From: Thermoleophilia bacterium
Lineage (GTDB): Bacteria; Actinomycetota; Thermoleophilia; Miltoncostaeales; Miltoncostaeaceae
Reading direction: 5' to 3'
DNA length: 64,000 bases
NCBI GenBank assembly: GCA_017882545.1
Contig: JADGPG010000060.1
Location: forward strand, 1-64,000
Positions within the stretch are counted from its first letter, which is position 1. Every line of letters starts with the position of its first letter. Below are positions 1 to 64,000 of this stretch, piece after piece. The notes under the pieces were generated by a model. That model did no database searches. It was given only the letters and a program-made list of their open reading frames with translations, and had not been told where the DNA came from. Made by a program: the position numbers and the translations under genes.

Positions 1-128
1 CACCGACAGTTCCACGGGCGCCGCCGCGGTGTGAACCGCCGATGCGCTCCGGGACCCGACGGCATGCCGTCGGGTCCCGGAGCGCATCGGCGGTTCACAC
101 CGCGGCGGCGCCCGTGGAACTGTCGGTG
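1..128. repeat. Perfect 128-bp palindrome (64-bp arms, no loop) at the window edge; includes the msrA 3' end
   Basis: Bases 1-64 are the exact reverse complement of 65-128; centre is ggcatgcc. Confidence 0.95.
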
Positions 129-829
129 ACATCGAGCCCGATCGGGCACGACACGCCGGTGCCCCCCAGACCGCAGTAGCCGTTGGGCACCTTCGACAGG
201 TACTGCTGGTGATAAGGCTCGGCGTAGTAGAAGGGTCCTGCGTCGACGACTTCGGTCGTGATCGGCCCGTATCCCGACGCGCGCAGCCGCTCGCCGTAGG
301 CCTCGCGGGAGCGCTCGGCGCGCCGGCGCTGGTCGTCGGAGAACGTGTAGATCCCCGACCGGTACTGGGTGCCGGTGTCGTTGCCCTGACGCATCCCCTG
401 GGTCGGATCGTGGTTCTCCCAGAAGACCTGCAACAGCGTCTCGTACGTAATCCGCGCGGGATCAAACACGACGAGCACGACCTCGTTATGGCCCGTCATC
501 CCGGAGCAGACCTCGTCGTAGGACGGGTTCGGCGTGTAGCCGCCGGAGTAGCCGACCGTCGTCGTGACAACCCCGTCAAGCTGCCAGAAAACGCGCTCCG
601 CACCCCAAAAGCAGCCCATCCCAAACATCGCCGTCTCGGATCCGGCAGGAAAGGGACCGACCAGAGGTGTCGCCAGTACGTCGTGAGACGCAGGCACCGC
701 CATCACGCGGTCACGGCCCGGAAGTGCACCGTCGGGGGCCGGCATGGTTGCGGTCTTGCGGAACAGTCCCATGCCCGCGACCGTAGCGCTGATGTCCGAC
801 CCGGTCCAGGCACAACGGCCGGGCGGCAT
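95..829 (-). CDS. msrA: Peptide-methionine (S)-S-oxide reductase MsrA (true start probably internal, [10 protein letters not shown])
   Basis: MsrA motif [49 protein letters not shown] and downstream conserved blocks. Confidence 0.95.
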
Positions 830-1245
830 CAGTCGGCCAGGATCTCGACCGGCTCTTCAGTGATGGCATCGGGCGGCGGCCGATCGCGGCGCAGATGGAA
901 CGCGCGGAGCTCGGGCTCGTCCGGATTTGCCAGCGACACGATCACGTAGAGCGTGCGTCCGAAGAAGGCCAGCTCGACATCCGTCCGGGACGGGTAGGCC
1001 GCCGACCGGGTGTGAGAGTGGTAGATCGCCAGCAGGTCCTCGCCCGAATCGTCGATGGCATCCATGATCCGCATCTGCTCGCGCGGATCCATCACGTACA
1101 TGAACGGACTCGACTCCGTGTTGGCGGCGGGATGGACCGACGTCCCGCACCCGTCCCGGCCGCCGATCATCCCGCAGCACTCGTTGGGAAGGTCGGCCAC
1201 CGCATGGGCGATCAACTCGTCGGCGAGGCTACGTGGCAGCTGCAC
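829..1245 (-). CDS. M67/JAMM (MPN) metallopeptidase, Mec-like
   Basis: JAMM signature [16 protein letters not shown]; next to cysM-like and cysO-like genes. Confidence 0.9.
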
Positions 1246-1247
1246 GG

Positions 1248-2183
1248 CTACCAGAACAGCCCGCGGTCGAGGGTGTCTGCGACGTCGTCAAGGGGTGCGG
1301 TCCAGATCCCGGCCGACAGGTATTTCCAACCGCCATCGCAGACGATGCCGACGATCGTGCCCCGCTCCATGCGGGCGGCCAGCCGGGCGCAGGTGTGCAC
1401 GACCGCGCCGGAGGAGATCCCGGCGAAGATGCCCTCCTCATCGGCGAGCCGACGCGTCATCACCAGGGCGTCGCGGTTGGCGACGAGCAGTTTCCGATCG
1501 AGACGCGAGATGTCGAGAATCGGCGGGATGAAACCATCGTCGAGGCTGCGGAGACCGCTCACCGGGTCGCCCTGGAGAGGCTCGCAGGCGATCACCTGGA
1601 TCTCCGGGCGATACTCCTTCAGCCGGGCCGAGCAGCCCATCAGGGTGCCGCCCGTACCGAGCCCGGCGACGAAGACATCCAGATCCGGGCAGTCACGGAT
1701 AATCTCGGCCGCCGTGCCCTCGTAATGGGCCCGGGGATTTGCCGGGTTCCCATATTGGAACGGCATGAACACACCGTTCTCGGCGGCCAGGCGCGTGGCG
1801 ACCTGGACGGCGCCGTTCGACCCAAACTCGCCGTCGGTCGGCACGATTTCGGCGCCGTAGAGCCGGAGCAGCGCCTTGCGCTCATCGGTGACGTTCTCCG
1901 GCATTACCGCCACGAGCCGATAGCCCTTGACGCGGCAGATCATCGCCAGCGCGATCCCGGTATTGCCGGAGGTCGGCTCCATGATCGTGTCGCCCGGCGA
2001 CAGCAGACCGCGATGCTCGGCATCGTCGATCAGCGAGAGCGCGGTTCGGTCCTTGATCGATCCGGTCGGATTGTGGCTCTCGAGCTTGACCACGATCCGC
2101 ACGTCGGGGTTCGGCGAGATGCGCGACAACTCGACCAGCGGCGTATTGCCGATCGTGCCGAGCACATCGGGTGAAATCGACAT
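1248..2183 (-). CDS. cysM: Cysteine synthase, CysM-like (PLP fold type II)
   Basis: TIGNTPLVELSRI, KLESHNPTGSIKDRTAL, EPTSGNTGIALA, GTGGTLMG motifs. Confidence 0.93.
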   Translation of the reverse strand: MSISPDVLGTIGNTPLVELSRISPNPDVRIVVKLESHNPTGSIKDRTALSLIDDAEHRGLLSPGDTIMEPTSGNTGIALAMICRVKGYRLVAVMPENVTDERKALLRLYGAEIVPTDGEFGSNGAVQVATRLAAENGVFMPFQYGNPANPRAHYEGTAAEIIRDCPDLDVFVAGLGTGGTLMGCSARLKEYRPEIQVIACEPLQGDPVSGLRSLDDGFIPPILDISRLDRKLLVANRDALVMTRRLADEEGIFAGISSGAVVHTCARLAARMERGTIVGIVCDGGWKYLSAGIWTAPLDDVADTLDRGLFW

Positions 2184-2221
2184 CGCGCCGGTGACGCCGA
2201 GTTCCGGACGCACGGCCGCCG

Positions 2222-2500
2222 CTAGCGCGCGCCGCCGGCCATGGCCGGAAGGATCAGCAGCGTGTCCGAATCGTCCACCGACGTGTCGAGCCACCCCAGC
2301 AGCCGGACATCCTCGTCGTTGACGTAGATGTTCACGAAGCGGTGCAGTTCCCCGTCGTCCCCGACGAGCTGGGCCCGGACCTCAGGATGCGCGGCATAGA
2401 GAGACTGAAGGACCTCCGCAACCGTCGATCCGGGGACCGGCAGCTCACGGACGCCGCCGACCGCAGCGCGCAGCACGGGCGGCACGCGAACCGTGCTCAT
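2222..2500 (-). CDS. CysO-like ThiS/MoaD-family sulfur carrier protein ending in GGAR
   Basis: 92 aa, HRFVNIYVNDEDVR block typical of CysO, C-terminus LPAMAGGAR then stop; start overlaps the upstream gene stop. Confidence 0.88.
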   Translation of the reverse strand: MSTVRVPPVLRAAVGGVRELPVPGSTVAEVLQSLYAAHPEVRAQLVGDDGELHRFVNIYVNDEDVRLLGWLDTSVDDSDTLLILPAMAGGAR

Positions 2501-3681
2501 GCCTGCACCGCGCCGACGTGGCGGCCGATCCCGGCGCACCAGGCGTCGTAGTCGCGGAACTCCAGGTGTGCATCGGGGCCGCAACCCGGGCAGTTCGGAT
2601 CGCGACGGACCTTCAGCTCGGTAAACGACATCCCGAGGGCGTCGTAGACGAGCAGCCGACCCGAGAGCGTGTCGCCGATGCCGAGGATGACCTTGATCGC
2701 CTCGTTGGCCTGAATGTTGCCCATCACGCCGCAGAGCACACCCAAGACGCCCGCTTCCCCACACGACGGCGCGAGGTCCGGGGGCGGCGGCTCCGGGAAC
2801 AGGCAGCGGTAGCACGGACCGTCGTATGGCAGGAACACCGAGGCGTGGCCCTCAAAACGCAGGATGCTCGCGTGCACCAGGGGCTTGCGGGCCATCAAGG
2901 ACGCATCGGCAAGCAGATATCGGGTGGGGAAATTGTCCGCGCCGTCGACGATGACGTCGTAGTCGGCGATGATGTCGAGCACGTTGTCCCGGTTGATGCG
3001 CGTGGCGTGCGCGTTGACCGTCACATCGGGGTTCAGCGCCTCGATCGCGATCTTGGCCGACTCCGCCTTGAGCATGCCGACTCGGTCGGTCGTGTGGATG
3101 ATCTGCCGCTGCAGGTTGCTCGCGTCAACGACGTCGTCGTCCACCAGACCGAGAGTCCCGACCCCGGCGGCAGCCAGATAGTACGCGGACGGCGACCCGA
3201 GGCCGCCGGCCCCGATGAGCAGCACCTTCGCGCCCAGCAGCTTGAGCTGGCCGGCCTCGCCGACCTCCGGGATCAGCGTGTGGCGGCTGTAGCGCGCCCG
3301 CTGCTCGGCGGTGAGCGTCTGCGGGACGTCGTAGTGGTTTCCGGCCTGCTTCCAGCGGGTGAACCCGCCGGCGAGACTCTCGACGTGGTCGTACCCCATC
3401 TCACGGAGGTTGCGGGCGGCCAGCAGGGACCGAAATCCGCCGGCGCACAGGAGAACGATCGGCTCATTTGGGCGCGCAACCCCGGCAATCCGGCTCTCGA
3501 GGTAGCCGCGCGGCACATGGACGGCACCGGGCACGTGCCCCTCGTCCCACTCCGCCTGCTCACGCACGTCGATCACAAGCGGCGCTTCGTCGGAGGCCAG
3601 GCGGTCCGCCAGCTCGGCGACCTGGACCTCTGGGATCTCCTCACGCGCAGCGGCGAGGAGGTCTTGGTACGTCCGACCCAT
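2497..3681 (-). CDS. Rhodanese-ThiF/MoeB fusion (adenylyltransferase/sulfurtransferase) with the rhodanese domain N-terminal
   Basis: N-terminal rhodanese with CAGGFRS loop, then ThiF/MoeB (VLLIGAGGLGSPSAYYLAAAGVG, CPGCGP zinc motif). Confidence 0.93.
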   Translation of the reverse strand: MGRTYQDLLAAAREEIPEVQVAELADRLASDEAPLVIDVREQAEWDEGHVPGAVHVPRGYLESRIAGVARPNEPIVLLCAGGFRSLLAARNLREMGYDHVESLAGGFTRWKQAGNHYDVPQTLTAEQRARYSRHTLIPEVGEAGQLKLLGAKVLLIGAGGLGSPSAYYLAAAGVGTLGLVDDDVVDASNLQRQIIHTTDRVGMLKAESAKIAIEALNPDVTVNAHATRINRDNVLDIIADYDVIVDGADNFPTRYLLADASLMARKPLVHASILRFEGHASVFLPYDGPCYRCLFPEPPPPDLAPSCGEAGVLGVLCGVMGNIQANEAIKVILGIGDTLSGRLLVYDALGMSFTELKVRRDPNCPGCGPDAHLEFRDYDAWCAGIGRHVGAVQA

Positions 3682-3727
3682 CAGCTTCTCCAGTGGCGTT
3701 GCGACAGATTCACGAAATACCCCAGTG

Positions 3728-3733
3728 ATTATA
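3728..3733 (-). promoter_or_regulatory. Candidate -10 element (TATAAT) for the sulfur-carrier operon
   Basis: Perfect TATAAT on the minus strand about 47 nt upstream of the rhodanese-ThiF start in a locally AT-rich patch. Confidence 0.4.
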
Positions 3734-3775
3734 GACTTTTCTTCGGACCCACATCCCGCCTACGCTGACGATGCG

Positions 3776-4057
3776 ATGTCGCGACCATCGATCGCCAAGA
3801 GCGCCTTTGCCAACGCCGACGGACGGGTGCGATGCCCGACGCCCGATTGCTGGGGTGATCTGCTGTTGTTCCCGACCGGCACTCGCGACGCGGAGGGCGT
3901 CCCGGAGTTCCAGCCATTCACGGTGTGTCCGCTGTGCGGCGGCACGGTTGACATCAAACAGGACATGACCGACCGCGATCTGTTCCTGAGGGTCGCCTGG
4001 CTCCGCGCCAATCCGTTGGAGGACGCGGACATCGGGCCGGAGTTCGAATCATCGTAG
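3776..4057 (+). CDS. Small hypothetical protein with two CPxxC zinc-ribbon-like motifs
   Basis: MSRPSIAKSAFANADGRVRCPTPDCWG...FTVCPLCGG; paired Cys motifs. Confidence 0.6.
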   Translation: MSRPSIAKSAFANADGRVRCPTPDCWGDLLLFPTGTRDAEGVPEFQPFTVCPLCGGTVDIKQDMTDRDLFLRVAWLRANPLEDADIGPEFESS

Positions 4058-4089
4058 CCGCTTGTGGCCGAATTCGGCCCGCGGCTCGG

Positions 4090-4317
4090 TTACTCGAACT
4101 CGCCGAACATCGGCGTAAACACGGCGTTCCAGCGCCCGGCGGAGACCCCAAGCGCCGCGGGCCCTGCCGCCGCCGCGAGGTCCTCCGCACTCTCGAAGCG
4201 ATCACCGGAACCGATGCGGGCCGCCAGCCGCCGGCACGGCGCCTCGCCGAGGCGGGCCATCGCGGCCGCCGCCAGGATGTCCTGTCCGGTCACCGCCCGA
4301 TCGTCGTCACCATTCAC
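4090..4317 (-). CDS. Small hypothetical protein
   Basis: 75-aa ORF convergent with the preceding gene; no strong motif. Confidence 0.4.
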   Translation of the reverse strand: MNGDDDRAVTGQDILAAAAMARLGEAPCRRLAARIGSGDRFESAEDLAAAAGPAALGVSAGRWNAVFTPMFGEFE

Positions 4318-4438
4318 GAGGCCATCCTACGACGGTCATCGTGACGCCCGGGGCACGTGGCATCGTGTTCCACATGCGCTACGGCCGCCTGTCTGCGTCC
4401 ACCCGCCCGACGCGCACCGGCATCCGGGCGGTCGGCTG

Positions 4439-5791
4439 ATGGCCAAGGGCCCCGTCCCGCCTCCGGGCGACGACCTGTTCGGCGCCCTCGTGGGCCAGCG
4501 TCTGGCCGAAGGCGGGCCGCTGGCCTCGCGGATGCGACCTCGTGATCGCGGCGAGCTTGTCGGCCAATCGCCGCTGCTCGGTCCCGATGGCTTCCTCGGG
4601 CGGGCGATCGCGGAGGATCGCGTGCCGTCACTGGTCCTGTATGGGCCACCCGGATCCGGAAAGACGACGATCGCCCGCATCATCGCAACGTCGACGCAGG
4701 CGAACTTCGTCGAGCTCTCCGCAACGCAGGCCACCGTCGCCGATGTCCGGGCGGCGCTCGCGCAGGCGCGCGACCGGCTGGCAGGCGGCGGGAGGACGGT
4801 CCTGTTCATCGACGAGATCCACCGTTTCAACAAGAGCCAACAGGACGCGCTCCTGCCCGCGGTCGAGAACGGCGTCGTGACCCTGATCGGCGCGACGACC
4901 GAGAACCCATACTACGAGGTCAACTCCGCCCTGATCTCGCGGATGCGGGTCATGGTGCTCGACCGTCTCGCCGACGGCGATCTTGGAACCCTCGTCGACC
5001 GCGCGCTTGCCGACCCGCGCGGCCTGGGCGGCCGCGTCGGTCTGGGCGACGACGCCCGCAGGGCCGTCATCGCACGCGCCGGCGGCGATGCACGCTCAGC
5101 GCTCAACCTGCTCGAGGCCGCGGCACTGGCCACCGCCGACGGGGCCACGATCGACGTCGCCGCTGTCGAGGGCGCGGCCGGTGGGCGCGCGATCCCCTAC
5201 GACCGGGCCGGAGATGCCCACTACGACACAATCTCCGCCTTCATCAAATCGATGCGCGGCAGTGATCCGGACGCGGCCGTGTACTACCTCGCGGTGATGA
5301 TCGCCGGTGGCGAAGACCCCAAGTTCATTGCTCGCCGGATCGTGATCGCCGCCAGCGAAGACGTGGGAAATGCCGACCCGCAGGCGCTGGTTGTGGCCGC
5401 CGCCGCGGCGCGCGCCGTGGAGTTCGTCGGGCTACCCGAATGCCGGATGAATCTCGCCCAGGCCGCCATCTACATCGCCCTGGCGCCAAAGTCGGACGCC
5501 AGCTACCGCGCCATCGACGCGGCGTTGGCGCACATCGAGCGGTCCGGGCCGGACCGCCCGCCCGTGGCGTTGCGGGACGCCAGTCGGCCGAATGCCCGCC
5601 ACTTCGGCCACGGTGACGGATACCGCAACCCGCACCGCTCTGCGGACGGGGTTCTCGACGAGACCCTCCTGCCGGACCGGGTCGCCGGAACACGATTCTT
5701 CACCCCCGGCCCACGCGGTGTCGAGGCCGACCGCGCGGCGCGTCTCGCGGCGCTCCGGATCCCGGACGAGGGCGCCCCCACGCCGTTCTGA
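4439..5791 (+). CDS. rarA: RarA/MgsA-like replication-associated recombination ATPase
   Basis: LYGPPGSGKTTIARIIA Walker A, LFIDEIHRFNKSQQDALLPAVE, GATTENPYYEVNSAL. Confidence 0.95.
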   Translation: MAKGPVPPPGDDLFGALVGQRLAEGGPLASRMRPRDRGELVGQSPLLGPDGFLGRAIAEDRVPSLVLYGPPGSGKTTIARIIATSTQANFVELSATQATVADVRAALAQARDRLAGGGRTVLFIDEIHRFNKSQQDALLPAVENGVVTLIGATTENPYYEVNSALISRMRVMVLDRLADGDLGTLVDRALADPRGLGGRVGLGDDARRAVIARAGGDARSALNLLEAAALATADGATIDVAAVEGAAGGRAIPYDRAGDAHYDTISAFIKSMRGSDPDAAVYYLAVMIAGGEDPKFIARRIVIAASEDVGNADPQALVVAAAAARAVEFVGLPECRMNLAQAAIYIALAPKSDASYRAIDAALAHIERSGPDRPPVALRDASRPNARHFGHGDGYRNPHRSADGVLDETLLPDRVAGTRFFTPGPRGVEADRAARLAALRIPDEGAPTPF

Positions 5792-5834
5792 CCGGGCTCC
5801 CCACAGGCCCGCGTGCGTCAAGTACCGTGGAAGC

Positions 5835-6293
5835 ATGACCGCATCTAATGACCTTTCGGAGCGCCTTGAGCGCGACGCCACGCAAGCGCTCCGCGACGGC
5901 GACAAGCTGCGACTGTCGGTGCTCCGACGAGCCCGCGCCGCGCTCAAGAACGCAGAGATCGACGCCCGCACGGGCGGTGGCACCGTCGACGCGACCCGCG
6001 TCCTCCAGGGTCTCGCCAAACGCCATCGGGAATCAATCGAACAGTTCGCCCAGGGCGGACGGCAAGACCTCGTCAACCAGGAGGTCGCCGAGCTTGCCGT
6101 TCTCGACGAGTACCTCCCGGCGCAGGCGTCGGATGCCGATGTCGAGGCCGTCGTGCGCGAGGTGATCGCCGAAGCCGGCATCACCGACCCGAAACAGCTC
6201 GGCAAGATCATGCGCCCAGCGCTCGACCGCCTCGGTCCCGGCGCCGAGGGCGGCCGCGTTCGCGACATTGCCCAGCGGGTGCTCGCGGAGTGA
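5835..6293 (+). CDS. GatB/YqeY domain-containing protein
   Basis: MTASNDLSERLERDATQALRDGDKLRLSVLRRARAALKN...LDEYLPAQ...GKIMRPAL pattern. Confidence 0.9.
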   Translation: MTASNDLSERLERDATQALRDGDKLRLSVLRRARAALKNAEIDARTGGGTVDATRVLQGLAKRHRESIEQFAQGGRQDLVNQEVAELAVLDEYLPAQASDADVEAVVREVIAEAGITDPKQLGKIMRPALDRLGPGAEGGRVRDIAQRVLAE

Positions 6294-6805
6294 CACGCGC
6301 ACGACTGCCGCGCGGGGTCGTCCCGCTGGCGGCCGGGCCCGGTCAGGAGTCGGTGTGGGACTATCCGCGCCCCCCGCGCCTGGCGTACACCGCCGCCCGA
6401 ATCCGGATCCTGTTCGGCGGCGCCGTGGTGGCCGACTCCCCGCGCGCCGTCCGGGTGCTGGAGACCAGCCACCCTCCCGGCTACTACATACCGATCGGCG
6501 CATGGCGCCCGGGCGCCCTGGTGCGCGCGGGCGGCGCCAGCGAGTGCGAGTGGAAGGGCGCCGCGCGCTACTTCGACGTCGTTGCGGGCAATGCCATCGC
6601 ACCCCGGGCCGCGTGGGGATACCCTCATCCGACCCCGGCGTTTGCCGCCATCGCCGACTGCGTATCGGTGTATCCGGGCCTGATGGACCGCTGCGAGGTC
6701 GACGGGGTCGTCGTCGTCGCCCAGGAGGGCGGATTCTACGGCGGCTGGATCACGCCCGATATCGTGGGTCCGTTCAAAGGCGGGCCCGACACATGGGGTT
6801 GGTGA
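6290..6805 (+). CDS. DUF427-like protein
   Basis: Pattern VWDYPRPPRL...IRILFGGAVVADSPRAVRVLETSHPPGYYIP and CEWKGAARYFDV. Confidence 0.8.
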   Translation: MTRARLPRGVVPLAAGPGQESVWDYPRPPRLAYTAARIRILFGGAVVADSPRAVRVLETSHPPGYYIPIGAWRPGALVRAGGASECEWKGAARYFDVVAGNAIAPRAAWGYPHPTPAFAAIADCVSVYPGLMDRCEVDGVVVVAQEGGFYGGWITPDIVGPFKGGPDTWGW

Positions 6806-6809
6806 GGCA

Positions 6810-8432
6810 GTGACCACACAGGCAGCGCCCGGCCACCCGGTCCCCGACGGCGACCTCACCGACGCCGAGCGCGCGAAGATCGCGCCATACGTCACCGACA
6901 CCGTCGGACCGGTGTTCGCCCTGACCAACCTCCCGGAGACGGTCAAGGGTGCACTGTTCGCGCGCTATTCGCGCAGCCCGAAATCGCTGCGACGCCTCCT
7001 TGTCGACGAGTTCCTTACGGATGGCGGTCAGTCGGTCGCCGACGCCGGGCCGGGCCAGGCGCAGGCCGACGCTCTGTACCAGCGCGTCCTGGCCGACTAC
7101 GGCGACGATTCGGTGGCCCAGCTCGGCGGCGCCCACGTCGCCGTCGAGGGCGCGTCCAACATCCTCACCAAGATTCTTCAGTGGGGGCGCCTGGCCAGCT
7201 ACCTGGAACAGTCGACGCGCTACATCGCCTACACGGACCGCCCGGGCGGGCTCTGGCGGTACTACACCCCTCCCGACGTCGCCACGATCCCGGGGCTCGG
7301 GTCCTCCTATCGCGCGACCCTCGATGGCGCCTTCGCGGTCTACAGCGAGCTCCTGCCGGCGATGGTCGACTACTGGGAGGCGCGCGTCCCCGTCGACGAC
7401 GCGCCAGACGCCGCCCGCCGGCGCGCGATCCGCGCGCGCGCCCTCGACAGCCTGCGTGGGCTCCTCCCTGCCGCAACGCGCTCTAACGTTGGCATCTTCG
7501 CGTCGGGACAGGCCTATGAGGCCCTCTTGGTGCGGCTCATCGCCCATCCGCTGCCCGAGGCACGCGAGGCCGGGGCGAGCATCCTCGCCCAGCTGCGGAC
7601 CGTGATCCCCGCCTTCCTGACGCGCGTCGACCGCCCCGACCGGGGCCTCCGGCATGCCCAGTACCTCGCCGACGCCGACGCCGCGATGCGGCAGGCGGCG
7701 AGCGAACTGCTGCCCACCGCAGCGCCGGGACCTAACGCGCCCGAGGTGCGCTTGGTCGAGTGGGACCCCGACGGCGAACAGCGTGTCGCGGTCCACGCGT
7801 TGTGGGCGGGTTCGTCACACGGCCTGGATGCGGTCCGCGACACGGTCGCCGCCATGGATGGCGCCACACTGGCACGGGTACTGGCGGACTACTCAGGTGA
7901 GCGCAGCGACCGCCGCTACAAGCCGGGCCGCGCGCTCGAGGCGACGACCTACACCTTCGAAGTGGTCTGCGACTACGGCGCCTACCGTGACCTCCAGCGC
8001 CACCGGATGCTGACGCTCCAGGCCCAGACGCTCGGGATCGCACTCGGTTGGGCCATGCCCGACGAAGTCGCCGACGCCGGATGCGGGGACCGGTACGAAC
8101 GGGTCATGGCCGAGAGTGCTGCGCTGTACGGGCAACTCGCGGGCACGCTGCCGCTCGCCGCGCCGTACGCGGTCAGCCTCGCCCACCGGATCCGATTCAC
8201 GATGATCCTCAACGCGCGCGAGGCGATGCACATGATCGAGTTGCGCAGCCAGCCGCAGGGGCATGTCGCCTACCGCGAGGTCGCCCAGCAGATGCACGAG
8301 CGCATCCGCGAGGTGGGACATCACGCGATCGCCGACATGATGCGCTTTGTCGATCACTCGCACCCCGATGCGGGACGGATGGCCGCAGAACGCCGCCTCG
8401 AGGCCCGCCGGACGGCCCGCGCCGATGCCTGA
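6810..8432 (+). CDS. ThyX-family protein with two tandem ThyX-like domains
   Basis: GDDSVAQLGGAHVAVEGASNILTKILQWGRLASYLEQSTRYI in the first half; RHRMLTLQAQ and NAREAMHMIELRSQPQGHVAYREVAQ in the second. Confidence 0.85.
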   Translation: MTTQAAPGHPVPDGDLTDAERAKIAPYVTDTVGPVFALTNLPETVKGALFARYSRSPKSLRRLLVDEFLTDGGQSVADAGPGQAQADALYQRVLADYGDDSVAQLGGAHVAVEGASNILTKILQWGRLASYLEQSTRYIAYTDRPGGLWRYYTPPDVATIPGLGSSYRATLDGAFAVYSELLPAMVDYWEARVPVDDAPDAARRRAIRARALDSLRGLLPAATRSNVGIFASGQAYEALLVRLIAHPLPEAREAGASILAQLRTVIPAFLTRVDRPDRGLRHAQYLADADAAMRQAASELLPTAAPGPNAPEVRLVEWDPDGEQRVAVHALWAGSSHGLDAVRDTVAAMDGATLARVLADYSGERSDRRYKPGRALEATTYTFEVVCDYGAYRDLQRHRMLTLQAQTLGIALGWAMPDEVADAGCGDRYERVMAESAALYGQLAGTLPLAAPYAVSLAHRIRFTMILNAREAMHMIELRSQPQGHVAYREVAQQMHERIREVGHHAIADMMRFVDHSHPDAGRMAAERRLEARRTARADA

Positions 8433-9246
8433 GCCGGCGCACAGCGATCGCCCGCGTCTCGGCGGAATGGCGCTCGCCAACGGGCTACTGGTCCACGGTC
8501 CCACCCATTGGGCGGCGGCGGTGCGGCGCGAGGACGGCGAGATCGTCGTGGCGTCCGGGGCCAAACCGCGTTTCGCGATCCCGGTGGTCGGTGGCCTGCC
8601 AGTCATTCGCGGCATCCTCCGCATCGGCGAGGCCATGGCTGTCCTGCCCGCCATGCGACGGGCGTTCCCCGAGGCGCGCTTCGCGTTTGATTCCGGACCG
8701 GCACGACTCGCGATCGCCGCCACCTTCGCAGGCGGGCTTATCGCCCGCCGCCGCCTGCACTCACCGCTCGGGCAGGAACTCGCCTCGGCGGCGCTCGGGC
8801 TCGCACCCGCCGTGGTGGCGCTGCGGACATCACGTGCAGCCGCGTGGCATGCCGTCGAGCACAAGAGCATCGCCGCGTACGAGGCCGGTGGCCCGGACGA
8901 GGTCGCGCTCGCGGACCGCTACCCGAAAGAGCACCCGCGCTGCGGCAGCAACCTGATCGCGCCGATGGTGGCGACCTCGGTCGCGGCCAACCTGCTGGTG
9001 CGCTGCGTGCCCGGACTGCGCCGCTACGGCGCGCGCGGTGTCGCCGCACTGCTGGCGGTGGGTTCGACGGTGGAACTGTTTGCGTTCGCGACCCGCAACC
9101 CGGGCCACCCGATCGCCCGAACCCTGCATGGGATCGGCCACGCGATTCAGGCGCGGATCGCCACGGTCGAACCCGACCCCGACGAGATGCTGGTCGGCGC
9201 GGCAGCGTTGCAGGAGATCTGCCGGGTCGAGGGCGTCAGCGGCTGA
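8425..9246 (+). CDS. DUF1385 family membrane protein
   Basis: [13 protein letters not shown]...[13 protein letters not shown]...[12 protein letters not shown]...[18 protein letters not shown] pattern. Confidence 0.9.
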
Positions 9247-9286
9247 CGCCGGGCGCCGCGTGATCGCTGCGATCGCTGCGATCACG
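9231..9286 (+). terminator. Candidate terminator/regulatory palindrome pair at the DUF1385 stop
   Basis: GGCGTCAGC-g-GCTGACGCC (9232-9250) followed by near-perfect 28-bp palindrome CGTGATCGCTGCGATCGCTGCGATCACG (9259-9286). Confidence 0.4.
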
Positions 9287-9333
9287 TACCGTTCCGGAAT
9301 ATCCGTGCCGAACCCGACAGCCCGCAGACCGAC

Positions 9334-10464
9334 ATGAGCAACGTCCCCAACGCGGTCCGACGACGCCTGGCGCCGGAGACCTTCGCCCTGCCGATCGACA
9401 AGATGCGCGACGGCTACTACTCCGACGCGTACTTCACCTTTTCGCGGGAGGTGCTCGAACAGGACGGGCACCGCCCGCGGGTCCTCATGCAGGTGTTCCA
9501 GCGCAACCACTCGGTTCTGGGCGGCATCGACGAGGCGCTGGCCATCCTCCGGCTCTGTTCCGGGCGCGAGACCGGCGGCCAATGGGTCAGTGGCTGGGGC
9601 GAGTTGCGCGTGCGGGCCCTCTTCGACGGTGACCTCATCGAGCCGTGGGAGCCGGTGCTCGAGATCGAAGGTGACTACTCGGTGTTCTGCCACCTCGAGA
9701 CCCTCTATCTCGGCGTGCTGGCCCGGCGGACCCTGATCAGTCGCAACGTGCGCGATGTCGTCGAGGCGGCCGGCGGCAAGCCGATCATGTACTTCCCCGC
9801 CCGCTTCGATCACTGGCACGTCCAGACGGGCGACGGCTGGGCGGCACACATCGCCGGAGCGATCGGCGTGTCGACCGACGCCCAGGCGTCCTGGTGGGGA
9901 GGGAAGGGCATCGGCACCGTCCCGCACGGCCTGATCGCCGCCTACGGCGGCGACACGGTGCTGGCGGCGACCAAGTTTGCCGACCGCTTCGCCGACGAAC
10001 TCCACGTCACGGTGCTGGTCGACTTCGAGAACGATTCGGTCCGGACCGCGCTCGCTGTCGCCGACGCGCTCGGCGACCGCCTGTGGGCCGTGCGCGTCGA
10101 CACCTCCGAGACGATGGTCGACCGATCGCTCTGGCACGAGATGGGCCGCTTTCGCCCGACCGGCGTCGTGCCCGAACTGGTGCGCAAGGTCCGCCGCGCC
10201 CTCGACAACGCCGGCCACGAGCACGTCCGGATCGTCGCCTCCGGCGGCTTCGACCCCGAACGCATCCGGACCTTCGAACAGGCGGGGGTGCCCGTTGACG
10301 CCTACGGGGTCGGGAGTTCCCTCCTTCGCGGCGCCAACGACTTTACCGCTGACGTCGTCCGCGTCGACGGCCGCCCCTGCGCGAAAGTCGGCCGCGAGGA
10401 GCGCCCTGCCGTCCGCCTGACGCCGGTGACCTGGACGACCGACCGCCCCGGAGACCGCGCATGA
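9334..10464 (+). CDS. Nicotinate phosphoribosyltransferase-family protein
   Basis: KMRDGYYSDAYF...MQVFQR...TLISRNVRDV...GVSTDAQASWWGGKGIGTVPHGLIAAYGGDT. Confidence 0.85.
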   Translation: MSNVPNAVRRRLAPETFALPIDKMRDGYYSDAYFTFSREVLEQDGHRPRVLMQVFQRNHSVLGGIDEALAILRLCSGRETGGQWVSGWGELRVRALFDGDLIEPWEPVLEIEGDYSVFCHLETLYLGVLARRTLISRNVRDVVEAAGGKPIMYFPARFDHWHVQTGDGWAAHIAGAIGVSTDAQASWWGGKGIGTVPHGLIAAYGGDTVLAATKFADRFADELHVTVLVDFENDSVRTALAVADALGDRLWAVRVDTSETMVDRSLWHEMGRFRPTGVVPELVRKVRRALDNAGHEHVRIVASGGFDPERIRTFEQAGVPVDAYGVGSSLLRGANDFTADVVRVDGRPCAKVGREERPAVRLTPVTWTTDRPGDRA

Positions 10465-10883
10465 TCCCGGCCGCCGAACTGCATCACGTCGCCTACGTCG
10501 TGACCGACCTCGATGCCGCCCTGCCGCTGTTCGTCGACCGCTACGGACTGGTCGAGGAACTCCGCGAGGTCATGCCGGACCAAGGCGTCGAGGCGGTGAT
10601 GCTCCGTGCCGGCGGGGCCGGCGTCGAGCTGATCACACCGCTGGACCCCGGCGCGGCGATCGCCCGCTTCCTCGACAAGCGCGGCGAGGGGCTGCACCAC
10701 GTCGCCTTCGGCGTCGCCGACGTCGCCGCCACACTCGCCGAGCTGGCGGCCGCGGGCGTCGAGCTGATCGACACCGCCCCGCGGCGGGGACTGGGTGGCC
10801 ACCTGGTGGCCTTCGTGCACCCGCGCTCGGGGGCCGGGGCCCTCACCGAGCTCGTGCAGACCGGCGACGGCCACCCCGGCTGA
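10461..10883 (+). CDS. mce: Methylmalonyl-CoA epimerase (VOC family)
   Basis: LHHVAYVVTDLDAALPLF...GLHHVAFGVADV...GAGALTELVQ. Confidence 0.88.
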   Translation: MIPAAELHHVAYVVTDLDAALPLFVDRYGLVEELREVMPDQGVEAVMLRAGGAGVELITPLDPGAAIARFLDKRGEGLHHVAFGVADVAATLAELAAAGVELIDTAPRRGLGGHLVAFVHPRSGAGALTELVQTGDGHPG

Positions 10884-10953
10884 CCGGAACGGAGAAGGCT
10901 CCCCCGCACCCGCGATAGACTCGCGCCGGGAGATCGCTACCGAAGGAGCATCC

Positions 10954-11175
10954 ATGGCCGGACGTCGGCTGGAGATCGGTTTTCACGGCGGGAGCGTGCT
11001 GCGCACGACCGTTGACGACGCGCAGGTCACGACGCTGACCGGCGCCCTCGGCGGCGATGCGTCCTGGCAGCAGCTCGAGGCCGACGAAGGCAGATATTGG
11101 CTCAAGCTCGCGGACGTCCAGTTCGTGCGTATCCCCGACGACGGCCCGCACGGCGTCGGCTTCTCCCGCCCCTAA
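10954..11175 (+). CDS. Small hypothetical protein (DUF3107-like)
   Basis: 73-aa ORF with a GGAGC ribosome-binding-like sequence just upstream, between mce and the ychF-like gene. Confidence 0.55.
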   Translation: MAGRRLEIGFHGGSVLRTTVDDAQVTTLTGALGGDASWQQLEADEGRYWLKLADVQFVRIPDDGPHGVGFSRP

Positions 11176-11184
11176 GCGGCGCCC

Positions 11185-12261
11185 GTGGACCTGGGACTGG
11201 TTGGTCGGACCAACGCTGGCAAGACCGCATTGTTCAACCTGATCACCGGCTCGAGCGCCGAGGTCGCGCCGTACCCGTTCACGACCCGTGAAGCGGTGCG
11301 TGGCATGGCCGAAGTACCGGACCCGCGCATCGATGCCATCGCCGATGCGCAGGACATTCCGCGACGCGTGCGTGCGCACGTCCAGGTGGTCGACATTCCC
11401 GGCCTGGCCGCGGGTGCGGGTCAGGGCGAGGGCCTCGGCGGCAAGGCCCTCAGCGAGCTCCGCCAGATGGATGCCCTGATCCACGTCGTCCGGGCGTTCG
11501 CCAACAGCGAAGTCCCACATCCCGAAGATGCCGTCGACCCGCACGGCGACGCCGAGGCCGTCGATCTCGAGCTGTTGCTGGCCGATCGCGAGCAGGTCGA
11601 CCGACGCCTCGAGAAGGTGCGCAAGGGGGCGAAGTCCGGCGACCCGGTCGCGCGCACCGAGCTCGCCCAGCTTGAGCTGCTGGCCACCGACCTCGATGCC
11701 GGCGCGCCGCTGCGAATGACCGGGGATCCGGACGCCGTGAAGTTGGCGTTGGACATGGGGCTCTTGACCGCCAAGCCGGTGCTCTACGTCGTCAACACCG
11801 ACGACCCCGGGGCCCCGCCGGACAACGTGGCCGCGTACGCTGCGGCACGCGATGCGCAGGTCCTCGCCCTGGCCGTCGGCACCGAACTTGAACTGGCGCA
11901 GCTCAGCCCCGAGGAGGCGGCCGAACTGGCCGAAGAACTGGAACTCGGCGATGTGCGCGGGGCCGATGCCATGGTGCGGGCGGCCTACGAGCTCCTCGAT
12001 CTGGTCACGTTCTTCACCGGCTCAGGGCCCCCGGAGGCGCGCGCCTGGCCGATCCGACGCGGGCTGACGGCCGACAAGGCCGCCGGCAAGATCCACTCCG
12101 ACTTGGAGCGCGGCTTCATCCGCGCCGAGGTGGTTCCCTGGCAGGACCTCGTTGCCGCGGGGTCCTTCGGCAAAGCCCGCGAGTCCGCGCAGGTTCGCAT
12201 GGAGGGCAAGGACTACGTCGTCCAGGAGGGCGACGTGATGCAGATCCGGTTCGCCGTCTAG
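11185..12261 (+). CDS. Obg/YchF-family GTPase with TGS domain
   Basis: GLVGRTNAGKTALFNLITGSSAEVAPYPFTT, VVDIPGLAAGAGQGEGLG, C-terminal TGS region GKIHSDLERGFIRAEVV. Confidence 0.92.
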   Translation: MDLGLVGRTNAGKTALFNLITGSSAEVAPYPFTTREAVRGMAEVPDPRIDAIADAQDIPRRVRAHVQVVDIPGLAAGAGQGEGLGGKALSELRQMDALIHVVRAFANSEVPHPEDAVDPHGDAEAVDLELLLADREQVDRRLEKVRKGAKSGDPVARTELAQLELLATDLDAGAPLRMTGDPDAVKLALDMGLLTAKPVLYVVNTDDPGAPPDNVAAYAAARDAQVLALAVGTELELAQLSPEEAAELAEELELGDVRGADAMVRAAYELLDLVTFFTGSGPPEARAWPIRRGLTADKAAGKIHSDLERGFIRAEVVPWQDLVAAGSFGKARESAQVRMEGKDYVVQEGDVMQIRFAV

Positions 12262-12274
12262 CCCGGAGTCCGGC

Positions 12275-13588
12275 TTAGCGGGCGTCGACGATCATGCCCG
12301 CCGCCACCGTGCCGTTGTCGGCGTCGTCGATCAGCACGAACCCCCCGGTGGCACGGTTGGTCCGGTAGGGATCGCACATCAGCGGGCCGGCGGTGCGAAT
12401 CCGGACCCGTCCGATGTCGTTGAGCCCGAATGCCTCGACGCCGGTTTCGGCCTCGAGGGTGTCGACGTTGACGCGCTCGTCCAGTGCGACCACGATCGCC
12501 TGGGCGCTGCGGGTCGTGTGCTTGATCGACAAGCGGTCGCCGGGACGGAGCGGGCGCTCGGACATCCAACAGATGATGGCCTCCAGCTCGCGTGCGACGA
12601 CCGGCGCCTGGTCGGGGGAACAGATGAGATCGCCGCGCGAGACGTCGATGTCGTCCGCCAGCCGCAGGGTGACCGACAGCGGCGCGGCGGCTTCGTCGAG
12701 CTCGCCGTCGAAGGTGTCGATCGCGGCGATCCGCGACTGCTGCCCGCCCGGGAGCACGACCACCTCGTCGCCGGCACGGAGCACGCCGCTGGCCAACTGC
12801 CCGGCGTAGCCGCGGTAGTCGGTGTCCACGGCGCGTGGGTCGGCGGCAAGACCGGCAGACCCACCGCCCCAGGAGATGGCCGCTCCCGGCCGGATGACCC
12901 ACTGCACGGGAAACCGCACGGCGACGTCGTCGGGGTGGTCGGCGACGATCTCGACCGTCTCGAGGTGCTCCAGCAGCGTCGGCCCCGTGTACCACGGCAT
13001 CCGCGCCGAGCGCACGACAACGTTGTCGCCGTCGAGGGCCGAGATCGGGATCGCGGTGACCTCCTCGACCGGCAGCGGCTCCAGGAATGTCCGCAGCTCG
13101 GCGACGATGTCCTCGAACACGTCCTCGCGGTACTCGACGAGATCCATCTTGTTGACACAGATCACGATGTGCGGAATGCCGAGCAGGACAGAAATGTAGG
13201 CATGCCGCTTCGACTGCTCGAGGACGCCCTTGCGCGCATCGACCAGGACGATTGACAGTTCGGCGGTGGACGCGCCCGTGACCATGTTGCGGGTGTACTG
13301 CTTGTGTCCGGGAACGTCGGCGATGATGAAACGGCGCCGGTCGGTCGAGAAGTATCGGTAGGCGACGTCGATCGTGATGCCCTGCTCCCGCTCGGCGCGC
13401 AGGCCGTCGGTGATCAGCGACAGGTCGAGCGCGCCGTCGCTGGAGCGACGGCGACTCGCCTCGGCGACCTGCGCCAGCTGGTCCTCGAGTACCTGCTTGC
13501 TGTCGTACAGCAGGCGCCCGATCAGTGTGCTCTTGCCGTCATCGACCGACCCGGCCGTCGTAAATCGCAGCAGCCCCTGGTCGCTCAA
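12275..13588 (-). CDS. cysN: Sulfate adenylyltransferase subunit 1 (CysN, GTPase)
   Basis: FTTAGSVDDGKSTLIGRLLYDSK, EREQGITIDVAYRYF, DVPGHKQYTRNMVTGAS. Confidence 0.95.
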   Translation of the reverse strand: MSDQGLLRFTTAGSVDDGKSTLIGRLLYDSKQVLEDQLAQVAEASRRRSSDGALDLSLITDGLRAEREQGITIDVAYRYFSTDRRRFIIADVPGHKQYTRNMVTGASTAELSIVLVDARKGVLEQSKRHAYISVLLGIPHIVICVNKMDLVEYREDVFEDIVAELRTFLEPLPVEEVTAIPISALDGDNVVVRSARMPWYTGPTLLEHLETVEIVADHPDDVAVRFPVQWVIRPGAAISWGGGSAGLAADPRAVDTDYRGYAGQLASGVLRAGDEVVVLPGGQQSRIAAIDTFDGELDEAAAPLSVTLRLADDIDVSRGDLICSPDQAPVVARELEAIICWMSERPLRPGDRLSIKHTTRSAQAIVVALDERVNVDTLEAETGVEAFGLNDIGRVRIRTAGPLMCDPYRTNRATGGFVLIDDADNGTVAAGMIVDAR

Positions 13589-14505
13589 AAGTACCCGGCC
13601 TTCTTGCGGTCTTCCATGGCGGCCTCCGACACACGATCGTCGGCCCGGGTCTCCCCGCGTTCGGTCACCCGCGTCACGATGATTTCGGCGACCACCTCGT
13701 CCAGCGTCGTCGCCTCGGAGCGGACGCCGCCGGTACAGCTCATGTCACCGACGGTGCGGTAACGCACGCGCGCCGTCTCGACCGCCTCGCCGTCCAGCAG
13801 CTCGGCGCCCTCGCGCCAGGCGTACAGCATCCCGTCGCGGCTAAAGACCTCACGCTCGTGGGAGAAGTAGATGGACGGCACCTCGAGCTGTTCGCGGGCG
13901 ATGTACTCCCAGACGTCGAGCTCGGTCCAGTTCGAGATCGGGAAGGCCCGGACGTGCTCACCCTGACGGATGCGACCGTTGTAGAGATTCCACAGCTCCG
14001 GTCGCTGCGACTTTGGGTCCCATTGGCCGAAGTCGTCCCGGAACGAGAACACCCGCTCCTTGGCGCGGGCCCGCTCTTCGTCGCGACGGGCGCCACCGAA
14101 GGCCGCGTCGAAGCGATGCGCGGCGATAGCGTCGAGCAGGGTGGTCGTCTGGAGCCGGTTCCGGGACGCCCGCGGACCGCGCTCCTCGACGACGCGCCCC
14201 AAGTCGATGGAATCCTGGACGGAGGCGACGATCAGCCGCTCGCCGAGCTCGGCCACGCGGCGGTCCCGAAAGGCGATGACCTCGGCGAAGTTGTCGCCGG
14301 TGTCGACGTGCATCAGCGGAAACGGGAAGCGCGCGGGCCGGAAGGCCTTCTCCGCCAGGCGCAGCAGCACGATCGAGTCCTTGCCGCCCGAGAACAGCAA
14401 CACCGGTCGCTCAAGCTCCGCCGCCACCTCGCGCATGATGTGGATCGCTTCGGACTCAAGCGCATCCAAATGGGTGAGCGGGGCTCGGCGGACGGCCGGA
14501 CTCAC
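13585..14505 (-). CDS. cysD: Sulfate adenylyltransferase subunit 2 (CysD)
   Basis: LLFSGGKDSIVLLRLAEKAF...HVDTGDNFAEVIAFRD...FGGARRDEE; likely GTG start overlapping cysH. Confidence 0.94.
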   Translation of the reverse strand: MSPAVRRAPLTHLDALESEAIHIMREVAAELERPVLLFSGGKDSIVLLRLAEKAFRPARFPFPLMHVDTGDNFAEVIAFRDRRVAELGERLIVASVQDSIDLGRVVEERGPRASRNRLQTTTLLDAIAAHRFDAAFGGARRDEERARAKERVFSFRDDFGQWDPKSQRPELWNLYNGRIRQGEHVRAFPISNWTELDVWEYIAREQLEVPSIYFSHEREVFSRDGMLYAWREGAELLDGEAVETARVRYRTVGDMSCTGGVRSEATTLDEVVAEIIVTRVTERGETRADDRVSEAAMEDRKKAGYF

Positions 14506-15179
14506 GCCACACCTCGCGTCGCTGTGCCGTCGTCGATATGCAGGCCGCACTCGGTCTTTTCGGAGCCGGCCCAGCGCCCTTCCCGACCGCTTCCCGGGCG
14601 TGTGCACGGGGCGCAGCCGATCGAGGCATAGCCCTGATCGTGCAGCGGGTTGTACGGGAGGTCGTGCCGGGCGACGTACTCCCAGACGTCGGCATCGGTC
14701 CAGTCGGCCAGAGGGTTTGCTTTCCAGATCCCCCGCCGCTCGTCCCAGGCGAGCTTGGGCGTCGCCGACCGCGTGTCGGCCTGCTCGCGTCGGAGCCCGG
14801 TAATCCAGCCGTCAACGCCCTCGAGGGCCTGCTCCAGCGCGGCGACCTTGCGCTCGCTGCAACACTCCGCCGCGGTCCACTCCGCGCCGCCCGGTCGGCG
14901 CGCATCAAAGACCTCGACGACGATTCCGTAGTGCGCCTCGACCTGCCGCCAGGTCGCGCGGGTCTCGGGAAACAGCACGCCCGTGTCGATCGTGAACACC
15001 CGCGCAGTCGACTCTCGGCGCAGCACCATGTCCAGCAACACGGACTCTTCCTTCTGGAACGAGCAGGCCAGCGTCAGTCGCGGATGGAACCGGTCGAGCA
15101 TGTAGCCCACGAGCTCCTCGGCGCCGAGCTGCTCGACATCGGCCAGGCCGTCGGGGCCGAGAGACGTCAAACCGCGCAC
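14502..15179 (-). CDS. cysH: Phosphoadenosine/adenosine phosphosulfate reductase (CysH); Cys pairs suggest the 4Fe-4S APS-reductase type
   Basis: SFQKEESVLLDMVLR, ECCSERK, IGCAPCTRP, KTECGLH. Confidence 0.93.
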   Translation of the reverse strand: MRGLTSLGPDGLADVEQLGAEELVGYMLDRFHPRLTLACSFQKEESVLLDMVLRRESTARVFTIDTGVLFPETRATWRQVEAHYGIVVEVFDARRPGGAEWTAAECCSERKVAALEQALEGVDGWITGLRREQADTRSATPKLAWDERRGIWKANPLADWTDADVWEYVARHDLPYNPLHDQGYASIGCAPCTRPGSGREGRWAGSEKTECGLHIDDGTATRGVA

Positions 15180-17020
15180 TCCCCCTCGCCGCGCTGGACC
15201 TGGAAGATGTCGGTCCGGTTCCAGTCGATGAAGTCGCTCACGGTGTCGTCGCTGAATTCCGCCGGCAGCGCAAGGTCGGCGCCGAGCCGTTCGAAGGGTT
15301 CCGAACCGACCCGGTCGACGAACGCGTTGAACTCCTCGTCGTCGTGCCGCTCGGACTCGTAGAAGCGGATCCAGCGTCCCACGGTCTCGGGCACGCGTTT
15401 CGCGGGGAGGCGCAGCTTGAGGCGCTGCCCGATCCGCACCTGGCCGCCCTCGTACTGGCCGCCGACGTGCGGGATATATGCCGGCATCTGCCGCTCACCA
15501 AGTTTGATCGACGCCCCGTAGAAGCCGATGTTGGCGATGTGGTGCTGGCTGCAGCCGTTCGGGCACCCGCTCATCTTGATGTGGATCCGGCGAGTCAGCG
15601 GATCGGTGATCCCCATAGCGTCGACGTGCTCCTGGATGGCGCGGTTCAGGCCCATCGAACTCGTGATCCCAAGCTTGCAGCTGTCGGTCCCCGGGCACGA
15701 GACCACGTCGGTGATCTCGCGTGCGCCGGCATCGCCCAGCTCGAGCGCCCGCAGGCGCTCCCAGACGGCATACACGGCTTCGTCGCGCACCCAGCGCAGA
15801 ACAAGGTTCTGCTGGATCGTGGTCCGGGCGTATCCGCCGGAGAACTCGCGCACGATCTGTGCCAGTCCGCGGAACTGCTCCGGGGTCAGGTCCCCGCGCG
15901 GGATCCGGATCTCGACGGTCGAAAAGCCCGCTTGGCGCTGCGCCAGGACATTGGACGCGGCAAAGCGCGCGAACACGCGATCGCCGGCGCGGGCCTGCGG
16001 AAGCCCGTCCTGCGGGCCCGGAGCGTTGGCTTCCTCGTCATGGACAAACAGCAGCGGCTCGAGGTCGTAGTTGCGCGCGTGGACCCAGTCCCCGCGCAGC
16101 TCCTGTTCGACCAGCTCACGGAACGCGTCCATGCCGATGCGGTCGATCAGGACCTTGATGCGGGCACGGGCGCGATTCTTGCGCAGCTCGTCTTGGCGAT
16201 CGAAGATCCGCAACACGGCCTCGGTCACCTTGAGGTAGTCGCCGTTATCGGCGCGGACGAAGTCGTAGAGCGTCGGCGCGACCCGCGGCATGATCGAGGT
16301 ACCCCCACCGATCCGGATCTCGAATCCGCGCACCTGTTCGCCGTCGATCTCACGCACCCGTGGAATAAAGCCTCCGTCGTGGATGCCGGTGATCGCGCGG
16401 TCTTCGTCGGTCGCCGTGAATGCCGTCTTGAACTTGCGCGGCATCAGCTGGCAGACCTCGTTGCGCACGAAGTAGCGCACGTACGCGCCGGCATACGGGG
16501 TCGGGTCGAACAGCTCGTCATCGCACACCCCCGCGAACGGATCCCCGGTCACGTTGCGGACCGTGTTGCCGCAGCCCTCCCGCGACGACAATCCGGCATC
16601 GGAGATCTGGCGGATGAGCTTCGTGATGTCGATCAGCGGGATGTGGTGGATCTGGACGCACTGACGTGTGGTGACATGCCCCTTGCGCAGCGGGGCCCAC
16701 TCGTCGACGACGTCCGCGAACATGTCGAGCTGCTCCGGGGTGATCCCGCCGAATGGGATCTTGACCCGAACCATCTGGACACCGGGTTGTCGCTGCCCGT
16801 ACACCCCCTGCCGCAGGCGAAACCCGATGAACTCGGGCTCGGGGGTCTCACCGCGGAGGAACTTCGCGGCCTCGGTGTCGAAGTCGTCGAATTCCCGTTC
16901 GATGATCGGAATCACGTTGCCCGGGACGTTGTCGTGGACTTCGGGGTTCTCCAGAGTCCCCGTACGTCCGGACGGCGCGTCGGTGTGCGGATTACGTGGG
17001 TGCGTCGAATCGGAAGCCAT
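15167..17020 (-). CDS. Ferredoxin-dependent nitrite/sulfite reductase family, probably sulfite reductase
   Basis: Siroheme/4Fe-4S motifs CPGTDSCKLGITSS and GCPNGCSQHHIANIGFYG; co-operonic with cysH/D/N. Confidence 0.93.
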   Translation of the reverse strand: MASDSTHPRNPHTDAPSGRTGTLENPEVHDNVPGNVIPIIEREFDDFDTEAAKFLRGETPEPEFIGFRLRQGVYGQRQPGVQMVRVKIPFGGITPEQLDMFADVVDEWAPLRKGHVTTRQCVQIHHIPLIDITKLIRQISDAGLSSREGCGNTVRNVTGDPFAGVCDDELFDPTPYAGAYVRYFVRNEVCQLMPRKFKTAFTATDEDRAITGIHDGGFIPRVREIDGEQVRGFEIRIGGGTSIMPRVAPTLYDFVRADNGDYLKVTEAVLRIFDRQDELRKNRARARIKVLIDRIGMDAFRELVEQELRGDWVHARNYDLEPLLFVHDEEANAPGPQDGLPQARAGDRVFARFAASNVLAQRQAGFSTVEIRIPRGDLTPEQFRGLAQIVREFSGGYARTTIQQNLVLRWVRDEAVYAVWERLRALELGDAGAREITDVVSCPGTDSCKLGITSSMGLNRAIQEHVDAMGITDPLTRRIHIKMSGCPNGCSQHHIANIGFYGASIKLGERQMPAYIPHVGGQYEGGQVRIGQRLKLRLPAKRVPETVGRWIRFYESERHDDEEFNAFVDRVGSEPFERLGADLALPAEFSDDTVSDFIDWNRTDIFQVQRGEGECAV

Positions 17021-17082
17021 CGACCTCGTCTCTCCTCGGTCCGGAACGGGGGCGCGGCGTGGCAGCGGCGCGTGCGGGATTT

Positions 17083-17103
17083 ATACCACAAACCCCGCGG
17101 TAT
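17083..17103 (-). promoter_or_regulatory. Candidate operator/promoter: inverted repeat ATACC-N11-GGTAT in an AT-rich island
   Basis: Plus strand atacc acaaaccccgc ggtat, with TATAAA-like sequence, about 63 nt upstream of the sulfite reductase start. Confidence 0.4.
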
Positions 17104-17202
17104 TTATGGAGTTTTATCTGATCTGAATGGTCGACAATCCCCAGGAAACCCGGCCGCCGCGGACGGGCGTCGGACCCGGGCTACGGGCTCGCGATTACCG
17201 GT

Positions 17203-17811
17203 TCAGTTCCGGACCGCCCAGGCGCCGTCAACGGCGAAGTCGGTGGGGAACGTGGTCCCCACCGCCTGCGCAAAGACCTCCGCACCGAACGTCGTGACCC
17301 GGCCGGCGACCGTTTGGACGTCGCTGCTGTTGACCTTGGCGAGTTCGTAGATGCACAGGTTGTGGCGCGCCGCGGTCGGATGGGCCACGCTCCCCGGACA
17401 TGCGGGCGTCGTCGCCCCGCCCGGGAGGATCACCGTCACGTCGGGCACGCTCGCGAGCGCAAACCCGAACGAGATGCCGTTGCCCGCCGAGTCACCCAGC
17501 CGAAACGCCGGGGCCGCGATGTCGAAGTACCCGCGCAGGGTCACCCCTGCGTCAAGGGCACCCGTGACGGGATCGGCGATCGAGCGGGCACGCGGGCTGA
17601 GCTTGGCGGCGGAGATCGTCCCGTTGGCCAGCTTTGTGCCGCCGATGGTGCCGTTGGCGATCTTGTTGCCGTTGATCATTCCGCCGGCAGCGAACGCGCC
17701 GCCGCTCAGCGCGACGACCAGCGCGGCCACGGACACGATCATCTCCGGTCGCCGAAGTGCTCTGATGGGTGGCGTCCTTATCCGTGTCGCCGCCTCCCTG
17801 GCGGGCGGCAA
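17203..17811 (-). CDS. Putative exported protein with NGTIxxxKLANGTI repeats
   Basis: Hydrophobic leader IVSVAALVVALSGGAFAAGG then INGNKIANGTIGGTKLANGTISAAKL. Confidence 0.7.
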   Translation of the reverse strand: MPPAREAATRIRTPPIRALRRPEMIVSVAALVVALSGGAFAAGGMINGNKIANGTIGGTKLANGTISAAKLSPRARSIADPVTGALDAGVTLRGYFDIAAPAFRLGDSAGNGISFGFALASVPDVTVILPGGATTPACPGSVAHPTAARHNLCIYELAKVNSSDVQTVAGRVTTFGAEVFAQAVGTTFPTDFAVDGAWAVRN

Positions 17812-17874
17812 CGGAGGTGTTCGGAGGTGTTAGCCGTGCACGGCGCCACCCCCTCCCCGGACGCCGCGCGCGGG

Positions 17875-18753
17875 TTAGAGCGCGAGCCCGTCCGGGCGCC
17901 CGCCCTCAAGGCGCGACTTCACCTGCACCTCCGCGGCGTTGAGGCGCATCAGTGCCAGCGCCTCGGGGCTCGCCTGCTGCGGCCCCGCCGGGGCCGGGGG
18001 GCCGTGATGCCAGGCCACGCAGTGCAACAATTGGAGCCGCCGCCCTTCCTCCAGTCCCGCCCCCCGGGCCGCGTCGGAGACGATGTCAACCCCGAGCGCG
18101 ACGTGACCGAGCATGCGGCCCTCGTCGGTGGCCTCGAAGGTCGCCCCGACCCGCCACGCACGGGTATATCCGAGGTCGTGCACGATCGCCGCCGCGACCA
18201 GCAGGTCCGAATCGACCCGGGGGTGCCAGGTGCACAGGGTCTGGCACAGGGCCGTGACCCCGACGGTGTGCTCGACGAGGCCGCCGATGTAGGCGTGGTG
18301 GCCGGAACGCGTACACGGGACCTGGCGCCACAGGGCTGCGAGGTCGTCGTCGCCGGTCAGCAGTTCGAGCGTGGCCCGCAGACCCGGATCCGCGACCTCG
18401 TCGGCCAGGTGCAGGACGAACCCGAACAGCTCGTCCGGATCCCGATGGCTCCGGGGAACGAGTTGAATCTCAGCCTGCTCGTCGTCGGCCGGCCGCACAT
18501 GGCTGATGAGCAGTTCAAGCCGCCCGCCGCGCTGTTCGGCACGCCCGGCCACCCGCACCGCGGCACCGGGGCTGAGGCGCTCGGCGAACCAGTCGGGTTG
18601 GTCGAAGATCACGCCGCGCGCCGACCCGGTCGCGTCCGCCAGCACGACCGACAGGAACGGCTTGCCCGCGCGCGAGAGCCGCCGCTCGACCTCGCGCACG
18701 GCGAAGACCCCCTCGAAAGGGGCCCCCGGGGTGAGCTGCGCGAGACCGTTCAT
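17875..18753 (-). CDS. OB-fold plus HD-domain protein (YhaM-like)
   Basis: N-terminal OB-like region, then GHHAYIGGLVEHTVGV...AAAIVHDLGYTRAW...HCVAWHHG. Confidence 0.8.
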   Translation of the reverse strand: MNGLAQLTPGAPFEGVFAVREVERRLSRAGKPFLSVVLADATGSARGVIFDQPDWFAERLSPGAAVRVAGRAEQRGGRLELLISHVRPADDEQAEIQLVPRSHRDPDELFGFVLHLADEVADPGLRATLELLTGDDDLAALWRQVPCTRSGHHAYIGGLVEHTVGVTALCQTLCTWHPRVDSDLLVAAAIVHDLGYTRAWRVGATFEATDEGRMLGHVALGVDIVSDAARGAGLEEGRRLQLLHCVAWHHGPPAPAGPQQASPEALALMRLNAAEVQVKSRLEGGRPDGLAL

Positions 18754-19184
18754 CGATCCATGGCCGGGCATAGGAGGCGATAGTCGCAGGTTCGGCACGC
18801 CCAGGAGGGCTGGGCCGGAAACCGTCCGGCGGAGATCTCGTCGAGGGTGGCGTGTGCCTGTTCCACAGCTGCGGCGATCTCGGTGCCGTCGGGGTTCTCC
18901 CGACGGTTCTCGCCCTCCAAGATGTACTCGAGCGTCGCTACCCGTGGCTCAACCTGCCAGGCCTCGCGGGCGCCGGCGAGGTAGAGGCGCATCACGATCC
19001 GGCCGTCCTCATCCGCGCCGCCGGTCGGCGGCGTGCCGGTCTTGTAGTCGACAAGACCGAAGCCCCCCTGGGGCAGTCGGTCGACGCGATCGATCCGACC
19101 GTGGACCCGGTGGGGACCGATGTGCAGCGTGAACGGCCGCTCCACCGCGACGGTCGTGACCCCGCTGGTGCGCGTGCGCGCCAC
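18750..19184 (-). pseudogene. C-terminal half of a PD-(D/E)XK nuclease domain, in frame with the upstream helicase but separated by a TAA
   Basis: GRIDRVDRLPQGGFGLVDYKTG and CRTCDYRLLCP. Same minus-strand frame as the helicase ORF; the open frame runs unbroken from 19262 down to 18750. Confidence 0.75.
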
Positions 19185-19262
19185 CAGCCCGGGAAACCGC
19201 TCCCCGGCGAGCGCAAGGGCATGCCGTGCCTGCGGCGTCTCGGCGACGCCGGCCGCGGTCAG

Positions 19263-21713
19263 TTACGCGGCGAAGCGCCCCACCAGCTGCTCGGCGTCAA
19301 CCGTAGAAGCACCAGGACGAAAGAACGCTTCGAGTGCCGCGTGGGCGGCCGTGCCGACCTCCCGCGAGGGATCAGGGCGCGGCGGAATCCGATCGACATG
19401 GGCAAAACGGTATTGCAGCGGGCAGCTGCGATACCGCGCAATCCCCGTTATCGACGCCGTGATGCCGGGACGCGGCACCCGGGACGGCATCGACGGCGCC
19501 GCGGGGGCAGCCCCGTCGCCGAGCGCCGCCGCCCGGGCCGCCACGAGGGCGGCGAGCGCGTCGGCGAGCTCCGCGTCGGTGTCGATCACCTCGCCGGCTG
19601 CAGCCCGCTCGGCGGCCCGCAGGGTGGCCTGCTCGAAGCGAGCGCGTGCCGCTCCGACGGCCTCGAGCTGACGGCGGTCAGGTCCGTCGGCGGCCGTCTC
19701 GATCACCGCCCCGAGGGTCTGCTCGATGGCATCGGTCACGAACCGTGACTGCGACTGCGGGACGCCCGTCGCCGATGTGCGCACCCAGCTCAGCGTGAGG
19801 TGTGTCCGGGCGCGGGTCATAGCGACGTACGCAAGCCGACGCGACTCGGCGATGTGGGCGTCGGCGTCGCGCGGGAGCGCTTCGGGCAGAAGCGCGTCCG
19901 GGATGTCCGGGCCGGGCCGGTGACGCCCCGGCCAGTTGTAGTGGGTCAGGCCGACCACCGACACGGCATCGAATTCCAGGCCTTTGGACTGGTGGATGGT
20001 CATGATCTGCACGCCGTCACGCTCGAGCGGGGCGCCCGCATCACCGCGATACCCGAGATCCGCCAGCCGGGACAGCAGTGTCGCCACCTCGACCGGCGAC
20101 AGGTTCGGCCGGGCCGCGGCGAGTTCGTCGACGAGCCGCTCGAGCGCGCCGAGCGCCGCCAGGCGCGACGCACCCTCGGCGCCGCCCGCGGCGATGGCCC
20201 GCCGGCGCAGGCCCGTGCGGTCGATGACCGTCCGGATCGCCGCGGGCGGCCCCTGCTCCCCCACCGTCCGCCCCACCTCATCCAGGGTGTCGGCGAATGT
20301 CGATGCGAGACCGGCGTCGGCAATCTCCGCACACAACGCACCGGCGACGGGGCCGCCGCGGTGCCCGGCGACAACCTCAGTCGCCAGCGTCCACGGCACC
20401 CCCCAGGCCGGATCGCCGACGATGCGCAGATAGGCCGGACCGTCCGCGGGGTCGACCGCGGCCCGCAGCCATGCCAGCGCGGTGCGGACCTCAGTACGTT
20501 CCATCAGGCCGATCCCGCCACGGACCTGGTGCGGGATGCCGGCGCGTTCGAAGGCGGCCACGATCGGGGCGGCCTCCAGGCGGACCGCGCGCATCAGCAC
20601 AGCCTGCTCGTGATAGGGAATCCCGTCCCCGGCACGCCCGATGACCTCATCGGCGATCGCCTGGGCCTGCGTGTCCGGGTCGCGCGACTCAAGAAACCGG
20701 GGCGGCGGACCGGTCGCATCGGGCCTGGCGACGAGCACCTTGGGCATGCGATCCGGGACCGGCGCAACGACGGCGCCGGCGGCGTCGAGGATCGCCTGCG
20801 TCGAACGGTAGTTGCGTTCCAGGCGTACCTCGCCGGCATCGGGAAAGCGGCGCCGGAAGTCGGCCATGTTCTTGCCGGACGCCCCGCGGAACCGGTAGAT
20901 CCCCTGGTCGTCGTCGCCGACCACGACGACGCTCCCGGCGGGATCGACCACCGTGAAGATCAGTTCGGCTTGGGCGTGGTTGGTGTCCTGGAACTCGTCG
21001 ATCAACAGGTGCTGGACCTCGCGGCGGATCGCCTCAAGCCGGTCAGGGTGGGTCCGCACCAGGTCCAGCGCCCGGACGATCGACATCCCGAAGTCCTCGC
21101 GCCCCTCGGCCAGCAGCCAGGCGTCGTGGGCGTTGAAGACCCTGGCGAACTCCCATTCGCGGCGCGCCCGCACCTCCTGGTCGCGGCCTGATGCGGACTT
21201 GACCGCCTCGTCGGCCCAGGACAGGTAGTCGGCCGCCGACACCAACTCGTCCCGACATCGGTCGATGCGCGTGATCATCTGGTCGACCAGGCGCGCAAGG
21301 TCGCCGCGGACGCGGTGGGCACGCAGGTCGAGTTCGGCGATCCGGTCGAGCAGGATCATCTTGCGCAGTTCCTGGTCGGCCGGGACGAGTGCGGGCGCCA
21401 AGCCGTACTCGACCCCGTGGCGTCGCACGACGTCCTGCGCCCAGGAGTGCAGGGTCGCGACCCGCAGCGTCTCGTGCGAGCGCCCGAGCAGGTCCTCGGC
21501 ACGCAGCCGCAGTTCTTCGGCGGCCTGGCGCGTGAACGTCACTCCGAGCACCCGGCCCGGCTCGGCGCCCTGATCGACCAGCCACGCCAGCCGCCGGCAC
21601 AGTACTCGGGTCTTCCCCGCCCCGGCACCCGCGACAATCATCAGCGGCCCCGCGGGATGGGTGACTGCAGCAAGCTGCTCGGGTGTGAGGTTGTCCAGCA
21701 CCGGACAGTTCAT
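19263..21713 (-). CDS. UvrD/PcrA-like superfamily 1 helicase, C-terminally truncated at an in-frame TAA
   Basis: MIVAGAGAGKTRVLCRRLAWL, LIDEFQDTNHAQAELI, VVVGDDDQGIYRFRGA, TIHQSKGLEFDAVSVVGL; ends in the nuclease N-terminal segment CPLQYRFAHVDRIPPRP...GTAAHAALEAFF. Confidence 0.92.
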   Translation of the reverse strand: MNCPVLDNLTPEQLAAVTHPAGPLMIVAGAGAGKTRVLCRRLAWLVDQGAEPGRVLGVTFTRQAAEELRLRAEDLLGRSHETLRVATLHSWAQDVVRRHGVEYGLAPALVPADQELRKMILLDRIAELDLRAHRVRGDLARLVDQMITRIDRCRDELVSAADYLSWADEAVKSASGRDQEVRARREWEFARVFNAHDAWLLAEGREDFGMSIVRALDLVRTHPDRLEAIRREVQHLLIDEFQDTNHAQAELIFTVVDPAGSVVVVGDDDQGIYRFRGASGKNMADFRRRFPDAGEVRLERNYRSTQAILDAAGAVVAPVPDRMPKVLVARPDATGPPPRFLESRDPDTQAQAIADEVIGRAGDGIPYHEQAVLMRAVRLEAAPIVAAFERAGIPHQVRGGIGLMERTEVRTALAWLRAAVDPADGPAYLRIVGDPAWGVPWTLATEVVAGHRGGPVAGALCAEIADAGLASTFADTLDEVGRTVGEQGPPAAIRTVIDRTGLRRRAIAAGGAEGASRLAALGALERLVDELAAARPNLSPVEVATLLSRLADLGYRGDAGAPLERDGVQIMTIHQSKGLEFDAVSVVGLTHYNWPGRHRPGPDIPDALLPEALPRDADAHIAESRRLAYVAMTRARTHLTLSWVRTSATGVPQSQSRFVTDAIEQTLGAVIETAADGPDRRQLEAVGAARARFEQATLRAAERAAAGEVIDTDAELADALAALVAARAAALGDGAAPAAPSMPSRVPRPGITASITGIARYRSCPLQYRFAHVDRIPPRPDPSREVGTAAHAALEAFFRPGASTVDAEQLVGRFAA

Positions 21714-21761
21714 GCTAGAGCGCGCGGCGGACGAGCGAGTCGCTTGGTAGCATCGCCACCC

Positions 21762-22988
21762 GTGGCTGACGTCCGACCGTTTCCCGCCTTGCGCTACCGT
21801 GACGCCGCGGGGGCCCTCGGTGATCTCGTCGCCCCTCCGTATGACGTGATCTCCCCCGCCGAACGCGAGGCGTTGCTGGCCCGAAGCCCGTACAATGCCG
21901 TGCGGCTTGAGCTGCCCGACCCGCCCTATGCGGCCGTTGCGCAGGTCATCACCGCCTGGATCGCCGGCGGGATCCTCGGGCGCCCGGATCGGCCGGGACT
22001 TGTCGCGTGGACGCAGAGCTTCGATCTCGACGGTGTGCGTCACGAGCGCAAGACACTGCTGGCGACCGTGAAGCTCGAGCCCTACTCGGCGCGCGTGGTC
22101 CGACCGCACGAGCGCACCCACAGCGGTCCCAAGGAAGACCGCCTCCGCCTCTACCGTGCGGTGCAGACCCACATCTCTCCGGTCTTCGGCCTCTACCCGG
22201 ACCCTGCCGGCGCCGGCTGGCTCGCTGCCGGCATCGGTGGACGGGCGCCCGACGACCTGTTTGTGTCCGACGACGACGCCGTCGAGAACCGCGTCTGGTG
22301 GATCGACGACCCCACCGCAGTGGCGAACATCGCCTCCGCCTTGGCCGACAAGTGGGTCCTGATCGCCGACGGGCACCACCGCTACGAAACCGCCCTTGCA
22401 TACCGCGACGAGCGGCGCGCCGCGGCCGGCGGCGACGCAGAACATCCGTATGACTTCGTCCTGATGGGCCTGACGGCGCTCGATGACCCCGGGCTTGTCG
22501 TGTTGCCGACCCACCGCGTTCTGGGCGAGTGGCCGGACGGGGCCGGCGGCCGCCTCGACGCCACCCCCGCTGCTGATCTGCCGGCCCTACTCGAGCTTCT
22601 GCGCACCGCGCCATTGGACCAACCCGCAGTAGGCCTGGTGACCCGCGACGGGTGTGCCCTGTTGACGGGCACCCTCCCGCCCGACGCCACGCCCGGTGAG
22701 CGACTCGACGTCGCCGTGCTCGAGCGTGAGGTCCTCGTGCCGGACCTCGGCGACGACCAGGCCGCCCTCGCCCACCGTGACGCCCTCTGGTACACAAAGG
22801 ATGCCGCCGAGGCGGCGGCCCAGGTGGCCGGTGGCCAGGCGGCCGCGGCCATCATCATCCGCCCGCTGCCCAAGGATGCGGTCGCCGCCGTCTCTGACGC
22901 CGGTCAGACGATGCCCCAGAAGTCGACGTACTTCTATCCCAAGCTGTGGACCGGGGTCGCCTTTCATTCGCTGGCCGATCCGGCCTAG
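21762..22988 (+). CDS. DUF1015 family protein
   Basis: VRPFPALRYRDAAGALGDLVAPPYDVISPAEREALLARSPYNAVRLELP...ADGHHRYETALAYRDE...MPQKSTYFYPKLWTG. Confidence 0.92.
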   Translation: MADVRPFPALRYRDAAGALGDLVAPPYDVISPAEREALLARSPYNAVRLELPDPPYAAVAQVITAWIAGGILGRPDRPGLVAWTQSFDLDGVRHERKTLLATVKLEPYSARVVRPHERTHSGPKEDRLRLYRAVQTHISPVFGLYPDPAGAGWLAAGIGGRAPDDLFVSDDDAVENRVWWIDDPTAVANIASALADKWVLIADGHHRYETALAYRDERRAAAGGDAEHPYDFVLMGLTALDDPGLVVLPTHRVLGEWPDGAGGRLDATPAADLPALLELLRTAPLDQPAVGLVTRDGCALLTGTLPPDATPGERLDVAVLEREVLVPDLGDDQAALAHRDALWYTKDAAEAAAQVAGGQAAAAIIIRPLPKDAVAAVSDAGQTMPQKSTYFYPKLWTGVAFHSLADPA

Positions 22989-23019
22989 ACGCCGCGCCAC
23001 GCGGGACGGGACCCGCCGG

Positions 23020-24333
23020 TCAGTCGCCGGCCACCGCGCGGTCGACGACCAGCGCTCGAAAGCGGTCGCCGCGGTCCTCGAAGCTGGTGAATTGGTCGAA
23101 GCTCGCGCAGCCTGGGGCCAGCATCACAACGTCGCCTGACCGGGCAGCCTCCGCCGCACGCGCAACCGCGATCTCGAGCCGGCCGCAGTCGCGGGTTGGC
23201 ACACCAACAGCGGCCATCGCCGCGCCAATCTCGTCCGCGGTCGCACCGATCAGGTACACACAGCGCACGTCCGCCGCACGTGCGGCCTCGGCCAGCGGCG
23301 CAAAGGATGCGCCCTTGCCCTTGCCGCCGGCGATGAGGTGCACGCCGTCCGGGTAGGCGTCGAGCGCGGCGCTTGCCGCATCGGCGTTCGTGGCCTTGGA
23401 GTCGTTGACGTAGGTGACGCCGTCGATCTCACCGACGATCTCGAGACGGTGCGGCACGCCGGCAAAGCTCTCGAGGCCGCGCGCGAGGTCCGCGGCGGTG
23501 AGCCCACCCGCGACCGCGGCAATCGCTGCGGCGGCCATGATGTTCTCGCGGTTGTGGCGTCCACGCAGCGGGATGCGGTCCCAGGTCGTCACCCGGCCGA
23601 CGCCGTCGACCCAGAGGCCGTCGTCGGACCACGCCACGTCGGCCGGCCCACGACGCGCGCCATCGCGGATGATCCGGTGGCGGACCGCGTCCGGAAGTAT
23701 CCAGTCCTCGGGCGCGATCGCCAAATCCGCGTCGGTCATCGTGGCGAACACCCGCGCCTTGGCGTCACGATAGGCCGTCATCGAGCCGTGGCGGTCCAGG
23801 TGATCCGGGGTCAGATTCAGCATGACCGCCGCGCGTGGATGAAAGCGGTCGACATCCTCGAGCTGGAAGCTGGAGCACTCGACCACGAGCCAGGTGGCCG
23901 CATCGACGTGGTCGACCAGACCCGCCAGCGGCACGCCCTGGTTGCCGCATGCGATCGCGGAGTGCCCGGCGTGGATGAGCAGATGGGCGATCAGCTCGGT
24001 CGTCGTCGTCTTCCCGTTGGTACCCGTCACGGCGATCATCGGATTGTCCAGATGACGTGCGGCGAGTTCGATCTCGCCGATCACCTCGACGCCGGCCGTG
24101 TGCGCGGCGACGATCTGGGCGCTCTCGCCCGGCACGCCCGGGCTCTTGACCACGAGATCGATCCCCGGGACGGGATCCGTCGCGCCGGATCGCACCTCGA
24201 CTCCCAGGGCCTCCAGGTCGGGCGCCGTCACCGGGTCGGAGTCGGTGGCGATCACGTGCCATCCGCGTCGGGCCAGGAGGGCGGCGGCGGCCTGCCCGGA
24301 GCGGCCCAGACCGACGACCAGCGCGGTACTCAT
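23020..24333 (-). CDS. murD: UDP-N-acetylmuramoylalanine--D-glutamate ligase
   Basis: VVGLGRSGQAAAALLARRGW, VTGTNGKTTTTELIAHLL, VNDSKATNADAASAALDAYPDGVHLIAGGKGKG. Confidence 0.95.
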   Translation of the reverse strand: MSTALVVGLGRSGQAAAALLARRGWHVIATDSDPVTAPDLEALGVEVRSGATDPVPGIDLVVKSPGVPGESAQIVAAHTAGVEVIGEIELAARHLDNPMIAVTGTNGKTTTTELIAHLLIHAGHSAIACGNQGVPLAGLVDHVDAATWLVVECSSFQLEDVDRFHPRAAVMLNLTPDHLDRHGSMTAYRDAKARVFATMTDADLAIAPEDWILPDAVRHRIIRDGARRGPADVAWSDDGLWVDGVGRVTTWDRIPLRGRHNRENIMAAAAIAAVAGGLTAADLARGLESFAGVPHRLEIVGEIDGVTYVNDSKATNADAASAALDAYPDGVHLIAGGKGKGASFAPLAEAARAADVRCVYLIGATADEIGAAMAAVGVPTRDCGRLEIAVARAAEAARSGDVVMLAPGCASFDQFTSFEDRGDRFRALVVDRAVAGD

Positions 24334-25307
24334 GCGTGCAGAGAGCGGAAGTAGAGCGTGAAACCGATCGATCCGACAATCAGCGCGATCAACCACAGCC
24401 GCACAATGATCTTCGTCTCGCTCCACCCCGCCATCTCGAAGTGGTGATGCAGCGGCGCCATGAGAAACACGCGGCGCTTGTACCGCTTGAACACCACGAC
24501 TTGCACCATCACCGACAGCGCCTCCGCCACGAAGACCGCGCCGATGATGATCAGCAGCACCTCGGTCTTGGTCATCACCGCGAGGCCTGCGATGGCGCCG
24601 CCCAAGGCGTACGAGCCGGTGTCGCCCATAAAGACCGCGGCCGGGAACGAATTGAACCAGAGGAACCCAACGCACGATCCCATCAGCGTCGCGGCGAACA
24701 TCGCCACATCGTGTTGCCCGCTGACGAAGGCGATGCCCGTATAGACCAGCAGTGCAACCGCGCACGTGCCGGCGGCCAGCCCGTCGAGCCCGTCGGTGAG
24801 GTTGACCGCATTGGCCGCGCCCGACACGACCAACAGCACCACGACGAAATAGACGATCGGGCCGACGGCAACGCTGGTGTCGGTGAAGTTCAGCCCGAGC
24901 GTCGTCGGAATTCCGACGACGTGTACCGCGACGTACGCGAGCACGAGCGAGATGATCGCGAGGCCCAGGAGGCGCCAGCGCGCCGAGAGTCCCAGGGAAC
25001 GCTTGGAGACGATCTTCTGATAGTCGTCGATGAAGCCGATCGCGCCACACCCAAGGGTCACAAACATGACTAGCATGGCGCTCGTGCTGCGCCCCGACAG
25101 AATCAAAAACGGCACGATCGTGGCGAATACGATCAGCAGCCCGCCCATCGTCGGCGTGCCGCGCTTGGCATCGTGCCCAGACGGAATCAGGCCCTGCGGG
25201 CGAACGAACTGGCCGACCTCATTGCGGCGTAACCAGGCAATGAACGCCGGGCCGAGGAACAGCATGAGGGCAGTCGAGCAAATCGCCGCGATCAGGATCC
25301 GTGACAC
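24330..25307 (-). CDS. mraY: Phospho-N-acetylmuramoyl-pentapeptide-transferase
   Basis: HDAKRGTPTMGGLLIV, AVNLTDGLDGLAAGTCA, GDTGSYALGGAIAGLAVMTKTEVLL, HHHFEMAGWSETKI. Confidence 0.95.
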   Translation of the reverse strand: MSRILIAAICSTALMLFLGPAFIAWLRRNEVGQFVRPQGLIPSGHDAKRGTPTMGGLLIVFATIVPFLILSGRSTSAMLVMFVTLGCGAIGFIDDYQKIVSKRSLGLSARWRLLGLAIISLVLAYVAVHVVGIPTTLGLNFTDTSVAVGPIVYFVVVLLVVSGAANAVNLTDGLDGLAAGTCAVALLVYTGIAFVSGQHDVAMFAATLMGSCVGFLWFNSFPAAVFMGDTGSYALGGAIAGLAVMTKTEVLLIIIGAVFVAEALSVMVQVVVFKRYKRRVFLMAPLHHHFEMAGWSETKIIVRLWLIALIVGSIGFTLYFRSLHA

Positions 25308-26599
25308 TAGGCGAGCACCTCGCACACGCGCTCAAGCGCCACGCCGCGCGACGCCTTGACGAGCACGGTGTCGCCGGGTTCCAGAATCGCGGGCACCCCG
25401 GCGGCTGCGGCGACACTGTCCGGGAACCACACCGACGGCACGCCGGTGGCGCCCTCCACATAGCCCGACGCCCGCGATCCGACGGCCACGAGCGTGTCGA
25501 TACCCAGACGGGACACGAGCTCGCCGACATCGCGGTGGAATCGCGCCTCGTCGGGTCCAAGTTCCATCATGTCTCCGAGGACCGCGACGCGACGCCCGTT
25601 GCGCGCGGCCAGGTCGCGCAGTGCAGCGCCCATCGCCATCGGGTTGGCGTTGTAGCAGTCCTCGATCAATATTCCGCCACCAGTCAGCGGACGTTCCTGT
25701 CCGCGCATCGCCGAGAGTGCGACCTCAATCGGCGCCCCTGCAACCGGGAGACGTCCCAGTGCCGCACAGCATTCCCAGGCTGCCGCCGCATTCCGCCGCT
25801 GCCAGGCCTTGCCGAGACCGACGTCCACGCCGTTCGGGAGATCGGCGAACCGCCGCACAACGACCCCGTCGGCCAGCCCCATGACGGCGGCATCCAGCAG
25901 CGGCTCGTCGTCCGGGACCACCGCCACATCCCCGGCGCGCAGCCCGCAGAGAATTTCGGCTTTCGCCGCGGCGATCGCATCGATCGTTCCGAGAATCTCC
26001 AGGTGCACGGGCGCAACCGACGTGATGCAGGCCACGTGGGGCGGGGCGAGTGCCACCAGGTCGGCAATCTGCCCCGGGCCGCGCATACCCATCTCGACGA
26101 CGGCGAACTCGGTGTTCTCGGGCATCTCCAACATCGACAGCGGCACGCCGACCTCGGTATTGCGGTTGCCCGGGGTACCGTAGACGCGTGCGCCGGCCGC
26201 CCGCAGCATGGCCACCAGGATGTCCTTGGTCGTGGTCTTTCCGACCGACCCCGTGATCGCGACCACCGTCGCGCCGGTGCGTCCAAGCGCCCGCCGGCCG
26301 GCCGCCTGCAGCACCGCGAGCGGATTCGCTGCAACGACCACCGCCCATCCCGCTGCGGTCGCTTGGGCGGCAATCGCGTCCCACGCCTGCGTCCCGACCA
26401 GTGCCGCCGCGGCGCCGGCCGCCAACGCGTCAGGAGCATGGAGTCCGCCGTCGGTGCTCTCACCGGGCAGTCCGACGAACAGGCGCCCCGCCACGGCGCC
26501 GCGGGAATCAACCGCGGCGCCGTCGATCGCGGTCGCCGGGTCGCCAGATGCGACCCACGCCCCGGACCCCTCAATCAACTCGTTGAGAATCCACTTCAC
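25307..26599 (-). CDS. murF: UDP-N-acetylmuramoyl-tripeptide--D-alanyl-D-alanine ligase
   Basis: ITGSVGKTTTKDILVAML, IEDCYNANPMAMGAALRDL. Confidence 0.95.
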   Translation of the reverse strand: MKWILNELIEGSGAWVASGDPATAIDGAAVDSRGAVAGRLFVGLPGESTDGGLHAPDALAAGAAAALVGTQAWDAIAAQATAAGWAVVVAANPLAVLQAAGRRALGRTGATVVAITGSVGKTTTKDILVAMLRAAGARVYGTPGNRNTEVGVPLSMLEMPENTEFAVVEMGMRGPGQIADLVALAPPHVACITSVAPVHLEILGTIDAIAAAKAEILCGLRAGDVAVVPDDEPLLDAAVMGLADGVVVRRFADLPNGVDVGLGKAWQRRNAAAAWECCAALGRLPVAGAPIEVALSAMRGQERPLTGGGILIEDCYNANPMAMGAALRDLAARNGRRVAVLGDMMELGPDEARFHRDVGELVSRLGIDTLVAVGSRASGYVEGATGVPSVWFPDSVAAAAGVPAILEPGDTVLVKASRGVALERVCEVLA

Positions 26600-28074
26600 C
26601 CGGCAAGCTCCCGCAACACGTCTCGTGCAACTTCGCGATCGTCGAACGGCAGAACCCGATCCGCGATCTCCTGGCCGCGTTCGTGCCCCTTGCCGGCGAT
26701 CAACACCACGTCACCGGTCTGTGCCGCGGCGACCGCGTCCGCGATTGCCGCGCGGCGATCCGGCTCGGTCCGAAGATGCTCGCGTCCGTCACCCGCATCG
26801 ACGACGATTTCGTGAATGATGGTAACGGGATCCTCGGATCGCGGGTTATCCGAGGTCACGATCGCCACATCCGCGAGATGGGCGGCGATATAGCCCATCA
26901 GCGGCCGCTTGCCCCGGTCACGGTCCCCCCCACACCCAAACACGACGATTACCTGGTGGTCTCCCGCCAAACCACGAGCGGTCTTGAGCACGTTGGCGAG
27001 GGCATCTGGAGTGTGTGCGTAGTCGACCAGTACCTGGAAGTCCTGCCCTTCCTCGATCGGTTCCAGCCTCCCGGGCACCCCCACCAGCCCGGCGATACCC
27101 GCGGCGATCTGCGTGTGCGGGAGCCCCAGCACCTCGCCGACCGCGACGACGCCCAACACGTTGAGCAGGTTGAAGTCTCCGCGCAGTCGGCTTACGATCT
27201 CAAGCGGACCGCGCGGCGTGGCGAGCTGGGCCCACGTCCCCGCGGCGGTCTGGGAAAACGAGATGGGGCGCACGTCGGCGCGGGAGACGTGACCGAACCC
27301 GAGCAGGCCGCGCTCCTCGGCCAGCCGCACGCCGTAGGCGTCGTCGACGTTGGCGGCACCCGGGGGGTCCGGGCCGTCACCCGGCGGCCGCGCAAACAGG
27401 AGCCGCTTGGCTCGGAAGTAGGACTCCATGTCTTGGTGGTAGTCGAGATGATCCTGTGTCAGGTTGGTGAACAGCGCCGCTGCAAACGGGATTCCGGCCA
27501 CCCGCCGCTGAATCAGCGCGTGCGACGAGACCTCCATCGCGCAGGCCCAATCACCGGCCTCGCGCATGCGCGAGATCAGCCCCTGCAGCATCACCGGGTC
27601 AGGCGTCGTATGGGTTGTGGGCTCCGCCCGTCCGCCGACCACGACCTCCACGGTGCTGATCAACCCCGCCGAGGCTGCGCCCGCGCCGAGGACCGCCTGG
27701 AGCAGGTACGCCGAGGTGGTCTTACCGTTGGTGCCCGTGATCCCGACAATTCGCACGTCGGCCGCCGGATTGCCGGCGAGGGCGGCGGCGGCGAGCGCCA
27801 GCGACAGCCGCGCGTCGCCCACGAGCACTTGCGGTACGTCGATCGGCAGCTCGCGTTCGACCACAAGCGCGGCGACCCCGCGATCCGCGGCGTCGCGGGC
27901 GAACTCGTGGCCGTCGACGCTCACACCGCGGACGCAGACGAACACGGCGTCCGGCCCCGCATCGGATGAACGCGCCGCGATGCGGGCAATCTCGGGCTCC
28001 GGAACGGCGCCGTGTCCGGGCAGGAGGCGTGCGCCCGGCAGGGCGTCCACCAACTGGGCGAGGGTCAAAGGCAT
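26596..28074 (-). CDS. murE: UDP-N-acetylmuramoyl-tripeptide synthetase
   Basis: ITGTNGKTTSAYLLQAVL, VDYAHTPDALANVLKTAR, VFGCGGDRDRGKRPLMG, TSDNPRSEDP. Confidence 0.95.
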   Translation of the reverse strand: MPLTLAQLVDALPGARLLPGHGAVPEPEIARIAARSSDAGPDAVFVCVRGVSVDGHEFARDAADRGVAALVVERELPIDVPQVLVGDARLSLALAAAALAGNPAADVRIVGITGTNGKTTSAYLLQAVLGAGAASAGLISTVEVVVGGRAEPTTHTTPDPVMLQGLISRMREAGDWACAMEVSSHALIQRRVAGIPFAAALFTNLTQDHLDYHQDMESYFRAKRLLFARPPGDGPDPPGAANVDDAYGVRLAEERGLLGFGHVSRADVRPISFSQTAAGTWAQLATPRGPLEIVSRLRGDFNLLNVLGVVAVGEVLGLPHTQIAAGIAGLVGVPGRLEPIEEGQDFQVLVDYAHTPDALANVLKTARGLAGDHQVIVVFGCGGDRDRGKRPLMGYIAAHLADVAIVTSDNPRSEDPVTIIHEIVVDAGDGREHLRTEPDRRAAIADAVAAAQTGDVVLIAGKGHERGQEIADRVLPFDDREVARDVLRELAG

Positions 28075-28102
28075 GTCGAGGGGCCCGGACCGGCCTGGCC
28101 GA

Positions 28103-29860
28103 TCACCCGGGCGGGATCCCCAGTCGGACGAGCGCCATCGATGCGATCTGACTGAAGGCGGGCGCGGCCACCGTACCGCCGTAGGCACCGACTCCAGGCT
28201 CGTCGACGGTCACGACGATCACCAGGCGCGGGTGGTTCGCCGGGACGTAGCCCGCGAACGACGAGACAAACAGCGACTGGCTGTACTTGCCACCGGGCAG
28301 CGGCACCTGCGCCGTGCCGGTCTTACCCGCGACCGTGTAGCCCGTGACCTTTGCGGCGTCGCCGGTCCCCTGCTTGGAGACGACCTTGCGCAGCATCGCA
28401 TCCAGCTCCATCGCCGTTTGCGGCGTGATGATCCGGGAGTTGGCCGGGTAGGCCACGGACTTGCCGGCGACCTTGCTCACCAGGTGCGGGGTGACCAGAC
28501 GCCCGCGGTTGGCGATCACCGCGAAGGCGCGGGCGATCTGGACCTGCGTCGCCGAGACGCCCTGGCCGATCGGCACGTTGCCGATCGAGACGCCCGACCA
28601 GCCCGGGCCGCCGTATTGGGGGTAGACGCCGACCGCCTCGCCCGGGTAATCGATGCCGGTCGAGTGACCGAACCCGAAGCGGCCGACCCACGACGCAAGC
28701 GCCGGATAGCCCAACCGCTCGGCCACCTTGACGGTACCGATATTGCTCGAGCGCTCGAGGATCTCGCTGACCGACCACACCGCGGTCCCGTGCTTCTCGG
28801 CGTCGTGCAAGGTGATATCGAACAGCGGGAGCGCTCCGGGAACCACAATCCGTGTGTTCGGGGTGACCAGGTGTTCCTGGAGCGCCCCGGCCATCGGGAC
28901 GATCTTGAAGATCGACCCGGGCTCGAAGAGATCGGTCACCGAGCGCAGTCGTGCCGCCGCCTGGTCGAAATGGGCACGGTCATTCGGGTTGTAGCCGGGC
29001 GCCGTCGCCATCCCGTAGATGGCACCGGTATTGGGATCCATGACGATCCCGCTCACGGCCTTCGCGCGGAATCGCGTCCGGGTGCCGGCGAGGATCGCTT
29101 CCAGGTTGGCCTGGATGTTCGAATCGACGGTCAGCTGGACGCTCTCTCCGGGCTTCGCCGGGCGGTTGACCGCGGTCGAGAGCGCCTGCCCACGCGGATC
29201 CTGATTCTCGACGACGACGCCCGGTGTTCCCGTCAGGACGCTATTTTCCTGCTGCTCGATGCCGGAAATACCGCCGTTCTGTCCTACGAGTCCGACCATC
29301 TGCGCACCGACTGGGCCACTCGGAAGGTCACGCGAGAACGAATCCTGGACGCTGATCCCGCTGATGCCGAGCTTGCGCACAGCGGTGCCGACCGATTGGT
29401 TGACCCCCTGATCGACGACCGAGTACCCGCCCGAGACGATCAGCTTCGCCAGAACGGCGGTCAGTGGCATCTTCAGGATCGGCGCGAGTTCGGTCGCGGC
29501 CGTCTGGGGGTCGGTGATCAGGTACGGCGTCGCGATGACGGTGTCGCTCAGGCGGTCGAACGCGAGCTCGTTCCCGTTACGATCGACGATCGCGCCGCGC
29601 TGCCCAGCGCTCACGATCGTCTTCTGCTGCTGGCCGGCGGCCATCGCAGAAAGTGTGCCGGCGTCGACCGTCCCGAGCCACCCCGCGCGCAAAATCATCA
29701 GCCCGGCGCCGACGACGGCGATCGCGCCGAGGATCCGAATCCTGCGCGCACCGTCGCGCCGGCTCAGACCTGCCGGCGCGCGCCGCGATCGGGCCCGGGC
29801 GCGCTGCCGGGAGACACGGGTCCCTGAGCGGCGACGATTCGAGCTCGAGCGGCGATCCAC
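28103..29860 (-). CDS. ftsI: Penicillin-binding protein / FtsI-type transpeptidase
   Basis: LFEPGSIFKIVP (SxxK), RSSNIGTVKVAERLG (SxN), VAGKTGTAQVP (KTG). Confidence 0.94.
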   Translation of the reverse strand: MDRRSSSNRRRSGTRVSRQRARARSRRAPAGLSRRDGARRIRILGAIAVVGAGLMILRAGWLGTVDAGTLSAMAAGQQQKTIVSAGQRGAIVDRNGNELAFDRLSDTVIATPYLITDPQTAATELAPILKMPLTAVLAKLIVSGGYSVVDQGVNQSVGTAVRKLGISGISVQDSFSRDLPSGPVGAQMVGLVGQNGGISGIEQQENSVLTGTPGVVVENQDPRGQALSTAVNRPAKPGESVQLTVDSNIQANLEAILAGTRTRFRAKAVSGIVMDPNTGAIYGMATAPGYNPNDRAHFDQAAARLRSVTDLFEPGSIFKIVPMAGALQEHLVTPNTRIVVPGALPLFDITLHDAEKHGTAVWSVSEILERSSNIGTVKVAERLGYPALASWVGRFGFGHSTGIDYPGEAVGVYPQYGGPGWSGVSIGNVPIGQGVSATQVQIARAFAVIANRGRLVTPHLVSKVAGKSVAYPANSRIITPQTAMELDAMLRKVVSKQGTGDAAKVTGYTVAGKTGTAQVPLPGGKYSQSLFVSSFAGYVPANHPRLVIVVTVDEPGVGAYGGTVAAPAFSQIASMALVRLGIPPG

Positions 29861-29864
29861 GGAC

Positions 29865-30284
29865 CTACGGCGTCGGATTCTTGGCGCGCAGGAAGGTCAT
29901 CTGCTGGGAGTTCTCCTGCTTCATGTTGAGCGCGCGCGTGGCGGCGGTGCGCACCTGCGCGTCCTCCTGCTGAAGCGCCTGATTGAGGTTCACAACCTCT
30001 GATTGGGCCTCACTCGAGCGCTGCATCGTCAAGCTGGAGCGGGTCGACAAGCGCAGGGTCGCGGCATTGATGAAGACGATGCCCCCGAGCATCACGGCGA
30101 GGCCGGGAACCCACAGCCACCGGCGGACCGTCTGCGCACGCGTGCGGGTCCGGGTGCGGGTCCGCGGTGCGGGCTGCGCCCGCGCGCGCCGACGGGGACG
30201 GGGCTCTTCGACCGGCCGGGTCCTTGTGGGGACGGGCTGGCGCCGCGCGGGTGCTGGGGCGGCGCTGCGGGCGCGGGTACTCAC
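29865..30284 (-). CDS. FtsL-like membrane protein with Arg-rich N-terminus
   Basis: Position between rsmH and ftsI; Arg-rich tail, TM segment WVPGLAVMLGGIVFINAATL, then coiled-coil-like region. Confidence 0.7.
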   Translation of the reverse strand: MSTRARSAAPAPARRQPVPTRTRPVEEPRPRRRARAQPAPRTRTRTRTRAQTVRRWLWVPGLAVMLGGIVFINAATLRLSTRSSLTMQRSSEAQSEVVNLNQALQQEDAQVRTAATRALNMKQENSQQMTFLRAKNPTP

Positions 30285-31219
30285 GCCGCCTCCAGCTTGC
30301 GGACGGCGCGCAGGCGCGCCGAGCGGGACCGCGGATTGCGGTGCATCTCGTCCGCGCCGGGCATAATCGCGCGACTGGCCACCAGTTCCCCCTCCGGTGT
30401 ACGACCGCATCCGCACACCGGCATCCCGGGCGGGCAGATGCATCCCTGGGCGCGCGCCCGGATGAAGCGCTTTACGATCCGGTCCTCCAGCGAATGGAAA
30501 CTGATGACGGCCAGCACGCCGTCGACCTCGAGGAGCTCAAATGCCGATTCGAGGGCATGCGGCAGTAGATCGAGCTCCGCATTGACAACGATCCGCAGGG
30601 CCTGAAAGACGCGTTTGGCCGGATGGCCTCCGGCGAACAGCGCACCCGACGGCACCGACCCGCGCACGACCTCGACGAGTTCGCCAGTGGTCGTGATCGG
30701 CGCGGCCTGCCGCGTGCGGACGATCGCGCGGGCGATCTGGCGCGCATAGCGCTCTTCGCCGTATTCGCGAAACCATCGAGCCAAGTCCGCTTCGGAGGCA
30801 TCGGCGACGAGGGTGGCCGCCGAAATCGGCTGGTCGGGGTTCATACGCATGTCGAGGGGCGCCTGCCGGGCATAGGAGAACCCGCGCTCGGGCCGGTCGA
30901 TCTGCATCGAGGAGATGCCAAGGTCCATCAGAATCCCATCCGCACGGACACCGTCATCGACGAGCTCGTCCAGGGCCACGGCGAAGTTCTTACGGATGAA
31001 GCGCGTCCGGCATTGGGCCGCGTCTGCGAACAGGTCGAAGAACGGCGCGACGTCGGGGTCCTGATCAATGGCGATGTAGAGCCCATCGGGGCCCAAGTCC
31101 TCGGCCAGGCGCTGTGCATGCCCTCCCGCCCCGAACGTGCAGTCGACCACGACCTGACCGGCCTCCGGCCGCAGGACCTCAAGGACCTCGTCGACTAGGA
31201 CGGGGTCATGGGCCGTCAT
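30281..31219 (-). CDS. rsmH: 16S rRNA (cytosine(1402)-N(4))-methyltransferase RsmH/MraW
   Basis: HDPVLVDEVLEVLRPEAGQVVVDCTFGAGGHAQRL, LMDLGISSMQID, GVLAVISFHSLEDRIVKRF. Confidence 0.95.
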   Translation of the reverse strand: MTAHDPVLVDEVLEVLRPEAGQVVVDCTFGAGGHAQRLAEDLGPDGLYIAIDQDPDVAPFFDLFADAAQCRTRFIRKNFAVALDELVDDGVRADGILMDLGISSMQIDRPERGFSYARQAPLDMRMNPDQPISAATLVADASEADLARWFREYGEERYARQIARAIVRTRQAAPITTTGELVEVVRGSVPSGALFAGGHPAKRVFQALRIVVNAELDLLPHALESAFELLEVDGVLAVISFHSLEDRIVKRFIRARAQGCICPPGMPVCGCGRTPEGELVASRAIMPGADEMHRNPRSRSARLRAVRKLEAA

Positions 31220-31223
31220 CGGA

Positions 31224-31673
31224 TCAGCCAACGCGATCGGCAAGACGCTTGGCACGGACCGATACCCCCTCTCGACGAAGTGCCGCGAATCGATCCGCGA
31301 GACGGTCGCCATCCCAGACCTCCAAGTACTCGCCAGCTCCAACGACTTTTACGCGCGACCCGAGTCCCGCGTGATCCCGCAACTCGGCCGGCAGCAGGAT
31401 CCTCCCCTGCCGGTCGAGGTCCTGTTCGAAGGCTCCCGCCGACAGGAACCGGCTGAGCTCCCGACCCTCGTCGTCGAGAACGCTCATCGCCCCGAACGTC
31501 CGCTCGATGAGGCCGGCCCATTCGTTGCGCGGCACGACGATGAGACATTCATCGATCCACCAGCCGACCACGGCACCACCGATGAACGGCTCACGAAGGC
31601 GCGCGGGAATCGCCAACCGGAAGCGGTTGTCGAGGCTGCACTCGTGGGTACCTGTGAGGAGCCGGCGATGCAT
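31224..31673 (-). CDS. mraZ: Transcriptional regulator MraZ
   Basis: Two SpoVT/AbrB-like halves: TGTHECSLDNRFRLAIPARLRE and FEQDLDRQGRILLPAELRDHAGL. Confidence 0.93.
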   Translation of the reverse strand: MHRRLLTGTHECSLDNRFRLAIPARLREPFIGGAVVGWWIDECLIVVPRNEWAGLIERTFGAMSVLDDEGRELSRFLSAGAFEQDLDRQGRILLPAELRDHAGLGSRVKVVGAGEYLEVWDGDRLADRFAALRREGVSVRAKRLADRVG

Positions 31674-31677
31674 GGTC

Positions 31678-31722
31678 CCCACCGTACCCCACATCTCCCC
31701 ACATCACAACGAAAGTACCCAC
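31678..31722 (-). promoter_or_regulatory. Putative MraZ-box operator: GTGGG repeats phased at 10 bp
   Basis: CCCAC on the plus strand at 31678, 31688, 31698 and 31718 (10, 10, 20 bp spacing) directly upstream of mraZ. Confidence 0.75.
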
Positions 31723-31821
31723 GATTTACACCACAGGGACCCCACATCCGGAGGCGGCCGCAACGGGACCCGGAGCCCCACGAACATGTGTTCCGTCCGA
31801 CGGGCGAACTAGTGTTCGGGT

Positions 31822-32157
31822 ATGACTGCAACCCTGTACGACATCAACACCGGCCGCCGCCACGACGCCGCGCGTCCGGTCGCCGACGCGCCCGCCCGCC
31901 GCCCGCTGTCGGCAACCATCGCCCTGTTCGGACTCGGAATGACTCCGGGGTTCCTCCTCGCGGGCGCCGCCTCGGCCCAGGGCGGCGCAGGAATGGTCAC
32001 CTCGGCATGGACGCTCGCGGGACTGTCCGGGCTCGTCACGATTGCCGCTGCCCTGCGTTCCCGCCAGATCGCCGTCCGGCGCCGGCAGCGACTCGCCAAA
32101 CGGGCCCGCGCCCAGACCATCCACGAAGCCCCGATCACCATGCGTCGCGCCGCCTGA
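31822..32157 (+). CDS. Small hypothetical membrane protein
   Basis: 111 aa with two hydrophobic stretches; divergent from mraZ. Confidence 0.55.
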   Translation: MTATLYDINTGRRHDAARPVADAPARRPLSATIALFGLGMTPGFLLAGAASAQGGAGMVTSAWTLAGLSGLVTIAAALRSRQIAVRRRQRLAKRARAQTIHEAPITMRRAA

Positions 32158-32214
32158 CCAGACCGCGTCCGGACATGAAACTCATCATGTCCGGACGACG
32201 ACCCTGACCGCGCC

Positions 32215-33135
32215 ATGCGCTACGGTCCAGGCAGTGTCCGTTCCCGCATTCCCGACAAGTCTCGCGTGATCGCAGCGGCGATCGACGTCGGTACGAACAC
32301 GACGCGCCTGCTGGTGGCGGAGGTCGAGGACGGACGGATCACACCGCTCGCCACCGACGCCGTAATGACCGCCTTGGGCGCGGGTCTCGACACATCCGGA
32401 GTGATCGCGGAGCCGGGCCTGGCGCTGGTGGTGCAGACAACGGCGGACATGGCCGTGCACGCCCGTGCGCTCGGCGCCGACCGGCTGGTGATCGCCTGCA
32501 CGGCCATCGGCCGCGATGCGCACAACTCCGCCGATCTGGTTGACCGCATCGCGGCCGCCACCGGGGTCGCACCACACGTGCTCACCGGCGAGCACGAGGC
32601 CGAATTGACCTACGCGGGAATCGTCGCAACGGGATCTCACGGCGGCCAGCTCGTCGCCGCCGATCTCGGCGGTGGATCGCTCGAGCTCATGGGTGGGCAC
32701 CACGGGAGACTGGACTGGGCAAATTCGTTGCCGATCGGGGTCCGCCGGATCACCGAGCGCCACCGGATCAGCGATCCGCCCGACCCGGCGACCTGGGAAC
32801 CGATCGCGGCGGAGGTCGCGGCTCTCGTCACCCCCGTGGCCGCCGATCACCCCGCCTCGGCGATTGTCATCACGGGCGGATCCGCGGCGGCACTCGGCGT
32901 GCTCGCCGGAACCGGGCGCCTCGACCGCGCCGCGCTCTCCGGCGTTCTGGCGGCCCTGGCGGGACGGTCAGCCGATGCCGTCGCGGCCGCGACCGGGCTC
33001 GAGCCCGCCCGGATCCGGCTCTGTCTGGCGGGGGCGGGGGCGCTCGAGGGTGTCCGGCGTGCGTTCGGACTTGACGGCCTCGAGATCTCCCAAGCAGGCT
33101 TGCGGGAAGGACTCGTGCTGGAGGCGACCGGATGA
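32215..33135 (+). CDS. Ppx/GppA family phosphatase
   Basis: AAIDVGTNTTRLLVAEV, VIACTAIGRDAHNS, LTGEHEAELTYAG, AADLGGGSLELM. Confidence 0.92.
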   Translation: MRYGPGSVRSRIPDKSRVIAAAIDVGTNTTRLLVAEVEDGRITPLATDAVMTALGAGLDTSGVIAEPGLALVVQTTADMAVHARALGADRLVIACTAIGRDAHNSADLVDRIAAATGVAPHVLTGEHEAELTYAGIVATGSHGGQLVAADLGGGSLELMGGHHGRLDWANSLPIGVRRITERHRISDPPDPATWEPIAAEVAALVTPVAADHPASAIVITGGSAAALGVLAGTGRLDRAALSGVLAALAGRSADAVAAATGLEPARIRLCLAGAGALEGVRRAFGLDGLEISQAGLREGLVLEATG

Positions 33136-33971
33136 GCACAAACGGCAGCAGCTACCTCGCCCACTGGGGGCTCGCCGAGCCGCCGTTCCTCATCGAGCCG
33201 GATCCGCGTTTCGCCTATGAGCGGGCCGACCACCGGGAAGCGCTCGCGCGCATGCTCTTCGGCCTCACGCAACTTGGCGGGATCGTGTTGATCACCGGCG
33301 AGATCGGCTGCGGCAAGACGATGCTTGCTGAGACCCTGCGCGGGATGTTGTCGGGGGGCGGGTACCAGGTGGTCTCGGTGCCAAACCCGCCGCGGACCAG
33401 CGCAGCATTGCTCGGCGCGATCCTGGATGCATCTGGCGGGCCGAGCGCCGGCGGGTCTGCGGCCCGGCTGGCCGGCCTCGTCCGCGAGCAGCTGCAGCAG
33501 GCGGCCGACCGCGGCCAACGGGTCGTCCTCGCCGTCGACGAGGCCCAGCGCCTTGATGCCCGCGCGCTCGACGAACTGCGGATGCTGACCAATCCCGGGT
33601 CGGGTGGGTCGGCTCCGGCCGTGTTGCTCGGGCAACCCGAGCTCAGCACCAAAATCGGCCGCTATCCCCAGGTCGCCCAGCGGGTCGTCGTGCGGTATCA
33701 CCTGCAGCCGATGCGCGCCGACGAGATCGAGGGCTACATCGGCCATCGCACGCGCGTGGCCGGGTCGCCGCGGCGCCTGTTCACCCGCCGGGCCGCGGCC
33801 GCCGTCCACGAGGAAACCGGGGGTACGCCGCGCCTGGTCAACCTCATCTGCGCCAACGCGCTGTTCGTCGGAGCCGCCCGAAGTGAAGACGAAATCGGCG
33901 CGGACACGATCCGGGACCTTGCCGAAGACCGGCGCCGGTCCGAACATCTCGCCGACCAGGGAGCACCATGA
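33132..33971 (+). CDS. ExeA/TniB-like AAA ATPase
   Basis: WGLAEPPFLIEPDPRFAY start, Walker A GEIGCGKT, Walker B VVLAVDEAQRL, GGTPRLVNLICANAL. Confidence 0.88.
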   Translation: MSTNGSSYLAHWGLAEPPFLIEPDPRFAYERADHREALARMLFGLTQLGGIVLITGEIGCGKTMLAETLRGMLSGGGYQVVSVPNPPRTSAALLGAILDASGGPSAGGSAARLAGLVREQLQQAADRGQRVVLAVDEAQRLDARALDELRMLTNPGSGGSAPAVLLGQPELSTKIGRYPQVAQRVVVRYHLQPMRADEIEGYIGHRTRVAGSPRRLFTRRAAAAVHEETGGTPRLVNLICANALFVGAARSEDEIGADTIRDLAEDRRRSEHLADQGAP

Positions 33972-34297
33972 GCGAGGTCAGCTACCAGACGTTCCTGTCG
34001 GACATCGGGCGGCTCGGCAGCGAGCGCTTCGTGCCGGTCGATCCCAGCGAACTCGATTCGCGCCGCAAGGATGCGGACCGGAAGCTCACGATCCGAGTCT
34101 CCAAGCAGCAGGCGAAGTGGCTCGACCACATCGAAGCGATCACGGGCAAGGGCATCGACGAGGATGCCGTCATCCGCGTGCTGATTGACCTCGGGCGCCA
34201 ACTGGAGGTGGACTGGGCCATGACCGCCGGCGCGCCCGCACTCCGGGCTGCGGTCGCCGACGCTGTGCGAGTGCGCAGGACCAGCTCCCGCGCCTGA
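33968..34297 (+). CDS. Hypothetical protein with ribbon-helix-helix-like segment
   Basis: KLTIRVSKQQAKWLDHIEAITGKGIDEDAVIRVLIDLG resembles RHH; overlaps the neighbouring genes. Confidence 0.65.
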   Translation: MSEVSYQTFLSDIGRLGSERFVPVDPSELDSRRKDADRKLTIRVSKQQAKWLDHIEAITGKGIDEDAVIRVLIDLGRQLEVDWAMTAGAPALRAAVADAVRVRRTSSRA

Positions 34298-34815
34298 TGG
34301 CACGTGCGTGGGACGTCAACGGGCTCGCCCCCAACGCCGGCTTCCGTGACGCTGCCGGGCGCATCGTGCTGACCCGCTGGCGCGAGATGCTCAGCTACCG
34401 GGACGGGACACTGGTCGGCGACGACATCGAGGAACTGCACGCCATGCGGGTCTCGTCGCGACGCCTGCGCGCCGCCATGGACGCGTTCGCCGACGTCTTC
34501 CCCGCCGCCTCGTTCCGGCGATATCTGCGAGAGGTCAAGCGAATCACCGACACGCTCGGCGATGCCCGGGACCTCGATGTGGCGATCGAACATCTGACGA
34601 TCCTGCTGCCGGAGGTCGACGGCGTCGACCGCCCGGGCATCGAGGGGCTCATCGACCGGTACGAACAGCAGCGCCGGGCCGAGGACGCGCGGATCCGCGC
34701 CCTCGTCGATCGGCTTGAACAGGAGCGCTTTGCCGATCGGTTCGAGGCCTGGGTCCACAAGCACACCGGCATCGACGTCGCAACGCTCGCTCCGGCACCC
34801 CCGGCCGGCGCCTGA
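34297..34815 (+). CDS. CHAD-domain N-terminal half protein
   Basis: LHAMRVSSRRLRAAMDAFADVFP...LGDARDLDVAIEHL. Confidence 0.85.
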   Translation: MARAWDVNGLAPNAGFRDAAGRIVLTRWREMLSYRDGTLVGDDIEELHAMRVSSRRLRAAMDAFADVFPAASFRRYLREVKRITDTLGDARDLDVAIEHLTILLPEVDGVDRPGIEGLIDRYEQQRRAEDARIRALVDRLEQERFADRFEAWVHKHTGIDVATLAPAPPAGA

Positions 34816-35399
34816 TGGCCAAGCCCCGCCCGGTCGGCGGCATCGACCCGACGCGTCGCGTCCGTCCGAACGCGCGGAAGATTCTTGCGATGCGGATTGA
34901 TGAGATCTACCAATACGACGGGCTGGTCGGCGACCCGGCAAACGTCACCGAACTGCACGACATGCGTATCGCCTTCAAGCGCCTCCGGTATCTGATCGAG
35001 ATCTTCGGCGATGCCTTCGAGGCAGACCTCGTCCCGTACTTGGACCAGGTCAAGGCGATGCAGGACCTGCTCGGCGACATCCACGACTGCGACGTCCAGG
35101 TCCCCATGCTCGGGGAGCACCTGGCGTGGCTCGAACGCCAGGAGACCGAAAGCGTTGAGCGGATGCTCACCAGCCCGCGCCGGGCCCGGACACCGGACGA
35201 TCCGGAAATCGCCCTCGCCCGCTTCAAGAGCCGGCTCGACACGGCCCGGCGCGCCGATGAGCGGCCCGGCATCCATACCCTCATGGCGATGCGCCGGGCC
35301 CAGCGGATCGCCCTCTACAACCAGTTCACCCACGAGTGGCGGCGGCTCAAGCATGCGCGATTCCGTCAGCGGCTCGAGCATGCGCTCGGCCTCGGATAG
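34815..35399 (+). CDS. CHAD-domain C-terminal half protein
   Basis: LHDMRIAFKRLRYLIEIFGDAF...MQDLLGDIHDCDVQVPML; TGATG 1-nt overlap with the preceding gene. Confidence 0.85.
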   Translation: MAKPRPVGGIDPTRRVRPNARKILAMRIDEIYQYDGLVGDPANVTELHDMRIAFKRLRYLIEIFGDAFEADLVPYLDQVKAMQDLLGDIHDCDVQVPMLGEHLAWLERQETESVERMLTSPRRARTPDDPEIALARFKSRLDTARRADERPGIHTLMAMRRAQRIALYNQFTHEWRRLKHARFRQRLEHALGLG

Positions 35400-35408
35400 G
35401 CGGGGTCG

Positions 35409-36083
35409 GTGAGCCCAGCGTCTCAACGGCTGGCGGTCGTCGGCGACATCCACGCGCGCCGTGACGCCCTCGCGGCGGTCATCGACGCGATCCGGGACGC
35501 CGGCATCGCGCGCGGGGTGTGTACCGGCGACGTCGTGATGCGCGGACCGGACCCCGCCGCATGTATCGCGGCGCTCCGCGAGCTCGATTGGCCGGTCGTG
35601 AGCGGCAACACCGACCGGAAGGTCGCTGCCGGTAGTCCGCGCCGCCCGGAGCACGCGGCCTCGTCCCGGGTCGGGTCTCGCTCCTGGACCTACCGCGAGC
35701 TCGGGCGGGCGGACCGGAAGTGGCTTGAGGCGCTCCCGGACGCGGTCCGCCTCGACCTCGGCGGGGCCAGGATCGTCGTCACCCACGGGGATGCCGACTC
35801 GGTCAGCATCCCCGTCAACGCCGCGACCTCCGATCGGGACATCGAGCGCCTGCTGCGGAAGCTCGACGCCGATGTGCTGGTCGTGGGTCACACCCACGAG
35901 GCGATGATTCGCACCGTTCGTACCGGGATCGTCGTCAATCCCGGCGCCGTCGGCGAGAGCCGGAATCCCGATCAGCAGCCGCACTGGGCGTGGCTGGAGG
36001 CGACCGCGGACGGAGTGACGGCCCACCTGGAGGTCGTCGAAACCCCACTCGCGCCTCAGCGCGACGACACCCCGGACGATTGA
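35409..36083 (+). CDS. Calcineurin-like metallophosphoesterase (YfcE/MJ0936-like)
   Basis: VVGDIHARRDALAAV, CTGDVVMRGPDP, VVSGNTDRKV, VVTHGDADSV, VGHTHEAM. Confidence 0.88.
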   Translation: MSPASQRLAVVGDIHARRDALAAVIDAIRDAGIARGVCTGDVVMRGPDPAACIAALRELDWPVVSGNTDRKVAAGSPRRPEHAASSRVGSRSWTYRELGRADRKWLEALPDAVRLDLGGARIVVTHGDADSVSIPVNAATSDRDIERLLRKLDADVLVVGHTHEAMIRTVRTGIVVNPGAVGESRNPDQQPHWAWLEATADGVTAHLEVVETPLAPQRDDTPDD

Positions 36084-36472
36084 TCCGGCCCGCGCAGCCG
36101 GTCGCCGATCCGCAGCCGTGCACCGAAGCCCGACGGCCCCTCGATCACCGTCCGCGCGCGCCGCGTCCCGACGATTCGCCACGCTGGCACCGGGTCGGAG
36201 ATGCGAATGACCACCCCGTCACCGTCGAGCAGGACGCACGCGATCGACATGCCCATCGCCCACGTGTGGACGTAGCGGCAGCGCGGCACCCATAGCGCCT
36301 CGTCGGGCGCGAGCGCACGCGTCCCGATCAGGCCGAGCGCCCGTGCCGGGAGCCGCTGGGCCACCCACGCGCGAGCGGCGATGACGGTGCCGTCATCGCG
36401 GATGATCGCGCCGGGCGGGTCGCACAGCCGCTGGATCGGCGGTAACGGACCGCGACCGGCGTCGTCCATCAC
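36056..36472 (-). CDS. DUF192 family protein
   Basis: ARAWVAQRLPARALGLIGTRALAPDEALWVPRCRYVHTWAMGMSIACVLLD pattern. Confidence 0.85.
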   Translation of the reverse strand: MMDDAGRGPLPPIQRLCDPPGAIIRDDGTVIAARAWVAQRLPARALGLIGTRALAPDEALWVPRCRYVHTWAMGMSIACVLLDGDGVVIRISDPVPAWRIVGTRRARTVIEGPSGFGARLRIGDRLRGPDQSSGVSSR

Positions 36473-36780
36473 GGGCTCGGGGTGATCGCTCCCTGCAGCG
36501 CCGCCAGGGCGCGGGCAAATAGCAGGCCCATCGCATCGGCCGCGTCGTCGGGGGTCGCGCGGGGCTCCAACGTGCGCATGCCGGCCGCCGCGAGGTCCAC
36601 GGCACGGCTGACGATCTGCCAGCGATCGACGGGGGCGACCTGGCCACCGCCCTCGGCCTGCAGTTCGTCGAACGCCTCCTTCTGGGCCCGCATGAGCTCC
36701 TTCAGGCGTTCCTTGAATTCCTCGGCCGCGCCCTCGCCGAACGCGAAGTTGAAGGGGCCGAATTCGTCGTCGTCGTTCAT
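36469..36780 (-). CDS. Hypothetical acidic protein
   Basis: 103 aa; 4-nt overlap with the DUF192 gene; no firm family. Confidence 0.55.
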   Translation of the reverse strand: MNDDDEFGPFNFAFGEGAAEEFKERLKELMRAQKEAFDELQAEGGGQVAPVDRWQIVSRAVDLAAAGMRTLEPRATPDDAADAMGLLFARALAALQGAITPSP

Positions 36781-36788
36781 TGCGCCCC

Positions 36789-37772
36789 CTAGAGGCGGAT
36801 CTCCCGGATGATGGTCCGGCTGAACAGATGGACGGTGTCGATGAACTGCACCGTGTTGCTCATGAGATCCATGACGATCGAGTGGGTCCGTGCACCGTCC
36901 GCGAAGTAGCGTACGCCCTGCAGCAGGTTGCCATCGGTAACGCCGGTTGCGATGACGTAGTACGGCTTCGGCGCGAGCTCCGCGTGACCGAAGTTCGTGT
37001 CGAGGTCGGTGATCCCGAAGTCCGCAAGCTTCGAGGTCTCTTCGTCGGTGCGTGGCCACATCTTGGCCTGGATCTCGCCCCCGAGGCACTCGAGCGCAGC
37101 TGCCGTGATCACTCCCTCGGTAGACCCTCCGATGCCGACGTACAGGTGGTCGCCGGTGCCGCGCACGCCGACCGACATCGATGCGGTGATGTCGCCGTCG
37201 GGGATCAGCCGGATCCGCGCGCCGGCCGCGCGGATCTCCTCGATCAGCTTCCCGTGACGCGGGCGGTCGAGCACGACCACGGTCAGGTCGCGGATGCGCC
37301 TGTCGTAGCAGCGCGCCAGCACGTCGAGGGTCGCTTCCATCGGGTCGTCGATGTTGATTCGGCCCTTGGCGCTGGCGCCGACGCAGATCTTGCGCATGTA
37401 CATGTCCGGGGCCGACATGATGCCGCCCGGTGCCCCGACCACGCAGATCGAGATAGCGCCCGCGTCGCCGCGCGCCACCAGGTCGGTGCCCTCGAGCGGG
37501 TCGACCGCGATCTCACACGGCATTCCACCGGTGCCGAGCGACTCGCCGACGTACAGCTCCGGCGCCTCATCCTTCTCGCCCTCCCCGATCACCACCGTGC
37601 CGCTGATCGGCAGCTTGCCGAACTCCTCCCGCATGGCGTCCACGGCCGCGCCGTCGGCCGCATTGTTGTCGCCGCGACCCAGCCAGCGCGCGGAGGCGAT
37701 CGCCGCCTGCTCCGTGACCTTAAGAAAATCGACGGCAGGGACGATCGGTGTGTCGGCGGGTGTCGTGGTCAT
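36789..37772 (-). CDS. glpX: Class II fructose-1,6-bisphosphatase (GlpX)
   Basis: IASARWLGRGDNNAADGAAVDAMR, VIGEGEKDEAPELYVGE, AVDPLEGTDLVARG. Confidence 0.95.
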   Translation of the reverse strand: MTTTPADTPIVPAVDFLKVTEQAAIASARWLGRGDNNAADGAAVDAMREEFGKLPISGTVVIGEGEKDEAPELYVGESLGTGGMPCEIAVDPLEGTDLVARGDAGAISICVVGAPGGIMSAPDMYMRKICVGASAKGRINIDDPMEATLDVLARCYDRRIRDLTVVVLDRPRHGKLIEEIRAAGARIRLIPDGDITASMSVGVRGTGDHLYVGIGGSTEGVITAAALECLGGEIQAKMWPRTDEETSKLADFGITDLDTNFGHAELAPKPYYVIATGVTDGNLLQGVRYFADGARTHSIVMDLMSNTVQFIDTVHLFSRTIIREIRL

Positions 37773-37861
37773 GATGCGGAACCTCCCAGCCGGGCACGGC
37801 GGGCCGCGGCGTCCACGTTGAGTTTGTCCAGGGCGCTGCTGTTCAGTGGGTCCTCCAGCAC
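37769..37861 (-). CDS. Candidate 30-aa small ORF (GTG start) overlapping the glpX start by ATGA
   Basis: Translation by eye: (V/M)LEDPLNSSALDKLNVDAAARRARLGGSAS*; TCATGA junction with glpX. Confidence 0.35.
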   Translation of the reverse strand: MLEDPLNSSALDKLNVDAAARRARLGGSAS

Positions 37862-37952
37862 GCGGTATCGCGTCGTCGCTGGCGGTGTCGGGAGCCCGCC
37901 GAACGTCCCACGCTGACGGGGGGCGCCGGGTCCCGGCGATCGCGTCCAGATG

Positions 37953-38858
37953 CTACTTGATCACCTCATGCCAAATCGCGGGCGCGCCGGCCAGGAGCGC
38001 CTCGGTCATGGTCAAGACGTCGCGCAGGAATGCGACATCGTGGACACGGAAGATGCTCGCGCCCCGGAGACGGCACCAGGTGACAGCGGCAGCGTTCGGC
38101 GCCAGACGATCGGCGACGGCCCGTCCGGTCACCGCGCCCAGCACCTTCTTGTTCGAGATCGGCACGAAGATCGGTCGCCCCAGCACCGTGAACTCGTCGA
38201 GGCGGTGGAGCAGGTCGAGGTCCTGCGGCGGCGACTTGCCGAGCCCGACCCCGGGGTCGATGACGATGCGCTCAGGATCGATGCCGGCCGCGGCCGCGGT
38301 GGCGAGGGCATCCGTCGCCCAGTCGATCACGGCAGTCGGCACGTCGACGTCGGGGAAACTGCGCGGGCGAACCTTGGGCTCCCCGACGAAGTGGGTCATG
38401 ACGATGCCGACCGGGCTCCCGGCGGCCACCGCAAGCATCGCCGGGTCGCGCAGCCCAGTCGGGTCGTTGAGGATCGATGCGCCCGCCGCGATCGCCGCGG
38501 CGGCGACCTCGGGCTTGAAGGTGTCGATTGCCACGGGGCAGTCCAGTTCCCGCACCAGCGCCGTGATCACCGGCACCACGCGTCGGATCTCCTCGGCAAC
38601 GTCCGTGTGATCGGAGAAGCGCAGCGACTCGCCACCGACCTCGACGACGCTCGCCCCGTGGCCGGCCAGCGCGACTCCCTGGGCCACCGATGCCTCGGTT
38701 CCGAAGTGCCGCCCCTCGTCGCTGAACGAGTCCGGGGTCGCGTTGACGATCCCGATCAGATGCCCGCGGGAGCAGTCAAGGCCGCCGGCCGCGTGGCGCC
38801 ACATGCGCGCGGCGGACGCGAGCTCCGCCAGGGGATCCCGCAGCCCGGCGCCGCTCAA
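37953..38858 (-). CDS. folP: Dihydropteroate synthase
   Basis: GIVNATPDSFSDEGRHF, VEVGGESLRFSD, ILNDPTGLRDPAML, IDPGVGLGKSPPQDL; start uncertain (TTG 38858 or ATG 38804). Confidence 0.92.
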   Translation of the reverse strand: MSGAGLRDPLAELASAARMWRHAAGGLDCSRGHLIGIVNATPDSFSDEGRHFGTEASVAQGVALAGHGASVVEVGGESLRFSDHTDVAEEIRRVVPVITALVRELDCPVAIDTFKPEVAAAAIAAGASILNDPTGLRDPAMLAVAAGSPVGIVMTHFVGEPKVRPRSFPDVDVPTAVIDWATDALATAAAAGIDPERIVIDPGVGLGKSPPQDLDLLHRLDEFTVLGRPIFVPISNKKVLGAVTGRAVADRLAPNAAAVTWCRLRGASIFRVHDVAFLRDVLTMTEALLAGAPAIWHEVIK

Positions 38859-39784
38859 CCGATCGAACGCTCCAGTCGCGGCGCATCGCCGAGCGCCGTC
38901 CACCGCGCGCGGACACCGGTCTGGGCGATCCGCATCGGTACCAGGTGTGTTGCGGCGTTCGCCCGCACCAGGACCTCGGTCGCCGCGACCTCGAGCGCCG
39001 CAAGATCGCTGTCGCGGCACCACAGCAGCGTGGTCGGACCCGACCCCGAGATCGTGACCCCGAGACACCCGTGCGTCCCGACCAGGCCGCGAATCGCGTC
39101 GAGCGCCGGAACGGCCGCCCCGCGGTACGGCTCATGCAGCCAATCCTCCAGTACGGCAGGCAGGTCGTCGAGATTCCCCTGGGTGAGGGCGAGAACCAGG
39201 CAAATGCCATTGGCGAGGGTCAGCGCCGCGTCCCTGATCGGGATTCCGCCTGGCAGCGCCGCACGGGCATGGGAGGTCGAGACCTTCTCGAGGGGGATCG
39301 CCGCGAGGAACGCGAGCGACCGCGGCACCTCCAGGCGGATGGTCTGGTGCCCCGCTCCCACTGCGACGATACCCCCGTTCAGGCATGCGGCGGAGTTGTC
39401 GGCATGCCCCTCCAGGCGGATCGCGCGAGCGAGGATGTCGGCCGGGGTCCAGCGCAGGCTCCCGAGCGCGTTGGCGGCGATCAGGCCCGCACAGACGGCG
39501 GCGGCCGACGACCCGAGACCGCGTCCGAGCGGAATCCGGTTGCGGCACTCGATCTCGAGCCCGTCGAGAGAGTCGAGCCCCTCGGCGAGCGCCCTGCAGA
39601 TCAGGTTCGTCTCGTCCTCGGGGACTTCACCGGCGCCTTCACCGGTCACCCGGATGTCCAGCGGTCCGGGGCGCCGGGTGATGATCACCGCATTGGTGAA
39701 GTCCAGTGCAGCGGCGAGCACGTCGAAGCCTGGGCCCAGATTGGCCGACGTGGCCGGAGCGGTGACGACCAGCGACTCAGCCAT
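38855..39784 (-). CDS. thrB: Homoserine kinase
   Basis: [40 protein letters not shown] (GHMP), [13 protein letters not shown]. Confidence 0.94.
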
Positions 39785-40832
39785 CGAACACCGCCCGTTC
39801 GATCGCCGACGTCGTTGCCGGGATCCGCACGATCGCCGGCACATCGGCGACCGCGGTATCCGGGTCCTTGAGCCCGTGCCCGGTCAGGACGCACACGACC
39901 GTCTGGCCCGGAGTGAACTCCCCCGCCTCGGCGCGCATGACAAACCCGGCCAGCGACGCGGCACTCGCCGGTTCGCAGAACACGCCCTCGGTCCGGGAGA
40001 CGAGGTGATACGCATCGAGGATCTGCGCGTCGGTAACCGCTGCGATCGATCCGTCCGACTCGGCGATCGCCGCCAACGCCTGCGGGCCGCTGGCCGGGTT
40101 TCCGATCCGAATCGCGGTCGCGACAGTCTCGGGGTGGGCAACCGGATGCCCGAGCACGAGCGGCGCGGCACCGGCGGCCTGGAACCCCATCATCCGCGGC
40201 ACACCGGCCACGGTGCCGGCAGCCTTGTAAGCACGGAATCCGGCCCAGTACGCGGTGATGTTGCCGGCGTTGCCGACGGGAATGCACAGCGCATCCGGTG
40301 CCGCGCCGAGGGCATCGCAGACCTCGAACGCGCCGGTCATTTGCCCCGCGATCCGGAATGGGTTGACCGAGTTCACGAGCTCGATGTCCGAGCTCTCGGC
40401 CAGCTCGCGGACAACCGTCAAGGCCTGGTCGAAGTTCCCGTCGATCGCAATGACGCGGGCGCCGTGCGCGAGTGCCTGGGCGAGCTTTCCGGACGCGATC
40501 TTGCCGTCCGGGATGACGACCGCGGCGCGCATGCCGGCGCGGGCCGCGTAGGCGGCCGCAGAGGCGGACGTATTCCCGGTGCTCGCACAGATGACGGCCT
40601 GCGCGCCACGTTCGACGGCCTTCGAGACCGCCAGCGTCATCCCGCGATCCTTGAAGCTGCCGGTCGGATTCATCCCTTCGAATTTCGCAAACAGCCGTAC
40701 CCCGTAGCGCTCGCCCAGCCGTCCGAGGGAGATCAGCGGCGTCCCGCCCTCACCCAGACTGATGACCGGCGTCGCGTCGGTGACTGGCAGCAGGTGCCGG
40801 TACCGCGTGATCAGGGCGGGCGGGCGGTTCAT
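39777..40832 (-). CDS. thrC: Threonine synthase
   Basis: [53 protein letters not shown]. Confidence 0.94.
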
Positions 40833-42142
40833 GTGGCGGCTTCGGCCAGGAGCCGCAGCAGCACAGGCTCGTCGCGGACCTCATCCAGGATCCGCATCGC
40901 CGCCAGCGCGGCGGTCATCCGCGCCTCCGACCCGACGTGGGTTACGAGGACCAACTGCGCGCCGTCCCCCTCCCCGCGCTGGATCACGCTGCGGATCGAC
41001 AGCCCGGCGTCAGCGAAGACCGTCGCGATCTGCGCCAGCACACCCGGACGGTCCTGCACGTCCAGCCGGACGTAGAAGGCGGACGAGGTCTGCTCCGGGC
41101 CGAGCAGCGGACGCCCGGCGTCGACGAGCGCGTTCTGCAGGAAGCTGCCCTTGGCCGTCCCCAGTATGGACAGCACATCGGCCAGGATCGCTGAGGCGGT
41201 CTCGGTCCCGCCGGCGCCGGGCCCGACGAGCATGATCTCCCGCACCGTCCCGGACTCGAGCAAGACCGCGTTGTCCGGACCCATGACCGCCGCCAAGCGG
41301 TGGCGCTCGGGAACCAGGGCGGGATGAACGCGAACACTGATCCCACCCTCGGCAAGCCGTGCGACCCCGAGCAGTTTCACGACGAAGCCCAAGTCGCGGG
41401 CGAGCTCGATGTCCTGTGCATGGATGCTGCCGATGCCCTCGTACGGCACGTCGTCGAAGCGAACGTTGGTGTGGAAGGCGATCGACGAGAGGATCGCCAT
41501 CTTGGCGGCCGCGTCGGCCCCGTCGACATCTTCGGTCGGGTCGGCCTCGGCATACCCGAGCTGCTGCGCCTGCCGCAAGGCGTCGGCGTAGCTGAGCCCG
41601 GACCGGGTCATCTCGGTCAGGATGTAGTTCGTCGTGCCGTTGACAATGCCCGTCACAGCGGAAATCTCGGCCGCCAGCAGTGATTCCCGCAAGACCTTGA
41701 TCACGGGAATGGCCGCACAGGCAGACGCCTCGAAGCGCAACTCGGTACCGGCGGCGGCGGCCAGTTCGAGCAACTCGGCGCCGTGTCGTGACAGGAGTTG
41801 CTTGTTGGCGGTCACCACGGGCAGACCCGCCTCGAGCGCCTGGCGCAGAAGTGCTGAGGTCGGATCGATGCCGCCCATGACCTCGACGATCAGGTCGACG
41901 TTGGGATCGCCGAGCACGGCCTGCGGGTCGGTGGTCAGCAGCGCGGGATCGATACCGTCCCGAGTCCGTACGGCGTCCCGTACGAGAATCCGGCCGAGCG
42001 CGAGACGCCTCCCGGAGGCCCGCGTGATGGTCTCGCCTTGCTCGGCGATCATGCGCGCAAACGCCTGGCCGACCGTACCGCAGCCCAGCAGGCCGATTCG
42101 CACGGGATGGTCCGAGCTCACGATGGCGGATGGGTCAGACAC
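40829..42142 (-). CDS. hom: Homoserine dehydrogenase (with ACT domain)
   Basis: [66 protein letters not shown]-terminal ACT-like region. Confidence 0.95.
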
Positions 42143-43436
42143 GGTCACGACCGAGGATATCTGCGTAGGTCTCGCGCCGCGTGACCAGGCGCGCGGCGCC
42201 GTCGGCCACAAACACCACCGCGGGCCGCGGCTGTCCGTTGTAGTTCGAGGCCATGGCGACGCCGTACGCGCCCGTCGCCGGAAGACACAGCACGTCCCCG
42301 ACCGCGAGCTCCGGCAGGCGCGCCTCCGCCACCAGGATGTCACCGCTCTCGCAGTGCTTCCCGACGACACGGTAGGTGCGATCGGCGGGCGCCTCCGGGC
42401 GGTCGGCAAGGACCGGTTCGTACACCGCCCCGTAGAGCATCGGGCGCAACAGGTCGCTCATGCCCCCGTCGACCGACGCGTACGTCCGGATCCCAGGAAC
42501 GGGCTTGATGCCGCCGACCCGGTAGAGCGTGACACCGGCGCGGCCGACCATGGCACGGCCCGGTTCGCACAGCAGCTTGGGCGTCGGGAGGCCGTGGGCG
42601 GCGAATGCGGTCTCGAGGGCGGTCGCCTGGGCCTGCGCGAACTCGGCGACCGACGGCGGCGCGTGGCCGCTCGTGTACGCCACCCCGAGCCCACCGCCGA
42701 GATCGACGACGCCGATGTCGTCCGCGCCGACCTCCGCGGCGAAGTCGGCCAACACCCGGGCCGTCGGACCGAACACCGACAAGTCGAACAACTGCGAACC
42801 GAGATGGGCGTGAAGTCCCACCAGCTCGAGATGCGCCGATGCACGCACCGCCGCAACCCCGCGCTGCGCATCGCCCACAAGTGAGAACCCGAACTTCGAG
42901 TCGACCTGCCCGGTCGCGATCGCGGAGTGGGTCACCGGATCCACCCCCGGGGTGACCCGGACCATGACCCGTTGCACGATGCCGTGGCGTGCCGCCGCGT
43001 CGGCAACCAGCGCAATCTCGTCGAAGCCGTCGATGATCACCGTGCCGACGCGTGCCGCCAGCGCCTCGTCGACCTCGCGCGGGGTCTTGTTGTTGCCGTG
43101 CAAGTAGATGCGCTCCGGCGGAAATCCTGCGGCGAGCGCCGCGTGCAGTTCGCCGCCCGACGCAACGTCGATCGAGAGCCCCTCGTCGCGGAGCAAACGC
43201 AGGACGGCCAGTCCGAAATAGGCCTTTGATGCGTAGATCACCTCGGCCGTGCATCCGAGCGACCGATACGCATGGACGAACTCCCGCGCCGTGGCGCGCA
43301 GGTGGGCCTCGTCATAGACGACGACGGGGGTTCCGAATTCGTCGGCGAGGGCAACGAGATCGCAGTCGCCGATTGCAAGATGGCCACCGGCCGTGACCGA
43401 CGCCGTCGAAGGCAGAACCTGATTTTCGGCCATCAT
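42135..43436 (-). CDS. lysA: Diaminopimelate decarboxylase
   Basis: YASKAYFGLAVLRLL, DVASGGELHAAL, HGNNKTPREVDEAL, HLGSQLFDL, CESGDILVAEARLP. Confidence 0.95.
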   Translation of the reverse strand: MMAENQVLPSTASVTAGGHLAIGDCDLVALADEFGTPVVVYDEAHLRATAREFVHAYRSLGCTAEVIYASKAYFGLAVLRLLRDEGLSIDVASGGELHAALAAGFPPERIYLHGNNKTPREVDEALAARVGTVIIDGFDEIALVADAAARHGIVQRVMVRVTPGVDPVTHSAIATGQVDSKFGFSLVGDAQRGVAAVRASAHLELVGLHAHLGSQLFDLSVFGPTARVLADFAAEVGADDIGVVDLGGGLGVAYTSGHAPPSVAEFAQAQATALETAFAAHGLPTPKLLCEPGRAMVGRAGVTLYRVGGIKPVPGIRTYASVDGGMSDLLRPMLYGAVYEPVLADRPEAPADRTYRVVGKHCESGDILVAEARLPELAVGDVLCLPATGAYGVAMASNYNGQPRPAVVFVADGAARLVTRRETYADILGRDRV

Positions 43437-43485
43437 CAGAACGCTCGGGACGGTACCAGATGCCCGACTATGCTCGTGGGGCCCC

Positions 43486-44133
43486 ATGCCGACGATCCTC
43501 GAGCTCACCAGCGCCGACGGGACACCCCTGTCGAGCGCCTACTGGTCGGCTCCCGGCACCGCAGCCGGTGTCGTGATCGTCCACGGTCTCGAGGGCCGCA
43601 AGGAGAACCACGCGGACTTCGCCGAGGTCTGCCGGGCCGCAGGGCTGGCGGCGCTCACGCTCGACCTGCGGGGCCACGGCGCCTCGGGCGGGACGCTGGA
43701 CGGGGGCGCGGTCGACGATGTGATCGCTGGCGTCGACGCTCTCCGGTCGCGCGGAATCCCGCGGATCGGCATCCGCGGGTCGTCGATGGGCGGAATGCTC
43801 GCGCTCGCGGCGGCGCCACGATCGAAGGCGGTCCGATGCGTCGTTGCCGTTTGCCCGGCCCGGCCCGCCGCACTCGCCGACCGGATCGGCGAGCCGTGGC
43901 CGTGCCTACACCGGCTCGAGGATGCGGTGCGGGACGGGCGCGGGATCGCCCGCGGGTTCTGGCACGCCACTGGCGATGATCGCGTGCCGTGGGCATGGAC
44001 GGCGGCACTGGCCGAAATCGCACCGCACCCCCGCCGGGTCAGGATCATCCTCGGCGGCGACCACGGCAGTCTGCAGCATGACCCGCGCATCCAGGCCGAG
44101 ACCTGCGCCTTCCTGTGCTCCTACCTGACATGA
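43486..44133 (+). CDS. Alpha/beta hydrolase
   Basis: [38 protein letters not shown] (GxSxxG), catalytic D and H motifs. Confidence 0.85.
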
Positions 44134-44810
44134 CCGACGCCCTCGACGCCCTGAATGCGGACATCGTCGGGTGTCGACGGTGCCCGCGCTTGGTGGACTG
44201 GCGGGAGCGGGTCGCTCACGAGCGGCGGCGGGCATTCGCAGACGAGGAGTATTGGGGCCGCCCGGTGCCGAGCTTCGGGGACCCTCGGGCCGCGATCGCG
44301 GTCGTCGGGCTTGCACCCGCCGCCCATGGGGCAAACCGGACCGGTCGAATGTTCACCGGCGACCGCAGCGCCGACGTGTTGGTGGCCGCGCTCCACCGCG
44401 CCGGACTGGCGACCCAGCCGACTTCGGTGGCGCGCGATGACGGACTGACCTTGGTCGCGTCGCGCATGACCGCTGCCGTCCACTGCGCGCCGCCCGGGAA
44501 TCGGCCGACCCCTGACGAGCGTACGGCCTGCCGCCCTTACCTCGCCCGCGAGCTCGACCTCGTTGATCCGGCCGTCGTGGTCGCCCTCGGCGCCATCGCC
44601 TGGGATGCGCTGATCGTCGTGTTCCGTCATCGCGGCGCACACGTACGTCCGAAGCCCCGATTCGCCCACGGTGCCGAGATCAACGTCGATAGTCGCTGGT
44701 TGGTTGGCTGCTACCACCCGTCCCAGCAGAACACGTTCACCGGGCGGCTGACCCCGGCGATGCTCGATGCGGTCTTCGCCCGCGCCGTCGCGCTGGCAAA
44801 GTCGGGCTAG
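44130..44810 (+). CDS. Uracil-DNA glycosylase family (type 5/UdgB-like)
   Basis: [59 protein letters not shown]. Confidence 0.92.
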
Positions 44811-45703
44811 GCCCCGGTGACGGTCGGCTCGAGCAGGTTCAGGTCCGAAAACGGATCGACAGGAACACTGCCGCCGCGATCCACCTCGACATACAGATAC
44901 GGGGGGCCCCCGGCTGCGTCACCCGAGTTGCCGACCGTACCGATCGTCTGCCCGGTCACGACCTGCGAGCCGGCATGGATTCCGTGGGCGTAGCCGCTGA
45001 GATGCGAATACCAGTAGGTCGTCCCGGTGGTGTCTTCGATCTCCATCCACCAGCCGCCGACGCCCGTCGCCGTCGGGGTCTGCTGGATCACCGTGCCGTT
45101 GCACGCGGATACCACCGGCGTCCCGAGCGCCGCCGGTAGCTGGGCGCCCTGGATGGGCGTGTCCTCAGGGCCGATGGTGTGCCACACGTCGGTGTACGGG
45201 TAGAGCGTCGGCGAATACGGATGGGCGGCGTTGCCGTGAATCGGGAAGGTCCGTAGATACTTGGTCTTGACGCCGCTGGCCGAACTGCTCGACAACACGG
45301 CCGGCGTGGTGATCTTCACGGTCAGGCCGACCTTCCTCAAAAACGCGACTCCGGCCACGCCGTTGACGTGCTGGTGGTAGCGCCGCTGGAGCGTCCGCAC
45401 GGCGCTCCAGGTCGTCGCTCCGTATTTCCCGTTGACGGCAATGCCGCGCGCGTGCAGGACGCGCAGCTTCTTCTGAAGCTTCGTGACCGCGGTACCGGAG
45501 TCACCACGCCGCAGGTACGCGTGCCTGCTCGACAGCACGACCACCCAAGGGTTGACCGGACGGGTCACCGGCGTGGTTGACGCCCCACCCGACGGCGGAG
45601 GTGGCGGCGCCGACGCCGCAACCGCAATCGCGGGCGCAGTTCCCACCAGCACCGAGACTGCGAGTGCCGCCAGGACCCGTCGGGGTCCCGCGTTCGACGG
45701 CAA
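44807..45703 (-). CDS. Exported peptidoglycan-binding / M23-type peptidase protein (TTG start likely)
   Basis: Signal-like N-terminus, [21 protein letters not shown] (PG_binding_1), C-terminal LytM-like block [36 protein letters not shown]. Confidence 0.8.
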
Positions 45704-46087
45704 ACGCGTGAGTCGGGTGCGTCGAATAGGCCTGGCTCCTTGTTCGCCCGGCGCGCCGGTTGCGCGCCAGGTGGTCGGGAGTCACCGCGTCCGTGTCGGC
45801 AACGCGCGGTCCCCGTACGAGCACCGCATTGACGGCGACTCTACGGAGACACGCGGCTGGCGGTCAAGCCAATGTCTCACTATACGAGATAATCGCAGGG
45901 CGGATGACCTATTGGTCCCCGGGGCGCTCCGGCGCCGTCTGCCGGGATCGGGACGGCGCGCGCCACCCCAACGGGCACCCCGAGACCCCAGTGCCGACGC
46001 CGTGCCTCGGACATTCTTTCGCCAGGTGACAGACGTCCGACCATCGATGGTGACAAGTGTCCCGCACGACACCGCCGGACAGGGCCC

Positions 46088-46408
46088 TCAGCCGGTCGGC
46101 CCGTCCCCGTCGGCGGCCTCCGCGGCCAAATCGTCCCGCTCGCGCATCAACTCGATGGCCTTGGCGCGCTCATCGGCGTCGAGGGTCGAAAAGTCATCGT
46201 CGGACAGATGCCCGGAGGCATGGTCGAACGCGATCTCCTTGATTGATGTCAGCGTGCGTTGAAGGTCGTCGTCCACGCGCTGGAGGTCGCTCTCCTGTGC
46301 CGTGCCGTCCTGGTCGGGCACGCGGTCGCCACGGACGATCGGCCAGGCGACCACGGCCGCGGCGATCACGAACACCGCGAACGAGACGATGGCGACGACG
46401 AGGGTCAT
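46088..46408 (-). CDS. Small membrane protein, CcmI/CcmH-like N-terminal architecture
   Basis: Single N-terminal TM plus acidic helical domain; directly downstream of ccmF. Confidence 0.55.
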   Translation of the reverse strand: MTLVVAIVSFAVFVIAAAVVAWPIVRGDRVPDQDGTAQESDLQRVDDDLQRTLTSIKEIAFDHASGHLSDDDFSTLDADERAKAIELMRERDDLAAEAADGDGPTG

Positions 46409-46466
46409 CGACTGCCGTCCCGGCCGGACTCATCCGGGATGCGGACACACACGACGGTGATGACGC

Positions 46467-48458
46467 TCAGCTTGCCCTGACCGCCTTCGACGCCGCCTCG
46501 GGCTGCACCTGGCGCTGGGTGCGGGGTGTGGGCCACGCGGCGACCAGGCCGCCGATGAGCATGATGAGTCCGCCGATCCAGACCCAAATGACCAGCGGGT
46601 TAACGAAGACCGACAGGCGCGCGAGGCCCGACCGGTCGATCCCGACGAGCACCACGTAGACGTCACGAATCGGCGATGAATCCAGCGCGACCTCGGTCAG
46701 TCGCTGCTGGCTGGCCGGATAGAACCCGATCGACGGATGCATGGTGCCGATATAGGACCCACCGTGGCCCTCCGCCAGCAGCACGCCGGTCTCCTGGACG
46801 TTGGGGGAATTCTCCTGGGTTGCGCCGAGGTTCTTGAACGAATAGCCGCGGACCGAGGCGGTCTGGCCGGGCCGGATGGCGATGTCGTGCTCGGTCGCGA
46901 AGGCCTGCGATCCGGTCAGGCCGACGATCAGCACCACGATGCCGAGATGGACGACGTAGCCCCCATAGCGGCGCCGGTTGCGCGCGACCAGCTCGTACAG
47001 GGAGCCGAACCACCCCACCCCGCCGAGCGCGTGACGGACCTGGGTCCCCCGCCAGAACTCGCCGAGAATGCAGACCACCACAAACACGCACGTCACGAGG
47101 GTCAACGTGGCCCAGGTGCTCGTGCCGAGATCGGTGAGCAGCAGCATGGGGACCGCAGCGATCGCTGTCACCGCCAGCGGCACCATGAAACGCCGCATCA
47201 GCTGACGCAACGATGCCTTGCGCCACGGGATCATCGGTCCGATTCCGGTGAGAATCAGCAGCACCAGCCCGATCGGCAAGGCGACCTGGTTGTAGTAGCC
47301 GGTCCCGACGGTGATCGACTGCCCCCTGACGACCTGCGTGATCACCGGGAAGACCGTGCCCCAGAACACGGCGAACGTCAGTCCGACCAGGAGCAGGTTG
47401 TTGTAGAGGAAGACCGCTTCACGGCTCACGAAGCTCTCGAGCGAATGGCGGGATCGCAGATCCGGAAGGCGCGAGACCAGCAGCAGCAGGGACGCCGTCG
47501 TGAGCGTGAGGATGAACGTGAGGAACCACGGTCCGAGGGTGCTCGCGCCGAAGGCGTGGATCGAGGAGACGATTCCCGACCGTGTCAGGAACGTGCCGAA
47601 CAGCGACAACGCGTAGGCCGTGATGATCAGCAGCATGTTCCAGACCCGCAGCATGCCGCGCCGCTCCTGGACCATGATCGAGTGCAGGAAGGCGGTCGTC
47701 ATCAGCCATGGCATGAGCGCCGCGTTTTCGACCGGGTCCCACGCCCAATAGCCGCCCCACCCCAGCTCGCCATAGGCCCAACGCGCGCCCAACAGGATGC
47801 CCACCGCCAGCAAGATCCATGAGACGAGGGTCCAGCGCCGGACGCTTGTGATCCATTCGCTATCGAGCCGCCGGGTCCACAGCGCGGCGATCGCGAACGC
47901 GAACGGGATCGCCAGGCCGACGTACCCCAGGTAGAGGATCGGCGGGTGGATCAGCATGTAGGGGTTCTGCAGCAGGGGGTTCAACCCCCCGCCCTCGATG
48001 GGCCGCTGGGCGAGCGTGTTAAAGGGGCTCGTCGCAAAGCTGAGCAGGACGGCGAAGAAGCCGACCACGGTCATCAGCACCGCCACCACGATCGGCATCA
48101 GCTCGCGGTGGCGGCGGCGGTTGAGCCACGTCACGTAGGCGGAGAACATGCTCAAGATCCAGGCGAACAGCAGCAACGATCCCGCCTCGCTCGCCCACAG
48201 GCCGCCGATCTTGTACGGCACGCTCAGCGTCGAGTTGGAATAGTCGGCAACCGCCGCGAACGAAAAATCGTCGGTCACCAATGCCCAGACCATCACCAGG
48301 ATCGCACCGGACATCAGGCCGGCGGTGACGTAGACCGCGCGCTCGGCGCTCCTCTGCCAGATGCGACGCCGGGGCCGGCGCGAGTTCAGCGCCGCGATGA
48401 CCCCGAATGCGGCACAGCCGAGCGCCAACAGCACCAGCACGCGTCCAAACAGCGCCAC
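46467..48458 (-). CDS. ccmF: Cytochrome c maturation protein CcmF (heme lyase subunit)
   Basis: GLWASEAGSLLLFAWILS, PFNTLAQRPIEGGGLNPLLQNPYMLIHPPILYLGYVG, GWGGYWAWDPVENAALMPWL. Confidence 0.95.
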   Translation of the reverse strand: MALFGRVLVLLALGCAAFGVIAALNSRRPRRRIWQRSAERAVYVTAGLMSGAILVMVWALVTDDFSFAAVADYSNSTLSVPYKIGGLWASEAGSLLLFAWILSMFSAYVTWLNRRRHRELMPIVVAVLMTVVGFFAVLLSFATSPFNTLAQRPIEGGGLNPLLQNPYMLIHPPILYLGYVGLAIPFAFAIAALWTRRLDSEWITSVRRWTLVSWILLAVGILLGARWAYGELGWGGYWAWDPVENAALMPWLMTTAFLHSIMVQERRGMLRVWNMLLIITAYALSLFGTFLTRSGIVSSIHAFGASTLGPWFLTFILTLTTASLLLLVSRLPDLRSRHSLESFVSREAVFLYNNLLLVGLTFAVFWGTVFPVITQVVRGQSITVGTGYYNQVALPIGLVLLILTGIGPMIPWRKASLRQLMRRFMVPLAVTAIAAVPMLLLTDLGTSTWATLTLVTCVFVVVCILGEFWRGTQVRHALGGVGWFGSLYELVARNRRRYGGYVVHLGIVVLIVGLTGSQAFATEHDIAIRPGQTASVRGYSFKNLGATQENSPNVQETGVLLAEGHGGSYIGTMHPSIGFYPASQQRLTEVALDSSPIRDVYVVLVGIDRSGLARLSVFVNPLVIWVWIGGLIMLIGGLVAAWPTPRTQRQVQPEAASKAVRAS

Positions 48459-48463
48459 GCGGC

Positions 48464-48898
48464 TTAGCTCTTCTTAGCGGCGGGAGCGGGGGGGTCGGGC
48501 TGATTCTGGAACTTCGACGGGCACTTGGTGATCATCGAACCCGGGTTTGCCACGAAGGTGTCGCCGCGCCGCGTACCGGTCATCACGACCTCCCGCGTGG
48601 CCTTGAAGGCATCCGGGACCGCGCCGGTGTAGACGACACGCACGCGGACCTTGGCGTTTTCCTTGTCCTGCACCCAGAACCGGAGACCCTGGGCGGTGTA
48701 GGCCTGGTCCTGAGGGTTCGCCAGAGGCTGCTGCGAGACGATCGCGTCCAGACGGTACGTCTGGCCGACCGGGCTCTTGAGCAGCTGGCCCGGTGAGACG
48801 TATGCCTGGAGCGCGCCACCAATGCTGAAGTACAGCAGTGCCCCACCGAGGACGGCCGCGACCGTCAGCGCCAGGGTGAATCGAACCCGGGACTTCAT
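48464..48898 (-). CDS. ccmE: Cytochrome c maturation protein CcmE, Cys-type variant
   Basis: VNP-type fold with TM, YVSPGQLLKSP, FVANPGSMITKCPSKFQ; adjacent to ccmF. Confidence 0.88.
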   Translation of the reverse strand: MKSRVRFTLALTVAAVLGGALLYFSIGGALQAYVSPGQLLKSPVGQTYRLDAIVSQQPLANPQDQAYTAQGLRFWVQDKENAKVRVRVVYTGAVPDAFKATREVVMTGTRRGDTFVANPGSMITKCPSKFQNQPDPPAPAAKKS

Positions 48899-49041
48899 GG
48901 GCTGATCGTAGCAATGCCCCTTCCGGCGGGGACCGATGACGCCTGTCATGAAACATCGCACGATGCCGCGAATCCGGATGCGTCGGTGCCCGGGGGTACG
49001 CTCCGGCCACGAATCCGCCGCAACCGCTGGAGCGTCGCGCC

Positions 49042-49917
49042 ATGTCCGCATCTGTCATCCGCCGCCTGCTCGCCGAGGGGCGCACCATCACCATGCCGGG
49101 CGTCTACGACGCGCTGACGGCGCGGCTTGCCGAGCAGGCCGGTTTCGACGTGGGGTTCGTCTCGGGATATGCCGTGTCGGCCGCGCGCCTGGCAAGCCCG
49201 GACCTCGGGTATCTCGGCGCGGCCGAGATGGCCCAGACTGCGGGCGAGGTCTGTGCGGCGACACGGATGCCGGTGGTCGTTGACGCCGACACCGGGTACG
49301 GCAACGCGCTCTCGGCCCGTCACACGGCCCGACGCCTGGCGGCGGCAGGCGCAGCGGGGATTTTTCTGGAGGATCAGGTATGGCCGAAGAAGTGCGGTCA
49401 CTTCGCCGGCAAGCGGGTTACTCCGTCCGACGAGTGGATCTCAAAGCTCCGGGCGGTACTCGATGTGCGCGAGGAGTACGGGGACCTGTTCGTGGTCGCC
49501 CGCACCGACGCGCGTGCGGCGGTCTCGCTCGACGAGGCCCTGCGACGGGCTGACGCGGCGGCGGAGATCGGCGTCGATGCCATCTTTGTCGAGGCCCCAC
49601 AGAGCGTTGCCGATCTCGAGGCGATTACTGCCGCCACGCCCGGCATCGTGCGGGTCGCCAACATGGTCGAGGGTGGACGCACGCCGCTGTTGACGCCGGC
49701 CGAGCTCCACGACCTCGGCTTCGACCTGATCGTCACGCCGCTGACGGCGCTGTTTGCGGCGACCAAGGCGATCCAAGACGCGTTCGCCACGCTGGTCCGC
49801 GTCGGGACGATGCGGGACCGGACCGACCTGCTGATTGGCTTCGCCGAGTTCGGTGCCGTGACGCAGATGGCCGCACACCAGGAGCTCGACGCGCGGTACG
49901 CGACCGGCGGGGCCTAG
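49042..49917 (+). CDS. Isocitrate lyase / PEP mutase family protein
   Basis: TMPGVYDALTARLAEQAGFDVGFVSGYAVSAA, VDADTGYGNALSARHTARRL, FLEDQVWPKKCGHFAGK. Confidence 0.92.
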   Translation: MSASVIRRLLAEGRTITMPGVYDALTARLAEQAGFDVGFVSGYAVSAARLASPDLGYLGAAEMAQTAGEVCAATRMPVVVDADTGYGNALSARHTARRLAAAGAAGIFLEDQVWPKKCGHFAGKRVTPSDEWISKLRAVLDVREEYGDLFVVARTDARAAVSLDEALRRADAAAEIGVDAIFVEAPQSVADLEAITAATPGIVRVANMVEGGRTPLLTPAELHDLGFDLIVTPLTALFAATKAIQDAFATLVRVGTMRDRTDLLIGFAEFGAVTQMAAHQELDARYATGGA

Positions 49918-50351
49918 CCGACCGCCTGCCCCTGGCCCCAGGCGGTAAGGACGATCTCGCGCGGCCCAGCGTCGTCGCGGAACTCACACAGGTAGATGCC
50001 TTGCCAGGCGCCAAAGAGCGGACGGCCGTCGGCCACAGGCATCAGGACCCCGGCACCCATCAGCGATGCTTTGACATGTGCCGGCATGTCGTCGGCCCCC
50101 TCGAGGGTGTGGGCAAAATACGGTGCGCCGTCGGGAACCGTCCGATCGAGCCATGCCGCCAAGTCGCTGCGCACGTCGGGACTGGCGTTCTCGTTCAGCG
50201 TCAGCGCGGCGCTGGTGTGGCGCACATAGCAGTGCAGCATCCCGATGCCGAGCCCATCGAGGTCGATCCGCTCCAGAAGCTCGCCGGTGACCAGGTGCAC
50301 GCCGCGCCGCCGGGGGGCGAGCCGCACCCGGGCCCGACGGACGTCGATCAC
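49914..50351 (-). CDS. YjbQ/UPF0047 family protein
   Basis: GMLHCYVRHTSAALTLNENASPDVRSDL, LMGAGVLMPVADGRPLFGAWQGIYLCEFRDD. Confidence 0.92.
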   Translation of the reverse strand: MIDVRRARVRLAPRRRGVHLVTGELLERIDLDGLGIGMLHCYVRHTSAALTLNENASPDVRSDLAAWLDRTVPDGAPYFAHTLEGADDMPAHVKASLMGAGVLMPVADGRPLFGAWQGIYLCEFRDDAGPREIVLTAWGQGQAVG

Positions 50352-51316
50352 CGACCGGCGGCCAGGAGCACGAGCTTGCGCCCGGTGGCCTGGTGGGCCT
50401 GCGCGGCCCACGCGGATGCGGCATCGTCGAGCGGCACCTCGTCGATGCCGATCCGGACCGTCCCCGCGGCGGCGGCCTGGCAGAGCAGCGGGTAGTCCCG
50501 CTCGAGGGCGGCAAACGGCTCGCTAAACAACGAGAACCCGAGGATGTCGACGCGCTTGCCGCGCAGCGGCCCGCCGGCAAGGCTGGCGGTCTGGGCGGCA
50601 GAGCTGCCAACCTGCACGACGCGGGCGCCGGTACGCAGGTGGGCGAGCACCGTCTGGAGCGGCTCGCCCCAGAGCGTGTCGATCACCAGGTCCAAGCCGT
50701 CGCCGGCAGCGTCGGCAAGGGCGCTGTCGGCCTCATGTGTGGCAACACCGACAACCGCGTCGGCACCGGCGCGCAGCGCGCGCAGACGGCCGTCCTCCGA
50801 ACGTGCCGCCGCCACGATCCAGCCGGCGCCCGCCGCCCGGGCCGCCTGAATGGCGACCTGACCGACGATTCCGGACGCGCCGAGGATAAGCACGCGCTCA
50901 CCGGGCACGATCGCGCCTCGACTCATGACCGGCATCCATCCGGCGAGCCCCGCGACACCCATCGCTGCGGCGAGCAACGGCGGGACGTCGTCCGGCACTG
51001 GGATGAGGAGGTCGTCCGCGACGACAAACAGCTCGGAAAAGCACCCGGTCATCCCGAGCGCCCACACCCGCGTTCCGGGCGCGAAACGCGCCGACGCGAC
51101 AACGACCCCGACGGCCTCGGCGCCGGCAACGCACGGTGCCACGGGCAGCGGCAGGTAGAAGCGCCCGGAGGCGATGGCCAGGTCGACGGGGTTCAGACCC
51201 GCGGCCTCGAGCCGGATCAGCGACTGTCCGGCGCCGGCGGTCGGCGCGGCCCAGTCTTCGGTCGCCGGCGGCTGCCCGTACTCCCGGATCACGACCGCGC
51301 GCACGCTGTCGCTCAC
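50348..51316 (-). CDS. NAD(P)H-quinone oxidoreductase-like (MDR/zinc-alcohol dehydrogenase family)
   Basis: AVVIREYGQPP, LEAAGLNPVDLAIASGRF, VLILGASGIVGQVAIQAARAAGA. Confidence 0.88.
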   Translation of the reverse strand: MSDSVRAVVIREYGQPPATEDWAAPTAGAGQSLIRLEAAGLNPVDLAIASGRFYLPLPVAPCVAGAEAVGVVVASARFAPGTRVWALGMTGCFSELFVVADDLLIPVPDDVPPLLAAAMGVAGLAGWMPVMSRGAIVPGERVLILGASGIVGQVAIQAARAAGAGWIVAAARSEDGRLRALRAGADAVVGVATHEADSALADAAGDGLDLVIDTLWGEPLQTVLAHLRTGARVVQVGSSAAQTASLAGGPLRGKRVDILGFSLFSEPFAALERDYPLLCQAAAAGTVRIGIDEVPLDDAASAWAAQAHQATGRKLVLLAAGR

Positions 51317-51444
51317 GGGGTCCTCATGGGATCCAGCGGCGCGAGCCATCCCGCCAGGTCCGCGACCAGCATCGCCCCGAGGATCACGATCACCATCGCG
51401 TACCAAACCCAGACGGGCCACAGGCGTGGGATACCGGATTCCAT
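51313..51444 (-). CDS. Candidate 43-aa single-TM protein not in the ORF track
   Basis: Translation by eye: MESGIPRLWPVWVWYAMVIVILGAMLVADLAGWLAPLDPMRTP*; GTGA overlap with the downstream oxidoreductase start. Confidence 0.55.
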   Translation of the reverse strand: MESGIPRLWPVWVWYAMVIVILGAMLVADLAGWLAPLDPMRTP

Positions 51445-51454
51445 CAGGGAGAGC

Positions 51455-53011
51455 CTACCCGATGATGGGATCGGACCGGAGCGTCGCGATCTGGTCGGAG
51501 CGCATGAACTCGGCGATTGCGGCGAGGTCGTCGTGGTCCGGCCGGCACCAGGCCGGCAGCAGATCGATGCGCTCGGCGGCCGGCGTCATCACCCGTCCAT
51601 CGAGGAAGGCGAATTGATCGAGGGTCAGGAACGCCGGGTGAGGGTGTCCGCACGTCCGAGCCAACGCCGCGATCTCCCGACGCAGGGTGCTGACGTAGTT
51701 TCCGAGACGCACCGATTTGAGGTCCGGGTCGAGTCCGTGCTGCAACCAGGCCGATTGGGTTGCCACGCCGCTCGGGCACCGGCCCGTGTGGCACCGCTGG
51801 GCCTGGATGCAGCCGATCGCCATCATCGCCTCACGGCCGACGTTGACCATGTCGGCACCCATGCCAAAGGCAAATGCCGCCGCCTCAGGCAGACCGAGTC
51901 GGCCCGATCCGACGAACACGACCCGATGCGCAATTCCACGGATCGCGAAGCTCCGGTAGGCCACCGCGTGTGCCTGGAGATACGGCAGCGCCACGTGATC
52001 GGTGAACACCAGCGGGCCCGCGCCGGTCCCGCCCTCGCCGCCGTCGACGGTCACGAAGTCCACACCCCGCCCGTTTGCGGACATCTGCTCGGCCAGGTCA
52101 TCCCAGAACGCGCTCTCCCCGACGGCCGACTTGATCCCCACCGGCAGCCCGGTGGCGTCGCCCAACCGCTCGACGAAGTCCAACATGGAATCGACATCCC
52201 TGAACTCGGTGTGCATCGCGGGGCTGCGGCAGTCGACGCCCTCAGGCACGCCGCGCGCGCGCGCGATCTCGGCGGTGACCTTCTTGCCCGGGAGAAGACC
52301 ACCGACACCGGGCTTTGCGCCCTGGCTGAGTTTGATCTCGATCGCGCGCACCGGATACCGCTCGCACTGCTCGACCAGGCGCTCGAGCGAGAACCGCCCC
52401 TGAGCGTCGTTGCATCCGAAATAGGCGGTTCCGACCTGGAAGATGAGGTCGCCGCCGTGGGCATGGTAGCGGGAGATCCCTCCCTCACCCGTGTCATGCA
52501 AGCAGCCGGCCAAACGGCTGCCGGTGTTCAAGGCCTCGACGGCCGCGCCGGACAACGCGCCGAAACTCATCCCCGAGATGTTGACAACCGACGGCGGGCG
52601 GAACGCGTGCCGGCGCCCCCGGGCCGCGCCAAGGACCTTGGCGCACGGCATGGCGTATCCCGGACCGTGCTCGACGACCGGATCCGGTTCGGGAAATGCC
52701 ACATTCAGAATGATCAGGTGGGCGGGATTGCGCTCGAACGCGTTGTCGGTGCCAAACGCGAAGCGGTTGTCCTCATGCTTGGCCGAGGCATAGATCCAGC
52801 GGCGCTGGTTGCGGCTGAAGGGCCGCTCGTCGTCATTGTTGGTGACGATGTACTGACGCAGCTCCGGGCCGACGGCCTCGAGGATGTACCGGAGATGCCC
52901 AACGACCGGGAAGTTCCGCAGGATCGCGTGCCGGCGCTGGAGCAGGTCGTAAGCGACCACGAGCGCTACGAGTCCACACAGGACCAGCAGTACGACCGCC
53001 CAGGCGGGCAT
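51455..53011 (-). CDS. FMN-binding glutamate synthase-domain protein (membrane-anchored)
   Basis: N-terminal TM, SVVNISGMSFGALSGAAVEALN, EIKLSQGAKPGVGGLLPGKKV, VDGGEGGTGAGP, CHTGRCPSGVATQ. Confidence 0.92.
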   Translation of the reverse strand: MPAWAVVLLVLCGLVALVVAYDLLQRRHAILRNFPVVGHLRYILEAVGPELRQYIVTNNDDERPFSRNQRRWIYASAKHEDNRFAFGTDNAFERNPAHLIILNVAFPEPDPVVEHGPGYAMPCAKVLGAARGRRHAFRPPSVVNISGMSFGALSGAAVEALNTGSRLAGCLHDTGEGGISRYHAHGGDLIFQVGTAYFGCNDAQGRFSLERLVEQCERYPVRAIEIKLSQGAKPGVGGLLPGKKVTAEIARARGVPEGVDCRSPAMHTEFRDVDSMLDFVERLGDATGLPVGIKSAVGESAFWDDLAEQMSANGRGVDFVTVDGGEGGTGAGPLVFTDHVALPYLQAHAVAYRSFAIRGIAHRVVFVGSGRLGLPEAAAFAFGMGADMVNVGREAMMAIGCIQAQRCHTGRCPSGVATQSAWLQHGLDPDLKSVRLGNYVSTLRREIAALARTCGHPHPAFLTLDQFAFLDGRVMTPAAERIDLLPAWCRPDHDDLAAIAEFMRSDQIATLRSDPIIG

Positions 53012-53133
53012 CCCGACCTCCTCTGCATCGTCGCGGCCGGCGGCGACGCCGTCCGGTACAGGCGAAGTATCGCGCGTCGGGCCGCCGACATGGCGGATGA
53101 CTCGGACACCGTAGTGGCAGCTACGCTTGCCCG

Positions 53134-54528
53134 GTGTCGACCGCCCCCGATGCAGGCCAAACCCGCCAGCCACTGACCGGTGCCGCCCGCACGGCACTCG
53201 TGTCGGTGGGCGCCGCAATCGTCCTGATCGCGATCAAGCTGATCGCGGGCATCAGTTCCAACAGCCTGGCGCTGATCTCCGAAGCCGTCCACAGCTGCGC
53301 CGACCTTGTTGCCGCGCTGCTTGCATTCTTGGCGGTGCGGGTCGCGGGCCGACCGGCCGACGCCGACCACCCCTACGGCCACGGCAAGGCGGAGCATCTG
53401 TCCGCGCTCATCGAGGGCATGATGCTCGTGGCCGCGAGTGCGGTGATCATCTACGAGGCGGTCACGCGCCTCATCCTCGGCGGCACGGAGGTCAACCCGT
53501 CGCCGTGGGTCTTTGGCGTCGTCGTGGTCATCATCGCCATCGACGGCGCCCGTGCGATGACCTCCTGGCGAGCGTCGCGGCGTCATCACAGCGCCGCGTT
53601 GGCGGCCGGAGCCGTGCATTTCGTCAGTGACATGGCCGGGACCGTGGCAGTGCTGATCGGCCTCATCGCCGCGAAGGCCGGATATCCCGGCGCGGACGCG
53701 ATCGCCGCCCTCGTCGTCGCCGCGCTCGTGCTGATCGCCTCCGGCGCGCTGCTGCGCCAGAACGCCGACATCCTCCTCGACCGCGCTGCGGCCGATGACG
53801 TCACGGCGGCCCGGGCGGCGATCGCGGACCTGGGCGACGTGGAAGTCCGGCGGCTGCGGTTACGCAGCGCCGCGGGCCACCATTGGGCCGACGTCGTCGT
53901 GGCGGTTCCGCCGGGGGTGGCGTTGGCCCAGGCCCACGCCACCGCGGACCGGGTCGAAGATGCGCTTGAACGGGTCCTTCCCGGCATTGACGCGGTGGTG
54001 CACGTCGAGCCGGGCAGCGGTCCGGTGACCGAGCGGGTGCGCGCCGCCGCTCAGGGTGTCACCGGCGTTCGCGAAGTTCACAACGTGCAGTTGCTCGACG
54101 TCGACGGCCACATCGAGGCCAGCCTGCACCTGAAGCTCCCGCCCGAGACGCGTCTCGCCAACGCCGACGCGACGGCACGCACGGTCCAGGCCGCGGTGCG
54201 GACCGAGGTTCCAGAGGTTGTCTCGGTACGGACCCACGTTGAACCGCTGACCTCCGCCGGCGCCGGCCACCAGGCCGCCGGGGCCGGCGCGGCACGGACC
54301 GCCACATCGCTGCGCGGCGACATCACCGACGCGACCGGATACGCCCCCGCCGAGATCCGCCTGGTCGACGTTGCCCAAGGACAGGTTGCGTTTGTCGTGA
54401 TCGGACTGCCGGCGTCCCTCTCACTCGCCGAGGCCCATGAGATCGCGGGCCGCGCCCGACGCGCCGGCCGCCTGTCCGATCCGGGTCTTGTGGACGTCTT
54501 CGTCCAGACCAACGCGGCCACCAACTAG
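53134..54528 (+). CDS. Cation diffusion facilitator transporter with extended multi-domain C-terminus
   Basis: SLALISEAVHSCADLVAALLAF, HPYGHGKAEHLSALIEG, HFVSDMAGTVAVLIG; about 240 aa of C-terminal region. Confidence 0.9.
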   Translation: MSTAPDAGQTRQPLTGAARTALVSVGAAIVLIAIKLIAGISSNSLALISEAVHSCADLVAALLAFLAVRVAGRPADADHPYGHGKAEHLSALIEGMMLVAASAVIIYEAVTRLILGGTEVNPSPWVFGVVVVIIAIDGARAMTSWRASRRHHSAALAAGAVHFVSDMAGTVAVLIGLIAAKAGYPGADAIAALVVAALVLIASGALLRQNADILLDRAAADDVTAARAAIADLGDVEVRRLRLRSAAGHHWADVVVAVPPGVALAQAHATADRVEDALERVLPGIDAVVHVEPGSGPVTERVRAAAQGVTGVREVHNVQLLDVDGHIEASLHLKLPPETRLANADATARTVQAAVRTEVPEVVSVRTHVEPLTSAGAGHQAAGAGAARTATSLRGDITDATGYAPAEIRLVDVAQGQVAFVVIGLPASLSLAEAHEIAGRARRAGRLSDPGLVDVFVQTNAATN

Positions 54529-54539
54529 GCCGGGCGCCC

Positions 54540-55298
54540 ATGCGATTCCGGCGCATCGCGCCCGAGGTCTTGGTCGGTACGAGCCGCGCATGGTCGACGA
54601 CCTGCACGATCGCCGGCCCGGACGGCGCCGTTGTCGTCGACGGCCCTGTCAGCCCCGCCGACGTCGCCGCGCTCGGTGCCCGGGCCGACGCCCGCGAGTT
54701 GGTCGCCACCCACGCCGACTGGGACCATCTGCTGGCGCCGCTGGCATTTCCGACCGCCCGTCGCCGCGCCGCCGCGGCGACGCTCCGGCGCCTAGCGGCC
54801 GAACGTCGACCGATTGCGGGCGAGCTGGCGGCCTGGGACAGTGCGCATGACCACCCCCCGCGCGGACTCCCCGACTGGGCCGACGCCGCCGAACTCCCCC
54901 AGCACGGACGCGCCAACACGGCGGCCGGTCCCGTCGAGATCGTGCCGGCCGACGGCCACACGACGGACGGAGTCGCCATCCTGCTCGTCCGTCATGGGGT
55001 GCTGATCGTCGGCGACTACCTCTCGCCCGTCGAGATCCCGTCGGTCGATCCGATCGCCGGGATCGGTGCATATCTGGCGACACTCGCGCGCCTCGACACG
55101 GTCGTTGCCGGGGTCGACTGGGTCGTTCCCGGGCACGGGTGGCCGCTGACCCGCCCGCGCGCCCGCGACCTGCTCGAGGCCGACCGCCGGTATCTGGAGC
55201 GCATCGCCGCAACCGGCGATGCGCCGCTTCCCCGTCATGCCACGGACGCGGTCCAGCGGCGCCAGCACGGACGCAACTGCCTCTGCACACGAGGCTAG
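54540..55298 (+). CDS. MBL-fold metallohydrolase-like protein with HADWDH motif
   Basis: VVDGPV, THADWDHLLAP, ADGHTTDG, VGDYLSP, VPGHGWP. Confidence 0.78.
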   Translation: MRFRRIAPEVLVGTSRAWSTTCTIAGPDGAVVVDGPVSPADVAALGARADARELVATHADWDHLLAPLAFPTARRRAAAATLRRLAAERRPIAGELAAWDSAHDHPPRGLPDWADAAELPQHGRANTAAGPVEIVPADGHTTDGVAILLVRHGVLIVGDYLSPVEIPSVDPIAGIGAYLATLARLDTVVAGVDWVVPGHGWPLTRPRARDLLEADRRYLERIAATGDAPLPRHATDAVQRRQHGRNCLCTRG

Positions 55299-55924
55299 CG
55301 TGCCCCGAACACCACCCGGTCAAGCGCATCAACCGCGGCGGGCCAGAACTGGCTCCCGGCGTGCAGCGTGCACTCGATGATCGCTTCGTCGATGGTGCGC
55401 GCGCTCCCGTACGGCCGTACGGAGATGATCGCATCCCAGGCGTCCGCGACGGCGATGATTCTCGCGCCCTCCGGAATGCGGATCCCGGCGAGGCCGTCGG
55501 GATACCCGCCGCCGCCCCAGCGTTCGTGATGGTGGCGCACCCACGCGACCTGCTCGGGCCGCAGGACTCCGTGGAGCATCTCGGCACCGATCCGGGAGTG
55601 ATCCTTGACAGCCTCGTACTCATGCTCGGTGAGTCGATCCGGCTTGAACAGGATCTGGTCGGGAATCGCAATCTTGCCGACATCGTGGACGACGGCCGCC
55701 TCATGCAGCAGCGCGCAATCTGCATCCGCCCAGCCGAGCTCCATGGCGATCGCGACCGCAAGATCGGCGACCCGATCCGAATGCCGCCGGGTCGAGGGGT
55801 CTTTGGCGTCGACCGCGCGAGCGAGTCCGAGCCGCGCCTTGACGGCCGCGCTGGTCGTCGGTGCGACGGATGGAAGGCGCGTCCCGGCCGCCGGGCCGGC
55901 ACCGGGCCGTCTGGCGGCGGTCAA
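55295..55924 (-). CDS. Stand-alone HD-GYP domain protein
   Basis: RHSDRVADLAVAIA, HDVGKIAIPDQILFKPDRLTEHE, HHHERWGGGGYPDGLAGIRIPEGARIIAVADAWDAI. Confidence 0.93.
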   Translation of the reverse strand: MTAARRPGAGPAAGTRLPSVAPTTSAAVKARLGLARAVDAKDPSTRRHSDRVADLAVAIAMELGWADADCALLHEAAVVHDVGKIAIPDQILFKPDRLTEHEYEAVKDHSRIGAEMLHGVLRPEQVAWVRHHHERWGGGGYPDGLAGIRIPEGARIIAVADAWDAIISVRPYGSARTIDEAIIECTLHAGSQFWPAAVDALDRVVFGAR

Positions 55925-56058
55925 CGGGCGACCCCGACGATGACAGCCTTACGCTCACGGGAACACACGCGCATACGCGGACAGATTCCCCCCGTGCTGA
56001 ACATTCCCTGCCTGTGCGCGTGGCGCCGCCCGGTCGGGACCTGCCAGACTCCCCTCCG

Positions 56059-57222
56059 ATGCTGGAGCATGCTGATGTGATCGTCGTTGGGGCCGGACCG
56101 GCGGGCTCAACCGCCGCCTTCCGCCTCGCCACCGAAGGCGCCCGCGTGGTGGTGCTGGACCGCCAGCGGTTTCCCCGCGACAAGCCGTGCGGTGGGGGCG
56201 TGACCGTCCGCGGCGCGAGGCTGCTGCCGTTCTCGATCGATCCCGTCGTCGAACGCGTCGTCGACCGGATCAACGTCACCATGGGCCACCATGGCCCGCG
56301 ACGAGACGTGACCGCCGGGTCGCCGCTGGTCTACATGACTCAGCGCCGGCGGCTCGACCATTTTCTGATCGACCAGGCGATCGCGGCGGGCGTTGACTTC
56401 CGTGACAGCACACGGGTACGCGCCATCGACATCCACCCGGGCGGAGTGCGCGTCCGGACCGACCACGGCACGATCACCGCCGCTGTCCTGGTCGGCGCCG
56501 ACGGCGCCAACGGGGTCACCCGGGCTGCGCTGGGCGCGCCCGAGCCCTCGTACGCCGTCGCACTGGAGGGCAACCTCCCGCGCGGCGCGTCCGGTTTCGA
56601 CGACCGTGACTACGAGACCGCCGCGCTCCTCGAGTTCGCGACGGTCCCGGGCGGGTATGGCTGGATCTTTCCCAAGGCCGACCACACCAACTTCGGTGTC
56701 GGCGGGTGGCTGTCCGAGGGGCCTCGCCTCCGTGCGCACCTGGACGAGCTGTGCGCGGCCCACGGCGTCACACTGGGAGATCTCGAGCACCTGCGCGGCC
56801 ATCGGCTCCCGATCCGACGGGCGGGCACGCCGATCGCGATCCCCCGGGCGGTCCTGGTCGGCGACGCGGCCGGCCTGGTCGACCCGTTCAGCGGCGACGG
56901 CATGTACGAGGCGTTCCTGTCGAGCAAGATCGCCGCCGAGACGATTACGGACCTGCTGGCGGGCGAGGTTCGTGACCTGTCCGGCTACCCGGAGCGACTC
57001 GGCGCCGCGCTCGAGCCGCACATGGCCGGCGCCTGGGTCGCCAAGCTGATGATCGAGCGCAGTCCCGCCGTCATGATGGGAATCCTGCACGTTCCCGGCA
57101 TGACCCGGGTCGTGGCCGAGCGAATGGGCCGCGTGGACTCCGACCACGGCCCATTCACGCGCCGGGTGGCGCGCGTCGTCGGTCGTCGCGCGCGACGCGC
57201 GCTCGGCGCTCACGCCGCCTGA
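56059..57222 (+). CDS. Geranylgeranyl reductase family FAD-dependent oxidoreductase
   Basis: DVIVVGAGPAGSTAAFRLATEGARVVVLDRQRFPRDKPCGGGVT, GYGWIFPKADHTNFGVGG, LVGDAAGLVDPFSGDGMYEAF. Confidence 0.92.
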   Translation: MLEHADVIVVGAGPAGSTAAFRLATEGARVVVLDRQRFPRDKPCGGGVTVRGARLLPFSIDPVVERVVDRINVTMGHHGPRRDVTAGSPLVYMTQRRRLDHFLIDQAIAAGVDFRDSTRVRAIDIHPGGVRVRTDHGTITAAVLVGADGANGVTRAALGAPEPSYAVALEGNLPRGASGFDDRDYETAALLEFATVPGGYGWIFPKADHTNFGVGGWLSEGPRLRAHLDELCAAHGVTLGDLEHLRGHRLPIRRAGTPIAIPRAVLVGDAAGLVDPFSGDGMYEAFLSSKIAAETITDLLAGEVRDLSGYPERLGAALEPHMAGAWVAKLMIERSPAVMMGILHVPGMTRVVAERMGRVDSDHGPFTRRVARVVGRRARRALGAHAA

Positions 57223-57313
57223 CTCACCGCCGGCCGCTCCCCCTGGGACCCCGGTCGGCGGTCACTACGCTATGACGGTCCTTCCCCAACCTCACCGCGA
57301 CGTTCGAGGCGAC

Positions 57314-58783
57314 ATGCGCACACCCGAACCGCACCCGCTGGTCCTTGTGACCGGACCGACGGGGTACGTCGGAGGACGGCTGTTGGCGGTACTCGAGTCC
57401 GACGGCTTTCGGGTGCGTTGCTTTGCGCGCCGCCCTGAGGCCCTGCGCGGGCGCGTCGGGCCGTTCACCGAGATCGCCGAGGGCGATATCCGCGACGCGA
57501 CGCGTGTGGCGGAAGCGATGCAAGGGGTCGACGTCGCGTATTACCTGGTTCATTCCATGGGGTCAAAAGGATCCTTCGCAACAGAGGACCGCGACGCCGC
57601 GCTGATCTTCACCACCGCGGCCCGCGCGGCCGGACTCCGGCGAATCGTCTACCTCGGCGGTCTCGGATCGGGCGACGACCTGTCCGCCCACCTGGCCAGC
57701 CGCCAGGAGGTCGGTCGTCTGCTGGCGGCTGGAGGCGTGCCGACCGTGGAATTCCGGGCAGGTATGGTCATCGGCTCGGGCAGTCTCGTCTTCGACGCGA
57801 TGCGGGCGCTCGTGCGGCAGCTCCCGGTCATGATCGTGCCGCGCTGGGTCGGAACGCTGACCCAGCCAATCGCCATCGACGACGTGATCGCCTACCTGCT
57901 CGCGGCCGCCGATCTCGATCAACCCGCCGACGGCGTCTACGAGATCGGCGGACCCGACCGCCTGTCGTACGGTGGCCTGATGACCGAATATGCGCGCCAG
58001 CGCGGGTGGCGGCGGATCATCATCCCGGTACCGGTCCTCAGCCCGCGCCTGTCGAGCCTGTGGCTCGGACTCGTCACCCCGGTGTACGCCCGCGTCGCCC
58101 GGAAGATGATCGACGGACTCCGCAACGAGACGCTTGTCCGTGACCACCGCGCGCGAACGGCCTTCCCCGACATTCGCCCGCGGGGGGTCGCGCAGGCGAT
58201 CGCAGAGGCCACCGTCGGCCACGACGACGCACCGACGCGCTGGTCCGACGCGGTCTCCTCGGCAGGCCGTTGGGCAGTCCGTGGCCCGGCCCGCGGCACG
58301 ATCCTCACCGACGCCCGCGCACTGTGGGTCGACGCACCGCCGGCGCGCGCGTTCGCCCCGATCCAGCGGATCGGTGGCCGCACCGGCTGGTACTACGGAG
58401 ATCGCCTGTGGGACCTGCGCGGCTGGTTGGATCTGATGACGGGAGGCGTCGGCGCACGGCGCGGGCGTCGACACCCGATCAACCTTGCGCCCGGCGACAC
58501 CATCGACTTCTGGCGCGTCGAGGAGATCGAGCCCGATCGCCGCCTGCGATTGGTCGGCGAGATGAAGCTGCCCGGCACGGCCTGGCTCGAGTTCGAGGTC
58601 GTTCCGCGTGGATCGGGATGCGAGATCCGTCAGACCGCGTCATTCGCGCCGTCCGGCATCGCGGGGCGTGCCTACTGGTTCGCCGTGGCGCCCTTTCACA
58701 GCGTGCTGTTTCCGGCGATGCTCGAGCGCATCGCGCGGGCGGTCCCCGCCGAGGACGCGGCGGCCGGGCGCGCGGCGGCCTGA
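57314..58783 (+). CDS. NAD(P)-binding Rossmann protein with DUF2867-like C-terminus
   Basis: VLVTGPTGYVGGRLLAVLESDGFRVRCFAR, VDVAYYLVHSMGSKGSF; C-terminal WRVEEIEPDRRLRLVGEMKLPGTAWLEFEV. Confidence 0.85.
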   Translation: MRTPEPHPLVLVTGPTGYVGGRLLAVLESDGFRVRCFARRPEALRGRVGPFTEIAEGDIRDATRVAEAMQGVDVAYYLVHSMGSKGSFATEDRDAALIFTTAARAAGLRRIVYLGGLGSGDDLSAHLASRQEVGRLLAAGGVPTVEFRAGMVIGSGSLVFDAMRALVRQLPVMIVPRWVGTLTQPIAIDDVIAYLLAAADLDQPADGVYEIGGPDRLSYGGLMTEYARQRGWRRIIIPVPVLSPRLSSLWLGLVTPVYARVARKMIDGLRNETLVRDHRARTAFPDIRPRGVAQAIAEATVGHDDAPTRWSDAVSSAGRWAVRGPARGTILTDARALWVDAPPARAFAPIQRIGGRTGWYYGDRLWDLRGWLDLMTGGVGARRGRRHPINLAPGDTIDFWRVEEIEPDRRLRLVGEMKLPGTAWLEFEVVPRGSGCEIRQTASFAPSGIAGRAYWFAVAPFHSVLFPAMLERIARAVPAEDAAAGRAAA

Positions 58784-58854
58784 CGCCCTCCACGCGGCGG
58801 CGCCCGGCACCGGTCCGGTCGCATCCGCACGTCCCGTGCGCCATGCTGTAGCCA

Positions 58855-59727
58855 ATGACCGAAATCACCTGGACCTCCCCGCTGCACGACCTCCGCGACC
58901 CGATCATCGTCGCCGCATTCCGCGGGTGGAACGATGCGGCATCGGCCGCGTCGGCCGCGTTGGCGTATGTCGCGGGCAAGCTCGACGCCTCATCGGCGGG
59001 CACGATCGACCCTGAGGAGTTCTACGACTTCCAGGCGACGCGACCGATGGTCGACCTCACGACCCCGGGCGCACACACGCTGACTTGGCCCGAGGTCGAG
59101 ATCCTTGTCGGCAGTGGCACCGCGCGCGATGTCATCTTCATCGCGGGGATCGAGCCGTCGATGCGCTGGCGCACGTTCTGCAACCTGCTCATTGACGCAG
59201 CGCTCGCCGCCGGCGCGACGACGTTCGTGACCCTCGGCGCGTTTCTCGCCGACACACCACACACCCGCCCGCCCCGGCTCACCGGCATGGCGTCGGATCC
59301 GGACGTGCTAGCAGGCATGCACATCCACGAGCCCGCGTACCGCGGACCGTCGGGGATCGTCGGCGTGCTGAACCAGCTGTCGGTGGAGCGCGGCATGGCC
59401 AGCATCTCCCTCTGGGCACCGGCGTCGCACTACGCCGCGGGCATCACGAACGCCAAGGCCGCGCTGGCACTGGTCCGCGCGCTTGAACAGACCACCCGGG
59501 TCGCTGTCGATCTGACAGAGCTGCATGCATCGTCGGCCGCGTATGAGTTACAGGTCTCGCGGGCGGTGGAGTCCGACCCCCGCCTGGCGGAACTGGTCCA
59601 CCAGCTCGAGAATGCCAGCGATGAGGACTTGGCATTCGACCCCGGGGCGCTGCCGTCCGGTGACGAGCTGGCGCTCGAACTCGAGCGTTTCCTGCGCGAG
59701 CGGGAGTCCGACTCGGGGAACTCCTAG
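58855..59727 (+). CDS. PAC2 family protein
   Basis: LRDPIIVAAFRGWNDAASAASAAL, YDFQATRPMVDL, GASLWAPASHY-like region, proteasome-assembly-chaperone style. Confidence 0.88.
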   Translation: MTEITWTSPLHDLRDPIIVAAFRGWNDAASAASAALAYVAGKLDASSAGTIDPEEFYDFQATRPMVDLTTPGAHTLTWPEVEILVGSGTARDVIFIAGIEPSMRWRTFCNLLIDAALAAGATTFVTLGAFLADTPHTRPPRLTGMASDPDVLAGMHIHEPAYRGPSGIVGVLNQLSVERGMASISLWAPASHYAAGITNAKAALALVRALEQTTRVAVDLTELHASSAAYELQVSRAVESDPRLAELVHQLENASDEDLAFDPGALPSGDELALELERFLRERESDSGNS

Positions 59728-61085
59728 GCGGACCCCGGCACCGGGCTCTCGCCGGTGTCGGCCAACGGCAACACCAGGGTCATCCGCGACCCCTCGACCG
59801 TGACCTCGCCGCCGTGGGCCGTCGCGGTCGCCCGGACGATCGCCAAGCCGAGCCCGCTGCCGGGCCGTCCGGCCGACTCCGGGCCGCGCCAGAACCGGCC
59901 GAATGCCGACTCGACGCGGTCGGGCGGGATCCCCGGACCCGCATCGGCAACCTGCAGGCTCGCCCGATCCCCCTCGGTCGTCAGCGAGACGGTCACTGGA
60001 CCGTCGGCGGGACCGTGGAGCCGCGCGTTGTCGAGCAGGTTCGCGACCGCTCCGGCAAGCGCGGTGCCGTCACCCCAGACAATCGCCGGGTCGATCTCGC
60101 CGAGCACGGCTCCCGCCCGGCGGGCTTCGGCCGTGGCGAGCACCGCGAGATCGACGCGGGCAAAGGGCTGGTCGTGTGATTCGGCCCGTTCGAGCGCCAG
60201 CAGGTCGTCGATGAGCCGACCGACGCGCCTGGCGTCGTGGTCAATCTCCGCAAGCAGTTCCGCGTCGGCCCCATGGCGGGCGAGGTAGGCTGCGTTCCCG
60301 CGCAGCGCCGTGAGCGGCGTCCGCAGCTGGTGGGACGCGTCGGCCAGGAATCGGCGCTCGGTGGCACGTGAGTGCTCCAACGCCGCCAGCATTCCATTGA
60401 GCGTGGCCGACAGCTCCTCGACCTCTCGCGGCGCATCGTCCTCGGGCAGTCGCGCCGCAGGATCGGCGCCGGTGCCGATCGCGCCGGCGGCGGCAGTGAG
60501 ACGGCGCAGGGGCCGCAGGCCCTGGCCCGCCACGAGTGCCACCAACAGGCCGCCGAGCACGGCGGCGGCGACGGCGCTCAGCGCGATCGCCGCGCGGACG
60601 TGCCCGAGGGTCTCCTGAACCGACGCGAGCGACGATCCGACGAGGACCGCACCGCCCGCGGCTTGGCCGCCGGTGTCCGGCATCGGTGCCGCATACAAGC
60701 GCATCGCGTTGCCACCGAAGCTCGCCGTCGCATACCCACTCGCGCCTGCCGAAATCGCGTGCCGGACCAGTGCGTCACCGGGCAGGCGTCGCCCGCCGAG
60801 TGCCGGCGACGCGGCGACCACGTTGCCGCTCCGGCCGAAGACCTCGACTTCCGCCTCCGTGCCGCCGGTCGGCGAGGCGAGCGCGCCCGGCGCGGTCAGC
60901 AGTGCCGGGGTCGACGCCCCGAGCCGGACCACGTCGATCGCGCGGTCCCGAAGGGTGTGATCCAGGGAGCCGCGCAACTCGTTGCCGACGAGCACTGCCA
61001 CAGTGATGCCGAGGGCGCCAACGACGAGGACGATGGCCGCCACGGCCCCTGCGACCACGCGGGCTCTCAAGCTCAACCTGTTCAT
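59724..61085 (-). CDS. Sensor histidine kinase
   Basis: Two TM segments, HAMP-like region, FLADASHQLRTPLTALRGNAAYL (H box), VADAGPGIPPDRVESAFGRFWRG, GSGLGLAIVRA. Confidence 0.94.
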   Translation of the reverse strand: MNRLSLRARVVAGAVAAIVLVVGALGITVAVLVGNELRGSLDHTLRDRAIDVVRLGASTPALLTAPGALASPTGGTEAEVEVFGRSGNVVAASPALGGRRLPGDALVRHAISAGASGYATASFGGNAMRLYAAPMPDTGGQAAGGAVLVGSSLASVQETLGHVRAAIALSAVAAAVLGGLLVALVAGQGLRPLRRLTAAAGAIGTGADPAARLPEDDAPREVEELSATLNGMLAALEHSRATERRFLADASHQLRTPLTALRGNAAYLARHGADAELLAEIDHDARRVGRLIDDLLALERAESHDQPFARVDLAVLATAEARRAGAVLGEIDPAIVWGDGTALAGAVANLLDNARLHGPADGPVTVSLTTEGDRASLQVADAGPGIPPDRVESAFGRFWRGPESAGRPGSGLGLAIVRATATAHGGEVTVEGSRMTLVLPLADTGESPVPGSA

Positions 61086-61738
61086 GCCACGAACGTGTAG
61101 CCGACACCGCGCACGGTGCGGATCTCGGCCCGCTCACCGAGCTTGCTGCGCAGAAACGCGACGTAGCGGTCAACGACCCCCAGCCCGGCATCGTCGCCCC
61201 ACACCTCCCGCAGCGCACGTTCGCGGGTGACCACGATGTTGGGCCGACGCATCAGCAGCTCCAGCAACGCCGCCTCGCGTGCGGTCAACTCGATGGCGCG
61301 ATCCCCGGCCGTGACGATCCGGGTCGCCGTATCCAGCTGCAGCTCGCCCGCCGTGCGGACCGAGCCAAGCGGCCGGCCGCGGCGCAGCAGCGCCCGGATG
61401 CGCGCCAGCAGCTCGCCCGAGTCAAAGGGCTTGGCCAGATAGTCGTCGGCGCCCGCATCGAGCCCCGCGACGCGGTCCGCGACCGCGCCGCGAGCGGTCA
61501 CGAGGATGACCGGCGTCTCCACGCCCCGCTGCCGCATCTGGCGGCACACCTCGAAGCCGTCGAGGCCGGGCATTGTCACGTCGAGCACCACCAGGTCAGG
61601 CGCGTCGGACTCCACGGCAACGAGCGCCTGTGCGCCGTCACCGGCCTCGCCAACGACGTACCCCTCCGCGCCAATCGTGCGCGCCAACATGCGGCGCACC
61701 GGCGGGTCGTCGTCCACGATGAGGATCCGCTCGCTCAC
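61082..61738 (-). CDS. OmpR-family response regulator
   Basis: ILIVDDDPPVRRMLART, DLVVLDVTMPGLDG, ARGAVADRVAGLDAGADDYLAKPF, winged-helix C-terminus. Confidence 0.95.
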   Translation of the reverse strand: MSERILIVDDDPPVRRMLARTIGAEGYVVGEAGDGAQALVAVESDAPDLVVLDVTMPGLDGFEVCRQMRQRGVETPVILVTARGAVADRVAGLDAGADDYLAKPFDSGELLARIRALLRRGRPLGSVRTAGELQLDTATRIVTAGDRAIELTAREAALLELLMRRPNIVVTRERALREVWGDDAGLGVVDRYVAFLRSKLGERAEIRTVRGVGYTFVA

Positions 61739-61785
61739 AGCGCCAACTATGGACTCCGCACGGCGCGAGCGCGATCCGGGTGGGA

Positions 61786-62604
61786 TCAGCCGCCCGCCAC
61801 GTCACGGCGCAGGAATACGAGGTAGCCCGCGACCACGGCCGGGACGCAGTACAGGGCGCAGACCCACGCAGCGTGGGTGATCGGCGACCAGTCGATCGGC
61901 TGGCGCAGCAGGCCCTGCCACGCGTCGAACTGCCTGGTCAAGAGGTACGGCTGCAGCCATTCGAGCCCGGGCAGGATGCCGACGAGCTCGATCAACAGCA
62001 CGGTGACCAGGGTCCCGACGACCGCGGCCGCACTGTTGCGGGTGATCGTCGAGAGCATCACGCCGATCAGAGCGACGGTCCACAGCGGGATCAGGTAGAC
62101 ACCAAAGCTCGCGAGCACCAGCGCCAGTGCCTGACCTGCGCTGACAGTGCTGCCCGAGAGGGTGGTCAGCGAGTTGAACCCGGAGACCATCGACCCGGCG
62201 ACGATCGCGACCCCGCCGAGCAGGACGAGCGCGGCAACCGTGTAGGTGAGCGCCGCCAGCACCTTGCCCATGTACACCTGCCCGCGCTGCAGCGAGCGCG
62301 TCAGGACGGTCTTGAGCGTCCCGTATTGGTCCTCGGAGGCGACGATGTCCCCTGCGACGAGCGCCGTGATGAGCGGCAGCAGGAATGCCGATGCGAAGGT
62401 CAGCAACACGAGCGGGATGGCCAGCCCCGACTGGTGGACGTAGGCGCCGAACGGCACGTCGTTTGGCCGGCCGTGACGAAACGACAGCGTGATGGTGAAG
62501 GCCAGCGGCACCCCCATCGCTGCAAACAGGCCGAGGTAGGTGCGTTTGAGCGAGATCAGCTTGCGCAGTTCCCAGCGATAGACCGTCAGGACGCCCGGCT
62601 TCAC
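61786..62604 (-). CDS. ABC-2 type transporter permease
   Basis: Six-TM-like hydrophobic profile; overlaps the upstream ATPase gene. Confidence 0.85.
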   Translation of the reverse strand: MKPGVLTVYRWELRKLISLKRTYLGLFAAMGVPLAFTITLSFRHGRPNDVPFGAYVHQSGLAIPLVLLTFASAFLLPLITALVAGDIVASEDQYGTLKTVLTRSLQRGQVYMGKVLAALTYTVAALVLLGGVAIVAGSMVSGFNSLTTLSGSTVSAGQALALVLASFGVYLIPLWTVALIGVMLSTITRNSAAAVVGTLVTVLLIELVGILPGLEWLQPYLLTRQFDAWQGLLRQPIDWSPITHAAWVCALYCVPAVVAGYLVFLRRDVAGG

Positions 62605-63566
62605 GCCACGCCCCCGACCACGTCGGCGGCGGGCTCGGGAACCTCGGTCTCCCCCGGCGTCGACCCTTCGGTCAGCCGGAAGAACAGATCCTCGAGGGTC
62701 GCACTGTCGGGCACGAGCGCCGTAATCCGGAGGCCGGATTCGACGAGCGCCACCGACAGCTCGGCGACCGCGGGCTCGGCGGCGTCGAGGTGAACCTCCC
62801 CGCCATCGAGACGAGCGGATGCCACCCCGGCTTGCGCCTCACAGACGGCGATCGCGGCCGTGTTGTCACTTGTCCGAAGCCGGTACCCGGTCGTGGCGGT
62901 GGCCTTGAGGTCGGCGATCGCGCCTTCGTAGACGATGCGCCCGGCGCGGACGATTGCCACCCGGTCGCAAAGTTCCTCGACCTCGGCCAGCAGGTGACTT
63001 GAGAGCAGCACGGTCATGCCGCCGTCGGCAAGACGTCGAATCAGCGCCCGCATATCGCGCATCCCGCCCGGGTCGAGCCCGGTGGCCGGCTCGTCGAGAA
63101 GCAGCAGACGCGGCTCACGCAGCAGGGCGGCCGCGATGCCGAGGCGCTGGCGCATGCCGTGCGAGTAGCCGCCGACCTTGTCGTCGGCCCGGGCCGTCAG
63201 CTCCACGGTGTCCAGGGCGGCCTCGACCCGGGAGACCGCATCGTCGCCGTCGAAGGCCGCCATCATCTGCATGTTTGTGCGCGCCGACAGATACGGGTAG
63301 AACCGCGGGGCTTCAACGAATCCCGCGACCCCGTTGAGGGCCGCTGCGCCCTCGGTGGTCGGGTCGCGTCCGAAGAGCCGCACCGATCCGGCGGTCGGGT
63401 AGATCAGCCCCAGCATCATCCGCAGGGTGGTCGTCTTGCCCGCCCCGTTGGGGCCGAGAAACCCGTAGACGTCACCGCGGTTGACCGTCAGATCGACATG
63501 GTCAACCGCGGTGATCCGCCCGTACTGCTTGACGAGCCCCCGCGCCTCGACGGGAGTCTCGGTCAC
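62601..63566 (-). CDS. ABC transporter ATP-binding protein
   Basis: GFLGPNGAGKTTTLRMMLGL, YSHGMRQRLGIAAALLREPRLLLLDEPATGLDPGGM. Confidence 0.95.
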   Translation of the reverse strand: MTETPVEARGLVKQYGRITAVDHVDLTVNRGDVYGFLGPNGAGKTTTLRMMLGLIYPTAGSVRLFGRDPTTEGAAALNGVAGFVEAPRFYPYLSARTNMQMMAAFDGDDAVSRVEAALDTVELTARADDKVGGYSHGMRQRLGIAAALLREPRLLLLDEPATGLDPGGMRDMRALIRRLADGGMTVLLSSHLLAEVEELCDRVAIVRAGRIVYEGAIADLKATATTGYRLRTSDNTAAIAVCEAQAGVASARLDGGEVHLDAAEPAVAELSVALVESGLRITALVPDSATLEDLFFRLTEGSTPGETEVPEPAADVVGGVA

Positions 63567-63970
63567 GAAAGGCCACCTGCCGCGGTCTCGGCGGCGAGCG
63601 GCAGGACCGACCCGGCCACCGTGAAGCTGACCCCATTCTTGGTGAAGGCGACGACCGTGCCGAGCGGCGTGGCGAGCTCGTGCCCCGAGACGCCGGCCAC
63701 GGTCACCCTCGGGAGTTGGTCGAGCGGCGATGTCATTGACGCGGTCCCGCCTGCCGGACGCTCGAGGACGGCGATGCCGCCAAGCCCCTGGCCATAGGTC
63801 ACGAGTGCCGCCTTCTGGCCCTTCCAGTCGACCAGCCGCACCTCACGCCGGGGCAGGGTGTCGACCGTCGCCGGCGCGGCGATCGTGAAGCCGACCTGCG
63901 CCTGTACGGCGGAGAGCCCGGTCACCGGGGCGGTCTTCGTCCGCGTGGCCGATGACTGCTTGGCGGGCAC
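63563..63970 (-). CDS. Hypothetical protein, probably truncated by the window edge
   Basis: 4-nt overlap with the ABC ATPase gene; frame approaches the window end. Confidence 0.5.
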   Translation of the reverse strand: MPAKQSSATRTKTAPVTGLSAVQAQVGFTIAAPATVDTLPRREVRLVDWKGQKAALVTYGQGLGGIAVLERPAGGTASMTSPLDQLPRVTVAGVSGHELATPLGTVVAFTKNGVSFTVAGSVLPLAAETAAGGLS

Positions 63971-64000
63971 GGGGACGTTGACGATCTTCGCGTTGGCGGG

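Follow-up and report, generated by a model that had tools for sequence, protein, structure and literature searches.

We have found, in the window (the whole 64,000-nucleotide stretch analysed), a family-specific module in which an ExeA-type AAA+ ATPase and a small adaptor-like protein are encoded together with two half-CHAD proteins. That the ATPase and the adaptor act on CHAD and polyphosphate, most likely organising granules, is a reading on which we are evenly balanced, and it suggests that cells of this family spend energy organising their polyphosphate stores. Energy-driven organisation of polyphosphate has not yet been shown in any bacterium: a 2025 review lists ATP dependence as unknown, the need for energy in granule placement being still to be seen (PMC13052382). 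In the literature, we found nothing linking ExeA with CHAD, or polyphosphate with an AAA+ ATPase and a ribbon-helix-helix (RHH) protein. The conserved module provides a concrete candidate: an ATPase that would be dedicated to polyphosphate bound by CHAD.

The region 32215-36083 contains six ORFs, all on the plus strand, in the order ppx-exeA-rhh-chadN-chadC-mpe. Consecutive ORFs overlap by 4, 4, 1 and 1 nt, and chadC and mpe are separated by a gap of 9 nt, in agreement with the earlier note, which had described six same-strand genes with four overlapping junctions (1-4 nt) and a last gap of about 9 nt. Together with two neighbours, the features are:

31224..31694, minus strand: mraZ, divergent neighbour that marks a conserved site beside the division/cell-wall cluster
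31822..32157, plus strand: small basic protein upstream of ppx, 111 aa, predicted pI 12
32215..33135, plus strand: ppx, short Ppx/GppA-family protein, 306 aa (Pfam PF02541, 2e-35)
33132..33971, plus strand: exeA, ExeA/MuB/TnsC-type AAA+ ATPase, 279 aa (Pfam AAA_22, 1.6e-21)
33968..34297, plus strand: rhh, small adaptor-like protein, 109 aa (strand-helix-helix pattern, invariant residues)
34297..34815, plus strand: chadN, CHAD N-half as a separate protein (PF05235, 1.1e-25)
34815..35399, plus strand: chadC, CHAD C-half as a separate protein (PF05235, 1e-17)
35409..36083, plus strand: mpe, YfcE-type metallophosphoesterase, 224 aa (PF12850, Metallophos_2, 8.8e-25)

The module ORFs are real genes. 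Same-genus comparisons revealed purifying selection, with dN/dS values of around 0.06 for exeA, 0.13-0.29 for rhh and 0.08-0.17 for chadN and chadC; some values obtained with the L048 ppx were meaningless, probably owing to an upstream stop within the aligned stretch, and were dropped. The order and adjacency of exeA, rhh, chadN and chadC are kept in all 16 rhh-bearing genomes, which span nine genera of one family, usually beside mraZ. The neighbourhood is hence not peculiar to one genome; confinement to a single genome would have told against the earlier note. Nor are the ATPase and RHH genes normally found without CHAD: in the genomes searched, the module clade of ExeA and rhh occur one to one, and neither was seen apart from the other or without split CHAD. 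Outside the family, we detected no rhh in 399 genomes of the class and 297 of the phylum, and no module-clade ExeA in 249 and 347 genomes, respectively. Two named species, Miltoncostaea marina and M. oceani, belong to this family or lie near it; one of the 16 module-bearing genomes carries the label Miltoncostaea (Actinomycetota).

Both CHAD proteins score over the cut-off of the PF05235 profile (228 positions), with chadN covering positions 4-134 and chadC positions 148-224, and they contain the basic motifs HxxRxxxRRLR and HxxRxxxKRLR, respectively. Rather than a single continuous domain, CHAD is encoded as two genes here and in every module-bearing relative, which excludes a frameshift as the origin of the split and leads us to speak of two half-CHAD proteins, not of a CHAD protein. 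CHAD domains bind polyphosphate and are built from a pair of four-helix bundles (PMC6537752). Split CHAD also occurs in other families of the class, where it is found with ppx and/or ppk1 and without exeA/rhh, as in a ppk1-chadN-chadC operon (L065) and in a ppx-chadN-chadC cluster followed by a ppk1-like gene (L067). We therefore regard the module as a polyphosphate locus to which the ATPase-adaptor pair was added. Ppk1 and more than one Ppk2 gene (several in all) are also present in the source genome.

Of the module proteins, ExeA shows the highest conservation (83-91% within the genus), with intact Walker A (GEIGCGKT) and Walker B (VVLAVDEAQ) motifs. Its closest curated profile is TIGR03015 (XrtA/PEP-CTERM ATPase; 9.2e-49), where its 166 bits do not reach the cut-off of 324.5 bits. 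Profile similarity extends to MuB (9.3e-6) and ShTnsC (4.3e-4), and a Foldseek search with the predicted fold matched Orc/Cdc6, TnsC and MuB. With Pfam and TIGR profiles, the AAA domain alone was found in its 279 aa, the C-terminal transmembrane/peptidoglycan-binding region being absent; the periplasmic region is also missing from some GspA proteins (PMC9239104). In the tree, module ExeA forms a monophyletic clade with 100/100 support, apart from the transposon ExeA group and closest to ExeA genes of chemotaxis-like clusters.

Regarding the small protein, no Pfam family was assigned (the best match, ParD at 0.081, does not reach the cut-off), and neither a PDB search nor a fold search with the AF2 model gave a match. 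The AF2 monomer model, of medium confidence (pLDDT 74), places an extended stretch at 38-45 and helices at 46-58, 65-78 and 89-99, a predicted arrangement compatible with an RHH pattern. The residues invariant in an alignment of 15 sequences (Y6, Q7 and L10 at the N-terminus, plus K34/A36) sit in the N-terminal tail and the helix cores, outside the putative DNA-facing strand, and the basic residues of this strand are not conserved. At the phylum level, the rhh profile gave weak matches (L185-L192) to small proteins that look like RHH proteins but have other neighbour genes and no ExeA. As a post hoc observation, whose p-value therefore does not count as an independent test, partners adjoining other ExeA-family genes show a similar N-terminal pattern, which suggests that, across unrelated systems, the partners of ExeA-family ATPases may carry a common N-terminal docking peptide.

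The module Ppx has the phosphate loops DVGTNTTRL (DxGxNxxRL) and DLGGGSLE (DLGGGSxE), and matches TIGR03706 at 1.1e-48, yet under the cut-off. It is a third, divergent paralogue, there being two further Ppx genes in the source genome. The gene lies in the same cluster in 10 of the 16 relatives and is missing beside exeA in four of the 14 that could be judged (G007, G012, G015 and G018), while mpe (TIGR00040, 56.6 bits for a cut-off of 56.25) is found in 14 of 16. The earlier note was right in seeing a polyphosphate module joined by an ATPase. The fixed core consists of the ATPase, the small protein and the two CHAD halves; Ppx and the metallophosphoesterase, which the note had counted in, are optional. 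The upstream basic protein has no Pfam family and is weakly conserved, in three other same-genus genomes and two other genera; it is a possible extra member. In most relatives whose contig reaches far enough, the module adjoins mraZ-rsmH-ftsL-ftsI.

Within the family, split CHAD nearly always comes with exeA and rhh; the one member that has split CHAD and lacks both genes is G008. Its distance from the other family members, divided by that of its sister G017, was 1.33 (95% 1.17-1.54) for chadN and 1.41 (95% 1.24-1.65) for chadC, with no speed-up in rsmH, mraZ, ppx and mpe (0.95-1.05). This CHAD rate effect concerns one lineage and could alternatively reflect replacement by another CHAD variant.

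We propose that the chadN and chadC proteins pair into one CHAD unit that, like other members of the CHAD family, would bind polyphosphate. The small RHH-like protein would be the dedicated adaptor of the ATPase, probably docking to it through the N-terminal peptide xSYQxxL, and the two would use ATP to act on the surface formed by CHAD and polyphosphate. The most likely outcome would be granule organisation, be it the tethering or spacing of granules, their size, or the access that the phosphatases Ppx and MPE have to them. Most speculatively, the nucleoid may be the other anchor, because the ATPase resembles the DNA-bound MuB, TnsC and Orc and DNA binding would be expected of an RHH protein; such a DNA link, though hypothetical, is plausible. 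The full version, in which the ATPase and the RHH adaptor tie CHAD-coated granules to the nucleoid and move or space them as a positioning/partition system, we consider unlikely.

Other functions can be argued for the same pair. It might regulate polyphosphate turnover, loading or releasing Ppx/MPE or remodelling the CHAD complex, with placement not involved. Complex remodelling is common among AAA+ proteins, and the frequent presence of ppx and mpe in the cluster, with a divergent Ppx copy special to the module, speaks for this role. We nevertheless find it rather unlikely, as the core persists without the module ppx in four genomes and without mpe in two, and the rates of both genes are unchanged in G008 despite the missing exeA/rhh. 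RHH proteins are usually repressors, and a perfect 13-bp inverted repeat precedes ppx (32166-32197), so that ExeA and the small protein could form a transcriptional regulator pair of their own operon, and perhaps of others, sensing polyphosphate or ATP. This is quite improbable: the repeat is not found at the corresponding place in relatives, which rejects a conserved upstream operator, the RHH fold is only putative, and the invariant residues avoid the strand that would face DNA.

A function at the cell envelope, like that of GspA/GspB, exopolysaccharide or pilus systems and with the CHAD genes merely co-regulated, would fit the TIGR03015 match, the tree position next to chemotaxis-like clusters and the adjoining division/cell-wall genes. 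We judge it very improbable, since a peptidoglycan-binding domain was found in neither the ATPase nor rhh and the CHAD halves, not the cell-wall neighbours, track exeA/rhh. Finally, most other ExeA-like genes of the class lie in units resembling transposons, with as many as nine copies in one genome, and exeA and rhh could be hitchhikers, such as TniB/MuB-like transposon remains frozen in the operon. Strong purifying selection, the same place over nine genera and a fully supported clade of its own for ExeA, separate from the transposon group, make this hardly credible; a mobile origin was rejected, rhh having no match in plasmids and exeA none in phages, and no transposase gene was found in the module of any of the 16 genomes. 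Anti-phage defence was also discarded, giving generic and weak AAA matches only.

Returning to granule organisation, the module can be set beside several known systems. Its ATPase has detectable sequence similarity and a similar predicted fold to the DNA-filament AAA+ ATPases MuB and TnsC, but there is no transposase or mobile element and its DNA binding is putative. In Pseudomonas aeruginosa, AlgP has been proposed to link polyphosphate granules to the chromosome (PMC9239181); as a working analogy, it differs in being a single histone-H1-like protein with no ATPase. McdA/McdB and ParA-type positioning pairs, also a working analogy only, combine an ATPase with a small adaptor on the cargo, as here, although the module ATPase is AAA+ and not ParA/MinD. 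If nucleoid-tethered granule positioning is true, evolution would have solved organelle positioning a second time, besides the ParA-type solution. With GspA/GspB (ExeA/ExeB) and TIGR03015 proteins, the module shares the ATPase family and an adjoining dedicated partner gene with a similar N-terminal pattern; unlike them, its ATPase lacks the peptidoglycan-binding region and scores half of the TIGR03015 cut-off, its partner is small and RHH-like, and its context is polyphosphate instead of secretion or exopolysaccharide. Compared with CHAD proteins such as CtCHAD, SsCHAD and ygiF (PMC6537752) and with ppk1/ppx/CHAD loci, the module has the same CHAD motif in both halves and a ppx neighbour (ppk1 in sister families), but differs in that two separate genes encode its CHAD, which is coupled to a small adaptor and an AAA+ ATPase.

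The module's six reading frames lie exactly where the earlier note had placed them:

32215-33135, + strand: ppx, Ppx/GppA family
33132-33971, + strand: exeA, ExeA-type AAA+ ATPase
33968-34297, + strand: rhh, small RHH-like protein of 109 aa
34297-34815, + strand: chadN, half-CHAD protein
34815-35399, + strand: chadC, half-CHAD protein
35409-36083, + strand: mpe, metallophosphoesterase
31224-31694, - strand: mraZ, divergent neighbour outside the six

The tight coupling described in that note was equally borne out, with overlaps of 4 nt (ppx/exeA and exeA/rhh) and 1 nt (rhh/chadN and chadN/chadC), and with mpe 9 nt past chadC. Its family calls (Ppx/GppA, ExeA-like ATPase, half-CHAD proteins and metallophosphoesterase) were backed by Pfam and NCBIfam, which also identified the ATPase as AAA_22, chadN and chadC as the N- and C-halves of one CHAD domain in separate genes and mpe as a YfcE-type phosphoesterase, and assigned no family to the 109-aa protein. 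Every module gene showed low dN/dS in same-genus comparisons, exeA the lowest (about 0.06). The draft genome measures 2.27 Mb at 93% completeness, and the window is its contig C10. Between mraZ and ppx we also observed a small, very basic protein (31822-32157; 111 aa, pI 12) with no family match, which shows weak conservation in further genomes of this genus as well as two other genera. Directly 5' of ppx (32166-32197) lies a perfect 13-bp inverted repeat, CGTCCGGACATGA, with a 6-nt loop and no T-run, not found at the corresponding place in relatives.

Among 101 relatives searched, rhh was found in 16 genomes from nine genera, all of the window's family, and the order exeA-rhh-chadN-chadC was intact in 16/16 (exeA of G023 is interrupted by a contig end). 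The association of ExeA, RHH-like and CHAD genes thus extends beyond the window's genome. These genomes are drafts, sampled rather than exhaustive, and genes in relatives were named from tblastn or profile matches, or from reading of the sequence where stated. Across the 16, the module usually adjoins mraZ-rsmH-ftsL-ftsI in opposite orientation, and mpe is present in 14. Upstream ppx is present in 10/16 and missing in four (G007, G012, G015 and G018), the remaining two being unjudgeable at contig ends. Module-bearing genomes carry additional Ppx genes elsewhere, which makes the ppx of the module a divergent extra copy. Outside the family, a profile search for the small protein (399 class and 297 phylum genomes) returned only weak matches, to small proteins in unrelated contexts, and the module ExeA clade was absent from 249 class and 347 phylum genomes. 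The closest extra-family ExeA among the matches listed in a sampled genome-wide scan had at most 43% identity, and none of these listed relatives had CHAD or rhh nearby. Other phylum members (L185, 5297-5901; L186; L187) encode small proteins in tandem whose sequence looks RHH-like (RVPITMPEEM...) and for which Pfam gave no match.

Split CHAD without exeA and rhh occurs in other families of the class, as ppk1-chadN-chadC (L065, 5737-9411; ppk1 confirmed by PF02503 in its genome, G053) or as ppx-chadN-chadC followed by ppk1 (L067, 4566-8741; ppk1 judged by its sequence); the division into two genes is widespread there. In several genomes, no more than about 4 kb separates intact CHAD genes from ppk1, and the window's genome encodes Ppk1 and several Ppk2. 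CHAD domains, built from two four-helix bundles, bind polyphosphate (PMC6537752). Given the ppk1/ppx neighbours, the Ppk1 and Ppk2 genes and this known binding, it is a well-supported prediction that the CHAD pair functions with polyphosphate, and we read the locus as a polyphosphate locus with an exeA-rhh pair added.

Regarding the ATPase, Walker A and Walker B are intact. A profile search of solved structures matched MuB (9.3e-6) and ShTnsC (4.3e-4), and Foldseek matched its medium-confidence model to Orc/Cdc6, TnsC and MuB, all of which act on DNA. ExeA/GspA acts at the envelope (PMC9239104), so DNA binding by the module ExeA should not be assumed. In our tree the module ATPases form one clade (support 100/100) on a long stem, far from those ExeA genes that are carried by transposons in this class; their nearest sampled neighbours sit in clusters resembling, by sequence, the chemotaxis genes cheR, cheD and cheB. 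In two loci (L107, 4970-9477; L112, 4948-9428) an ExeA-type ATPase in such a cluster is followed by a lysine-rich protein starting LSFKKIL or ISFRNIL, perhaps another, uncharacterised ATPase-partner system. We also observed transposon-like units (L239 on G151:C1; L243 in G217) in which an integrase-like gene and an ExeA-like ATPase are accompanied by a third large gene; a single genome carried nine ExeA-like copies.

In a 15-sequence alignment, the small protein has invariant Y6, Q7, L10, K34, A36, W51, L52, D74, L79, W83 and R93. Its medium-confidence model shows an extended stretch and then two helices, like a ribbon-helix-helix monomer, a fold with no confirming match in Pfam or PDB. At the N-terminus of the small protein, xSYQxxL conforms to a broader pattern, hydrophobic-x-x-[AIMF]-L, also seen near the N-terminus of genes adjoining other ExeA-family ATPases: MSYILDALRR (GspB-like partner), MDRIQKALDK (kinase-like partner), MGKITEALKK (partner beside an ExeA-family ATPase) and LSFKKIL/ISFRNIL (chemotaxis-like clusters). 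It occurs in 41/93 exeA-adjacent genes vs 83/695 others at the same loci (Fisher p 1.7e-12, descriptive only because the pattern was picked post hoc, many adjacent genes are mutual homologues and some matches are signal peptides). We infer that the tail of rhh would dock on the ATPase, leaving the remainder as a cargo- or DNA-facing part. Across L107-L184, partner genes of several unrelated kinds have the pattern in common; it is possibly a common docking peptide of the ExeA family.

One family member alone, G008, keeps ppx-chadN-chadC-mpe without exeA and rhh; its ppx and chadN are almost contiguous, with no space for a remnant of either gene. We compared its distances to other family members with those of same-genus G017, which has the full module. 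They were 1.33 times as large for chadN (bootstrap 1.17-1.54) and 1.41 times as large for chadC (bootstrap 1.24-1.65), and a segment of about 30 residues in G017 chadC is missing from that of G008. Ratios for ppx, mpe, mraZ and rsmH were 0.95-1.05, the CHAD proteins alone deviating. Such divergence, seen here in a single lineage, would be expected if ExeA and RHH contact the CHAD proteins; alternatively, the G008 CHAD genes may have been replaced by a divergent variant.

The best explanation is that the ATPase and an adaptor dedicated to it would act together on polyphosphate bound by CHAD, probably organising granules. A role of the pair in phosphatase access or polyphosphate turnover comes next, and a transcriptional role is less likely. 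Our literature searches turned up no paper that connects ExeA to CHAD, or that brings polyphosphate together with both an AAA+ ATPase and a ribbon-helix-helix protein. Whether the placement of polyphosphate granules depends on ATP is listed as unknown in a 2025 review (PMC13052382). The nucleoid link of granules proposed in the earlier note is possible and, if true, would be of greater interest than any other outcome: AlgP of P. aeruginosa is proposed to provide a comparable link, without an ATPase (PMC9239181).
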